A DNA stretch of 39,908 bases from Thermoplasmata archaeon. Its GTDB lineage: Archaea; Thermoplasmatota; Thermoplasmata; Lutacidiplasmatales; UBA184. The stretch spans positions 1-39,908 of the forward strand of contig JASHQC010000091.1 of assembly GCA_030037735.1 (NCBI GenBank). The letters are read 5' to 3'. The notes under the pieces are model-generated. The model searched no databases. It saw nothing but the letters and a program-made list of their open reading frames with translations, and was not told the DNA's origin. The number at the start of each line of letters is the position of its first letter. Position 1 is the stretch's first letter. A program made the position numbers and the translations under genes. This document shows, piece after piece, positions 1-39,908 of the stretch.

Positions 1-97
1 CTCGGAGCGTTTCATCCCAGAAGATGATCGGGTGGGCGAAGTGCCGCTGCCCGACCGTACCCTCGTGGAAGTTCTCGACGAGGCCGTCTTCAGCCAT
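1..97 (-). CDS. Unknown protein, N-terminal fragment
   Basis: An open frame begins with ATG at 97-95 and runs off the left edge, giving 32 visible residues that include the stretch FHEGTVGQRHFAHPIIFWDE. I do not recognise the family and the fragment is too short to assign a function. The start is supported by a TATA-like element about 28 nt upstream on the same strand (122-129) and by the lack of a better start. The gene is divergent from korA, with a 214-nt spacer that carries an operator-like repeat. Confidence 0.5.
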   Translation of the reverse strand, partial: MAEDGLVENFHEGTVGQRHFAHPIIFWDETLR

Positions 98-121
98 CCG
101 CAACTAGCGACCGGACGATGC

Positions 122-129
122 GACATAAC
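122..129 (-). promoter_or_regulatory. Possible TATA box for the left-edge gene
   Basis: On the minus strand this reads GGTTATGT and lies about 28 nt before the ATG at 97, the spacing expected for a leaderless or near-leaderless archaeal transcript. The match to the TATA consensus is only moderate. Confidence 0.35.
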
Positions 130-145
130 CTTTCGCGGAGGGAGG

Positions 146-177
146 TAGCGTACGCTAACGTACAACCACGTACAACC
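146..177. promoter_or_regulatory. Candidate operator: palindrome plus phased CGTAC repeats
   Basis: Positions 146-157 form a perfect 12-bp palindrome, TAGCGTACGCTA. It is followed directly by two copies of ACGTACAACC (158-167 and 168-177). The core CGTAC therefore occurs at 149, 159 and 169, exactly one helical turn apart. The element lies just upstream of the TATA-like box of the left-edge gene and about 70 nt upstream of the korA TATA box. A regulator bound on one face of the DNA is the natural reading, but the regulator is unknown. Confidence 0.5.
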
Positions 178-246
178 GCTCCGCGTGGCCGACCGTCCGA
201 TTTCCGGCCGGATTTCCGTCTCGGCGGCCTCGGAGTTAGACCATAG

Positions 247-253
247 TTAAATA
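247..253 (+). promoter_or_regulatory. TATA box of korAB operon
   Basis: TTAAATA is a good archaeal TATA element in a GC-rich background. Transcription would start near 276, leaving a leader of about 35 nt before the korA ATG at 312. Confidence 0.6.
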
Positions 254-311
254 CAGCCGTTCCCTCGAATTGATGTCGGACGCCTAGTCGAGTACTGGTC
301 TGGAATTCACG

Positions 312-2120
312 ATGACAACTCCTGCCACTCAAGCGCCTTCTCAGGCCGTCGAAGCTTCTCCGGCCCAGCGGCGGGCGACGACGGAACTCTCCGACGTTTC
401 CGTGATCGTCGGGGGGCAAGGTGGCGACGGGACGCTCACGGTCGTTGACCTCCTCGGGCGATATTTCCGGAAGCGCGGGCTCTACGTGTACACCTCCCGG
501 AACACGCTGTCCCGGATTCGCGGAGGCCACGCCGATGCGTCGGTTCGCGCCTGCCGGGATCCTCGGGCAGCGATCAAAGCGAAGGCCGACCTCTTGCTCG
601 CGTTTGATCAAGAAGCGATCGACGTGGTGCGTACGGACCTCGACCCAGACGCGCTAGTACTGTACGACTCGACCGCCTTCAAGGCCGATTACCCCAATTC
701 GCTCGGGTTCCCGTTCGCGACGCTCGTCGGGGGTCAGCTCGGCCAACCGATCTACAAGAACACCGCCGCCTACGGCGCGATCTCGGTGCTCATGGGGTTC
801 GACGACGCCGTCGTGCGGCAGGTCATCGAGGAGCGCTTCAAGCGAAGGGGCGCGGACGCTCTCGACAAGAACCTCAAAGCGCTCGAGATGGGGCGACAGG
901 CCGCCCTGTCGGTTCCCTCCGCGGTGAATCGCTGGTCCTTGGTGGAGGGAGACGCTCACAACCTGATCCTGACCACGGGGAACCAGGCCACGGCGCTGGG
1001 GTTCGTCGTCGGCGGAGGACGGTTCTTCGCCGGGTACCCGATCACTCCGGCGACCGAGATCATGGAGTATCTGATGCGGTACCTCCCCAACTATCATGGC
1101 GTAGTCCGCCAGGGGGAGGATGAGCTGGCCTCCATCAACATGGTCGTCGGCGCCGCGACCACCGGGGCGCGGGCGATGACCTCGACCAGCGGACCCGGTC
1201 TTTCCCTCATGACGGAGGGCATTGGCCACGCCGGAACGGCGGAGCTCGGCATCCTGATCGCCGATTGCCAGCGCGTCGGCCCCTCGACGGGTCAGCCGAC
1301 CCGGCACGAGCAATCGGACCTTGCCCACCTGGCTCACTTGGGCCATGGCGAATTCCCGAAATTCATCCTGTCGCCGGGGTCCACCGAGGACTGCTTCTAC
1401 ATGACCATCGACGCGTTGAACCTCGCCGAGAAATGGCGGCTCCCGGTCATCCTCCTGATGGACCAGGCGCTGTGTCAGAACGCCGCCACGGTGCCGGCAT
1501 TCGACCTTTCGAAAGTGAAGGTCGAGCGGCCCAGCCTGGTGACCCCGGAGCAGGCGGCGAAACTGGCCGAGTACAGGTACTACGCGTTCAGTCCGAACGG
1601 GATTTCCCCGTTTGCCCCGGTGGGGACCCCGGGCGTCACCTCCCAGATCACCGGGAACGAACACGACGAGTGGGGTCACGTCTCGGTGAACCCCGTGAAC
1701 CGGAACAAGATGATGGAGAAGCGCATGGGCAAGCTCGTCCAAGCCCGCGACGAGCTGCCGCGCCCGCGCTACTTCGGGCGCAAGGACGCCCGGATTGGAC
1801 TCATCGGATACGGCAGCACCAGCGGCCCGATTCTCGAGGCGATGGACCTCCTCGATGCCGAAGGCCTCGCCACGAAGTACCTCCAAGCCCGGACCCTGTT
1901 CCCCGTGCAGACGGAGATCCTCTCCCCGTTCTTCGACTCGGTCGACCTCGCCTTTGTCGTCGAGCACAACTACACGGGACAGCTCGCGCGGCTCATCCGG
2001 GAGGAGCTCCCCCAGTACTACGCCAAGCTCCGGTCGGTTCTGAAGTACGACGGATTCTCGTTCCGGGCGCCGGAGATCGCCGGGCCGATTCGGGAGGCAG
2101 TGCATGGTTCAAAGCGCTAA
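312..2120 (+). CDS. korA: 2-oxoacid:ferredoxin oxidoreductase, fused gamma-alpha subunit
   Basis: This is the large subunit of the CoA-dependent 2-oxoacid:ferredoxin oxidoreductase, which oxidatively decarboxylates 2-oxoacids such as 2-oxoglutarate or pyruvate to acyl-CoA while reducing ferredoxin in the cytosol. The 602-residue protein has the usual fused design: an N-terminal gamma domain (about residues 27-205, with the glycine-rich GGQGGDGT) and a C-terminal alpha domain. The alpha domain carries the signature YPITP at 242-246. The length is typical of the KorA type. Substrate specificity cannot be read from the sequence, so KorA is the most likely name rather than a proven one. The ATG at 312 follows a TATA box, and korB starts within the last codons of this gene, so the two are translationally coupled. 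Confidence 0.93.
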   Translation: MTTPATQAPSQAVEASPAQRRATTELSDVSVIVGGQGGDGTLTVVDLLGRYFRKRGLYVYTSRNTLSRIRGGHADASVRACRDPRAAIKAKADLLLAFDQEAIDVVRTDLDPDALVLYDSTAFKADYPNSLGFPFATLVGGQLGQPIYKNTAAYGAISVLMGFDDAVVRQVIEERFKRRGADALDKNLKALEMGRQAALSVPSAVNRWSLVEGDAHNLILTTGNQATALGFVVGGGRFFAGYPITPATEIMEYLMRYLPNYHGVVRQGEDELASINMVVGAATTGARAMTSTSGPGLSLMTEGIGHAGTAELGILIADCQRVGPSTGQPTRHEQSDLAHLAHLGHGEFPKFILSPGSTEDCFYMTIDALNLAEKWRLPVILLMDQALCQNAATVPAFDLSKVKVERPSLVTPEQAAKLAEYRYYAFSPNGISPFAPVGTPGVTSQITGNEHDEWGHVSVNPVNRNKMMEKRMGKLVQARDELPRPRYFGRKDARIGLIGYGSTSGPILEAMDLLDAEGLATKYLQARTLFPVQTEILSPFFDSVDLAFVVEHNYTGQLARLIREELPQYYAKLRSVLKYDGFSFRAPEIAGPIREAVHGSKR

Positions 2121-2979
2121 ACCGACACCCAACACCTGGTGTCCTGGATGCGGGGACTTCGGCGTCCTCGCAGCGGCCAAGAAGGCGATCGCGGACCTCA
2201 AGATTCCCCCCCACGAGGTCGTCCTCGTCGGCGGGATCGGATGCTCGGGGGGCATCCACAATTTCATCGACATCAACGGCGTGCACGCGCTCCACGGCCG
2301 TCTCCTGGCGCAGGCCGTCGGGCTCAAGCTTGCGAACCCCCAGATGACCGTCATCGCGGCGGGCGGCGACGGCGACGGCTATGCGATCGGGATGGGCCAC
2401 TTCATGCACGCGTTCAAGAAGAACGCCTCGATCCTCTACATCGTCATGAACAACGAAACGTACGGGCTCACGAAGGGGCAGGCGTCGCCGACCTCGCGGC
2501 TCGGCTTCGAGGGGAACGTCGAAGTGCCGTTCGACGCGATCCTGACCGCTCTCTCGATTCCCACGGGCGCCTTCATCGCTCGGACGTTTTCGGGCGACCC
2601 GAAGACAATGACCGCCGTGCTGTCGGAGGCGCTCCAGTTCAACCGGGACCACCGGGGGTACGCCTTTGTGGAGGACCTCTCTCCCTGCGTCACCTACAAC
2701 GACACGTTCAAGGAGTGGCGGGAGAAGATCGTCAACATCGAGAAGCTCCCGGGGTACGATCCGACCGACCGGTCCGCGGTGTTCCGCCTGTGCACGGAGA
2801 CGATGAACGCCGGGAAAATCCCGATCGGCGTCATGCACCGCCCCAGCAAGCCGTCCGACCCGGTGAGCAATCCCCTCGAGCTGAAGCTGCTCCCGGACAA
2901 TGTTGGGCCGGCCCGGGCCGACATCGACCTCGAGCACAACCTCGCCGCGTACAAGGCCCTCCTCGCCAGTGCCGCGTAA
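2104..2979 (+). CDS. korB: 2-oxoacid:ferredoxin oxidoreductase beta subunit
   Basis: This is the thiamine diphosphate and iron-sulfur subunit that pairs with KorA. WCPGCGDFG near the N-terminus carries Cys13 and Cys16, two ligands of the expected [4Fe-4S] cluster. The GGDGDG segment followed by MNNETYGLTKGQ is the ThDP/Mg2+-binding signature of the family. At 291 residues it has the usual beta-subunit length. The ATG overlaps the end of korA by 17 nt in another frame. No separate ferredoxin-like delta subunit is nearby, so this is the two-subunit form that uses free ferredoxin. Confidence 0.93.
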   Translation: MVQSAKPTPNTWCPGCGDFGVLAAAKKAIADLKIPPHEVVLVGGIGCSGGIHNFIDINGVHALHGRLLAQAVGLKLANPQMTVIAAGGDGDGYAIGMGHFMHAFKKNASILYIVMNNETYGLTKGQASPTSRLGFEGNVEVPFDAILTALSIPTGAFIARTFSGDPKTMTAVLSEALQFNRDHRGYAFVEDLSPCVTYNDTFKEWREKIVNIEKLPGYDPTDRSAVFRLCTETMNAGKIPIGVMHRPSKPSDPVSNPLELKLLPDNVGPARADIDLEHNLAAYKALLASAA

Positions 2980-3004
2980 GGCGCGGCGCGGACGGAACCG
3001 AGCC

Positions 3005-3973
3005 ATGCCCGGACCTCCTCGATTCGTTGCCCGGCTTCTCCTGTTCCTGGCCGTGGCAGCGATGGTCCTGCAGATGTGGACTCCGTCCGCGTTCGGCAGC
3101 GCGCCCTCTCCTGGCATCACCCTGGCCCTGAGCAGTGACGGGACGGTCGCCACAGGCCTTGACTTCGTGGTCGCGAACGGTTCCGCGCTGCGGTACGCCA
3201 TGGACGGTTACTTCGGCCCGCTCATTGACGAATTGCCGGGAACCAACGCGTCGAGGAGCGCCCTCCTCGCCGAGATCAATGCGACCGAGAACAACCCGAT
3301 CTTCGCGGGGCTCTTCGGCGATCGCGACGGCAAGGTGAACGCGCTGGACGTGAGTCGGTTCCAGAGCCTGATCAGCAGCGAATCGAGGTTGATCCCGGTC
3401 AGCACGTTGACCGGCGTCCTCAACGTCACGATGGATGGCAAGGGCCCCCTTTCGGATCAGCTGGAGTCGGTCACGTTCAGCAATGCGCTCGGGCCGGACA
3501 ACTCCTCGGCTCCGATGGGGGTGGTCGCCACCCTCGACGTGGCCTTTGCATGGAGCGGGGTGGGCAGCGCTCACACGTTCGCCATCGCGTGGAATCTTCC
3601 CTCGATATTGGGGAACCTGAGCGTGCCAGTGGAACCCGTCAACGTCTCGTTCAGCACTCCCGATGCCATCACCATCACGTCCGTCACCGGCCTCACCGGC
3701 AGCCACGTCTCGAACGACCCGTTCGGGTGGGGCTCCGCCTCCGCCTCGGGTCAGTACTCTCCGCTCCCGGGGCACTCGATCGTGATCCGGTTCGGACCGT
3801 CATTCCCTACGGGCGACGCGCTGATCATCGGAGGGATCGCGGTGGCCCTCGGAGTGGGGGTGGGCTTCCTGCTCGTTCGTCGACGGCGCCGACGGCGGGC
3901 GAGCGCGGCCCCACCGCCCGGACCTGCCCCCGACGCGAAGCCGGGGGTGGGACCATCGTCTGGGTCGGGGTAG
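3005..3973 (+). CDS. Secreted protein with C-terminal membrane anchor and EF-hand-like loop
   Basis: I chose the ATG at 3005 because it places a clean signal peptide at the start (basic MPGPPRFVAR, then a hydrophobic LLLFLAVAAMVL). A longer open frame begins inside korB and is rejected. The 322-residue protein is predicted to be exported and held in the membrane by a single helix near the C-terminus (ALIIGGIAVALGVGVGFLL) followed by a run of seven arginines in the cytosol. Residues 106-115 (DRDGKVNALD) resemble a dockerin/EF-hand calcium loop. The rest is Ser/Thr- and Val-rich as in extracellular beta domains. I recognise no family. It lies 25 nt after korB and its stop overlaps the start of tiaS. 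Confidence 0.75.
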   Translation: MPGPPRFVARLLLFLAVAAMVLQMWTPSAFGSAPSPGITLALSSDGTVATGLDFVVANGSALRYAMDGYFGPLIDELPGTNASRSALLAEINATENNPIFAGLFGDRDGKVNALDVSRFQSLISSESRLIPVSTLTGVLNVTMDGKGPLSDQLESVTFSNALGPDNSSAPMGVVATLDVAFAWSGVGSAHTFAIAWNLPSILGNLSVPVEPVNVSFSTPDAITITSVTGLTGSHVSNDPFGWGSASASGQYSPLPGHSIVIRFGPSFPTGDALIIGGIAVALGVGVGFLLVRRRRRRRASAAPPPGPAPDAKPGVGPSSGSG

Positions 3974-5292
3974 ACGACACGGATAGCCCCTCGCGGGGTT
4001 GCACGACGTTCACCCTCACGGAGATGGTCCGAACGGCCCACGCCCTAGGCTTCGACGTGATCGGCGAGCCCCGCCTCGTGCGGCTGAACCCCAACGTCCC
4101 CTCCAAGACCCGCGGCAACGCCGCCCTCGTCGTTCGCGTGGCCCACGGACACGGGCCGTCCGAGGTCATCGGGTCGCTCCCGGAGGGGCCGGCCCGTTGC
4201 TACTGGGCCGGACGCGACCTGACGGACCGTGAGCGACTGCGACTCGCGGATGAGCTGTGGACGACGGTTCAGCGGACGTCGGCGGGTACGGACCTTGGAA
4301 CGGACCCTGCGCTCCTCGTCGTCCGTAGAAAGCCTCCCGCGCAGCTTTACTGGGAGGCCGTCCGCCGCGTCGTCGCAATCGATGAGGTGGAGCGATGGCT
4401 GGCCGACACCGATCCGATCGTTCGCTCCGTCCCTTCGGGAGTCGGCCGGATCGGAGCCGCGGCCGCCCTCGCCTGGCCGGGCGCCCACCCCACGTGGGAA
4501 GCGATCGCCTACCGCGAGTCGCACCGATGGGGAACCCACCGCGAGGTCGATCGCGACTCCGTGGTCGGTGCGATGGAACGGCATCGCGAGCTCTTTCTCT
4601 GCATCGATTCGGCCACGCGCCGACTGCTGATCGCCCCGCACACGTCGTGCCCCATCCTGTTCGGGCTCCGGGCCACCACGCCGGCGGCCGCCATCGAGGC
4701 ACTCCGGGAAATCCGATCCGAACCGATCGAGCGATGGCTTCTCTTCCGCACGAATCAGGGCACGGGCGACCACGTTCGCCGTCCGTGGCCCGTGCCGCCG
4801 GTTCCCTTCACGGCGGGCACTCTCTCCGGCCGGCTCGTGGAGCCGCCGGTGCCGCACCCGGGGGGCCACCTCCTGTTCCCGCTGGAGCTAGACTCGGGTC
4901 TCCGGGTCCGCTGCGCCGTCTTCGAGCCGACCAAGACACTTCCGCGCGTGGTGCAGAGCTTGGTCCCGGGCGACCGGATCCGACTCTGGGGGGGCTCCCA
5001 AGCGGATCCCGTGTTCCGGGTCGAGGGGATCGACCTGCTTTCCCTGCGTCCCCGGCATCTGGTTTTGGATAATCCGCGTTGCCCCGCGTGCCACCGCCGG
5101 ATGGGTTCCCTGGGGGCCGGCCGAGGATTTCGGTGCGCGCACTGTCGTCAACGAGCTCCTCCGGAACGCCGCCCAGTGCTCCGGATTCCTCCGGAGTTCC
5201 CCCGGGGCCGGTACCACCCGACGCCCTCCGCCCGGAGGCACCTGGCTCCTCAGGGACCGGAACCGGGGCTTCCGCCCCGCCGGACAAATTAA
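3955..5292 (+). CDS. tiaS: tRNA(Ile2) 2-agmatinylcytidine synthetase, start codon unclear
   Basis: TiaS attaches agmatine to C34 of tRNA-Ile(CAU) at the expense of ATP, so that the tRNA reads AUA. The N-terminal VGVDDTDSPSRGCTTF motif is the family hallmark. RLNPNVPSKTRGNA follows, then an OB-fold-like region and a C-terminal zinc ribbon (CPAC and CAHC near residues 379-403). About 445 residues fits the family. The oddity is the start: no in-frame ATG, GTG or TTG lies between about 3727 and the DDTDS motif. The next ATG (4024) would delete that motif. I placed the start at ATC 3955, which gives the expected N-terminus. A -1 slip from the upstream gene or a sequence error are alternatives. The C-terminal 50 residues are Pro/Arg-rich. 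Confidence 0.88.
   Translation: MVWVGVDDTDSPSRGCTTFTLTEMVRTAHALGFDVIGEPRLVRLNPNVPSKTRGNAALVVRVAHGHGPSEVIGSLPEGPARCYWAGRDLTDRERLRLADELWTTVQRTSAGTDLGTDPALLVVRRKPPAQLYWEAVRRVVAIDEVERWLADTDPIVRSVPSGVGRIGAAAALAWPGAHPTWEAIAYRESHRWGTHREVDRDSVVGAMERHRELFLCIDSATRRLLIAPHTSCPILFGLRATTPAAAIEALREIRSEPIERWLLFRTNQGTGDHVRRPWPVPPVPFTAGTLSGRLVEPPVPHPGGHLLFPLELDSGLRVRCAVFEPTKTLPRVVQSLVPGDRIRLWGGSQADPVFRVEGIDLLSLRPRHLVLDNPRCPACHRRMGSLGAGRGFRCAHCRQRAPPERRPVLRIPPEFPRGRYHPTPSARRHLAPQGPEPGLPPRRTN
5286..5292 (+). promoter_or_regulatory. Weak TATA-like element before the zinc-ribbon gene
   Basis: AAATTAA overlaps the tiaS stop codon and would start transcription near 5315, before the ATG at 5353. It is the only A/T-rich element in this stretch, but the match is weak. 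Confidence 0.3.
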
Positions 5293-5352
5293 GAGGCCGG
5301 AGGAGACCTCCCGGACAGGATTCGCCGGCGAGTCCGGGTGGAAGCGGAATCG

Positions 5353-6420
5353 ATGGTCGAGTGCCCGGTCTGCGGCGCGGAAAACCCCCCCGAAGCGTCG
5401 AACTGCAAATCCTGTCAGCTCGCCACCAGCCTGTTCGAGCCGGTGCGCGAAGCCGCGGGACCCACCACGGACGACTCCGAGTACGCTCACGTGATCGCGG
5501 AGATCCTTGCAGCCGTCGGCCCGGAACCGGGATCTTCCGAACCGATGGCCTCGGACGCGGGGTCGGGTGCGCTGCTGTCCACGCAAGCCCGATTCCCTTC
5601 CCTTTCTGCGGCCCACAGTCGTCCGCCCGAACCGGATCGTGCGCCCACCCTTCCGGCGCTCCCGGTGCTTCCGTCGGGATCGGGGCTCTCCTTGGTACAA
5701 CGCCAGCTAGAGGAGCTGGTTCAGGTCGGGAGACGCGAGGGCCTCGACCTCAAAGAAGCCGACCAAAAAATGCTCTCCGCGTTGAAGGCGGAGGATGCGG
5801 CCGCCCTCGACGAGCTCCGCCGGACGCTCTTCGTACAGGTCGCCGCCTCCGTGGCGGAAGATCTCGAGATACAGACCGCGCGCCGCAACGAACTGGCGCC
5901 CCTCGTGACGACCCCCACTGTCGATGCTGAGCTCAACAGCGCCCGTGGCGCGTTCGCGACCGGTGACCTCTCGGGCGTCGTTCGCCGTCTTCGCCAAGCG
6001 GCCGACGGACTCTCGACCATGGAGGACCGGTGGGCGACCTGCCAGATTCTTACTGCGGAAGCCGACCTCATGATGGAGACTCTGCGGGAGCTGGGCCAGG
6101 ACCCCGGGCCCGCCCTCGGTCCTCTCTCCGAAGGTCGGCGATTGGCCCGCGCCGGGGACACGGATCGGGCGGAACGCGTGCTCGCGGGGGCAAATCGGGC
6201 CCTCTGGGGGCTCCTCGCCCGACGACTCAACGAGAGCCTCCAGGAGATCCGCGCCCAGCTTCAGGGCCGCGTCGCGACCGACGAGGAGATTGCGCCCGTT
6301 GTCCACGAACTTCGACAGTTGGGGGCACTGATTCGCCGACGCAATTTCGGGGCGGCGGTCACGGCGTATCGGCGACTGCGGACCGCCGCCTCGGCCCTCT
6401 CTCCACCGGCCCACGCGTGA
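5353..6420 (+). CDS. Zinc-ribbon protein with long helical domain
   Basis: The product has 355 residues. It begins with a zinc ribbon (CPVCGAENPPEASNCKSC, two CxxC knuckles within the first 25 residues), followed by about 100 residues of acidic, Pro/Ser-rich linker. From about residue 115 to the end it is strongly helical, with regular Leu/Ala/Glu/Arg heptad-like spacing as in coiled-coil or TPR-like proteins. An in-frame GTG at 5338 would add five residues; I prefer the ATG because it sits directly before the ribbon. I do not recognise a named family. It precedes hisS but the two have separate promoters. Confidence 0.7.
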   Translation: MVECPVCGAENPPEASNCKSCQLATSLFEPVREAAGPTTDDSEYAHVIAEILAAVGPEPGSSEPMASDAGSGALLSTQARFPSLSAAHSRPPEPDRAPTLPALPVLPSGSGLSLVQRQLEELVQVGRREGLDLKEADQKMLSALKAEDAAALDELRRTLFVQVAASVAEDLEIQTARRNELAPLVTTPTVDAELNSARGAFATGDLSGVVRRLRQAADGLSTMEDRWATCQILTAEADLMMETLRELGQDPGPALGPLSEGRRLARAGDTDRAERVLAGANRALWGLLARRLNESLQEIRAQLQGRVATDEEIAPVVHELRQLGALIRRRNFGAAVTAYRRLRTAASALSPPAHA

Positions 6421-6460
6421 ACGAGCGCCGGCGACTGGGGCTCCACCGCCTCCCCGACTC

Positions 6461-6468
6461 ATAAATAT
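6461..6468 (+). promoter_or_regulatory. TATA box of hisS
   Basis: ATAAATAT is the strongest TATA element in the first 10 kb. Its centre lies 26-27 nt before the GTG at 6491, so the transcript should begin at or within a base or two of the start codon (leaderless). Confidence 0.7.
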
Positions 6469-6490
6469 CCAGGGGTCGCTCCTAGCGAGC

Positions 6491-7792
6491 GTGCCCTTCT
6501 CAACATTGCGGGGTTTCCGGGATTACCTGCCACCCGACGCGGCGGCTCGTGCGGAGCTGTGGCGCCGGATGCGCCAGGTGGCCCACCGGTGCGGGTTCCA
6601 GGAACTCGAAACCCCCAGCGTCGAAAGCCTGGACCTCTTCCGCGTCAAGAGCGGCGGAGAGATCGAGGAACAGGTCTGGGCCTTCGATGATAAGGGGGGA
6701 CGCGAGGTGGCCCTGATTCCCGAGACCACGCCCGGGCTGGCGCGCGTGTTTGTCGAACGGGCGAAGTCCGAGCCACTGCCCGTGAAATGGGTCACATTCT
6801 CGAAGCTGTGGCGGTACGAGGAGCCGCAGGCCGGGCGTACCCGTGAGTTCTCCCAGGTCAACATCGACATTTTGGGAGTGCCGGGCGTGGAGGCGGATGC
6901 CGAAGTACTCGCGACCTCGGCCCTTGCCCTGGACGAGGCCGGGGCGAAGGGCCTCTATGCCTTCCGCGTCAACGACCGCCAGCTCGCTGAGGCCATTGGA
7001 CTCAAGGCGGGGGCACGAGATCTGTTGCTCTTTTTCCACGCCCTGGACCACCGCGCGAAGGTCACCGAGCGCGAGTTCGCCGTCGAGCTCCAGCGGTCAG
7101 GAGTGGCTCCGGAAGGGGTAGGGGCCTTGACCGAGATGCTCTCGGCCGCCGGCCCGGGCGTTCCCGCGGCCCACGTCGAGGCATTTTTTTCGCGATGGAC
7201 CGAACCTCCGCTACCGGCTCCCGGGCCGACCGGACTCGCGCGGCTCCGGGCGCTCTTCTCGCGGGTCGAGAAACTCGGACTCGGCGACCGTGTCGTCTTC
7301 GACCCGACGGTGGTGCGCGGGCTGGCGTACTACACGTCGACCGTGTTCGAGTGCTACGCGAAAAAGGGGGAGCTGCGGGCGCTCTTCGGCGGGGGACGCT
7401 ACGACCATCTCATCGAGCTGTTCGGCGGCCCCCCGACGCCGGCGGTGGGGCTGGCGATCGGGGACCAGACGCTCGAGCTACTGCTCCGGGAGGCCGGTCG
7501 CTGGCCGGTCGGTGAACCGGCACTGGATACCTACGTGGTCGCGGCCACGCCCGAGTTCGCCGCGGAAGCCGCGTCGTGGGCGCACCGCCTTCGGGCCGCA
7601 GGCATCGCAGCGGATGCGGATATCATGGCCCGGTCGATGTCCCGCCAGCTCCGGGAGGCGGCCCGCCGGCGTGCCCGCCGGGCCCTGATCGTCGGACCTC
7701 AGGAGGCCGCTCGGGGTGTGGTACTCGAACGTGACCTGACGTCGGGTGCGCAGCGTGAATTGCGACCCGACGAGGTTCTACCTCCGGCGTAA
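6491..7792 (+). CDS. hisS: Histidyl-tRNA synthetase
   Basis: This class II synthetase charges tRNA-His using ATP. The 433-residue protein begins with GFRDYLPPDAA. It contains motif 2 (FSKLWRYEEPQAGRTREF), the histidine-specific loop VVRGLAYYTSTVFE and motif 3 (VGLAIGDQTLELLL), followed by the C-terminal anticodon-binding domain (from about residue 335). The start is GTG: it gives the exact family N-terminus and lies 26 nt downstream of a strong TATA box, implying a leaderless mRNA. The last 170 nt overlap, tail to tail, an open frame continuing from the minus-strand nuclease gene. Confidence 0.95.
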   Translation: MPFSTLRGFRDYLPPDAAARAELWRRMRQVAHRCGFQELETPSVESLDLFRVKSGGEIEEQVWAFDDKGGREVALIPETTPGLARVFVERAKSEPLPVKWVTFSKLWRYEEPQAGRTREFSQVNIDILGVPGVEADAEVLATSALALDEAGAKGLYAFRVNDRQLAEAIGLKAGARDLLLFFHALDHRAKVTEREFAVELQRSGVAPEGVGALTEMLSAAGPGVPAAHVEAFFSRWTEPPLPAPGPTGLARLRALFSRVEKLGLGDRVVFDPTVVRGLAYYTSTVFECYAKKGELRALFGGGRYDHLIELFGGPPTPAVGLAIGDQTLELLLREAGRWPVGEPALDTYVVAATPEFAAEAASWAHRLRAAGIAADADIMARSMSRQLREAARRRARRALIVGPQEAARGVVLERDLTSGAQRELRPDEVLPPA

Positions 7793-8534
7793 GTCCCTCG
7801 ATCGTCTGAGCGTCCCAGAGCAGGATCCCCGGCGGGCTCTCCGCCCCGTCCACGAAGCCGTGCCAGTACACCACGGCTCCCTCGCCGAACAGCTCGGTGT
7901 AGGGTCCCAGTTGCCGCCGCAGGTTCTTGCGCAGCTCCACGTCGTCGCCGAAATTCGCCTTGGACTCGATCCATTGGAGCCGCTGGCCATAGAAGATGAT
8001 CGGCTGCTCGAGGAGCGCGTCCGGCGTCTTGGGATACTTTCCGCGGAGGTCCTTCTCGGTTTTGTACCGAACGCTATGCTTGTCGAGCCACGCGTAAAGC
8101 CGGGCTTCGCCGACTCGTCCTCGCTCGCGCTGCAGCTCCATGCCCTGGGGAGAGTAGACGAGGTCGCTCGCGAGCAATTCCCGCACCTCCGATTGGAGCC
8201 GGTGGGTCGGGGCCGTCGAGGGGTCTAGAAAACAGCCCCAGACCTGCTTGCGGGGCAGCTGGAGCTCGCGAAGGGTCATTTGCCCCAGGAGGACCGGCGG
8301 AAAGTCGAGTTCCCGGGCGATCTCGAGCATCCGCTTTCCGTGCCGCCATTGTCCGACCAACCGTGGCATCTGCCGCTTGATGACGTAGAACCGACGGGTC
8401 GCGTCCCGCGAGACGCGTTGGGTATGGATGATGAACAGCAGCTCGCGGTCGACGTGCTCGGAGGCGGAGAGCCGGTCGACGTCCGCGGGGGTCCTTAACA
8501 GGTCATAGTACCGGCGATACGTCTCGCGGTCCAT
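7623..8534 (-). CDS. CDIN1/C15orf41-family predicted nuclease (TPD domain)
   Basis: The 303-residue product is an archaeal homologue of human CDIN1 (C15orf41), the protein mutated in congenital dyserythropoietic anaemia type I and predicted to be a PD-(D/E)xK (Holliday-junction-resolvase-like) nuclease. Recognisable segments in order are an N-terminal helical DNA-binding region (about 35-95), then GRVGEARLYAWL (Glu143), the hallmark KTPD (Asp172) and QWIESKANFGDD (Glu190-x-Lys192), then VVYWHGF and GILLW. These supply the complete predicted active site. The conserved body ends near residue 248, exactly opposite the hisS stop. The remaining 55 residues are Arg/Gly/Pro-rich antisense of hisS and may not belong to the functional protein. 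It lies 87 nt downstream of nadE and probably has its own promoter. Confidence 0.85.
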   Translation of the reverse strand: MDRETYRRYYDLLRTPADVDRLSASEHVDRELLFIIHTQRVSRDATRRFYVIKRQMPRLVGQWRHGKRMLEIARELDFPPVLLGQMTLRELQLPRKQVWGCFLDPSTAPTHRLQSEVRELLASDLVYSPQGMELQRERGRVGEARLYAWLDKHSVRYKTEKDLRGKYPKTPDALLEQPIIFYGQRLQWIESKANFGDDVELRKNLRRQLGPYTELFGEGAVVYWHGFVDGAESPPGILLWDAQTIEGLTPEVEPRRVAIHAAHPTSGHVRVPHPERPPEVRRSGPGGHAGGPPPGAGGTSTGP

Positions 8535-8621
8535 GCAGGAAATCTCCGATAGGGGCCGACCAAATGAGGTCGGAACGGCTTCGGGAAAGCGTGTCCGCTA
8601 AAACCTTTGGCCGGCCCCGGG

Positions 8622-9428
8622 TCACTCTCGCCAATCGAGCCCAACGGTGCGCAAACCCAGTTTGGGGATCGGGGGGAGTCGCCGCTTGTGCCGGGTCCGC
8701 TCGATGGTCGCTTCGACCATTCGCACTCGTTCCAGGGGCACATGCGCAACCTCCGCGATCTCCTCTGGCGTCCGGAGCTGTTCGAAACCAAAGAGAATCT
8801 GGTCGAGCTCGGAGTACGGCAGACCGAGTTCCTCCTCATCCGTCTGTCCTTCCCACAAACCCGCGGTGGGAGGCCTCTCCTGGACCGATCGTGGCAGCTC
8901 CAGCCGGGCGGCCAGTTCTCGGACCTGTGTTTTGTACAGGTCCCCGATCGGGAGGAGATCCGCTCCCCCGTCGCCCCATTTCGTGAAATATCCCATAAGG
9001 AGCTCGGACTTGTTCCCGGTTCCTACCACCAGCAGACGCTGCTCGCGCGCCCAGAGGTAGTCCGAAATCATCCGGACGCGGGCCTTCACATTCCCCCAGC
9101 TGACCCGGTCCTTGACCTCTGGGAACATTTCGCGGAACGCCTGTTCCGGGCCATCGATATCGACTTCCCGGAAGGAGATTCCGAGGTGGCGGGCGTACTC
9201 GGCCACCTCTTGTCGGAGGACCGAAGGAAACAGCGAATCCGGCAGCAACAGTGAATGGGTCCGGTTCGCCCCTAACGCATCGCGGGCGAGCCGCGCGCAG
9301 AGAGCGGAGTCAATCCCGCCGCTGAGGCCGATCAGGACCCCTTCGGCCCCCGCCTCGGCAACATGCGCGCGAAGGAACTGGTGAATCGTCGCTTCCGTGA
9401 GGGGGGCGAGTTTCGGGACGAGGCTCAC
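8622..9428 (-). CDS. nadE: NH3-dependent NAD+ synthetase
   Basis: NadE amidates deamido-NAD+ to NAD+ using ATP and ammonia, the last step of NAD synthesis. SGGIDS near residues 35-40 is the P-loop of the N-type ATP pyrophosphatases. GTGNKSELLMGYFTKWGDGGADLLPIGDLYK is the characteristic active-site stretch (shown here as its key words GTGNKSE, YFTKWGDGGAD and GDLYKTQ). At 268 residues there is no glutaminase domain, so free ammonia is used. I chose the GTG at 9428 because it forms a GTGA overlap with the preceding gene's stop. A longer frame would run 20 residues into that gene. Confidence 0.94.
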   Translation of the reverse strand: MSLVPKLAPLTEATIHQFLRAHVAEAGAEGVLIGLSGGIDSALCARLARDALGANRTHSLLLPDSLFPSVLRQEVAEYARHLGISFREVDIDGPEQAFREMFPEVKDRVSWGNVKARVRMISDYLWAREQRLLVVGTGNKSELLMGYFTKWGDGGADLLPIGDLYKTQVRELAARLELPRSVQERPPTAGLWEGQTDEEELGLPYSELDQILFGFEQLRTPEEIAEVAHVPLERVRMVEATIERTRHKRRLPPIPKLGLRTVGLDWRE

Positions 9429-10444
9429 GCCTCCACCCCCAGCGGCTCGAGCAGGTTGTGGGTCCGCCACTCCGCGCCGCACGAACACGAAACGTCGGAC
9501 AGCACCTCGAACTGCTGCGATAACGAAGCCTCTTCGAGGGCCGCCATGAACCTCCGGTCACACGAACCACAGTTGTGCGGCCCACGGGCGAGGCCGCCGG
9601 CCGTGGGGAAGGTCATGAGCCGGCTCGTTCCCCGGTGGGCTGCGGACCGCCGCATGACTTCTGTGAGACTCCAAAGCCAAGGGGGTCGGTATCGGCCCCG
9701 ATGGTAAAGCCACTCGACCACCGTACCGTTCTGGATATGCACCGGGTTAATCGAGAGGGCGTCGAAGTGCGGAGCGGCGATCCGCACGGACGTCACGACG
9801 TCCTCGATTGCCTCTCTCTCGGTCAGGTACGGAGGCTTCAGCAAAAGGTACCCTTTGGCGCGAAGGCCCGTCCTCCGGATCCGGTCGGCCGCCTCCAGGT
9901 AGGCCTCCGGCGGCGAGTTCTTGCTGACGTATCGAAGGAGAACCTCCGGCTGGGTGCTTTCGAGGCCGAGAGCGACCTCGAGCTCCCCTGGAAATGCGCT
10001 CCGAAGGGGTTCAAGCGCCGTCCCCGTCGCGAATTCCGGGAGCGTTTCGAACAGCAGGCGGCGCGCCCGGGCCGCGAACCTCTCCACGATGCGCTGGCGT
10101 GAACCGGCGTCCACTTCCCGGTCGTCAAGGAAGCTTCCCGACGTGTAGATCTTGACGTACGGCTCGCCTTGGTAGACCCGGAGGGCGGAGTCGAGCTGCT
10201 GGGCAAGTTCTCCGGGCGTCGCCGAGCGTCCGAGGGTATCCTTGGCGTACCCGCACATCGAGCACCCCTTGAGGTCCGCCCAATAGCAGCCTCGGGTGCG
10301 CAAAATCAGGACGAAAGCCCGCACTCGCTCGTCCCCGAGCGCCTCGGCCTCCGTCCACTGGTTCACGTACTGGCTGGCCGAAGTCGTCCCTGCCGGCGGA
10401 GGCCGGCGATCCTTGGCGATCGAGCGCGCAATGGAGGCGGGCAT
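9425..10444 (-). CDS. Archaeosine biosynthesis radical SAM protein RaSEA
   Basis: This Elp3-like radical SAM enzyme (family formerly TIGR01210) converts the lysine-preQ0 adduct made by ArcS at tRNA position 15 into archaeosine. The 339-residue protein carries a CX7CX2C cluster motif, CYWADLKGCSMC (Cys53, Cys61, Cys64), which binds the [4Fe-4S] cluster. VKIYTSGSFLDD, ALGLES and a C-terminal set of cysteines (CGSC, CSCG) follow. The ATG at 10444 is preferred because it lies one base after the ribK stop; a longer frame overlaps ribK. The tgtA/arcS partner genes are not in the window. Confidence 0.88.
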   Translation of the reverse strand: MPASIARSIAKDRRPPPAGTTSASQYVNQWTEAEALGDERVRAFVLILRTRGCYWADLKGCSMCGYAKDTLGRSATPGELAQQLDSALRVYQGEPYVKIYTSGSFLDDREVDAGSRQRIVERFAARARRLLFETLPEFATGTALEPLRSAFPGELEVALGLESTQPEVLLRYVSKNSPPEAYLEAADRIRRTGLRAKGYLLLKPPYLTEREAIEDVVTSVRIAAPHFDALSINPVHIQNGTVVEWLYHRGRYRPPWLWSLTEVMRRSAAHRGTSRLMTFPTAGGLARGPHNCGSCDRRFMAALEEASLSQQFEVLSDVSCSCGAEWRTHNLLEPLGVEA

Positions 10445-10445
10445 T

Positions 10446-11132
10446 TCAGGACTCCTCGACTTCCACCGCCACCGTGTCTCCGTCGCGGACCCCAAGAGAT
10501 TCGCGGAGGCACTCGGGAGCGATCAACTCGACCACGTCCTGATAGTGGCTCCGGTCCGGCCGGATCAACTGGCAGGGTCGACCGTTGATGCGACCCGCGT
10601 AGCAGGTCGCTCCGCCGAAGGTGCGACCGCTGGCCTGGAATCCATCGATCCGGATTCCATCCCAGTGCCGCAGGCCATCAATGCGGAGCAACTCCTTCGG
10701 GTCGACACGGATGTTGAGCGTGCCGGGAAACGGGGTGTAGCCGAGCCGCTCCTGGAACTGAACGACGTATCCCGGTTGACTCAGGTAGTACCGCCCTTCG
10801 CCGAGGCCAGTGGAGACCTGCCCGGAGAACCGCAGGCGGGCCGGTCCCTCGAAGACCCGGCGATAGGCGTGAAACTCCTTGCGCAGCACCTCTACTCCGG
10901 CGGGAGTGAGCGTAAGCCGCTGCTTTCGGGCCCCCAGGGATCGGGAGATTAGTCCTTGCTTCGCGAGCTCCACGAGGTACCGGTCGGCGGCTTGCTGACT
11001 GACTTCCAAGTGTTCGCCGACCTCTCGGGAGGTGATCTCGACCGGGGTCCGCTCCGCACCGCCATGGGCGAGGAAGCGGAGGAGCTTCAGCTCCTCGGCC
11101 TTGACTCGAGGTCCCTTCGCCCGGCCGGTCAT
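10446..11132 (-). CDS. ribK: CTP-dependent riboflavin kinase with N-terminal wHTH (RbkR type)
   Basis: The 228-residue protein joins a winged helix-turn-helix (about residues 10-90) to the archaeal CTP-dependent riboflavin kinase domain. The first part includes VSQQAADRYLVELAKQGLI, the recognition-helix region. The kinase part begins near residue 97 and contains STGLGEGRYYLS, GYTPFPGTLNI and RSHYQDVVELIAP, all family signatures. It makes FMN from riboflavin and CTP. This domain pair is known as RbkR, in which the HTH half represses riboflavin genes in several archaea. That regulatory role is inferred here, as I see no obvious operator. It lies 18 nt after lsm and 1 nt before the RaSEA gene. 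Confidence 0.92.
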   Translation of the reverse strand: MTGRAKGPRVKAEELKLLRFLAHGGAERTPVEITSREVGEHLEVSQQAADRYLVELAKQGLISRSLGARKQRLTLTPAGVEVLRKEFHAYRRVFEGPARLRFSGQVSTGLGEGRYYLSQPGYVVQFQERLGYTPFPGTLNIRVDPKELLRIDGLRHWDGIRIDGFQASGRTFGGATCYAGRINGRPCQLIRPDRSHYQDVVELIAPECLRESLGVRDGDTVAVEVEES

Positions 11133-11150
11133 ACCGACGGTCCCGGCGGT

Positions 11151-11390
11151 CTAGTTCCGCTTCGGGGGCAGCCCCGCGGAGGCGGTCAGGCTGATAACGT
11201 TCGACCCGCGGACGAGCACCCGGCCCAAGCGGCGGGACCCCTCCGCAGTGGTCTCTTCCACGTCGTCCAGCACGAGGTTCATGTGGTCATCGAGGCCGAG
11301 GAGACGGCCGGCCAGCTCGCGGCTGTCCTTGAGCCGGAGCGATACCCGCTGTTCGACCATCCGTTCGAGCAGACCGGCCGGCGTGGACAT
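11151..11390 (-). CDS. Archaeal Sm-like RNA-binding protein
   Basis: The 79-residue protein has both halves of the Sm fold. The Sm1 motif is RVSLRLKDSRELAGRLLGLDDHMNLVLDDVEE (key elements: L-K-D, G-x-L-x-x-x-D-x-H-M-N-L) and the Sm2 motif is RGSNVISL near residue 60. Such proteins form heptameric rings that bind U-rich RNA and probably tRNA-derived RNAs. It is the first gene of the lsm-ribK-RaSEA-nadE operon and has a TATA-like element about 30 nt upstream, consistent with a very short leader. Confidence 0.93.
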   Translation of the reverse strand: MSTPAGLLERMVEQRVSLRLKDSRELAGRLLGLDDHMNLVLDDVEETTAEGSRRLGRVLVRGSNVISLTASAGLPPKRN

Positions 11391-11417
11391 CGGCGGGCCG
11401 ACGACCTGAGGGACGGG

Positions 11418-11424
11418 GATAAGT
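11418..11424 (-). promoter_or_regulatory. TATA-like element of the lsm operon
   Basis: The minus strand reads ACTTATC, preceded by a GGAAAG that could act as BRE. It is centred about 31 nt before the lsm ATG at 11390. No other A/T-rich element exists in the 115-nt divergent spacer. Confidence 0.45.
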
Positions 11425-11505
11425 CTTTCCGGCGTCCGGTCGGTGGAGCGTCCGTTACCGAGGGCCGGGGGTCAGCGTAATGCGTTGGAAAGGGAGCGCC
11501 CGCAC

Positions 11506-12633
11506 GTGAGCGCGGGTTCAGAATCGACCGGTTTCGGTGAGACGGCGATCACCGGCATTGACGGGGGACATGGCGTCCTCACTTACCGCGGATACCGGAT
11601 CGAAGACGTCGTCGAGCATCTGGGGTACGAGTCCACTGTGGGCCTCTTGCTCTGGGGTACGCGGCCGGGGGACTCAGCAGCCCATGACGTAGCGGCGGAG
11701 CTCCGCAGCCAGCGCGGGTTGTCTCCCGAGCTTGCCCGCGTCCTCGAAGTCCTGCCTCCTGACTCGCCCCCAGTCGACGGCTTCCGGACGCTCGTGTCCG
11801 CGATGAACGACATGGCCCGAGCCGTTCCGCCGACGGTGAATGAGGCGCTCGAGCTCATCGCACGAAGTCCTACCATCGTCGCTCGACTCCACCGACGAAC
11901 CGTGGGAGGACTGCCTCGGGAACCGGATCCGCAGCTCGGACACGTGGCCAATTACCTCGCCATGGTGCAGGGGACGACGCCCGCGGCCGAGCGGGTCCGA
12001 GCCCTCGAACGGTACTTCGTCCTCCTCGCGGACCACGGCATCTCCGCGTCCACGTTGGCTTTGCGGGTGGTCCTGTCGACACGTTCCGACCTTGTGTCGG
12101 CCGTCTCCGCGGCACTGGGTGCCCTCAAGGGTCCTCTTCATGGGGGCGCTCCGCCCGAAGTGCTGGAAATGCTGGATGCAGTCGGTTCGGTGGACCAGGT
12201 CGAGTCATGGATCGACCGAACCCTCGACCAGCGAGGACGGTTGTACGGGTTCGGCCATCCGACGTATCGGGTGGAGGACCCTCGCGCGACGCTGCTGCGA
12301 CGCTACGCCCAAGAGGTGGCGGCCCCAGACCGCTACAATCTGGCACGACGATTCGAAGAGGTCGCGCTGGAGCGATTGGCCCGGCGTCGACCGGATCAAC
12401 CGCTGTTCACGAACGTCGACTTTTACGGGGCGGTGCTGCTCGAAGGCGTAGGACTGCCCCGAGAGCTGTTCACGCCGACCTTCGCGCTGGCCCGGACGGC
12501 GGGCTGGTCAGCTCACGCGCTCGAACAAGTGGCGCAGAACCGCATGGTCCGTCCGCCGGAGCGGTACGTCGGCCCGGCGCCGCGGCCGTGGGGAGCGAAG
12601 CCGACTGCCCCACCGCGTCGACGGCGGGTCTAG
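11506..12633 (+). CDS. Citrate synthase family protein
   Basis: This enzyme condenses acetyl-CoA with oxaloacetate to citrate; 2-methylcitrate synthase is an alternative because the family overlaps. The three catalytic residues are visible in their family contexts: His in [14 protein letters not shown], His in [14 protein letters not shown] and Asp in [11 protein letters not shown]. The N-terminal [16 protein letters not shown] is also diagnostic. I chose GTG 11506, which begins [21 protein letters not shown] as in homologues. TTG 11485 or GTG 11443 would add 7 or 21 unconserved residues. The product is about 375 residues. The C-terminal tail is Pro/Arg-rich, and the stop overlaps the dnaK stop by 4 nt, tail to tail. 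Confidence 0.9.
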
Positions 12634-14531
12634 CTCTCGGTCTTCTCGTCCCCGGGCTGCTTGTTGACGACCTTGAAGTCCGCGTCGACCGGGCCGCTGC
12701 CAGCGGAGTTGGATCCGCCGGCCTCGCCGGCCCCACCGGCCGGCTCCTGGGGGGAACCGGTCGGGGGCGGCGCCTGCTGCGCTGCTTCGTAGAGCTTCTG
12801 CGAGATCTGGTGGATCGTCCTGGTCAGCTCGTCGGTCTTCTGCTTCAGAAGCGAAACGTCCTTGGAGTCGAGCACCGCGCGTAGCTCTTCGACCTTCGCG
12901 TGCACCGCCTGGGCGTCCGCTTCGGGGATCTTGTCCTTCGCGTCGGTCAGGATCCGCTCCGCCTCGTAGGTCAGTGCCTCGGCCCGGTTGCGGGTCTCGG
13001 CCTGGTCGTGGCGAGTCTTGTCCTCGGCGGCGAACTGCTCCGCCTGCTTCAGCATCCGGTCAATCTCCTCCTTCGAGAGCTTGGTCGATGCCGTGATGGT
13101 AATGCCCTGCTTCTTGCTGGTCGCGAGGTCCTTCGCCGACACATTGAGGATTCCGTTCGCGTCGATGTCGAACGAGACCTCAATCTGGGGCACGCCGCGG
13201 GGCGCGAGAGGGATGCCGGTCAGCATGAAGTTCCCTAGGGCCACGTTGTCGGAGGCCATCGGCCGCTCGCCCTGGGAGACCTTGATCTCGACAGAACTCT
13301 GACTGTCGGCCGCCGTGGTAAAGATCTGACTCTTCCGGGTCGGAATCGTCGTGTTGCGCTCGATGAGCTTGGTGAACACACCGCCCATCGTCTCGACGCC
13401 GAGGGAGAGCGGCGTCACGTCGAGGAGGAGGATGTCCTTCACCTCGCCCGCGAGCACGCCGGCCTGAATCGAGGCGCCCATCGCCACGCATTCCATCGGG
13501 TCGACGCCGTGCTCGATCGGCCGACCGATGAGCTGTTCCACGAACTTCTGCACCATCGGCATGCGCGTCGGTCCGCCGACGAGGATGATCCGGTCGATCT
13601 GTTGTTTCGAGAGCTTGCCGTCCGAGATCGCCTGCTCGACCGGTGCCTTGCAGCGGTCGATCAGAGGTCGGAGGAGCTCCTCGAGCTTGGCGCGGGTGAG
13701 CGTCAGAGCGAGATGCTTCGGGCCCTCACTGGTGGCGGTGAGGAATGGGAGGTTGACCTGTGTCTCGAGCGTGGAAGAGAGTTCGATCTTCGCCTTCTCC
13801 GCGGCGTCCCGGACGCGTTGCATGGCCATCTTGTCGGACCGGATGTCGATCCCTGACTCCTTCCGGAACTCGCTCGCGATGTAGTCGGCGAGTGAGGTGT
13901 CCATGTCGGTGCCGCCCAGCTGGGTGTCCCCGCTGGTCGACACCACCTCGAAGACGCCCTCACCGAATTCCATGATCGTGACATCGAGCGTCCCTCCCCC
14001 CAGGTCGAACACCAGAATCTTCTGGGACTTCCCGGCCTTGTCGAGACCGTAGGCAAGCGAGGCGGCGGTCGGCTCGTTAATGATCCGTACGACTTCGAGG
14101 CCGGCGATTTGCCCGGCATCCTTCGTCGCCTGTCGCTGGTTGTCGTTGAAGTACGCGGGGACCGTAATGACGGCTTTCTGGATCTTCTCGCCCAGGAAGG
14201 TCTCGGCGTCCCGCTTGATCTTCTGGAGCAGGAAGGCCGAGAGCTGCTGGGGAGTGTACTCCTTGCCGTCGGGGCCTCGGTACCGAAAATCGGTGCCCAT
14301 CTTCCTCTTGAACGCGGTGAACGTGTACTGCGCGTTCGAAACCGCTTGGCGCCGCGCCGGTTCGCCGACAATCAGCTGACCATCCTTGGCGAACGCCACA
14401 TACGACGGGAAGGCTTTGCCCCCGCCGACAGTGGTTCCTTCCGCGCTCGGGATGATGACAGGGCGTCCGCCCTCGAGGACGGCCGCCGCCGAGTTGCTGG
14501 TTCCTAGGTCGATTCCGATGATCTTCGCCAT
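12630..14531 (-). CDS. dnaK: Hsp70 chaperone DnaK
   Basis: DnaK is an ATP-driven chaperone of nascent and misfolded proteins. The 633-residue product begins [14 protein letters not shown] (phosphate-1 loop). It contains [13 protein letters not shown] (phosphate 2) and [13 protein letters not shown] (adenosine motif), then the linker [11 protein letters not shown], the beta-sandwich substrate domain and a helical lid with a Gly-rich tail. The C-terminus retains the bacterial-like VDADFKVV. The family in archaea is generally ascribed to transfer from bacteria. No grpE or dnaJ adjoins it here, whereas these commonly cluster with it. A TATA element lies about 70 nt upstream. Confidence 0.97.
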
Positions 14532-14599
14532 GATTGGGATACCTCTCTAACTGTCGCGCCGGTGAGGGCGCAATTTCAATAGGAGAATGCCTGCATTAC

Positions 14600-14607
14600 T
14601 ATAAAAA
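14600..14607 (-). promoter_or_regulatory. TATA box of dnaK
   Basis: The minus strand reads TTTTTATA within an unusually A/T-rich patch (14592-14610). Transcription would start near 14577, giving a leader of about 45 nt before the dnaK ATG at 14531. The leader contains a GGCGCGACAG/inverted GCGCC-like segment that could fold. Control by heat shock is plausible but not shown. Confidence 0.55.
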
Positions 14608-14745
14608 TACTGCCTTCCGGCTCCGCGCGATTCCCCGGGGACCCGTTGCCGCTCGCGCCCTGGACACCCTCCCGTGATCGCTTCCCGCAGACCGCCCGCG
14701 CCCATATGCTTGGTGAGCGGAGCCCGCTCGCGGTCCCGAGCTCTT

Positions 14746-15222
14746 CTAGGCCCGCTCGTACAGCTGGTAGGTCGCCACGCCTCGCCCGAATACGAGGCCG
14801 GAGCGGATGGCAAAAAGACCTTGGATAAGGACGGGGACGTCCGATGCGGTCGCCGAGAGGGTGACGGTCGGCAGACCGATCGCGATCTCGATCGAAGCGG
14901 GGCCGAAGTAGAGTACCAACCCGGGACGGACGACCCACAGGCCGAGATAGAATCCGATTAGCTCGATTCCGTACTGGTAGAACCACGTTCCATCCTCTCT
15001 CCGCGTGACCCGCACGAGTCGGCCGGTGATCGACAGCGTGGCGAGGGCCGCCGCCGCCAGCCCGACCACATCGATGGTTGTCGACGTGGGAAACGCCCAT
15101 GGAACCGTCGGGATCGTCTCGTACTTCGTCAACGGGAAGAGGAGGACGATCAGGACGGGAATCCAGGATCCGACCGGAGGAGTACCTCCTCCCTCGGTAG
15201 CTGCGAAAGGACCGAGGGCCAA
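14746..15222 (-). CDS. Small membrane protein, four predicted helices
   Basis: The 158-residue protein has four hydrophobic stretches: WIPVLIVLLFPLTKY (about 20-34), VVGLAAAALATLSITG (52-67), YGIELIGFYLGLWVVRPGLVLYF (85-107) and a C-terminal segment around LIQGLFAIRSGLVFG. It resembles no family I can name. The start is TTG at 15222; no in-frame ATG or GTG lies nearby upstream, so the start is uncertain. The gene stands alone between dnaK and a divergent amidohydrolase gene. Between its stop and the dnaK start (14532-14745) I see only the dnaK promoter. Confidence 0.6.
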   Translation of the reverse strand: MALGPFAATEGGGTPPVGSWIPVLIVLLFPLTKYETIPTVPWAFPTSTTIDVVGLAAAALATLSITGRLVRVTRREDGTWFYQYGIELIGFYLGLWVVRPGLVLYFGPASIEIAIGLPTVTLSATASDVPVLIQGLFAIRSGLVFGRGVATYQLYERA

Positions 15223-15381
15223 TCCAGGTGACGAGGAGCGCTTGGACGCCGACCGCGGCCTCTGGCGTACTCGACATGAGAATTCGGGGCCACAGCGCCC
15301 GGGGCTCTCTCGGCGGAATGGGATTTATCGTTCGGGTCCAGGTCCCGACCCGCCCCGGCGTTCGATCTGCCGAGGGGGTCG

Positions 15382-15388
15382 TTATTAG
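15382..15388 (+). promoter_or_regulatory. TATA box of the M20/SufS operon
   Basis: TTATTAG is centred 28 nt before the ATG at 15413, so the mRNA should start at or very near the initiation codon. Confidence 0.55.
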
Positions 15389-15412
15389 ACCGAGCCCGTT
15401 TGCTGGCGTGCG

Positions 15413-16615
15413 ATGGCCCGGGCGAAGAATCACTGGACCCGGGAGGCGCGACGACAACTTCCCGCGCTCCGCGCCTGGCGGGCTGCCTTTCACCGAGAGC
15501 CCGAACTCTCCAACCAGGAGACCCGGACCCGCGAGAAAGTGCTCCGCGCCCTCGCAGGGCTGGGAATCCCCGCCCAGAGCTTCTCCGACGGTTTCAACGG
15601 GGTCATCGGCACAGTCGAATCGGACCGGGCCGGTCCGGTCGTGGCGCTCCGTGCCGACATGGATGCTCTCCCGATCACGGAGGAGACCGGCGCCCCCTTT
15701 TCGTCCAAGTTCGGCGGCACGATGCATGCCTGCGGCCATGACGTGCACATGGCCTGCCTTCTCGGCGCCGGTGCGGTCCTCACGCGGAATCGGTCTCACC
15801 TCCGTGGTACGGTGAAGCTGATCTTCCAGCCGGCCGAAGAGGAGGGCCAGCGGGGCGGCGCCCTCCCCCTGCTTGAACGGGGGGCGTTCGAGAACCCTCG
15901 AGTGGACTATGTGTTGGGACAGCACGTGGCCGCCGAGGTGCCGATTGGATCGGTGGGCTGGAAGAAGGGCGCCTTGATGGCCTCCCCTGATCATTTCGAA
16001 ATCCGGGTTCGGGGGACGCCAGGGCACGCTTCCACCCCGCACCAAGGCCCCGACGCGATCCTGGCGGCAGCCGAGATTGTTACGGGGCTCCAGGCGATGG
16101 TGAGCCGGGTCCGCAACCCGGTTGACCCAGTGGTCGTGACCGTCGGCACGATTCACGGTGGCACGCGTCACAACATCATCCCTCGGGATGTGGTCCTCAC
16201 CGGCACGGTTCGGACCGTGGATCCGAAGACCCGCGTGCAAACGGAGGCGTGGATCCGGCGACGCGTCCGGCTCTTGGCCGGCAGCATGGGCGCTTCCGCG
16301 CACATCCGCTACCGTCACGGATACCCGGTTCTCGTCAACAACCCCGTGGCGACCCAGCGCGTCGTCGACGCGCTCGCGATCGAACTCGGCCCGGACCGGC
16401 TCGTGGAGCTCAAGTACCCCGGCATGGGGGGTGAGGACTTCGCCCGCTACCTTGAACGGGTCCCGGGAACTTTCCTTCGCCTTGGAGTGGCGAGCCCGGC
16501 CATGACCGCCTCCTCGCACAGTGCCGGATTCCTCCCACCGGAATCGGCGTTGGTGGTCGGAACCGCTACCCTAGTCGCCGGAACGCTCGGCCTTCAGAGC
16601 GAAGGACGCGGATGA
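15413..16615 (+). CDS. M20 family metallo-amidohydrolase
   Basis: This zinc or manganese amidohydrolase belongs to the M20D subgroup (IAA-amino acid hydrolase, hippurate hydrolase, N-acyl-amino acid hydrolase). Seen in order are AFHREPELSNQE, RADMDALPITEETG, MHACGHDVHMA (Cys and His ligands), FQPAEEEGQRGG (catalytic Glu pair), the dimerisation domain with VRGTPGHASTP, and the C-terminal GGEDFARYLERVPG and SSHSAGFLP (last metal His). The length of 400 residues is normal and no signal peptide is present, so it is cytosolic. The exact substrate cannot be inferred. Its stop overlaps the ATG of the next gene as ATGA. Confidence 0.9.
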   Translation: MARAKNHWTREARRQLPALRAWRAAFHREPELSNQETRTREKVLRALAGLGIPAQSFSDGFNGVIGTVESDRAGPVVALRADMDALPITEETGAPFSSKFGGTMHACGHDVHMACLLGAGAVLTRNRSHLRGTVKLIFQPAEEEGQRGGALPLLERGAFENPRVDYVLGQHVAAEVPIGSVGWKKGALMASPDHFEIRVRGTPGHASTPHQGPDAILAAAEIVTGLQAMVSRVRNPVDPVVVTVGTIHGGTRHNIIPRDVVLTGTVRTVDPKTRVQTEAWIRRRVRLLAGSMGASAHIRYRHGYPVLVNNPVATQRVVDALAIELGPDRLVELKYPGMGGEDFARYLERVPGTFLRLGVASPAMTASSHSAGFLPPESALVVGTATLVAGTLGLQSEGRG

Positions 16616-17907
16616 TCGACGTCGACCGTTTGAGAAAGGATTTCCCGGCACTTTCTCCCCGCCATGGCGGCCCGCCTCCCGTCTATCTGGATTCGGCGTG
16701 TATGTCCCTCGTTCCCCAAGCGGTCCTGGAAGCGCTCGGGGAGTACTACACGGACTATCCCGGTTGCGCGGGCCGAAGCCTCCACCGGTTCGCCGAAGAG
16801 GTGGGACACCGCTACGAGTCCGCCCGAGAGTCGTTCGCCCGGTTCCTCGGTTCCCCCGCGCCCGATGGGATCGTGTTTCTGAGGAACGCAACAGAGGCGA
16901 TCAACCTCGTGGGCCAAGGTCTGGACTGGAAGCCCGGGGACCGGGTCCTCGTAACCGACCAAGAGCACAACTCCAACCTCGTGGTCTGGCAGCGGCTAGC
17001 CGCGGAGCGAGGGATACAGCTCACGCATCTCCGACTACCATCGGACGGCACGTTCGACGGCGAAGCGCTCGACCGGGAACTCGACCGCGGCGTGCGGCTC
17101 GTGAGCTTCTTCCAGACCTCGAACCTCGACGGCCGGTCCCTGCCGGTGCGCGAGATCGTGGAGCGGGCCCACCGAAAGGGAGCCGAAGTGCTGATCGACG
17201 GGTGCCAGGCGGCCCCGCACCAGCCGGTCGATCTCGCCCGCCTCGGTGTCGACTTCTATGCCCTGTCGCTGCACAAGATGCTCGGGCCCACCGGCACGGG
17301 TCTGCTCGCAGGGAGGCCCGAGCGGCTCTCTCGACTTTCCCCCCTCGTCGTGGGCGGCGAGACGGTCGAATGGACGACGCTCACGGAACACCGGTTACGA
17401 CCTCCACCGCATCGGTTCGAAGCGGGTCTTCAAAACTACGGGGGAGTGCTCGGCGCCGTCGCCGGCCTGCGCTATCTCCAGCAGGTCGGACTGGACGAGG
17501 TGGAGGCCCATGACCGGTCGGTCAATGCCCGCGCCACGAAGGCGCTCGCCGACGAGCCGCGGGTGACACTGCTCGGCCCGCCCGACCCCGCCCATCGGCC
17601 AAGCATCTACTCGTTCACGCTCGACGGCGTCGACCCCAGCGATGCGGCGCTCTTCCTTGATGAAGGCTACCGCGTCATGGTCCGGTCGGGAATGCATTGC
17701 GTGCATTCCTGGTATCGGGAGCGCAGCCTCCCTGGCAGCATTCGGGCGTCGTTCTACCTCTACACCTCGACGACGGATATCGACGCCTTCGTGACGGGGG
17801 TGACGGAACTGCTCGGCCGGATCCCGCCGACGGAGTCTCGACCGAGGCCACTGACACCGGTGTCGCGCCCGGAGCCGGCGCCGAAGACCCAGGGTCGCGC
17901 GCCGTAG
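16612..17907 (+). CDS. SufS-like cysteine desulfurase
   Basis: This class V PLP aminotransferase-fold enzyme is predicted to remove sulfur from cysteine for Fe-S cluster assembly or other sulfur transfer. The 431 residues show VYLDSACMSLVP, IVFLRNATEAINLV, the QEHNSN histidine (His119), the PLP-contacting Asp196 and Gln199 (IDGCQA), the PLP lysine Lys222 in LHKMLGPTG, and Cys363 in RSGMHCVHSWY, which matches the persulfide cysteine of SufS. The C-terminal 35 residues are Pro/Arg-rich and unconserved. No SufBCD or SufU gene adjoins it. A 4-nt overlap with the M20 gene implies one operon, possibly for turnover of a sulfur-containing acylated amino acid (inference). Confidence 0.88.
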   Translation: MIDVDRLRKDFPALSPRHGGPPPVYLDSACMSLVPQAVLEALGEYYTDYPGCAGRSLHRFAEEVGHRYESARESFARFLGSPAPDGIVFLRNATEAINLVGQGLDWKPGDRVLVTDQEHNSNLVVWQRLAAERGIQLTHLRLPSDGTFDGEALDRELDRGVRLVSFFQTSNLDGRSLPVREIVERAHRKGAEVLIDGCQAAPHQPVDLARLGVDFYALSLHKMLGPTGTGLLAGRPERLSRLSPLVVGGETVEWTTLTEHRLRPPPHRFEAGLQNYGGVLGAVAGLRYLQQVGLDEVEAHDRSVNARATKALADEPRVTLLGPPDPAHRPSIYSFTLDGVDPSDAALFLDEGYRVMVRSGMHCVHSWYRERSLPGSIRASFYLYTSTTDIDAFVTGVTELLGRIPPTESRPRPLTPVSRPEPAPKTQGRAP

Positions 17908-17914
17908 GGCGCGA

Positions 17915-18727
17915 CTAGCGATACATCGGCGCGGATTGAGGCGAGGTGGGCCGCTCCGGCCGCGGGTGCTCCTGCGCCGACCGCTGTATCGTCAGGAGCT
18001 GCTGCTCGATCCGCTCGGCCTCGTGAATCAGCGGTTCGGGGTCGAGCGTCGATCGCAGCAGGATGTGGTTGATCGTCTCGATGATCTTGGCCGCCGCTCG
18101 GGCGTCCGGGTACTCGGGGTTCGCCTCGGCCAAGAAGGTTAGGACGTCAAATCCCCGCCGTCGTCCCTCGTTGAGCAGCACCCCCGCGATCCCTGTGATC
18201 ACGCCTTCCATGAACGGGGTCACGTTCGGTTCGATGTAGAGCTCCTGGGCCCGCCGCGTGCTCGCGATCCCGTACACGCGAACCTCGGGGACCTTCGAGG
18301 GCCGTCGGTGCTCCTTGGCCCCCGGGCCGGGCTCCACCACGAGTCCCTCAGGAGAGACCAGTAGACCGCAACGCTGCTCTTGGACCCAGTTGAGGATCGC
18401 GGTGGCCAGCGGATGGATCACGTTCGGCGGGGGTTGGAACTCGGAGATGAACGCCACGATGCGGTCCGCCACTCGGCCGTCCCGCCCCTGGGGGGGTGTG
18501 CCCGAGTAGATGCGGACCGGGTGCTGCGGCTTCCCGTCCCGGACTAGAGAGACCGTCGGGAAGGAGGGGGATTCCACGATGCCAATCTGCTCCATCTCCA
18601 GCGTGTCGATGAGGTAATTCGCCACGATCGAGCTGACGAGGCCGACGGAGGGGAAACCGTCGAGAACAATCGCCCCCTCGACGTCGACCCGCTTGATCTC
18701 GTAAATGCGTACTTCGTCGGAGAGCAT
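17915..18727 (-). CDS. PAC2-family proteasome assembly chaperone with HbYX-like tail
   Basis: The 270-residue protein belongs to the PAC2/COG2047 family, which includes archaeal PbaB and the eukaryotic Pac2. Signatures are GAIVLDGFPSVGLVSSIVANYLI near residues 18-40, VYGIASTRRAQEL, ITGIAGVLLNEGRRRG and a helical C-terminus. The last three residues are Met-Tyr-Arg (...SAPMYR). That is a hydrophobic-Tyr-X ending of the type by which PAN, PbaB and related proteins dock into proteasome alpha-ring pockets. It follows a Pro-rich linker, as expected for a flexible docking tail. The ATG at 18727 lies 10 nt after the stop of a small helical protein gene. Confidence 0.9.
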   Translation of the reverse strand: MLSDEVRIYEIKRVDVEGAIVLDGFPSVGLVSSIVANYLIDTLEMEQIGIVESPSFPTVSLVRDGKPQHPVRIYSGTPPQGRDGRVADRIVAFISEFQPPPNVIHPLATAILNWVQEQRCGLLVSPEGLVVEPGPGAKEHRRPSKVPEVRVYGIASTRRAQELYIEPNVTPFMEGVITGIAGVLLNEGRRRGFDVLTFLAEANPEYPDARAAAKIIETINHILLRSTLDPEPLIHEAERIEQQLLTIQRSAQEHPRPERPTSPQSAPMYR

Positions 18728-18737
18728 GGGCCGGAAC

Positions 18738-19097
18738 TCAGAGCGACTTCTCCACGATCTGTCCCAGCTCCCGGCTGAACAGCTCCACTACCTCGGCCGT
18801 CAGCTTGTTCCGCAGCTCCAGCGGGACGGCGGCCAGGCCCAGCCGGGCCGTGAGCGCCCCGACGCGGAGCAACGCCGCGTACTCCATCGCCCGCGCTTCG
18901 AGGAGGGCCCGGACGCCTTCGCGGAGGTCGTGCGCGAGCTTCGGGTCGTCTTTGAGCGTCTTCTCGAGATGGTGCCGAATCTCGTCCTTCACGACGTCCC
19001 GGATCGCTTCCCGAACGATCTCCTCGGGGCGAAGCAGGTCCTGGCTGCCCTTGAGGAGCGTCGAGAGCGGTTCTCCCGGCGCGTTGTCGTCCGCCAT
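18738..19097 (-). CDS. Small helical protein upstream of PAC2
   Basis: The 119-residue protein is almost entirely helical and charged, with a short disordered N-terminus (MADDNAPGEP). Ala/Leu/Glu-rich amphipathic helices follow (REAIRDVVKDEIRHHLEK, LREGVRALLEARAMEYAALL). I do not recognise a family. An earlier ATG at 19118 would add seven residues. I prefer 19097 because a TATA-like TTAATGG lies about 30 nt before it on the minus strand. It is the first gene of a two-gene unit with the PAC2 protein, so it may be a partner or a regulator of proteasome assembly (inference only). Confidence 0.65.
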   Translation of the reverse strand: MADDNAPGEPLSTLLKGSQDLLRPEEIVREAIRDVVKDEIRHHLEKTLKDDPKLAHDLREGVRALLEARAMEYAALLRVGALTARLGLAAVPLELRNKLTAEVVELFSRELGQIVEKSL

Positions 19098-19171
19098 CGG
19101 TGGCCGCGGACAGGTCACTCCCCCATTAACCCTTCTGAGGGAAGGCGGGCGGGCCGTCCCTCGGCGAAGCG

Positions 19172-19178
19172 CTTATTC
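19172..19178 (+). promoter_or_regulatory. TATA box of tRNA-Ala
   Basis: CTTATTC is centred 29 nt before the first base of the tRNA at 19204, the usual distance for archaeal tRNA promoters. Confidence 0.5.
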
Positions 19179-19203
19179 TCCGGCCGTCCTCCGCCGGCTC
19201 GGT

Positions 19204-19308
19204 GGGCTGGTAGATCAGCGGAAGATCGCTACCTTGGCAAGGTAGAGGTCGCGAGTTCAAAGGGCGCGGAGCAGTCGCCTTCGGCGCCGGAAACTCTCGC
19301 CCAGTCCA
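19204..19308 (+). tRNA. tRNA-Ala(GGC) with T-loop intron
   Basis: The cloverleaf is complete once a 33-nt intron is removed. The acceptor GGGCTGG (19204-19210) pairs with CCAGTCC (19301-19307) and includes G3-U70, the alanine identity pair. The D stem is GATC/GATC. The anticodon stem CTACC/GGTAG encloses TTGGCAA with anticodon GGC at 19236-19238. The T stem is GCGAG (19251-19255) with CTCGC (19296-19300). The discriminator is A19308 and CCA is not encoded. Exon 1 ends with TTCAAA and exon 2 starts with T, which restores the consensus TTCAAAT T-loop. The mature length is 72 nt before CCA addition. Confidence 0.93.
19262..19294 (+). other. BHB intron in tRNA-Ala at position 59/60
   Basis: The pre-tRNA folds into a bulge-helix-bulge. 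The outer helix is the T stem (GCGAG/CTCGC). The central helix is TTCA (19256-19259) with GGAA (19289-19292), three pairs plus an A-G mismatch. The two 3-nt bulges are AAG (19260-19262) and ACT (19293-19295). The inner helix is GGCGC/GCGCC (19263-19267 and 19284-19288), closed by a 16-nt loop. Cleavage after the second base of each bulge gives the ends stated here. Confidence 0.85.
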
Positions 19309-19385
19309 CTCCCCCATTCGGCGGCGAGTACCGAGGGGGACTTCGATGGCTGTCGAACTCCTCGGACGACATGAAGGACCAACCC

Positions 19386-19391
19386 TTTATA
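19386..19391 (+). promoter_or_regulatory. TATA box of the mevalonate operon
   Basis: TTTATA is centred 27 nt before the GTG at 19415. This spacing argues for a leaderless mRNA and against an earlier ATG at 19346, which would place the TATA box inside the coding region. Between the tRNA end (19308) and here I see nothing else. Confidence 0.7.
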
Positions 19392-19414
19392 CCACTCCGG
19401 GGGTCGGCCGAAAT

Positions 19415-20092
19415 GTGGCAGCCGAACTCCGCGAGAAGATCGCGGGCGAGGTGGTCCTGTCCCCCCACCCGGGGAGAACGCTCCGGAAATGGCGGGAAGG
19501 GTTCCAGGTCTCGCAGCGGGAATTGTCGAAGGCTCTCGACACGGTGCCATCGGTGATCTCCGACTACGAAGCGGAGCGTCGCGCGAGCCCCGGGGCGACC
19601 TTCATTCGGCATTACGTCGACGCGTTGCTGGAGATCGACACACGGAACGGGCGGCGGATCGCCCAGCGACTGGGCAGCCGGCCCCACACCGAGGGAATCC
19701 TCGGCATGCGCGAGTTCGCCGTCGCGATTCCGCTCAAATCGGTCGCCGAGCTCCTCGACGCCAAGCCCGTGAGCACGGTCGACCTCCTCCGGGACATCCA
19801 CGGCTACACGTTATTGGACGCGCCACGCGCGATTCTCTCGATGGACGCGTCTCGCTTCGTCGAGGTCTACGGGTGGACCACCCAACGGGCCCTCATCTTC
19901 TCGAACGTGAAGTATGGCCGCTCCCCCATGGTGGCGGTGCGCGCCCATCCGCTCAAGCCCGCCGCCGTGATCTTCGCGAACCCCGGCCGAATCGACCCGC
20001 TCGCTGTCCGGTTGAGCGAGGTCGAGAACATTCCTCTCCTCGTGACGTCGCTGGGCCCAACGGATGTCTTACGTCGTCTCGAAGAGCTGTGA
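19415..20092 (+). CDS. XRE-type HTH regulator at head of mevalonate operon
   Basis: The 225-residue protein has a Cro/C1-type helix-turn-helix at about residues 18-60 ([30 protein letters not shown], key words [10 protein letters not shown] and PSVISDYE). A C-terminal domain follows with [32 protein letters not shown], which looks like a ligand-sensing region. This architecture (COG1709) is found in many archaea beside HMG-CoA synthase genes. It is a plausible autoregulator of the operon that senses a mevalonate-pathway metabolite (inference). The stop lies 7 nt before the HMG-CoA synthase ATG. The GTG start is supported by the TATA spacing. Confidence 0.85.
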
Positions 20093-20099
20093 TCGAATC

Positions 20100-21161
20100 A
20101 TGCAGCAAACGAAAGCCGGCATAGTGAGTTATGGAGTGTACGTCCCGCGGTACCGGATCACGCCCGCCGAGATCGGCCGCGTCTGGGGGGTCGATGGTTT
20201 CGCGATGGGACAGGGTCTAAACATCGAGCGCAAGAGCGTGCCGGCCCCCGACGAAGACACGGTCACGATCAGCACCGAGGCGCTCCGGGTCGCGCTCGTT
20301 CGTGGGAAAATTGAGCCGCAGGAGATTGGCGCGCTCTACATCGGCAGCGAATCCCACCCCTACGCCGTGAAACCGACGGCGACGATCGTGGCGCATGCGG
20401 TCGGCGCGACCCCGAATCTCACGGCCGCAGACTACGAGTTCGCGTGCAAGGCGGGCACGGCGGCGATTCAGACCTGTCTCGGGCTCGTGCGGTCGGAGAT
20501 GATCCGGTACGGGGTCGCGATCGGTACCGACACGTCCCAGGGAGCCCCGGGCGATGCCCTGGAGTACTCCGCCAGCGCCGGGGGCGCCGCGCTGGTCATC
20601 GGCCGGGAGAACGTCATCGCGACGGTGAACCACACCGTGTCGTATACCACCGACACGCCAGACTTCTGGCGCCGGGAGGGCCAACGGTACCCGAGCCACG
20701 GCGGTCGATTCACCGGCGAGCCGGCCTACTTCCGGCACGTCAGCGAGTGCGCCAAGTCGATGTTCAAGGCGGCCGGCACCACGACCAAGGACTACACCCA
20801 TGTCGTGTTCCACCAACCGAACGGCAAATTCCCGCGCCGGATCGGGACGCAGCTCGGGTTTACGGACGAGCAGATGAAGTACGGTATGGTCACCCCTCGG
20901 ATAGGGAACACGTACTCCGCCGCGGCGCTCATCGGGCTCGCGAACGCCCTGGACCACGCCAAACCCGACGAGCGGATCCTGGTTGTCGGCTACGGGTCGG
21001 GCGCCGGCTCCGACGCCTTCGACCTCACCGTCACCGATGCTCTGAGGAGCTACGACCGCTCCGTCGGGTTGCCGGTGCAGTATTTCCTCGACGGCGGGGT
21101 CGAGCTCTCGTACGCGGTGTACGCAAAGTACCGCGGCAAAATCGAAATGGGAGCGGCCTAA
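20100..21161 (+). CDS. Hydroxymethylglutaryl-CoA synthase
   Basis: This enzyme condenses acetyl-CoA with acetoacetyl-CoA to HMG-CoA, the committed carbon step of the mevalonate pathway to archaeal isoprenoid lipids. The 353-residue protein starts [20 protein letters not shown]. The catalytic Glu84 ([11 protein letters not shown]), the nucleophile Cys116 (YEFACKAGT) and His238 ([10 protein letters not shown]) are all present. An upstream ATG at 20064 lies inside the regulator gene and is rejected. In methanogens this enzyme forms a channelling complex with a thiolase and a DUF35 protein encoded next to it, exactly the arrangement here. Confidence 0.95.
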
Positions 21162-21163
21162 CC

Positions 21164-22333
21164 ATGCGCGACGTGGCCATCCTCGGCGTCGGCATGACGA
21201 AGTTCGGCGAGCTGTGGGACCGCTCGTTCCGCGAGATCGGCATCGAAGCGGGATTCCAGGCGCTCGTCGACGGAAAGCTATCGTCCCACGACCTCGAGGC
21301 CCTGTACCTCGGCAACATGGCGAGTGGTGCGTTCCTGGAGCAGGAACACATCGCGCCGCTCATTCTCGACTACGCCGGTCTCTCCGGACACCACTTGCCC
21401 GCCATTCGCGTCGAGGCGGGCGGCGCTTCCGGCGCGATGGCGCTGCATGAGGGGTACCTCGCCGTAGCGAGCGGGGCCCACGACTTCGTCGTAGTGGGAG
21501 GTGCGGAGAAGATGACCGACGTGTCGGACACCGAGGCGAGCCACGTCGTGGACGCCGCCGCGGATACGGAGTGGGAGCTCGTCTTCGGAGCCACACTGCC
21601 CTCCCTCTGGGCGATGGTCGCCCGGAAGCACATGCACGAGTACGGCACCCGCCGCGAGGACCTCGCCGCGCTGCCGGTGCACGACCACCAGATGGCCTCG
21701 AAGAATCCGTTGGCGCATTTCCGGAACAAGGTTAGTGTCGACCAGGTCGTGAACTCCGGGATGGTCGCGGACCCGCTAGGGGTGCTCGACTGCTCCCCGG
21801 TATCGGATGGCGCCGCCGCGGTGCTGCTCGGCCCACTGGAGAGCGCACGGAAATATACCGACACGCCGGTCAAGATCGCGGCGAGCCAGGTGGCGTGCGA
21901 TACGATGGCCCTTCACCACCGACGTGACCTCACCACCATGGACTCCACGGTGCTGGCAGGCAAGCGCGCGTTCACCCAGGCCCGGCGGAAACCGTCCGAC
22001 GTACAGGTCGCCGAGATCGACGACGCCTACTCCATCGGCGGCCTGATCGCGCTCGAGGACCTCGGCTTCCTGGCGAAGGGAGAGGCCGGTATGGCGATGC
22101 GCGACGGGCGTTTCTTCGGCAAGGGAACGACGCTGATCAATACCTCCGGGGGGCTCAAGGCCCAGGGCCGGCCGTTTGGAGCCGTCGGGGTGGCGCAAGT
22201 CGTGGAGCTGGTGCACCAGCTCCGGGGCGAGGCGAAGGACCGACAGATATCGGGCGCTCAGGTGGGGTTGGCGCACAACGTCGGCGGGACCGGCGCGACC
22301 AGCGTCGTGACGATGCTGGAGCGGGTGAACTAG
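21164..22333 (+). CDS. Thiolase homologue (SCP2 type) lacking catalytic residues
   Basis: By position and sequence this is the partner thiolase of HMG-CoA synthase (acetoacetyl-CoA synthesis): MRDVAILGVGMTKFGELW, GNMASGAFLEQEH, DCSPVSDGAAAV, NTSGGLKAQG and LAHNVGGTGAT are family segments and the length (389) is full. The catalytic positions are changed. The nucleophile expected in EAACASG is Gly87 (EAGGASG). The His of the HDCF-like motif is Asp286 (EIDDAYSI). The His of GHP is Arg336 (GRPFGA). His371 remains. The reading frame is intact and codon use matches the neighbours, so this looks like a retained but non-thiolytic subunit, perhaps a scaffold or acyl-CoA-binding protein. It starts 2 nt after the HMG-CoA synthase stop. 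Confidence 0.87.
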   Translation: MRDVAILGVGMTKFGELWDRSFREIGIEAGFQALVDGKLSSHDLEALYLGNMASGAFLEQEHIAPLILDYAGLSGHHLPAIRVEAGGASGAMALHEGYLAVASGAHDFVVVGGAEKMTDVSDTEASHVVDAAADTEWELVFGATLPSLWAMVARKHMHEYGTRREDLAALPVHDHQMASKNPLAHFRNKVSVDQVVNSGMVADPLGVLDCSPVSDGAAAVLLGPLESARKYTDTPVKIAASQVACDTMALHHRRDLTTMDSTVLAGKRAFTQARRKPSDVQVAEIDDAYSIGGLIALEDLGFLAKGEAGMAMRDGRFFGKGTTLINTSGGLKAQGRPFGAVGVAQVVELVHQLRGEAKDRQISGAQVGLAHNVGGTGATSVVTMLERVN

Positions 22334-22344
22334 GGGAGAGAAGC

Positions 22345-22839
22345 ATGCCGATTGCACGGTTCTGGAGAGAGACCCCGCGACGGTACAACCTCGGCGGCTC
22401 CCGGTGCGCCATCTGCTCGACGGTCTACTTCCCGCCCCGGTCGGTCTGCCCAACCTGCTCCGCGCATCGCCAATCGCTCGGAAAGATGGAACCGTTCCAC
22501 CTCTCTGGCGAGGGCGAGGTCGTCACGTTCTCGATCGTGCACGAGGCCGCCGAAGGCTTCGAGATGCAGGTCCCGTACGCTCTGGCGATCGTGCAGACCA
22601 TCGAGGGACCGCTCCTCACCGGCCAGGTCGTGAACATCGCACCGGAGGAGGTCAAGATCGGACTCAAGGTCCGGGCCACGTTCCGGAAACTCCGGGAGGA
22701 AGGGCCGGCCGGCGTGATCCACTACGGGTACAAGTTCGCGCCCAAGGAGGAGGCCGGGAGGGGACCGGGAGCGGGTCAGGAGGCTGAGCCGGCCACCATC
22801 CCGCCCGTCTCCCCCGAGTCGTCGCGCGCCCGAGCGTGA
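22345..22839 (+). CDS. DUF35 zinc-ribbon/OB-fold protein
   Basis: The 164-residue protein has an N-terminal helix (ARFWRETPRRYNL), a rubredoxin-like zinc ribbon (CAIC and CPTC, about residues 20-38) and an OB fold (GEGEVVTFSIVHEAAEGFEMQVPYALAIV). In the methanogen complex the DUF35 protein bridges thiolase and HMG-CoA synthase and shapes a shared CoA-binding site. The last 30 residues are a disordered Pro/Glu/Ala tail. It lies 11 nt after the thiolase homologue, and its stop overlaps the next start as GTGA. Confidence 0.92.
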   Translation: MPIARFWRETPRRYNLGGSRCAICSTVYFPPRSVCPTCSAHRQSLGKMEPFHLSGEGEVVTFSIVHEAAEGFEMQVPYALAIVQTIEGPLLTGQVVNIAPEEVKIGLKVRATFRKLREEGPAGVIHYGYKFAPKEEAGRGPGAGQEAEPATIPPVSPESSRARA

Positions 22840-23603
22840 CGGAGCGCGCGCCCGAGACGGTCCCCTCGCCCCCGCCTAGTGAAGGGGCGCCCGCCGACGA
22901 GGAGTACGCCGAGGCGTACTCCGAGGGCTACGGAGAAGGCCTCCGGGAAGCGTTCCGAGAGGTCCTCTCGCACGTGGGCCGAGGCCATACGGTCGGAGAG
23001 ATCCGAGTCCTGGTCGAGAGCCGGATTGCCCGGATCCGGGACGATGTTGCGGCGAAGCGGCGGAACATCCTGGGCCCGCCGCGCCGGCCGGCGTGGGGGG
23101 CCCTGCTCCGGCCCCCAGCGCGCCCGCGGCCCGAACCCGATACCACTCCGCGCCTCGCGCGGGGGAGCAGCTACCTGTTTCGGGAGGACCGCCCGCACCA
23201 CGCGCTGACGTTCGTGAGCCGGGCCGGCGGAGAGTACGGACGCATCGTCTGCGTTACCACGAACCCGCCCGACTTCAATGGAGTCCCTCGCAACCGGGTC
23301 GAAGTGCTCCGGCTCGCCCTCCCGAGTCCTGGACTCGCCGCGGCGGAAGGGGAACTCGACCCGGGGGGTCTCGGGGGTCGGATCAAGGAGGCCACCGAGG
23401 CTAGGGGAGGCGCTCTGGTCTACCTGGACGCGCTGGAGGTCATGAGCACTGAGTACTCGCTGGACACGATGCTCAAGTTCGTCAACTTCGTCACGGCGCA
23501 GGTGGCCCGCACCGGCTCGGCCTTCGTGGCGTCGGTGGATCCGGGAACCCTCGAAGAAAGGGACCTCCGGCGACTCCAGCGCTCGTTTAATATCGTGAGT
23601 TGA
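22836..23603 (+). CDS. DUF835 domain protein
   Basis: The 255-residue product has an acidic disordered N-terminus, a helical segment (GEGLREAFREVLSHVGRGHTVGEIRVL, about 30-75) and a basic linker. The C-terminal DUF835 domain (about 108-255) includes SSYLFREDRPHHALTFVSRA, VTTNPPDF, GGALVYLDALEVMSTEYSLDTMLKFVNF and SVDPGTLEERDLRRLQR. DUF835 is a RecA-like-fold domain with no known activity, common in Thermoplasmata and some other Euryarchaeota, often with signalling domains. The GTG start overlaps the DUF35 stop. Its presence in the mevalonate operon is of unknown meaning. Confidence 0.82.
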   Translation: MTERAPETVPSPPPSEGAPADEEYAEAYSEGYGEGLREAFREVLSHVGRGHTVGEIRVLVESRIARIRDDVAAKRRNILGPPRRPAWGALLRPPARPRPEPDTTPRLARGSSYLFREDRPHHALTFVSRAGGEYGRIVCVTTNPPDFNGVPRNRVEVLRLALPSPGLAAAEGELDPGGLGGRIKEATEARGGALVYLDALEVMSTEYSLDTMLKFVNFVTAQVARTGSAFVASVDPGTLEERDLRRLQRSFNIVS

Positions 23604-23625
23604 CGCCGTTCGCGGCAGGGGATCG

Positions 23626-24831
23626 ATGGAGGTCGCGTTCTTCACGGACAGCTACCTCCCAACGCGCGACGGCGTGGCGACGGTCACGAGCGCGCTCGCC
23701 CGGGAGCTGGCCGACCTGGGTCACCCCGTGACGGTGTTCGCGCCGAGTCCCTCGAGGGGAACCCCCGGGGAGGAGACCTCCTCCGACGGCGTGACGATCG
23801 TGCGCAGCCGCTCCCTCCCGGTACCCCTCTATGGGCAGTACCGCTGGGGCCTGTTCCCGTTCTCCCAGCTACGGGGACGGAATTTCCGGCGGTTCGACCT
23901 GCTCCACATGCATACGCCCGGCGTCATGGGCAGCACGGCGTTCCTTGCCGCCCGGCACCTCGGCAAACCGCTCGTCGGGACATTCCACACGAACGTTTGG
24001 GAGATGCGCGGTAGCTTTCCCCGAACCCTGCCTCTCCGCGCCTTCTTCCGCATCGCGTCCTGGTACGCGCTCGGCGCCTACTACCGCTGCGACGTGACGA
24101 CGGTGCCGAGCCTTCCGGCGAAGAAATGGGTCGTTGAGCACAGCCGCAAGCCGTTCCGTCGACCGGTCGAGGTGGTACCGAACGGCATCGAAGTGGAGCG
24201 CTTCCATCCGGGGATCTCCGTGCCCGACTGGCGCGAGCGCTGCGGGCTCCCGTCCGCCCCGCTCGTGACGTACTTCGGGCGGCTCACGATCGACAAGGGG
24301 ATCCATCGGTTTCTGGACGCGCTGGCGGACCTCGGCGGTCGGGAGGAATTCGTGGGGTTGGTCGCTGGGTCCGGCCCCGAGGAGGACCGCGTTCGGGAGA
24401 GGCTCCGCAGCGATCCTCGCCTCGCCGGCCGAGTGCGCTACGTGGGGCCGGTCGCCGAGGAGGAGAAGGCCTCGCTGCTCGCGCAATCGGAACTGTTCGT
24501 GCTGCCGTCGACCTCCGACACCTCGTCCATCGCGCTGCTGGAAGCCATGGCCTGCGGCTCCACGTGCGTCGCGTTCAATGCCGGCGGGCCGGCGGAACTA
24601 ATCCAAGAGGGGGTCACGGGGAAGCTCGTGCCGCCCGACGGGGACGGAGCGCTGGCCCTCGCCATATCCGACCTGCTGGGCAGCCGCTCCGAGCGGAACC
24701 GGCTTCGCGTCGCCGCCATCGATTACGTCCGCCGGGAAGCGTCGATCGAGCGCACCGCCACTCGGTTTATGGCCCTTTACGAGATGCTCCTCGATGAACG
24801 GAGATCTGATGTCGGGCGCCTCGCGGGATGA
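23626..24831 (+). CDS. GT4-family glycosyltransferase
   Basis: This 401-residue GT-B glycosyltransferase has an N-terminal acceptor domain (VAFFTDSYLPTRDGVATVTSALARELADLGH; LLHMHTPGVMG; GTFHTNVW) and a C-terminal donor domain (VVPNGIEVERFHPG; YFGRLTIDKGIHRFLDAL; VAGSGPEE; STSDTSSIALLEAMACGSTCVAFNAGGPAELI). The final part carries the E-x7-E motif of retaining GT4 enzymes. The N-terminus resembles enzymes that glycosylate diacylglycerol or phosphatidylinositol. A role in glycosylating archaeal lipids would suit its place behind mevalonate genes (inference). No membrane segment is seen, so it would act at the cytosolic membrane face. Confidence 0.88.
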   Translation: MEVAFFTDSYLPTRDGVATVTSALARELADLGHPVTVFAPSPSRGTPGEETSSDGVTIVRSRSLPVPLYGQYRWGLFPFSQLRGRNFRRFDLLHMHTPGVMGSTAFLAARHLGKPLVGTFHTNVWEMRGSFPRTLPLRAFFRIASWYALGAYYRCDVTTVPSLPAKKWVVEHSRKPFRRPVEVVPNGIEVERFHPGISVPDWRERCGLPSAPLVTYFGRLTIDKGIHRFLDALADLGGREEFVGLVAGSGPEEDRVRERLRSDPRLAGRVRYVGPVAEEEKASLLAQSELFVLPSTSDTSSIALLEAMACGSTCVAFNAGGPAELIQEGVTGKLVPPDGDGALALAISDLLGSRSERNRLRVAAIDYVRREASIERTATRFMALYEMLLDERRSDVGRLAG

Positions 24832-25882
24832 GCTGCACGCCATTGCCAGCCTGGGAAGCCCGGAGACTCACGACAGCTACTCCGGGCGCGCGCTCGACCG
24901 GGCGTTCGAGGAGTATCGCGCCCGTCGGCGCGAGAAGCTCACGTCGTTCGTTCCACGAATCGACGGCGCGGAGTACCCGTCCATCCTGCATGCGCTGCTC
25001 TCGAAAACTCCGTTCGACCAACTGGCCATCGAGTTTCCACAAGCCACCGCGACCGACCCGGCGTGGGAATTCCTGCGCCCCGCCCGGTCGATTTCCATCG
25101 ACGAAGACGGGGCGGCATCGCTGGCCCCGGTCGAGGCGGGCGCAGCGCCGGTCCGGGCCATGGCCCGGCTGCTCCTTCGCGAGACGTACATTCCGCGGTC
25201 CGCACTGCAGGACCTCGAGGCCATTCATGGCATTCCGACGAGAGCCGCGCGAACGGACCTCTTCCTTCCTCCGGAATGGGCCCAGTTCGTCCGGCAAACC
25301 GGCGTCGTCCCGTTCTCGACGGCGGTCCTTCTCTATTTCCCCGAGGAGCGGGCCCGATACGAGCTCGACCTGATCGACAACGGACTCCTGCCCGACCTCC
25401 GCCATGGCCATCTCCGCAGCGTTGCCTACGTGCGGAGATCGTCGCGCGTCGCCTACGCGGTGGACCGGTACATCGCACGGGGCGACGTGTCGCTGCCCAA
25501 CGCCCGGGCGCTCGAGATTGTGTTCGAGACCCGGGGCGTCTCCGCCGTCGACCTGGCACCGGTTTTCGGTGGGGTCCGCGAGCGGGCCACGTCGAGCCTC
25601 GAAACCCTTCGCGCACGAGGCCTGCTTTCGCTGGACCGACGTACGGGACAGTACCGACCCTTGCTGGAGGCGGTGAATCCTTCCCCGGACCGTCTCCGAG
25701 CCGAGACCGTCCCACCGAGTATCCCCGCCAATCCGTTGCTCCGGACGAGCGTCGCGGAGCTGCTCGCGGCCGCCGATGCGCGAGCGACCTGCCCGCTCTG
25801 CGGCGAGTCAATCCCGCCGGGACCTAGGGGTCTTCTGTGCGCGAAGTGCACCGCCCTCGTCGGGAGCGGACCTCCGACCTGA
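24809..25882 (+). CDS. Unknown protein with winged-helix-like region and C-terminal zinc ribbon
   Basis: The 357-residue protein overlaps the end of the glycosyltransferase gene by 23 nt; an earlier ATG at 24794 is also possible. No family is recognised. Residues around 240-290 (VDLAPVFGGVRERATSSLETLRARGLLSLDRRTGQYRPL) look like a winged helix. The C-terminus has a zinc ribbon with CPLCGESIPPGPRGLLCAKC. The middle contains FLPPEWAQFVRQTG and LLYFPEERARYELDLIDNGLLPDL. A DNA-binding or RNA-binding role is possible. It is the last gene of the plus-strand operon and stops 9 nt before the convergent tRNA-Arg gene. Confidence 0.6.
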   Translation: MSGASRDELHAIASLGSPETHDSYSGRALDRAFEEYRARRREKLTSFVPRIDGAEYPSILHALLSKTPFDQLAIEFPQATATDPAWEFLRPARSISIDEDGAASLAPVEAGAAPVRAMARLLLRETYIPRSALQDLEAIHGIPTRAARTDLFLPPEWAQFVRQTGVVPFSTAVLLYFPEERARYELDLIDNGLLPDLRHGHLRSVAYVRRSSRVAYAVDRYIARGDVSLPNARALEIVFETRGVSAVDLAPVFGGVRERATSSLETLRARGLLSLDRRTGQYRPLLEAVNPSPDRLRAETVPPSIPANPLLRTSVAELLAAADARATCPLCGESIPPGPRGLLCAKCTALVGSGPPT

Positions 25883-25890
25883 GGGTCGAG

Positions 25891-26000
25891 CGGGCCTGTC
25901 GGGAATTTCCGCCGGAGGGAAGGTCGCTTCTCGCCGGCCTTTGAACCCGAGTTCGCTGGCTTAGAAGGCCAGTGCTTTGTCCCTGCTAAGCTACAGGCCC
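25891..26000 (-). tRNA. tRNA-Arg(TCT) with T-loop intron
   Basis: Read on the minus strand, the acceptor GGGCCTG (26000-25994) pairs with CAGGCCC (25898-25892) and the discriminator is G (25891). The D stem is GCTT/AAGC. The anticodon stem CTGGC/GCCAG encloses CTTCTAA, anticodon TCT. The T stem TCGGG (25950-25946) pairs with CCCGA (25903-25899). The T-loop TTCAAA (25945-25940) is separated from its last base T (25904) by 35 nt. After removal the loop is TTCAAAT, the tRNA is 75 nt, and all stems are fully paired. CCA is not encoded. Confidence 0.93.
25905..25939 (-). other. BHB intron in tRNA-Arg at position 59/60
   Basis: The fold repeats that of the tRNA-Ala intron. The outer helix is the T stem and the central helix is TTCA with GGAA including the same A-G mismatch. 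The bulges are AAG and ATT, and the inner helix is GCCGG/CCGGC with an 18-nt loop. The loop sequences of the two introns align with 10 of 16 identical bases without gaps (shared GAG, AG and CCTTC). Confidence 0.85.
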
Positions 26001-26614
26001 GTCCGCGCATGTCCCGGAGGGCGCTTAATCCTTCGGGTTTTCCTACGGACCGGTCTCCCTTCGGAAACGGTCTTGACGAGCGCCCGCGCCACCATGCGCG
26101 CGAGGCGCAATGGCTCGGGCACATTGCCCCGAACGGTCGTGCGGCGAACGATGGCGGCCGCCTCCGCGCGGGTGCACCCCACGGCGCTGATGTGAAGCGG
26201 ATTTCCTTCGGACGTCGCGAGCCGAAACAGAGGGTGAGCCTGAACCAGCCGCCACCGCGCCGCCGCATCCTTAGGAAAGTACTTTCGCAAGGCCGCGTGG
26301 ATGGCTGGAAAATCCGGTGATCGTCGCGTGACGGTGACGATCGGACGCTGAAGCCGGTCGTGCAACCGGTCCAGGTCGATCAGGTTGAATCCGCCGACGG
26401 CAATGCCGTCCAAGAGCATCGCGCGCACGCCGTCCAGGAACGGAGAATCGCTCACCAGCGCCAGGATGCGGTCGGTGGCATCGGTTCCATCGATCGTCAC
26501 GGAGGTACGCAGTATGCCTTCGACGTAGTTCGGGGCAGAAAAAACGACTCCCACGAGCCCCGCCCGCCGGGCGGACCTCACAAACGGGCCGTCGTCGAGC
26601 CCAATGACCCGCAG
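25991..26614 (-). CDS. DUF99 family protein (endonuclease V-like fold), start unclear
   Basis: The protein matches DUF99/COG1628, related in fold to endonuclease V but of unknown activity. It shows RVIGLDDGPFV at the start, VTIDGTDATDRI, LLDGIAVGGFNLIDLDRLHDRL and PIVTVTRRSPDFPAIHAAL, then a basic tail. No ATG, GTG or TTG lies in frame near the conserved N-terminus. CTG 26614 lies about 31 nt from a TATA element and gives a natural 207-residue protein, so I use it provisionally. CTG 26629 and ATT 26605 are alternatives. The stop codon TAG (25993-25991) falls inside the tRNA-Arg gene, at tRNA bases 8-10. Confidence 0.8.
   Translation of the reverse strand: MRVIGLDDGPFVRSARRAGLVGVVFSAPNYVEGILRTSVTIDGTDATDRILALVSDSPFLDGVRAMLLDGIAVGGFNLIDLDRLHDRLQRPIVTVTRRSPDFPAIHAALRKYFPKDAAARWRLVQAHPLFRLATSEGNPLHISAVGCTRAEAAAIVRRTTVRGNVPEPLRLARMVARALVKTVSEGRPVRRKTRRIKRPPGHARTGL
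26024..26030 (-). promoter_or_regulatory. TATA box of tRNA-Arg
   Basis: The minus strand reads GATTAAG, centred 27 nt before the tRNA 5' end at 26000. It lies inside the last codons of the DUF99 gene, so the tRNA can be transcribed on its own. Confidence 0.5.
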
Positions 26615-26643
26615 GTGAGGCTTCGCCAGCGCCCGGGTGAAAA

Positions 26644-26649
26644 CTATAG
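26644..26649. promoter_or_regulatory. Shared TATA element between DUF99 and the zinc-ribbon membrane protein
   Basis: CTATAG is self-complementary. It is 28 nt from the ATG at 26675 on the plus strand and about 31 nt from the proposed DUF99 start on the minus strand. One TATA box may serve both directions, with flanking BRE sequence deciding polarity; the A/T-rich flank differs on the two sides. Confidence 0.45.
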
Positions 26650-26674
26650 GCCTCCGGCCGCGTGGAGAGACCGT

Positions 26675-27580
26675 ATGGCGACTCCGGTCGAGCTGCGTTG
26701 CCCGAAGTGCGGGACGCGGTTGACGGCGTACACGCTGTACCCGCACATCACGTCGTACACGCGGTGTCCCCAGTGCGGCACTGTGCTCCCGTTTGTGGCC
26801 CCGCGTGACCCCGCCCCCCTCTACAGCTGGGAAATCTATCCCGGTCTATATCCCCCGACCCCGGTCCCGCGTCCGCCGGATCCCCGGCGACGTCTGGCGC
26901 TGCTGGCCCTTCTACTGGCCGCGACGCTCCTCATCGTGGCCGTGGGCGGAATCTTCGCATGGATGGGCAGCGATGCCCTCCGGCCAGGCTCCATGACCAT
27001 CGGGGGGACGATCCTTCCGTCCACGGCCCGGGGCGCTTGGGTGGAGGTCCAGGGAGAGAACGGATTCTATGTCAACGTCTCGGCTCCCGTGGGCTCGTTC
27101 TCCATTCCCGGGGTTCCCTACGGCGGCGTCGAGGTCAGCGCGGGTGCAACAGGATACGGAGTGACCCAGATCGAGCTGTTCTACTCACCGGTGTATTCGA
27201 GCATCTCGGGAAGCCCGAGCGCCATTCAAATCGGCCTGAGTCCCGCCAACGGCTCGAGCGTTAGCATTGTCGAAACGACGCCGTTCCCCGACTTGGAGAA
27301 CTTCGTGGCGAGCGTGTGGTCGGGGACCGGTCTACTCTGGATCCTTGCAGCACTCACGGGCGCGGGGTGGGCCTCCGCACGAAGGGACAAGTTCCCGCTC
27401 ATCGTCGTCGGGGGGGTCTCGGCAATGGGCGCACCGTTTGTGCTGCCCATCCTTGGCATCGAAATCATCAGCCTCGCCACGACGGTCTCGGCCCTCGTCG
27501 CGCTGCCCGTCGGACTTGTGGTGTTGATTCTCGCAGTGCCAGAGCTTGCTCGCGCTCAGCCACCGGTTGAGTCGATGTAA
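26675..27580 (+). CDS. Zinc-ribbon membrane protein
   Basis: The 301-residue protein starts with a cytosolic zinc ribbon (RCPKCGTRL and RCPQCGTVL, residues 8-40) and a Pro-rich linker. A membrane helix follows at about 77-98 (ALLALLLAATLLIVAVGGIFAW). An external beta-rich domain of about 100 residues resembles carboxypeptidase-regulatory-like folds (GVEVSAGATGYGVTQIEL). Two or three more helices close the protein (LLWILAALTGAGWA; FPLIVVGGVSAMGAPFVLPILGIEIISLATTVSALVALPVGLVVLIL). The family is unknown to me. The ATG follows a TATA box by 28 nt; a longer frame upstream is antisense of DUF99 and rejected. Confidence 0.72.
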   Translation: MATPVELRCPKCGTRLTAYTLYPHITSYTRCPQCGTVLPFVAPRDPAPLYSWEIYPGLYPPTPVPRPPDPRRRLALLALLLAATLLIVAVGGIFAWMGSDALRPGSMTIGGTILPSTARGAWVEVQGENGFYVNVSAPVGSFSIPGVPYGGVEVSAGATGYGVTQIELFYSPVYSSISGSPSAIQIGLSPANGSSVSIVETTPFPDLENFVASVWSGTGLLWILAALTGAGWASARRDKFPLIVVGGVSAMGAPFVLPILGIEIISLATTVSALVALPVGLVVLILAVPELARAQPPVESM

Positions 27581-27606
27581 GCGGGCTACCGACCGACGGT
27601 GTCGGG

Positions 27607-28098
27607 CTACGCGGGACCGCCGCGGGGACGCGGGGCGGCCTTGCGCGAGTTCGGCAGGGGGCGGCGGTTGCGGTACCCTCCCTGGAGCGGGTGCCAGAAT
27701 CCGACCTCATCCTCGCCGCGCCGCCAGCAGAGGAAAACGACCTCGCCCTCGAGCCGGCTGTAGAAGTCGGCGAGGCCGACTTCGAGGTCTTTGACCTCGA
27801 TGCCTTCCTCGTGCAGACGCAGCACCTCTTGCTCGAGGCGGCGGCTCAGGCTCTGCCACTCCTCGTCGAGCCGGTGCCGGAGCGCGAAGTCCGGATTGTC
27901 ATTCGACTCGAGCTCCTTGCCCCAGAAGGAGGCGAGCCGTTGGAGCTCCTCGTGGACGACGCCGAGCCGAGTGGCCCACGCCTTCAGCTGGGGGAGCAGC
28001 GCCCGGAGCTCGGTGAGCCGGGCGTTGGCCTCCTCTACCGTCCAGAGGCGGGGAGGTACCGTGGCCGCGTGGTCCACGCCGTCCCGTTCGGGCTCCAC
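27607..28098 (-). CDS. DUF2203 family protein
   Basis: The 163-residue protein fits DUF2203, a small helical family of unknown function. It shows RLWTVEEANARLTELRALLPQL near the N-terminus and the terminal block EEGIEVKDLEVGLADFYSRL, VVFLCWRRGEDEVGFWHPL and GGYRNRRPL. I chose GTG 28098 because a strong TATA element ends about 25 nt upstream and the conserved domain begins shortly after. The longer frame from 28158 runs through the TATA box. It is convergent with the zinc-ribbon membrane protein gene, 26 nt apart. Confidence 0.82.
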   Translation of the reverse strand: MEPERDGVDHAATVPPRLWTVEEANARLTELRALLPQLKAWATRLGVVHEELQRLASFWGKELESNDNPDFALRHRLDEEWQSLSRRLEQEVLRLHEEGIEVKDLEVGLADFYSRLEGEVVFLCWRRGEDEVGFWHPLQGGYRNRRPLPNSRKAAPRPRGGPA

Positions 28099-28120
28099 AC
28101 GGGTTCGATGGTTCGAACGG

Positions 28121-28127
28121 TATATAC
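28121..28127 (-). promoter_or_regulatory. TATA box of the DUF2203 gene
   Basis: GTATATA on the minus strand, within a symmetric GGTATATACC. The centre is 26 nt before the GTG at 28098, so the transcript is probably leaderless. Confidence 0.55.
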
Positions 28128-28771
28128 CCATTTGTTTGCCCCCTCTCGGGCAACACAAGTGGAACGCGCCGCAATCTCAGGGCACCGCGGTCGTGCTTAC
28201 GACGCGTCGGTTACGCAATCGAAAAGTGGAGGGACTCCGCTCGCGACGAGTCTCCTCAGGCAGGGGAAGCGGGCCGGGCCGAAACTCCCCGGCAGTCCCC
28301 GGAGACAGGGTGAGATCGTTCCGGTAGATCCAACAGTTCGGACATCGGTAGTCCGCGGTTAGTGAGCGCTTGACCAGAGCCGCGCGCTTTTTGCCGGATA
28401 GAGGGGGCTCGGCGTCTGCCGCTCGGAGTACTACGGCCCGTTCTTCTCCGTCCTGAGAGGAACCCGCACGAGGTGGCTCTTGATGCCGACTTTGAGGCCG
28501 GCCTCCATCGGTCTTGCGCCACACGGACACGAAACCGGGGGGAGCGAGTTTGCTGCTCCCACGTCGGACGGGACGAGCGGTTGCATCGCCCGCATTGAGA
28601 CCTGGGGCATGCTGACCGAGGCCTCGCCGCTCGGATCGAGTGCTAGGGAACGGAAAAAAGCAAGGAACCCCGTTTCTCTACGCGCGCGTTCGAGCAGGAA
28701 TGCATTCGCTGGGCATTCCTACCGAGAGAATCGCGTGACAGCGGCACGCGGATTCGTGTTCTGGGTTGCGC
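28128..28771. other. Long stretch without a convincing gene
   Basis: About 640 nt separate the DUF2203 promoter from the ribosomal promoter. Open frames exist on both strands (117 residues on the minus strand, 28177-28530; 99 residues on the plus strand, 28480-28779). Neither shows conserved-looking composition or a supported start. The minus frame has a lone CPNC that could be a decayed zinc ribbon. I searched for SRP RNA, RNase P RNA and tRNA signatures, including T-loop-split tRNAs, and found none. A 25-nt inverted repeat at 28696-28720 and short A-runs (28653-28658) are the only structure. Confidence 0.5.
28696..28720. repeat. Perfect 8-bp inverted repeat upstream of the ribosomal promoter
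   Basis: AGGAATGC at 28696-28703 and its exact complement GCATTCCT at 28713-28720 are separated by 9 nt. The repeat sits about 50 nt upstream of the TATA box of the L3 operon. It could be an operator for a dimeric regulator or a hairpin ending a transcript. Confidence 0.5.
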
Positions 28772-28778
28772 TTAAATA
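28772..28778 (+). promoter_or_regulatory. TATA box of the ribosomal protein operon
   Basis: TTAAATA lies at the end of the gene-poor stretch. Transcription would start near 28800, with a leader of about 28 nt that contains GGAGG (28805-28809) before the L3 ATG at 28829. Confidence 0.65.
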
Positions 28779-28828
28779 GAGCACCCTTCTCCCCCGCCCC
28801 CACCGGAGGCGAACGACGCTCCAAATCG

Positions 28829-29830
28829 ATGGCCCGCCGACACCGACCTCGCCGAGGCTCGCTCGGCTATTCCCCCCGTTCTCGCTCGTCGCGTAGTGTA
28901 CCTAGGGTCCGTACCTGGCCTACCGGTCCCAAGCAGCCCGTACTCGAGGGCTTCGCCGGCTACAAAGTCGGCATGACCCACGCCTTCATTGTGGACTACC
29001 GGAAGCGCTCCACCACCGCCGGACAAGAGGTGTCCGTTCCGGTCACGGTCATCGAGACCCCTCCGATCCACGTGGTCGGCGCCCGGCTCTACCGGGACGA
29101 CCCGTACGGCAGTCGGGTTGTCCGAGAGGTCTGGGCGGCGGAAACCCACGACGAGGTGGACCGGACCATTCCACGGCATCCGGCGACCGAGACACCCAAG
29201 CTCGACGCGTTCCGAACAGTCCCCGCCGACGATGTCCGTCTTATTGCCCACACCGAACCGTGGCTGGTGACCGGTGTCGGCTCCAAGACCCCCGATATCT
29301 TCGAGGTCCGAGTATCGGGGGAAGGGTTCGAGGACCGTCGGTCGTTCGCGCTGACCCAGCTTGGCAAGGAGGTCACGATCGACCAGGTTGCCAAGGAAGG
29401 CGAATTCTGGGATCTGGTCGCCGTCACCAAGGGGAAAGGGTTTCAAGGGCACATCCAGCGGTGGGGAGTCCATCTCCAGCCGCACAAGAACTCGAAGCAC
29501 CGGCGGATGATCGGGACGCTCGGGCCACATAACCCGAGCTTTGTCACCTACCGGATCCCCCAGGCCGGCCAGATGGGATACCACAAGCGAACGGTCTACA
29601 ACATCCGTCTTCTGAAGATTGTCCGGGACCCGAAGACCGACGCGATCACCCCCAAGGGAGGCTACCTCCACTACGGCTCTGTCCGGTCGAGCTGCGTTAT
29701 CGTCCACGGAACGGTACCGGGCCCGTCCAAGCGACCGCTTCGCTTCCGGATGCCGATTCGCAGCCACGTCGCCAACGTCGAGAAGGTCGACATTCGCTTC
29801 CTCAGCACCGCGTCGAAGCAGGGCGTATGA
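28829..29830 (+). CDS. rpl3: 50S ribosomal protein L3
   Basis: This is the first gene of the ribosomal cluster. The 333-residue protein begins with the archaeal/eukaryotic-type MARRHRPRRGSLGYSPR. It contains FAGYKVGMTH, KGKGFQGHIQRWGV, RMIGTLGPHNPS and QAGQMGYHKRT. L3 binds the 3' end of 23S rRNA near the peptidyl-transferase centre and starts large-subunit assembly. A longer upstream frame is rejected because this ATG gives the conserved N-terminus and follows the TATA box at the right distance. Its stop overlaps the L4 ATG as ATGA. Confidence 0.97.
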   Translation: MARRHRPRRGSLGYSPRSRSSRSVPRVRTWPTGPKQPVLEGFAGYKVGMTHAFIVDYRKRSTTAGQEVSVPVTVIETPPIHVVGARLYRDDPYGSRVVREVWAAETHDEVDRTIPRHPATETPKLDAFRTVPADDVRLIAHTEPWLVTGVGSKTPDIFEVRVSGEGFEDRRSFALTQLGKEVTIDQVAKEGEFWDLVAVTKGKGFQGHIQRWGVHLQPHKNSKHRRMIGTLGPHNPSFVTYRIPQAGQMGYHKRTVYNIRLLKIVRDPKTDAITPKGGYLHYGSVRSSCVIVHGTVPGPSKRPLRFRMPIRSHVANVEKVDIRFLSTASKQGV

Positions 29831-30660
29831 GCGCGCCCAAATCGACCGTCGGCTCCACCGAGCCGGCCAGTCACTCGCCTCCGCATCCGCATGTCCCATT
29901 GGTCACCCTCAAGGGTTCCCCGGGCCCAAGCGTGGCACTTCCCCTTGCGTTTTCGGCGCCGGTCCGCCCGGATCTTATCCGGCGGGCAGTCGTAGCGGCG
30001 CAGTCCCACCGGATCCAGCCTCACGGTACCCGGCCCCTAGCGGGACTTCGCCATTCCGTCGAGTGGTCGGGCAAGGGGAAGGGGGTCGCGCGTACCCCAC
30101 GGCTGATGGATTCCATGCGCGGCGCCCAAGCACCGAATACGGTCGGCGGCCGCCCCGCACACCCTCCCCGAGTCGAGACGCTCTGGCAAAAGAAAATCAA
30201 CACGAAGGAACGGCACCGGGCATTCGCCGCCGCGCTCGCCGCGACCCGCGACCTCAAGATCGTCCGAGCCCGGGGCCACCGGGTCGCGGACGACACTCAT
30301 CTCCCGGTCGTGGTAGAGGACCCGATCGAGGCCGTGGGGTCGTCCAAGACAGCGAGCCAGTTTCTGGAGCGGCTCGGTCTTCTCGAAGATATCGACCGCG
30401 CCCGCGATGGAACGCACATTCGAGCGGGCCGCGGCAAGCGGCGCGGGCGCCTCCGTCGCGAGCCGTCGAGCCTGCTCGTCGTGACGAGTGCCCCCGGGAA
30501 GGCCCTCGGCTTCCGTAACCTCGCTGGAGTCGATGTCGTTCCCATCGGGCGGTTGGGCACGGAGGACCTGGCGCCCGGCGGAGACCCGGGCCGGCTGACG
30601 ATTTTCTCTCACGCGGCCATCACGGCCCTCACCGCCCGGCTCGAAGGAGAACCCGAATGA
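29827..30660 (+). CDS. rpl4: 50S ribosomal protein L4
   Basis: L4 lines the peptide exit tunnel with an extended loop. The 277-residue protein has the loop region GTRPLAGLRHSVEWSGKGKGVARTPRL and GGRPAHPPRVETLWQKKIN, plus the C-terminal GVDVVPIGRLGTEDLAPGGDPGRLTIFSHAAI. It carries about 20 extra Ser/Pro/His-rich residues at the N-terminus compared with typical archaeal L4, although the ATG overlap with L3 supports the start. It overlaps the L23 ATG by 4 nt. Confidence 0.96.
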   Translation: MSAPKSTVGSTEPASHSPPHPHVPLVTLKGSPGPSVALPLAFSAPVRPDLIRRAVVAAQSHRIQPHGTRPLAGLRHSVEWSGKGKGVARTPRLMDSMRGAQAPNTVGGRPAHPPRVETLWQKKINTKERHRAFAAALAATRDLKIVRARGHRVADDTHLPVVVEDPIEAVGSSKTASQFLERLGLLEDIDRARDGTHIRAGRGKRRGRLRREPSSLLVVTSAPGKALGFRNLAGVDVVPIGRLGTEDLAPGGDPGRLTIFSHAAITALTARLEGEPE

Positions 30661-30920
30661 CCGAGCTCCGTCACCGCGTGATCCTTCACCCGTACGTTAC
30701 CGAGAAGGCGATGGACGAGATGGAGCGGATGAACAAGCTCGAGTTCGCCGTCGACCGGCGGGCCAGCCGGGCGCAGGTGAAGCACGCCGTCGAAGAGCTC
30801 TACCAGTGCAAAGTGGCGAAGATCACGATCAAGATCGTCCGGACCGGGAAGATCGCCACGGTCCGCTTCACGCCCGAGTTTTCTGCCGAAGACATTGGCG
30901 CCCGCGCCGGGGTGTTCTGA
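30657..30920 (+). CDS. rpl23: 50S ribosomal protein L23
   Basis: This 87-residue protein sits at the tunnel exit and is a docking site for SRP. VILHPYVTEKAMDEME, NKLEFAVDRRASRAQVKHAVEELY and the C-terminal TVRFTPEFSAEDIGARAGVF match archaeal L23 (L25-like ending). ATGA overlap with L4 and a one-base overlap with the L2 ATG indicate tight translational coupling. Confidence 0.96.
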   Translation: MTELRHRVILHPYVTEKAMDEMERMNKLEFAVDRRASRAQVKHAVEELYQCKVAKITIKIVRTGKIATVRFTPEFSAEDIGARAGVF

Positions 30921-31645
30921 TGGGAAAGCGCATCAAGTCCCGGCGCCGGGGGGCCGGTACCGGTCCGTACGTCTCTCCGAGCCACCGCCATCACGGGGCG
31001 GTGTATCATCCGCCGCCCAACGTGTCGGGGAGCGGCAAGATCGAGTCGCTTGAGCACGCCCCGGGGCGCTCCGCTTCGGTCGTTTTCGTCCGGGGCCCGG
31101 CCGGCGAGGAAATCCAGATGTTGGCCGCCGCCGGAATCGCCACCGGCGACACGGTCTCGTTGAACACAGGGCCTGTGGTCCGGGGCAGCCTGCTCCCGCT
31201 CCAGAGCATCCCCGATGGAGTGCTGGTATCGAATCTCGAGGTCAAACCTTTCGACGGGGGCCGCTTGGTGCGCGCCGCGGGGTCGAGTGCGCTCGTCGTG
31301 GCCCACACCGGGGGCGAGGTCACCGTGCAGCTCCCCTCGGGCCAGTTCAAGCAGTTCCTCGAGACCTGTCGAGCCCAGGTCGGAAGCGTCGGTGGTGGGG
31401 GTCGTCAGGAACGCCCCTTCGTCAAGGCCGGCAAGAAGGTGGTCTCCTACCGGTCCCTTGCTCGCGCGCCGTTCAAGGTGCGCGGCGTGGCGATGAACCC
31501 CGTCAGCCACCCTCACGGCGGCGGTGCTCACCAGCACGTGGGCCGACCGAGCACCGTCGGTTCGGGTGCGTGGCCCGGCCAGAAGGTGGGCCGGTTCTCT
31601 CCGCGGCGCAAACACTCGAAGCGCCGTCGCGGTGGAGGTAGCTGA
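30920..31645 (+). CDS. rpl2: 50S ribosomal protein L2
   Basis: L2 is needed for subunit joining and peptidyl-transferase activity. The 241-residue protein starts MGKRIKSRRRGAGTGPYV. It includes GRSASVVFVRGPAGEEIQMLAAAG and the strongly conserved C-terminal VRGVAMNPVSHPHGGGAHQHVGRP (with the essential His of HPHGGG). The ATG is chosen because it gives the exact family N-terminus and overlaps the L23 stop; an earlier frame start is inside L23. Confidence 0.97.
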   Translation: MGKRIKSRRRGAGTGPYVSPSHRHHGAVYHPPPNVSGSGKIESLEHAPGRSASVVFVRGPAGEEIQMLAAAGIATGDTVSLNTGPVVRGSLLPLQSIPDGVLVSNLEVKPFDGGRLVRAAGSSALVVAHTGGEVTVQLPSGQFKQFLETCRAQVGSVGGGGRQERPFVKAGKKVVSYRSLARAPFKVRGVAMNPVSHPHGGGAHQHVGRPSTVGSGAWPGQKVGRFSPRRKHSKRRRGGGS

Positions 31646-31647
31646 TC

Positions 31648-32073
31648 ATGCCGAAGACTCGCAAGGCGAAGAAGGGAGAGGTTCGACGGAAGCGGGAGTT
31701 CACCCTCCGCGGCAAGACGCTCCCCGAGCTCCAGCAACTCAGCCTGGACGACCTGGCGAAGCTTCTCCCCGCCCGGCAACGCCGGTCGATTCGGCGGGGG
31801 TTTAACGAGGACCAGCGCCGGTTCCTGGAGAAGCTGGCCGGGGCCGCGGACGGGAAGCCAGTGCGCACGCACTGTCGGGATGTCATCGTGCTCCCCCAGC
31901 ACGTCGGCCGGCACGTCGCGGTCCACAACGGGAAGGAGTTCAAGGAGATCGAGGTCCGGCCGGAGATGATCGGCCACTACTACGGCGAGTTCGCGCTGAC
32001 CCGTCGGTTCGAGAAGCACTCGGGGCCGGGCGTCGGGGCGACGCGGTCCTCGAAGTTCATGCCGTTGAAGTGA
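31648..32073 (+). CDS. rps19: 30S ribosomal protein S19
   Basis: S19 binds 16S rRNA in the head and contacts the A-site region. The 141-residue archaeal form has the N-terminal FTLRGKTLPELQQLSLDDLAKLLPARQRRSIRRG extension, then THCRDVIVLPQHVGRHVAVHNGKEF and the C-terminal HYYGEFALTRRFEKHSGPGVGATRSSKFMPLK (key part GVGATRSSKF). It lies 2 nt after L2. Its TGA stop is followed at once by GGGAG, which serves L22. Confidence 0.96.
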   Translation: MPKTRKAKKGEVRRKREFTLRGKTLPELQQLSLDDLAKLLPARQRRSIRRGFNEDQRRFLEKLAGAADGKPVRTHCRDVIVLPQHVGRHVAVHNGKEFKEIEVRPEMIGHYYGEFALTRRFEKHSGPGVGATRSSKFMPLK

Positions 32074-32083
32074 GGGAGCGACG

Positions 32084-32548
32084 ATGGGGAACCGCGGATA
32101 CACGTACCTAGCCGAGAGCGGCGTCTCCGTGGCGCGAGCCCGCGGGCAGGAGCTCCCGATCTCCCCCAAGAAGACCTACGAAGTCCTGAACGCCATCCGG
32201 GGGCTTGACCTCGACAAGGCCCGCAAGGTCCTCGAGGAGGCGATCGCCCTCCAGCGCGCGATCCCGTTCCGTCGCTACAACCAGGAGACAGCCCACAAGC
32301 GCGGGATCGGGCCCGGGCGATACCCAAAGAAGGTCTGCAAAGCCCTGATCGACGTCCTCGCGAACGCGGAGGCGAACGCCGAGTTCCAGGGTCTCGACAC
32401 CGACCGGCTGTTCGTCAAGGTCGCCGCCTCGTCGCGCGGCCGCATCCAGAAGGCGAACATGCCGCGGGCCCAGGGCCGCGCCACGGCGTGGAACGAGCAG
32501 ACCACCCACATCGAGATCGTTCTGGGCGAGCGGAAGGAGGCCGCGTAA
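32084..32548 (+). CDS. rpl22: 50S ribosomal protein L22
   Basis: L22 lines the exit tunnel with a beta hairpin. The 154-residue protein has ELPISPKKTYEVLNAIRGLDLDKARKVLEEAIALQRAIPFRRYNQETAHKRG (key part ISPKKTYEVLNAIRG) and the hairpin AASSRGRIQKANMPRAQGRATAWNEQTTHIEIVL. The ATG is preceded by GGGAG six bases upstream. Its TAA shares one base with the S3 ATG. Confidence 0.96.
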   Translation: MGNRGYTYLAESGVSVARARGQELPISPKKTYEVLNAIRGLDLDKARKVLEEAIALQRAIPFRRYNQETAHKRGIGPGRYPKKVCKALIDVLANAEANAEFQGLDTDRLFVKVAASSRGRIQKANMPRAQGRATAWNEQTTHIEIVLGERKEAA

Positions 32549-33231
32549 TGTCGAGCGAGCGCAAGGTCATCGAGGAGGCCACCCGACGTGTCCTGCTCAA
32601 GGATTTCCTCATCCAGCAGAGCGCCCGCGCCGGATTCGGGGGCCTCGACATTCAACGGACCCCGATGGGCACCCGCGTCACGCTCATCACCGAGCGGCCC
32701 GGCATCATCATCGGCCGGCGTGGTGAGCTCATCAAGCAGCTGACCCAGGACATCCAGAACCGATTCAAGCTCGACAACCCGCAGATCGAGGTCCAGGAGG
32801 AGCGCCAGCCGGCGCTCAACGCCCAGTTGATGGCGGAGAAGCTCGCCGGCACCCTCGAACGTGGCTGGCACTTCCGCCGCGCGGGGCACTCGACCGTCCG
32901 CCGGATCATGGAAGCCGGCGCCCGGGGCTGTCAGGTCATTCTGTCGGGAAAGCTTACCGGAGAGCGCCACCGGACCGAACGGTTCAAGGCCGGTACGATC
33001 AAGTACTGCGGCGAGGCCGCAATCCTCCTCATTCAGAAGGGGTTCGCGCAGGCGCGCCTCAAGCCGGGCGTCATCGGCGTGAAGGTCTGGATCATGGGAC
33101 CGAACGCGCGGCTGCCCGACGAGATCCGGCTCAAGGGCATCGAGGAGCGTCAACGGACACCGCCGGCCGAACTGCCGTCGGTCGAGGTGCCGCCGCTGCC
33201 GGACATGCCCCCGGCGGAGGGAGCGCCGTGA
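32548..33231 (+). CDS. rps3: 30S ribosomal protein S3
   Basis: S3 lies at the mRNA entry tunnel. The 227-residue protein has the KH domain motif RPGIIIGRRGELIKQLTQDIQ and the C-terminal domain GWHFRRAGHSTVRRIMEAGARGCQVILSGKL and GVIGVKVWIMGPNARLPDEI. A Pro/Glu-rich tail of about 25 residues ends the protein. The ATG at 32548 overlaps the L22 stop by one base; an earlier frame start is inside L22. The end overlaps the L29 GTG start. Confidence 0.96.
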   Translation: MSSERKVIEEATRRVLLKDFLIQQSARAGFGGLDIQRTPMGTRVTLITERPGIIIGRRGELIKQLTQDIQNRFKLDNPQIEVQEERQPALNAQLMAEKLAGTLERGWHFRRAGHSTVRRIMEAGARGCQVILSGKLTGERHRTERFKAGTIKYCGEAAILLIQKGFAQARLKPGVIGVKVWIMGPNARLPDEIRLKGIEERQRTPPAELPSVEVPPLPDMPPAEGAP

Positions 33232-33443
33232 CGCTGCTTAGGATGAAGGACCTGCGCGCCCTCTCGGACGAGGATCTGCAGAAGAAGATCGCCGATATCG
33301 AGAACGACCTGCTGCGGGAGCGGGGAACGGCGGCCATGGGCGGCGCGCCGCCGAGCCCGGGCCGGCTGCGGGCGCTCCGCACGAACGTCGCTCGGGCCCT
33401 CACGGTGCTCTCCGAGCGCGCTCGGGCGGCCCGGGCCAAATAA
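33228..33443 (+). CDS. rpl29: 50S ribosomal protein L29
   Basis: This short two-helix protein of 71 residues sits near the tunnel exit beside L23. MKDLRALSDEDLQKKIADIENDLLRER and a C-terminal helix with RALRTNVARALTVLSERARA are typical. The start is either GTG 33228 (GTGA overlap with S3) or ATG 33243, five codons later, which fits the family N-terminus equally well. No SUI1/aIF1 gene follows, unlike in many Euryarchaeota. Confidence 0.93.
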   Translation: MTLLRMKDLRALSDEDLQKKIADIENDLLRERGTAAMGGAPPSPGRLRALRTNVARALTVLSERARAARAK

Positions 33444-33464
33444 GGAGAAGGGAGGGAGGAACCG

Positions 33465-33785
33465 ATGTCGCTCGACGCCGAAACCGCACGGGTCCCTCCC
33501 TCTCCGGCGCTGCTCGGGGAGATCATCGGGCTGCCCGTGCACATCACGGAGGCGCCGGGGGTCCGGCCGCTGCCCCTGGACGGCGTCGTCGCGGACGAGA
33601 CGTTGCACACCCTTCTCATCCGTCCCGCCGGCGCGAGCCGGCTCCGCCGCGTATCGAAGGACGGCCTGCGCGCGGTCCTGGTCAAGGACGGCGACGAGGT
33701 GCCGCTGGTCGGCGAGATGCTTCGCGTGCGGCCGGAAGACCGAACCAAGCTGCTCGCGCTGGGCGGGCACCGGAGGATCCGATGA
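33465..33785 (+). CDS. rnp1: RNase P protein component 1 (p29/Rpp29)
   Basis: Rnp1 is the archaeal homologue of Pop4/Rpp29 and stabilises the specificity and catalytic domains of RNase P RNA, which trims tRNA 5' leaders. The 106-residue protein shows LLGEIIGLPVHITEAP, the beta-barrel core DGVVADETLHTLLIR and the closing RVRPEDRTK, all conserved in the family. Its place between L29 and S17 is the standard archaeal location. A purine-rich GGAGGGAGGAA lies just before the ATG. The stop overlaps the S17 ATG. Confidence 0.92.
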   Translation: MSLDAETARVPPSPALLGEIIGLPVHITEAPGVRPLPLDGVVADETLHTLLIRPAGASRLRRVSKDGLRAVLVKDGDEVPLVGEMLRVRPEDRTKLLALGGHRRIR

Positions 33786-34207
33786 GCCCACCGGCTAAGC
33801 CAGGGACCCGGCGGGCCCGCGACATCGGGCTCGACGTTCGCTCCCCGAAGGAGCGGTGCGATGACCGGCATTGCCCCTTCCATGGCCACTTGTCGGTCCG
33901 GGGCCAGATCTTCGAAGCCACCGTGGTCTCGACCGCGATGCAACGCACCGCCGTCGTCGAGCGGACGATTCTCCGCCGGATACCGAAGTATGAGCGGTAT
34001 GCCAAACGCCGTCGCCGATACCTCGTGCACGACCCTCCGTGCCTCAAGGTACGCGTGGGGCGGCTGGTCCGGGTCGCGGAGATTCGGCCGCTCTCGAAGA
34101 CCGTCACGTTCTGCATCGTCGAGGACCTGGGCGACGCCGCCCGCCGCACCAGCGGCGAAGAGGTCGTCCCGATCCCCTCCACCCCGCCGAAGGAGGAGGC
34201 CAAATGA
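33782..34207 (+). CDS. rps17: 30S ribosomal protein S17
   Basis: The 141-residue archaeal-type S17 has an N-terminal extension with [27 protein letters not shown] (two cysteines typical of S17/S11e). The OB-fold core follows: [65 protein letters not shown]. The C-terminal 25 residues are a variable Thr/Glu/Pro tail. ATGA overlaps occur at both ends. Confidence 0.95.
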
Positions 34208-34602
34208 AGGGCCTCGCCGGCAGCCGGGGCCGGGGTCTTCCGAAGGGCGCGCGACTGGACTGCGTCGACAACACCGGCGCGAAGGTGGTGGAGATCATCG
34301 CGGTCCGCAACTGGCACGGGACGCATCGCCGCTATCCCCGGGCCGCCGTGGCGGACCTCGTCATCGCCTCGGTGAAAAAGGGCACGCCCGAGATGCGCCG
34401 CCAGGTCGTGCACGCCGTCATCGTGCGCTCCCGGGTCCCCATCCACCGCGCCGATGGGACGCGCATCCAATTCGAGGACAACGCCGCGGTCATCACGACC
34501 GAGACCGGGGAGATCAAGGGATCTCAGATCAAGGGTCCGGTGGCAAAGGAGGCCGCCGAACGATGGCCGCGCATTGCCGCGGCGTCGTCGATCATCGTCT
34601 GA
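34204..34602 (+). CDS. rpl14: 50S ribosomal protein L14
   Basis: L14 lies at the subunit interface and contacts translational GTPases' surroundings. The 132-residue protein has [77 protein letters not shown] and the C-terminal [22 protein letters not shown]. The ATG at 34204 overlaps the S17 stop. The TGA runs directly into GGGAG, which serves L24. Confidence 0.96.
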
Positions 34603-34615
34603 GGGAGCTGAACCG

Positions 34616-35161
34616 ATGGCACATTCTCGATCCACCCAGCCGCGAAAGCAGCGGCGCGAAAGCTTCAACGCCTCCTCGTTCGGCCGCCGCCGCCAGATGA
34701 CCGTGGCCCTCTCGCGGGATCTCCGGAACCGGTACAAGCGACGGGCCCTTCCACTCCGGAAGGGCGACACCGTCCGGATCATCTCGGGCAGCTTCAAGGG
34801 GCGCGAGGAGCGGGTCTCGAAGGTCGATATGCGAACCCTCCGTGTCACCCTCGACGGGGTGACGATCAAGAAGGTGGACCAGAAGCTCAAGCCGCTCCCC
34901 ATCCGGTCGAGCCACCTGATCCTGACCCGGCTCAACCTCGCGGACGCCTGGCGCCGGGAAGTCCTTCACGTCTCCGCCGCGGAGGCTCCCCCCGAGGAGA
35001 CACCGGCTCCTGAGGCCGAAACCACTCCCGCACTGCCCGCCTCAGAGGCGTCCGAGACATCCGCCGAGACGAGCGCGAAACCGACGAGCGAGGACGACGC
35101 ACCGGCCTCGCCCGCTCCCAAGAAACGTCGGACGAAGCCGGCGGTGGAGGAGTCTGAATGA
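34616..35161 (+). CDS. rpl24: 50S ribosomal protein L24 with acidic tail
   Basis: The first 120 residues are ordinary archaeal L24: SFGRRRQMTVALSRDLRNRYKRRALPLRKGDTVRIISGSFKGREERVSKVDM (KOW core GDTVRIISGSFKG). The protein then continues with about 60 residues of Glu/Pro/Ala/Thr/Ser ending in a Lys/Arg-rich patch. That makes 181 residues instead of the usual 115-125. The frame is intact and the stop overlaps the S4e ATG, so the tail is genuine. The function of the tail is unknown. GGGAG precedes the ATG. Confidence 0.94.
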   Translation: MAHSRSTQPRKQRRESFNASSFGRRRQMTVALSRDLRNRYKRRALPLRKGDTVRIISGSFKGREERVSKVDMRTLRVTLDGVTIKKVDQKLKPLPIRSSHLILTRLNLADAWRREVLHVSAAEAPPEETPAPEAETTPALPASEASETSAETSAKPTSEDDAPASPAPKKRRTKPAVEESE

Positions 35162-35874
35162 CGCGCCGGCTCAAGCGAAGAGCCGCTCCCCGCAGCTGGA
35201 CAGTCCCCCGGAAGGGTTCGAAGTGGATCCTCCGGCCCTCTCCCGGACCCCACCCGCAGGATGCGTCGATCCCTCTCCTTCTCGTGTTGCGCGACGTACT
35301 GCACCTCGTCCGGAGTACGCGGGAGGCCCGGATCCTCCTGCGCAGCGGTGTCGTGCACATCGACGGGAAGATCGTGAAGGACCTGGCCCGGGGCATCGGG
35401 CTCATGGACACCCTCACGCTCGCCGCGCCACTCAACACACACTACCGGCTCTTCAGGGACCGACGGGGGATGCTCCGCCTTTACCCCATCCCGCCAGAGG
35501 AGGCGTCGGTCAAGATTGGTCGGATCCAGCGGAAGACCACCGTTCACGGAGGCAAGCTCCAGGTCACGCTCCACGATGGGCGCAACCTGCGCATCCCCGA
35601 AGGGATGGACTGGAAGGTCGGCGACTCGCTCAAGATCCATCTTCCGGATCAGAAGGTGCTGGGCCGACTTCCGTTCGCCGCGGGGCATCTCGCCTATGTG
35701 GCGGGCGGCACGCACGTCGGGGAGCTCGCCCGCATCGACAAGGTCGAGGTCCTGAACTCGCCGCAGCCGAACCGTGTCCACTTCAAAGAAGGGTTCTCCA
35801 CCGTCAAGCAGTACGTCTTCGTGGTCGGGGAAACGACTCCCCAGATCACGCTACCGGAGGCGTTGAACCGATGA
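35158..35874 (+). CDS. rps4e: 30S ribosomal protein S4e
   Basis: This archaeal/eukaryotic-specific small-subunit protein has an S4-like RNA-binding region, a central domain and a KOW motif. The 238-residue product has RAAPRSWTVPRKGSKWILRPSPGPHPQDASIPLLLVLRDVL, LRSGVVHIDGKIVKDLARGIGLMDTL and the KOW region ARIDKVEVLNSPQPNRVHF (usual family length about 235-240). ATGA overlaps with L24 and L5 place it in the same tightly coupled run. Confidence 0.96.
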   Translation: MTRRLKRRAAPRSWTVPRKGSKWILRPSPGPHPQDASIPLLLVLRDVLHLVRSTREARILLRSGVVHIDGKIVKDLARGIGLMDTLTLAAPLNTHYRLFRDRRGMLRLYPIPPEEASVKIGRIQRKTTVHGGKLQVTLHDGRNLRIPEGMDWKVGDSLKIHLPDQKVLGRLPFAAGHLAYVAGGTHVGELARIDKVEVLNSPQPNRVHFKEGFSTVKQYVFVVGETTPQITLPEALNR

Positions 35875-36431
35875 GCGCACCCGCCTCCAAGGCGCCTACC
35901 CCCCCGGCCTCGCCCCCGACAGGCAACCGGTGGCGGCAACTGCGCCTCGTCAAGGTCGTCGTGAACATCGGGGTGGGAGAGTCCGGCGACCGCCGGGCGA
36001 AGGCCGAGCGGGTGCTCACGATGCTGGCCAAGCAGAAACCGGTCGCCACCCGCTCGCACGCCACGAACCGGGACTTCGGCATCCGGGTCGGTCAAGAGAT
36101 CGGAGCGAAGGTGACCTTGCGCGGGGAGGCCGCGACCGACTTTCTGCGCCGCGCCTTCGAGGCTCGGGACAACCAGATCGACCCCGACGCCATCGATGCC
36201 GACGGGAACTTCTCCTTCGGGATTCGCGACTACACGGACTTTACCGGGATGAAGTACGACCCCGGGATCGGGATCTTCGGCCTCGACGTCTCCGCCGAAG
36301 TCGGCCGGGCCGGCTGGCGAGTCCGGGACCGGCGGTTGAAGCCCTCGGCGCTGCCGTCGCACGTCCGGGTCTCCTCGGATGAGACCCGGAAGTTCCTCGT
36401 CGAACAGTTCGGAGTGACCTTCCTGGAGTGA
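35871..36431 (+). CDS. rpl5: 50S ribosomal protein L5
   Basis: L5 binds 5S rRNA in the central protuberance and contacts P-site tRNA. The 186-residue protein has [57 protein letters not shown] and [29 protein letters not shown], both archaeal L5 hallmarks. An N-terminal Pro/Ala-rich stretch of about 20 residues precedes the domain. The ATG overlaps the S4e stop. A longer frame starting inside S4e is rejected. Confidence 0.96.
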
Positions 36432-36433
36432 CA

Positions 36434-36580
36434 ATGAAGCCGAAGAAGATGTTCGGACGGAAGGAAGGTTGCCTTCGCTGCGACCGGAAGCGGGGGATCG
36501 TGCGCCGGTACGGGCTCCACCTCTGCCGCCAATGCTTCCGCGAAGTGGCGATGGACCTCGGCTTCAGGAAGTATCAGTGA
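36434..36580 (+). CDS. rps14: 30S ribosomal protein S14, zinc form
   Basis: This 48-residue gene sits between L5 and S8, its standard place. The protein reads [16 protein letters not shown] and continues to the end GFRKYQ. The four zinc ligands are Cys13, Cys16, Cys31 and Cys34. S14 binds the head of the 30S subunit. It starts 2 nt after the L5 stop. Its TGA is immediately followed by GGGAG, the Shine-Dalgarno of S8. Confidence 0.95.
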
Positions 36581-36590
36581 GGGAGTGAGC

Positions 36591-36980
36591 ATGCAGCAGG
36601 ACCTACTCAACGACGCGCTCGTGGCGCTCCGCCACGCCGACCTGCAGGGCAAGCAGACCGTGACCCTCGCCCCGGCTTCGAAGCTGGTGGGGGAGGTGCT
36701 CCGCATCCTCCAGGCGACGCAGTACATCGACGGCTTCACGTTCGTGCAGAACGGTCGCGGGGGGAGCTACGAGGTGAAGCTGGCCCGGCGGATCAACTCG
36801 TGCGGCGTTATCAAGCCCCGGCTGGCCGTCCGGCTCCGCGACCTCGAAAAGTTCGAGAGCCGGTACCTTCCGGCTCAGGACTTCGGCCGGCTCGTGCTTT
36901 CCACCAGCCACGGCGTGATCACACAGGTCGAGGCCCGGGAGCAGAAGGTCGGCGGGAGGTTGCTCGCGTATGTCTTCTGA
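36591..36980 (+). CDS. rps8: 30S ribosomal protein S8
   Basis: S8 binds helix 21 of 16S rRNA and is an early assembly protein. The 129-residue product starts MQQDLLNDALVALRHADLQGKQTVTLAPASKLVGEVLRILQ. It has GRGGSYEVKLARRINSCGVIKPRLAVRLRDLEKFESRYLPAQDFGRLVLSTSHGVIT (key words RINSCGVIKPR and STSHGV). A GTG two codons earlier is possible, but the ATG is correctly spaced after GGGAG. The end overlaps the L6 start by 11 nt. Confidence 0.96.
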   Translation: MQQDLLNDALVALRHADLQGKQTVTLAPASKLVGEVLRILQATQYIDGFTFVQNGRGGSYEVKLARRINSCGVIKPRLAVRLRDLEKFESRYLPAQDFGRLVLSTSHGVITQVEAREQKVGGRLLAYVF

Positions 36981-37551
36981 CGGCTCGGGCGCTCCGCCGC
37001 TCGGTGAGGTCCGCGTCGAGCTGCCGCCTGGCGTGCAGGCGCGGCTCGACAAGGACCAGCTCGTCGTCAAGGGCCCTCACGGAGAGGTGCACCGCCCGGT
37101 TCCGCTCGGGGCGCTTCAGGTGACCCCGCGCGGACAGACGGTCACGCTCCGTTTAGTGGTCCCGCCGGAGCGGAAGCGGGCGCGGGCGCTCATCAACACT
37201 TGGGAGCGCCACATCGCCAACATGGCGGCGGGCGTCACGCACGGCTTCGAGGCCCGCATGAAGGTCGTGGCGGCCCACTTCCCAATGAAGGTGGCCGTCA
37301 AGGATCACTCCGTGGTGATCGAGAACTTCCTCGGGGAGAAGTACCCGCGGACCGCGTCGATCCTCCCCGGCGTGGAGGCGAAGGTCGACGGGGAGTTCCT
37401 GATCCTGTCCGGGCCCGACATTGAGCGGGTCGGGCAGAGCGCGGCGAACATCGAGCGCACGACCAAGATCCGAGACTACGACCCGCGGGTCTTCCAGGAC
37501 GGCATCTACATTGTCGACAAGGCGCGGCCGAAGGCCGCGGAGGGCGCATGA
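36970..37551 (+). CDS. rpl6: 50S ribosomal protein L6
   Basis: L6 binds the sarcin-ricin loop region near the factor-binding site. The 193-residue protein has the archaeal pattern VELPPGVQARLDKDQLVVKGPHGEVHR, INTWERHIANMAAGVTHGFEARMKVVAAHFPMKV, NFLGEKYPRTA and the C-terminal NIERTTKIRDYDPRVFQDGIYIVDK. It begins with a short Ser/Gly-rich extension. It overlaps S8 by 11 nt and L32e by 4 nt. Confidence 0.96.
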   Translation: MSSDGSGAPPLGEVRVELPPGVQARLDKDQLVVKGPHGEVHRPVPLGALQVTPRGQTVTLRLVVPPERKRARALINTWERHIANMAAGVTHGFEARMKVVAAHFPMKVAVKDHSVVIENFLGEKYPRTASILPGVEAKVDGEFLILSGPDIERVGQSAANIERTTKIRDYDPRVFQDGIYIVDKARPKAAEGA

Positions 37552-38171
37552 CGGACCCGAAGAGCTCTCCGGCCGATGAGCCGGAGGAGACGGAGGCGAA
37601 GCCCACGTCCCCCGCCCCCGAACCCGAGCCCGCTCCCGCGCCGAAGAAAGCCCGAGCCACCCGGAGCCCCGCTCGGAAGGCCGCTCCGGCCAAAGCAAGC
37701 GAGGAAGAGCCTAAACCGAAGGCGAAGGCACCCAAGGAGACCCCTCCCCCCAGACGGCCGAAGCTCTCGCCGGAACTTGCCCGTCTCCTGACCCACCGGC
37801 GGAGCCAGGACGCCCACCGTCCGCTGTTCGTCCGCCAGGCCGCCCATCGGTACTGGCGTATCGGACGCGACGGCGCGTGGCGCCGCCCCCGCGGGCTCCA
37901 ATCGAAACAGCGCCGGCACTATGGGTACCGGCCGACCGTCGTGAGCATCGGATACCGCTCTCCCCGCCTGGTGCGGGGCCGGACCCCGACGGGCTTCCGC
38001 CCCGTTCTCGTGCTCACCGTAGCTGAGATCGGCCGGATCGACCCGGCCCACGAAGCCGCGATCATTGCGCGGACCATCGGAACCCAGAAACGCCTCGTCC
38101 TCGAAGAGGCGGCCCGCAAGCGCGGCGTGCACGTGCTCAACCCGATCACGAAGGAGACGCGGGAAACCTAG
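37548..38171 (+). CDS. rpl32e: 50S ribosomal protein L32e with long N-terminal extension
   Basis: The conserved L32e domain occupies about residues 78-207: RRSQDAHRPLFVRQAAHRYWRIGRDGAWRRPRGLQSKQRRHYGYRPTVVSIGYRSPRLVRG (key words WRRPRGLQSKQRR and GYRSP) and IARTIGTQKRLVLEEAARKRGVHVLN. It is preceded by about 75 residues of Glu/Pro/Lys/Ala low-complexity sequence. N-terminal extensions of this kind are also known in halophile L32e. The start is fixed by the ATGA overlap with L6. The role of the extension is unknown. Confidence 0.94.
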   Translation: MTDPKSSPADEPEETEAKPTSPAPEPEPAPAPKKARATRSPARKAAPAKASEEEPKPKAKAPKETPPPRRPKLSPELARLLTHRRSQDAHRPLFVRQAAHRYWRIGRDGAWRRPRGLQSKQRRHYGYRPTVVSIGYRSPRLVRGRTPTGFRPVLVLTVAEIGRIDPAHEAAIIARTIGTQKRLVLEEAARKRGVHVLNPITKETRET

Positions 38172-38175
38172 GACC

Positions 38176-38640
38176 ATGCCGGACCTCTCCAACCAGCGAC
38201 GGATGGCCGCCACGCTACTGAAGTGTGGCGAGGGTCGGATCTGGATCGACCCCTCCCGCCAGGAGGATCTGGCCGACGCGGTAACGCGGAAGGACGTCCG
38301 GGGCGCCATCAAGGCCGGCGTCATCCAGCGCCTTCCGGCGGCGGGGACCTCCCGCGGCCGGGCCCGGAAGCTCGCCGAGGAACGCCGGAAGGGACGTCAC
38401 CAGGGCCCCGGCTCCCGTCGGGGGTCGCCGGCTTCGCGCATCAGCAAGAAGGGACGCTGGATGCGTCGCATTCGGGCGCAGCGCAGCCTGCTCGCCGAAC
38501 TCCGTGGCCAGAAGAAGATCCCCCCGAGCGTGTATCGGTCGTTCTACCAGAAGGCGAAGGGCGGCATGTTCCGCAGCCGGGCCCATCTCCTGCTCAACCT
38601 CCGATTGGCCGGGCACATTCCCGAGGAGAAGGGGGCATGA
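38176..38640 (+). CDS. rpl19e: 50S ribosomal protein L19e
   Basis: This archaeal/eukaryotic-specific protein takes part in an intersubunit bridge. The 154-residue product has LSNQRRMAATLLKCGEGRIWIDPSRQEDLADAVTRKDVRGAIKAGVIQRLPAAGTSRGRARKLAEERRKGRHQGPGSRRG (key words RMAATLLKCGEGRIW and RKDVRGAIK) and RRIRAQRSLLAELRGQKKIPPSVYRSFYQKAKGGMFRSRAHLLLNL. The ATG gives the natural N-terminus; an upstream frame start lies inside L32e. It overlaps the L18 ATG. Confidence 0.96.
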   Translation: MPDLSNQRRMAATLLKCGEGRIWIDPSRQEDLADAVTRKDVRGAIKAGVIQRLPAAGTSRGRARKLAEERRKGRHQGPGSRRGSPASRISKKGRWMRRIRAQRSLLAELRGQKKIPPSVYRSFYQKAKGGMFRSRAHLLLNLRLAGHIPEEKGA

Positions 38641-39164
38641 GCCGGGGACCCCGCTATCGCCTACCCTTCCGACGCCGCCGGGAGGGAAAGACCGATTACC
38701 GGATCCGCCTCCGCCTTCTCCGAGCGGACCAGCCCCGGGCCGTGGTGCGCGTGACCAACCGACGCATCTTGGTCACGGTTACGGCGTACGACCCTCTCGG
38801 CGATCGAGTGCTCGCGTCGGCCGAGAGCCCAGAGCTCTCGGCGGTCGGATTTCCCGAATCGAACTTCCGCACCACCCCCGCAGCCTACCTGACGGGCTAT
38901 CTGGCCGGAGTGCGGGCCAAAGCCGCCGGCGCCACGTCGGCCGTTCTCGATGCCGGCCTCCGGCATCCCGCTCCTGGTGGCCGCCTGATGGGGGCGCTCA
39001 AGGGCTTGCTTGATGCCGGCCTCGAGGTTCCCCACGGGGAGAAAGGCTTGCCCTCCAACGACCGGCTGAACGGACAGCACCTTCCCAAGCCGCTGCCCAA
39101 ACCGGTCGAAGCCTACAAATCCGACCTCGCTCAGCCCCGAGCCCCCTCGAAGGAGCCGAGATGA
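38637..39164 (+). CDS. rpl18: 50S ribosomal protein L18
   Basis: L18 binds 5S rRNA in the central protuberance together with L5. The 175-residue protein starts MSRGPRYRLPFRRRREGKTDYRIRLRLL. It contains RAVVRVTNRRILVTVTAYDPLGDRVLASAESPEL, TPAAYLTGYLAGVRAKAAG and GLLDAGLEVPHGEKGLPSNDRLNGQHL, all archaeal L18 features. ATGA overlaps with L19e and S5. Confidence 0.96.
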   Translation: MSRGPRYRLPFRRRREGKTDYRIRLRLLRADQPRAVVRVTNRRILVTVTAYDPLGDRVLASAESPELSAVGFPESNFRTTPAAYLTGYLAGVRAKAAGATSAVLDAGLRHPAPGGRLMGALKGLLDAGLEVPHGEKGLPSNDRLNGQHLPKPLPKPVEAYKSDLAQPRAPSKEPR

Positions 39165-39908
39165 GCCCCGCGACCGCCTCCGCACCGACGCCCCCTCCAC
39201 CGGCGCCGGGCCCCGGTGGGCGGTTGGGGCCTACGGGTCCGACGCCCGCCCCTCCGTGGGTGCCGAAGACGGAACTGGGCCGAAAGGTCCACGCGGGCGA
39301 GATCACGACGATGTCGGAGGCGCTCCACAGCGGTCTCCCACTCCGGGAAGCGGGCATCGTCGACGCGCTGCTGCCGGGGCTCCACGACGAGGTGCTGGAC
39401 GTCAACATGGTCCAGCGGATGACCGATTCCGGTCGCCGGTACAAGTTCGCCGTCACCGTGGTCGTAGGCAACGGCGACGGCTTCGTCGGTCTGGGACGGG
39501 CGAAAGGAAAGGAGGTCGGGCCGACCATCCGCCGCGCCATTGACAAGGCGAAGTTGCACATGGTGGAGGTGCTCCGCGGTGATGGCAGCTGGGAATGCGG
39601 CTGCGGGCGCCCCCACTCGTTCCCGTTCACGATCCACGGCCGGTCCGGCTCGGTCGTCGCGACGTTCAAGCCGGCGCCGCAGGGGGTCGGCCTCGCTGTC
39701 GGTGACGTGGTGAAACCCGTGTTGCGGTTCGCGGGATTCACGGATGCCTGGGGATTCGCCGCCGGACACACGAAAACGACGGTGAATTACGCGCAGGCCG
39801 CCTACGAGGCGCTCCGCCAGCTTTCGATTCTCAAGGTACCGGCCGAGGACGCGGCCCGGCTCAAGATGGTCCGTGGGCCCGTCGGCACGTCGATCCTTCC
39901 GCCCAAGG
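39161..39908 (+). CDS. rps5: 30S ribosomal protein S5, 3' end outside the window
   Basis: The frame begins with an ATG overlapping the L18 stop and runs off the right edge after 249 codons. S5 helps decoding fidelity and mRNA unwinding at the entry channel. Visible family segments are WVPKTELGRKVHAGEITTMSEALHSGLPLREAGIVDALLPGLHDEVLDVNMVQRMTDSGRRYKFAVTVVVGN (key words WVPKTELGRKV and VQRMTDSGRR), GFVGLGRAKGKEVGPTIRRAIDKAK, ECGCGRPHSFPF and LRFAGFTDAWGFAAGHTKTTVN. The first 35 residues are a Pro/Ala/Gly-rich extension. L30 and L15 would be expected next. Confidence 0.95.
   Translation, partial: MSPATASAPTPPPPAPGPGGRLGPTGPTPAPPWVPKTELGRKVHAGEITTMSEALHSGLPLREAGIVDALLPGLHDEVLDVNMVQRMTDSGRRYKFAVTVVVGNGDGFVGLGRAKGKEVGPTIRRAIDKAKLHMVEVLRGDGSWECGCGRPHSFPFTIHGRSGSVVATFKPAPQGVGLAVGDVVKPVLRFAGFTDAWGFAAGHTKTTVNYAQAAYEALRQLSILKVPAEDAARLKMVRGPVGTSILPPK

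Follow-up and report, generated by a model that had tools for sequence, protein, structure and literature searches.

Does a tRNA gene whose T-loop is broken by 33 nucleotides yield a working tRNA, and which enzyme would restore it? The question is raised by positions 19204-19308 of the window, as the whole stretch of DNA analysed here is called (39,908 nucleotides, contig JASHQC010000091.1 of the Thermoplasmata archaeon assembly GCA_030037735.1, order Lutacidiplasmatales). Position 59/60 of the tRNA is a known intron site, with Crenarchaeota and Nanoarchaeota as the rich sources (PMC4090602), and non-canonical introns have been described almost exclusively from Crenarchaeota, the exceptions including three thermophilic euryarchaeal methanogens (PMC3218864). 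Euryarchaeota with a one-gene splicing endonuclease EndA have been reviewed as having few tRNA introns, which are single and at the canonical position (PMC4090602), while among archaea Korarchaeum alone has been reported to combine an alpha2 enzyme with non-canonical introns (PMC4033280). Alpha'2 enzymes have been described as narrow, and the CSL and ASL loops as conferring breadth and co-occurring with intron diversity (PMC12397907, PMC6379350). The co-evolution model, in which non-canonical positions became accessible through the gain of a lysine loop (CSL/ASL), rests on these statements on one-gene EndA and on Korarchaeum.

With high confidence, we read the locus as a pre-tRNA-Ala(GGC) with a protein-spliced bulge-helix-bulge (BHB) intron at 59/60, processed by a fused EndA together with RtcB, and as one member of a set of such genes found throughout the class.

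The interrupted tRNA-Ala(GGC) gene

Read on the plus strand, 19204-19308 is a tRNA-Ala(GGC) gene interrupted in the T-loop, at 59/60, by a 33-nt intron, with the following features:

19172-19177, plus strand: possible TATA-like element CTTATT, recognized by eye about 27-32 nt upstream of the gene
19204-19261, plus strand: 5′ exon, tRNA positions 1-59 (sequence reading; a match of the covariance model R1, introduced below, covers 19204-19308)
19251-19255, plus strand: 5′ strand of the T-stem, within the 5′ exon
19256-19261, plus strand: T-loop positions 54-59, within the 5′ exon
19256-19259, plus strand: 5′ strand of the central helix H, UUCA (54-57), with A57 facing G
19260-19262, plus strand: 5′ bulge A58-A59-G, cut predicted as AA/G (BHB rule; 3-nt bulge in 12 of 12 cases in the same genome)
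19262-19294, plus strand: 33-nt intron at 59/60 (BHB geometry; conserved in 22 orthologues)
19263-19267, plus strand: 5′ strand of the intron hairpin h′, GGCGC, pairing with 19284-19288
19284-19288, plus strand: 3′ strand of h′, GCGCC, pairing with 19263-19267
19289-19292, plus strand: 3′ strand of H, GGAA
19293-19295, plus strand: 3′ bulge A-C-U60, cut predicted as AC/U (BHB rule)
19295-19308, plus strand: 3′ exon, with U60, the 3′ strands of the T-stem (19296-19300) and acceptor stem (19301-19307), and A73 (19308)

The original prediction that all stems pair upon removal of the 33 nt is borne out by the sequence: the acceptor stem pairs in 7/7 positions (GGGCUGG/CCAGUCC, including G3-U70), the D-stem in 4/4 (GAUC/GAUC), the anticodon stem in 5/5 (arm CUACC-UUGGCAA-GGUAG, loop UUGGCAA) and the T-stem in 5/5 (GCGAG/CUCGC). 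The T-loop then reads TTCAAAT (UUCAAAU in the RNA), as foreseen, which completes a normal cloverleaf; the same T-loop is present in two genes of the genome that have no intron, Ala(CGC) and Ala(UGC) (L004, L007). Downstream of the gene, window positions 19346-22839 encode an HTH regulator and an HMG-CoA synthase, followed by a probable thiolase and a small zinc-ribbon/OB-type protein, the last two assigned by sequence.

The window harbours a second gene of this kind, tRNA-Arg(UCU), which extends from 26000 to 25891:

25940-26000, minus strand: 5′ exon, tRNA positions 1-59 (RF00005 and R1 matches, and reading)
25905-25939, minus strand: 35-nt intron at 59/60, with H UUCA/GGAA and bulges AAG and AUU, conserved in relatives
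25891-25904, minus strand: 3′ exon

For annotation, the consequence is that ARAGORN misses the tRNAs of the window, reporting none, and that RF00005 truncates both genes. It scores Ala(GGC) at 29.1 bits against a threshold of 29, ends the match at 19259 and pairs the acceptor with a wrong 3′ strand, and its match for Arg(UCU) is confined to 25942-26000 on the minus strand. The covariance model R1, built of T-loop-intron pre-tRNAs, recognizes the full 105 nt of Ala(GGC) with 73 bits (E 4e-13), the sequence itself being part of the model. The BHB model of tRNAscan-SE 2.0 had Euryarchaeota in its training set (PMC8450103), so that databases may already list some of these introns.

The precursor and its bulge-helix-bulge motif

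It had been proposed that, prior to removal of the intron, the T-stem lacks its partner and the acceptor stem its 3′ strand. Both, however, lie 33 nt downstream and are paired in the minimum free energy (MFE) fold of the unspliced Ala precursor, so that this statement was too strong and the T-loop alone is interrupted. The fold comprises the paired acceptor stem and T-stem and, beyond a symmetric 7x7 internal loop, the intron hairpin; the MFE fold of the Arg(UCU) precursor has the same acceptor/T-stem/hairpin part. Each side of the 7x7 loop is composed of 4+3 nt, namely the two strands of H (54-57, UUCA, against GGAA) with the 5′ bulge A58-A59-G and the 3′ bulge A-C-U60, respectively. This corresponds to a bulge-helix-bulge, in which the T-stem takes the place of h and the intron hairpin that of h′. 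Two 3-nt bulges, a central helix of four positions and both flanking helices are in place, with three standard pairs in H, while the fourth and last position is an A57.G apposition. The suggestion that the central helix uses positions 54-57 was thus correct in placing these nucleotides within the BHB, but position 57 is not engaged in a standard pair. As the MFE fold of the Ala precursor displays the 7x7 internal loop instead of the central helix, covariation and shuffled sequences were relied upon.

Conservation, covariation and alternative readings

Relatives were fetched via the HMG-CoA synthase gene neighbouring tRNA-Ala(GGC) and include the genomes SubAcS15-31, AcS1-36 and AcS5-116. The SubAcS genomes have been assigned to Ca. 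Lutacidiplasmatales (PMC9287336), in a paper that nowhere uses the word 'intron'. MAG SubAcS15-31 appears to be a relative from the same genus as the window genome, since its matches have the coordinates of those in G028, a genome placed in that genus and probably the same assembly. The interrupted Ala(GGC) gene is located upstream of the HTH and HMG-CoA synthase genes in 13 Lutacidiplasmatales-like contigs, which are all that reach the place, and 22 of 22 distinct Ala(GGC) genes read from the family carry the 59/60 intron with a length of 27-34 nt. While the exons of these orthologues are 97% identical, the introns share 62% (51% for shuffled introns). Nevertheless, 96 of 110 h′ pairs are formed (42 +/- 5 upon shuffling, with a maximum of 58 in 2000 shuffles), as are 66 of 66 of the first three H pairs (33 +/- 4 in shuffles).

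The same pattern extends to 54 pre-tRNAs of the class, where each of the six h′ pairs shows substitutions in both strands, the covariation score exceeds that of every shuffle and pairing is lost when the h′ partners are slid, as befits a BHB intron at 59/60. This alignment was fitted to the model; the shuffle test on the 22 orthologues is independent of it. Position 57 faces C when it is G (31/31) and G or U when it is A in the aligned sets, and a further Ala(GGC) orthologue (L240) has A57.C, so that A.G is strongly preferred but not obligatory.

A second, intact Ala(GGC) gene, which the original prediction had named as an observation that would speak against it, is not detected by RF00005 in the own genome (85% complete). 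Among relatives, a pattern search that would match intact copies as well, and which is specific to the family and has no bearing on outgroups, found exactly one Ala(GGC) gene per genome in nine of nine family genomes, each with the intron.

Two other readings of the locus have to be weighed against these data. Since AAA precedes GGG and AAAC precedes T, cut sites one nucleotide over, at 58/59, would equally remove 33 nt, and would leave the T-loop UUCAACU in place of UUCAAAU. This register is very improbable: the 3+3 bulge geometry and the intact alanine paralogues with their TTCAAAT favour 59/60, and although the second letter of the 3′ bulge varies (ACT, ATT, AAT, AGT), the joined T-loop TTCRAAT is constant, which holds only with cuts at 59/60. 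That Ala(GGC) is a pseudogene, by decay or by interruption, or the scar of an integration, and stays unspliced, would agree with its being missed by standard gene finders, but the near-identity of the exons over 22 genes, next to introns that diverge yet keep their complementarity, argues against decay, as does the result that it is the sole Ala(GGC) gene found in each of the nine genomes. Archaea require tRNA-Ala(GGC) for GCC/GCU. We consider this reading exceedingly improbable and rejected it on the grounds of conservation with preserved complementarity. The initial proposal, a tRNA-Ala(GGC) with a BHB intron at 59/60 in a genome of the Thermoplasmatota, is upheld by the sequence, the R1 match, the orthologues and the taxonomy.

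T-loop introns in the genome and throughout the class

The own genome (1.77 Mb, 112 contigs, 85% complete) was searched with RF00005 and R1 and the matches were read by eye. This inventory contains 39 distinct tRNA genes, 12 of which possess a T-loop intron at 59/60: Ala(GGC), Arg(UCU), Arg(UCG), Asn, Ser(GCU), Ser(CGA), Glu(CUC), Gly(UCC), Gln(CUG), Lys(UUU), His and Leu(UAG). All 12 share a T-stem paired in 5/5 positions, the hairpin h′, bulges of 3+3 nt and an intron length of 29-35 nt, with H consisting of four pairs in six cases and of three pairs plus A57.G in the other six, including Ala(GGC). Introns at the canonical place were found in Tyr, Met, Glu(UUC) and Leu(UAA), and altogether 19 of the 39 tRNA genes, about half, are interrupted. 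Insertions in the D-loop, which look like BHB introns, were observed in addition to the T-loop intron in Lys(UUU) (C16, L037) and Leu(UAG) (C81, L205, L034), giving two introns per tRNA, and alone in initiator Met (C80, L207), Pro(UGG) (C101, L208) and Arg(GCG) (C60, L209). Two near-identical tRNA-Cys(GCA) matches close to contig ends (C5:45-117 and C97:220-292; L013, L014) are probably one gene seen twice via an assembly overlap.

Beyond this genome, R1 matches at E <= 1e-10 were obtained in 61 of 61 genomes of the order, with 4-11 matches per genome in the own family, and three sister-family genomes having 3 apiece. At E <= 1e-11, 187 of 300 genomes of the class have matches, 65 of the order and 122 of 235 others, the latter mostly with one or two each; the order and class counts are lower bounds, as filters were stricter and few candidates were scored per genome. 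None of 99 genomes in another euryarchaeal class, that of a Methanoregulaceae MAG, was matched by R1, a negative result no stronger than the positive searches made with this model. Reading of 21 matches outside the order, and of the out-of-order matches at E <= 1e-11, identified all of them as T-loop introns; they reside in Arg(UCU), Lys(UUU), Met/Ile(CAU) and other tRNAs, and H is mostly of the UUCG/CGAA type. MAGs with the labels Methanomethylophilaceae, Methanomassiliicoccus and Ca. Sysuiplasma are among the carriers. The original view that a T-loop intron is unusual in a Thermoplasmatota genome needs correction, as this intron is one of 12 in its genome and its kind is widespread in the class. 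T-loop introns in Arg(UCU) recur in other families of the class, and the Arg(UCU) genes L189 and L192 from outgroup Thermoplasmata combine an anticodon-loop insertion with a T-loop intron.

A fused splicing endonuclease without CSL or ASL

A single EndA gene was detected in the own genome, encoding 355 aa with two PF01974/PF02778 pairs, and a gene for the ligase candidate RtcB is present as well. Across the class, EndA generally has two domains and a frame of about 350 aa, and each of the 30 genomes of the order with a match has one such gene. Residues Y291, H299, K330 and R323 are invariant in 29 relatives and align to Y246, H257, K287 and R280 of Archaeoglobus fulgidus EndA. One gene, with a structural half fused to a catalytic half that bears the Tyr/His/Lys triad, is the arrangement of the alpha'2 type, and the fold likeness to the A. 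fulgidus and T. acidophilum enzymes suggests that the protein presumably acts as a homodimer. The AlphaFold2 model (pLDDT 92.5, pTM 0.86) matches, among PDB structures, the EndA of Methanopyrus kandleri, compared with its subunits fused (TM 0.88), better than the alpha'2 enzyme of A. fulgidus (0.75) and the epsilon2 enzyme of ARMAN (about 0.6). Neither of the lysine loops that are inserted close to the active site was found (ASL Y160-K161; CSL K44), the protein being colinear with A. fulgidus EndA at that site, and alignment and structure comparison showed it to be devoid of the inserts of ARMAN-2 EndA (4fz2; ASL) and of the chimera 3p1y, whose insert is taken to be the CSL.

Family f19 has EndA frames of about 290-310 aa with one detectable PF01974 domain, and no T-loop match. 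Genomes with a short EndA in families f15 and f19 are without T-loop matches, while genomes with the longer, two-domain EndA often have them; this association may reflect shared ancestry rather than cause.

Whether this enzyme alone suffices for the introns with A57.G, present in H of six of the 12 genes, can be questioned, since a narrow range is listed for the alpha'2 enzymes of A. fulgidus and T. acidophilum (PMC6379350) and a gene for a second enzyme or cofactor could be missing from a genome that is 85% complete. We regard such a helper as unlikely, as only one EndA gene is present here and one two-domain gene in each of the 30 genomes of the order, and all bulges are of exactly 3+3 nt. 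Moreover, the EndA with the closest fold, that of M. kandleri, is without CSL/ASL and cuts a relaxed BHB, if only slightly (PMC6379350). Removal of all these introns by the fused EndA is the preferred reading.

Proposed maturation and comparison with known systems

According to the structure, acceptor stem and T-stem would form in the precursor, with the BHB replacing the T-loop: positions 54-57 would face the 3′ end of the intron in H, flanked by the two 3-nt bulges, with h′ beyond. The fused EndA, as the sole splicing endonuclease detected, is predicted to cut inside both bulges, at AA/G and AC/U, and RtcB to join A59 to U60, which would yield the standard T-loop UUCAAAU. As 54-57 sit in the BHB, the T-loop would fold and meet the D-loop only after ligation. 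The original prediction that splicing precedes T-loop folding thus follows from the structure, and steps that require a folded T-loop would be expected to wait for splicing; modification of U54/U55 may likewise come after it, as was also proposed. Intron removal in M. kandleri has been found to be late, after end trimming and modification (PMC3695527).

Crenarchaeal introns, chiefly those of Thermoproteales, share with the present ones the position 59/60, the BHB type and the many interrupted genes, some with two introns (PMC4090602, PMC3218864). However, Thermoproteales and others possess an (alpha-beta)2 EndA with CSL, whereas here an acid-soil euryarchaeal lineage has one fused EndA without CSL and strict 3+3 bulges. 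M. kandleri, likewise a euryarchaeal exception, has a second, D-loop intron in tRNA-Glu and an EndA without CSL/ASL (5x89; PMC6379350, PMC3695527), but its EndA is an (alpha-beta)2 enzyme made of two separate subunits, in contrast to the single fused gene here, the additional introns of M. kandleri lie in the D-loop and its non-canonical introns are few. The Asgard Atabeyarchaeia and Freyarchaeia are also archaea from wetland-soil metagenomes with many, often non-canonical tRNA introns (PMC11291895), yet belong to another phylum and have 92-95% of their tRNA genes interrupted as opposed to about half here. ARMAN-2 provides, with its epsilon2 EndA, a single-gene enzyme that serves non-canonical, relaxed introns (PMC12397907, 4fz2), but as a three-unit epsilon protein with an ASL (Y160-K161), while the EndA of the own genome is built of two halves and lacks an ASL.

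The intron type itself, a BHB at 59/60, is known; new, as far as the literature compared reaches, are how common it is in a euryarchaeal lineage and its occurrence together with a fused EndA that lacks the loops, and no published description of these Thermoplasmata introns was found in that literature. We lean towards the view that T-loop introns of this one design are an old trait of the class Thermoplasmata that has largely escaped notice, that their share grew in Lutacidiplasmatales to around one third of all tRNA genes, as in the own genome, and that a naturally fused EndA lacking CSL/ASL would remove them. Archaeal introns in general have been suggested to protect the integrase sites that lie in tRNA genes (Randau and Soll, as cited in PMC3293823); for the build-up of the T-loop introns, neutral accumulation and such protection appear equally plausible.

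If this view is correct, diversity of intron position does not need CSL/ASL loops, and the recurrent central helix with A57.G represents a lineage-specific relaxed substrate. On the reading preferred here, a whole order breaks the position part of the co-evolution rule with a loop-less fused enzyme while exact 3+3 bulges are kept, and the position of an intron becomes separable from the relaxation of its motif. This question is testable, perhaps in cultured gut methanogens, as tRNA-Arg(UCU) has a T-loop intron in a MAG that bears the name Methanomethylophilaceae.
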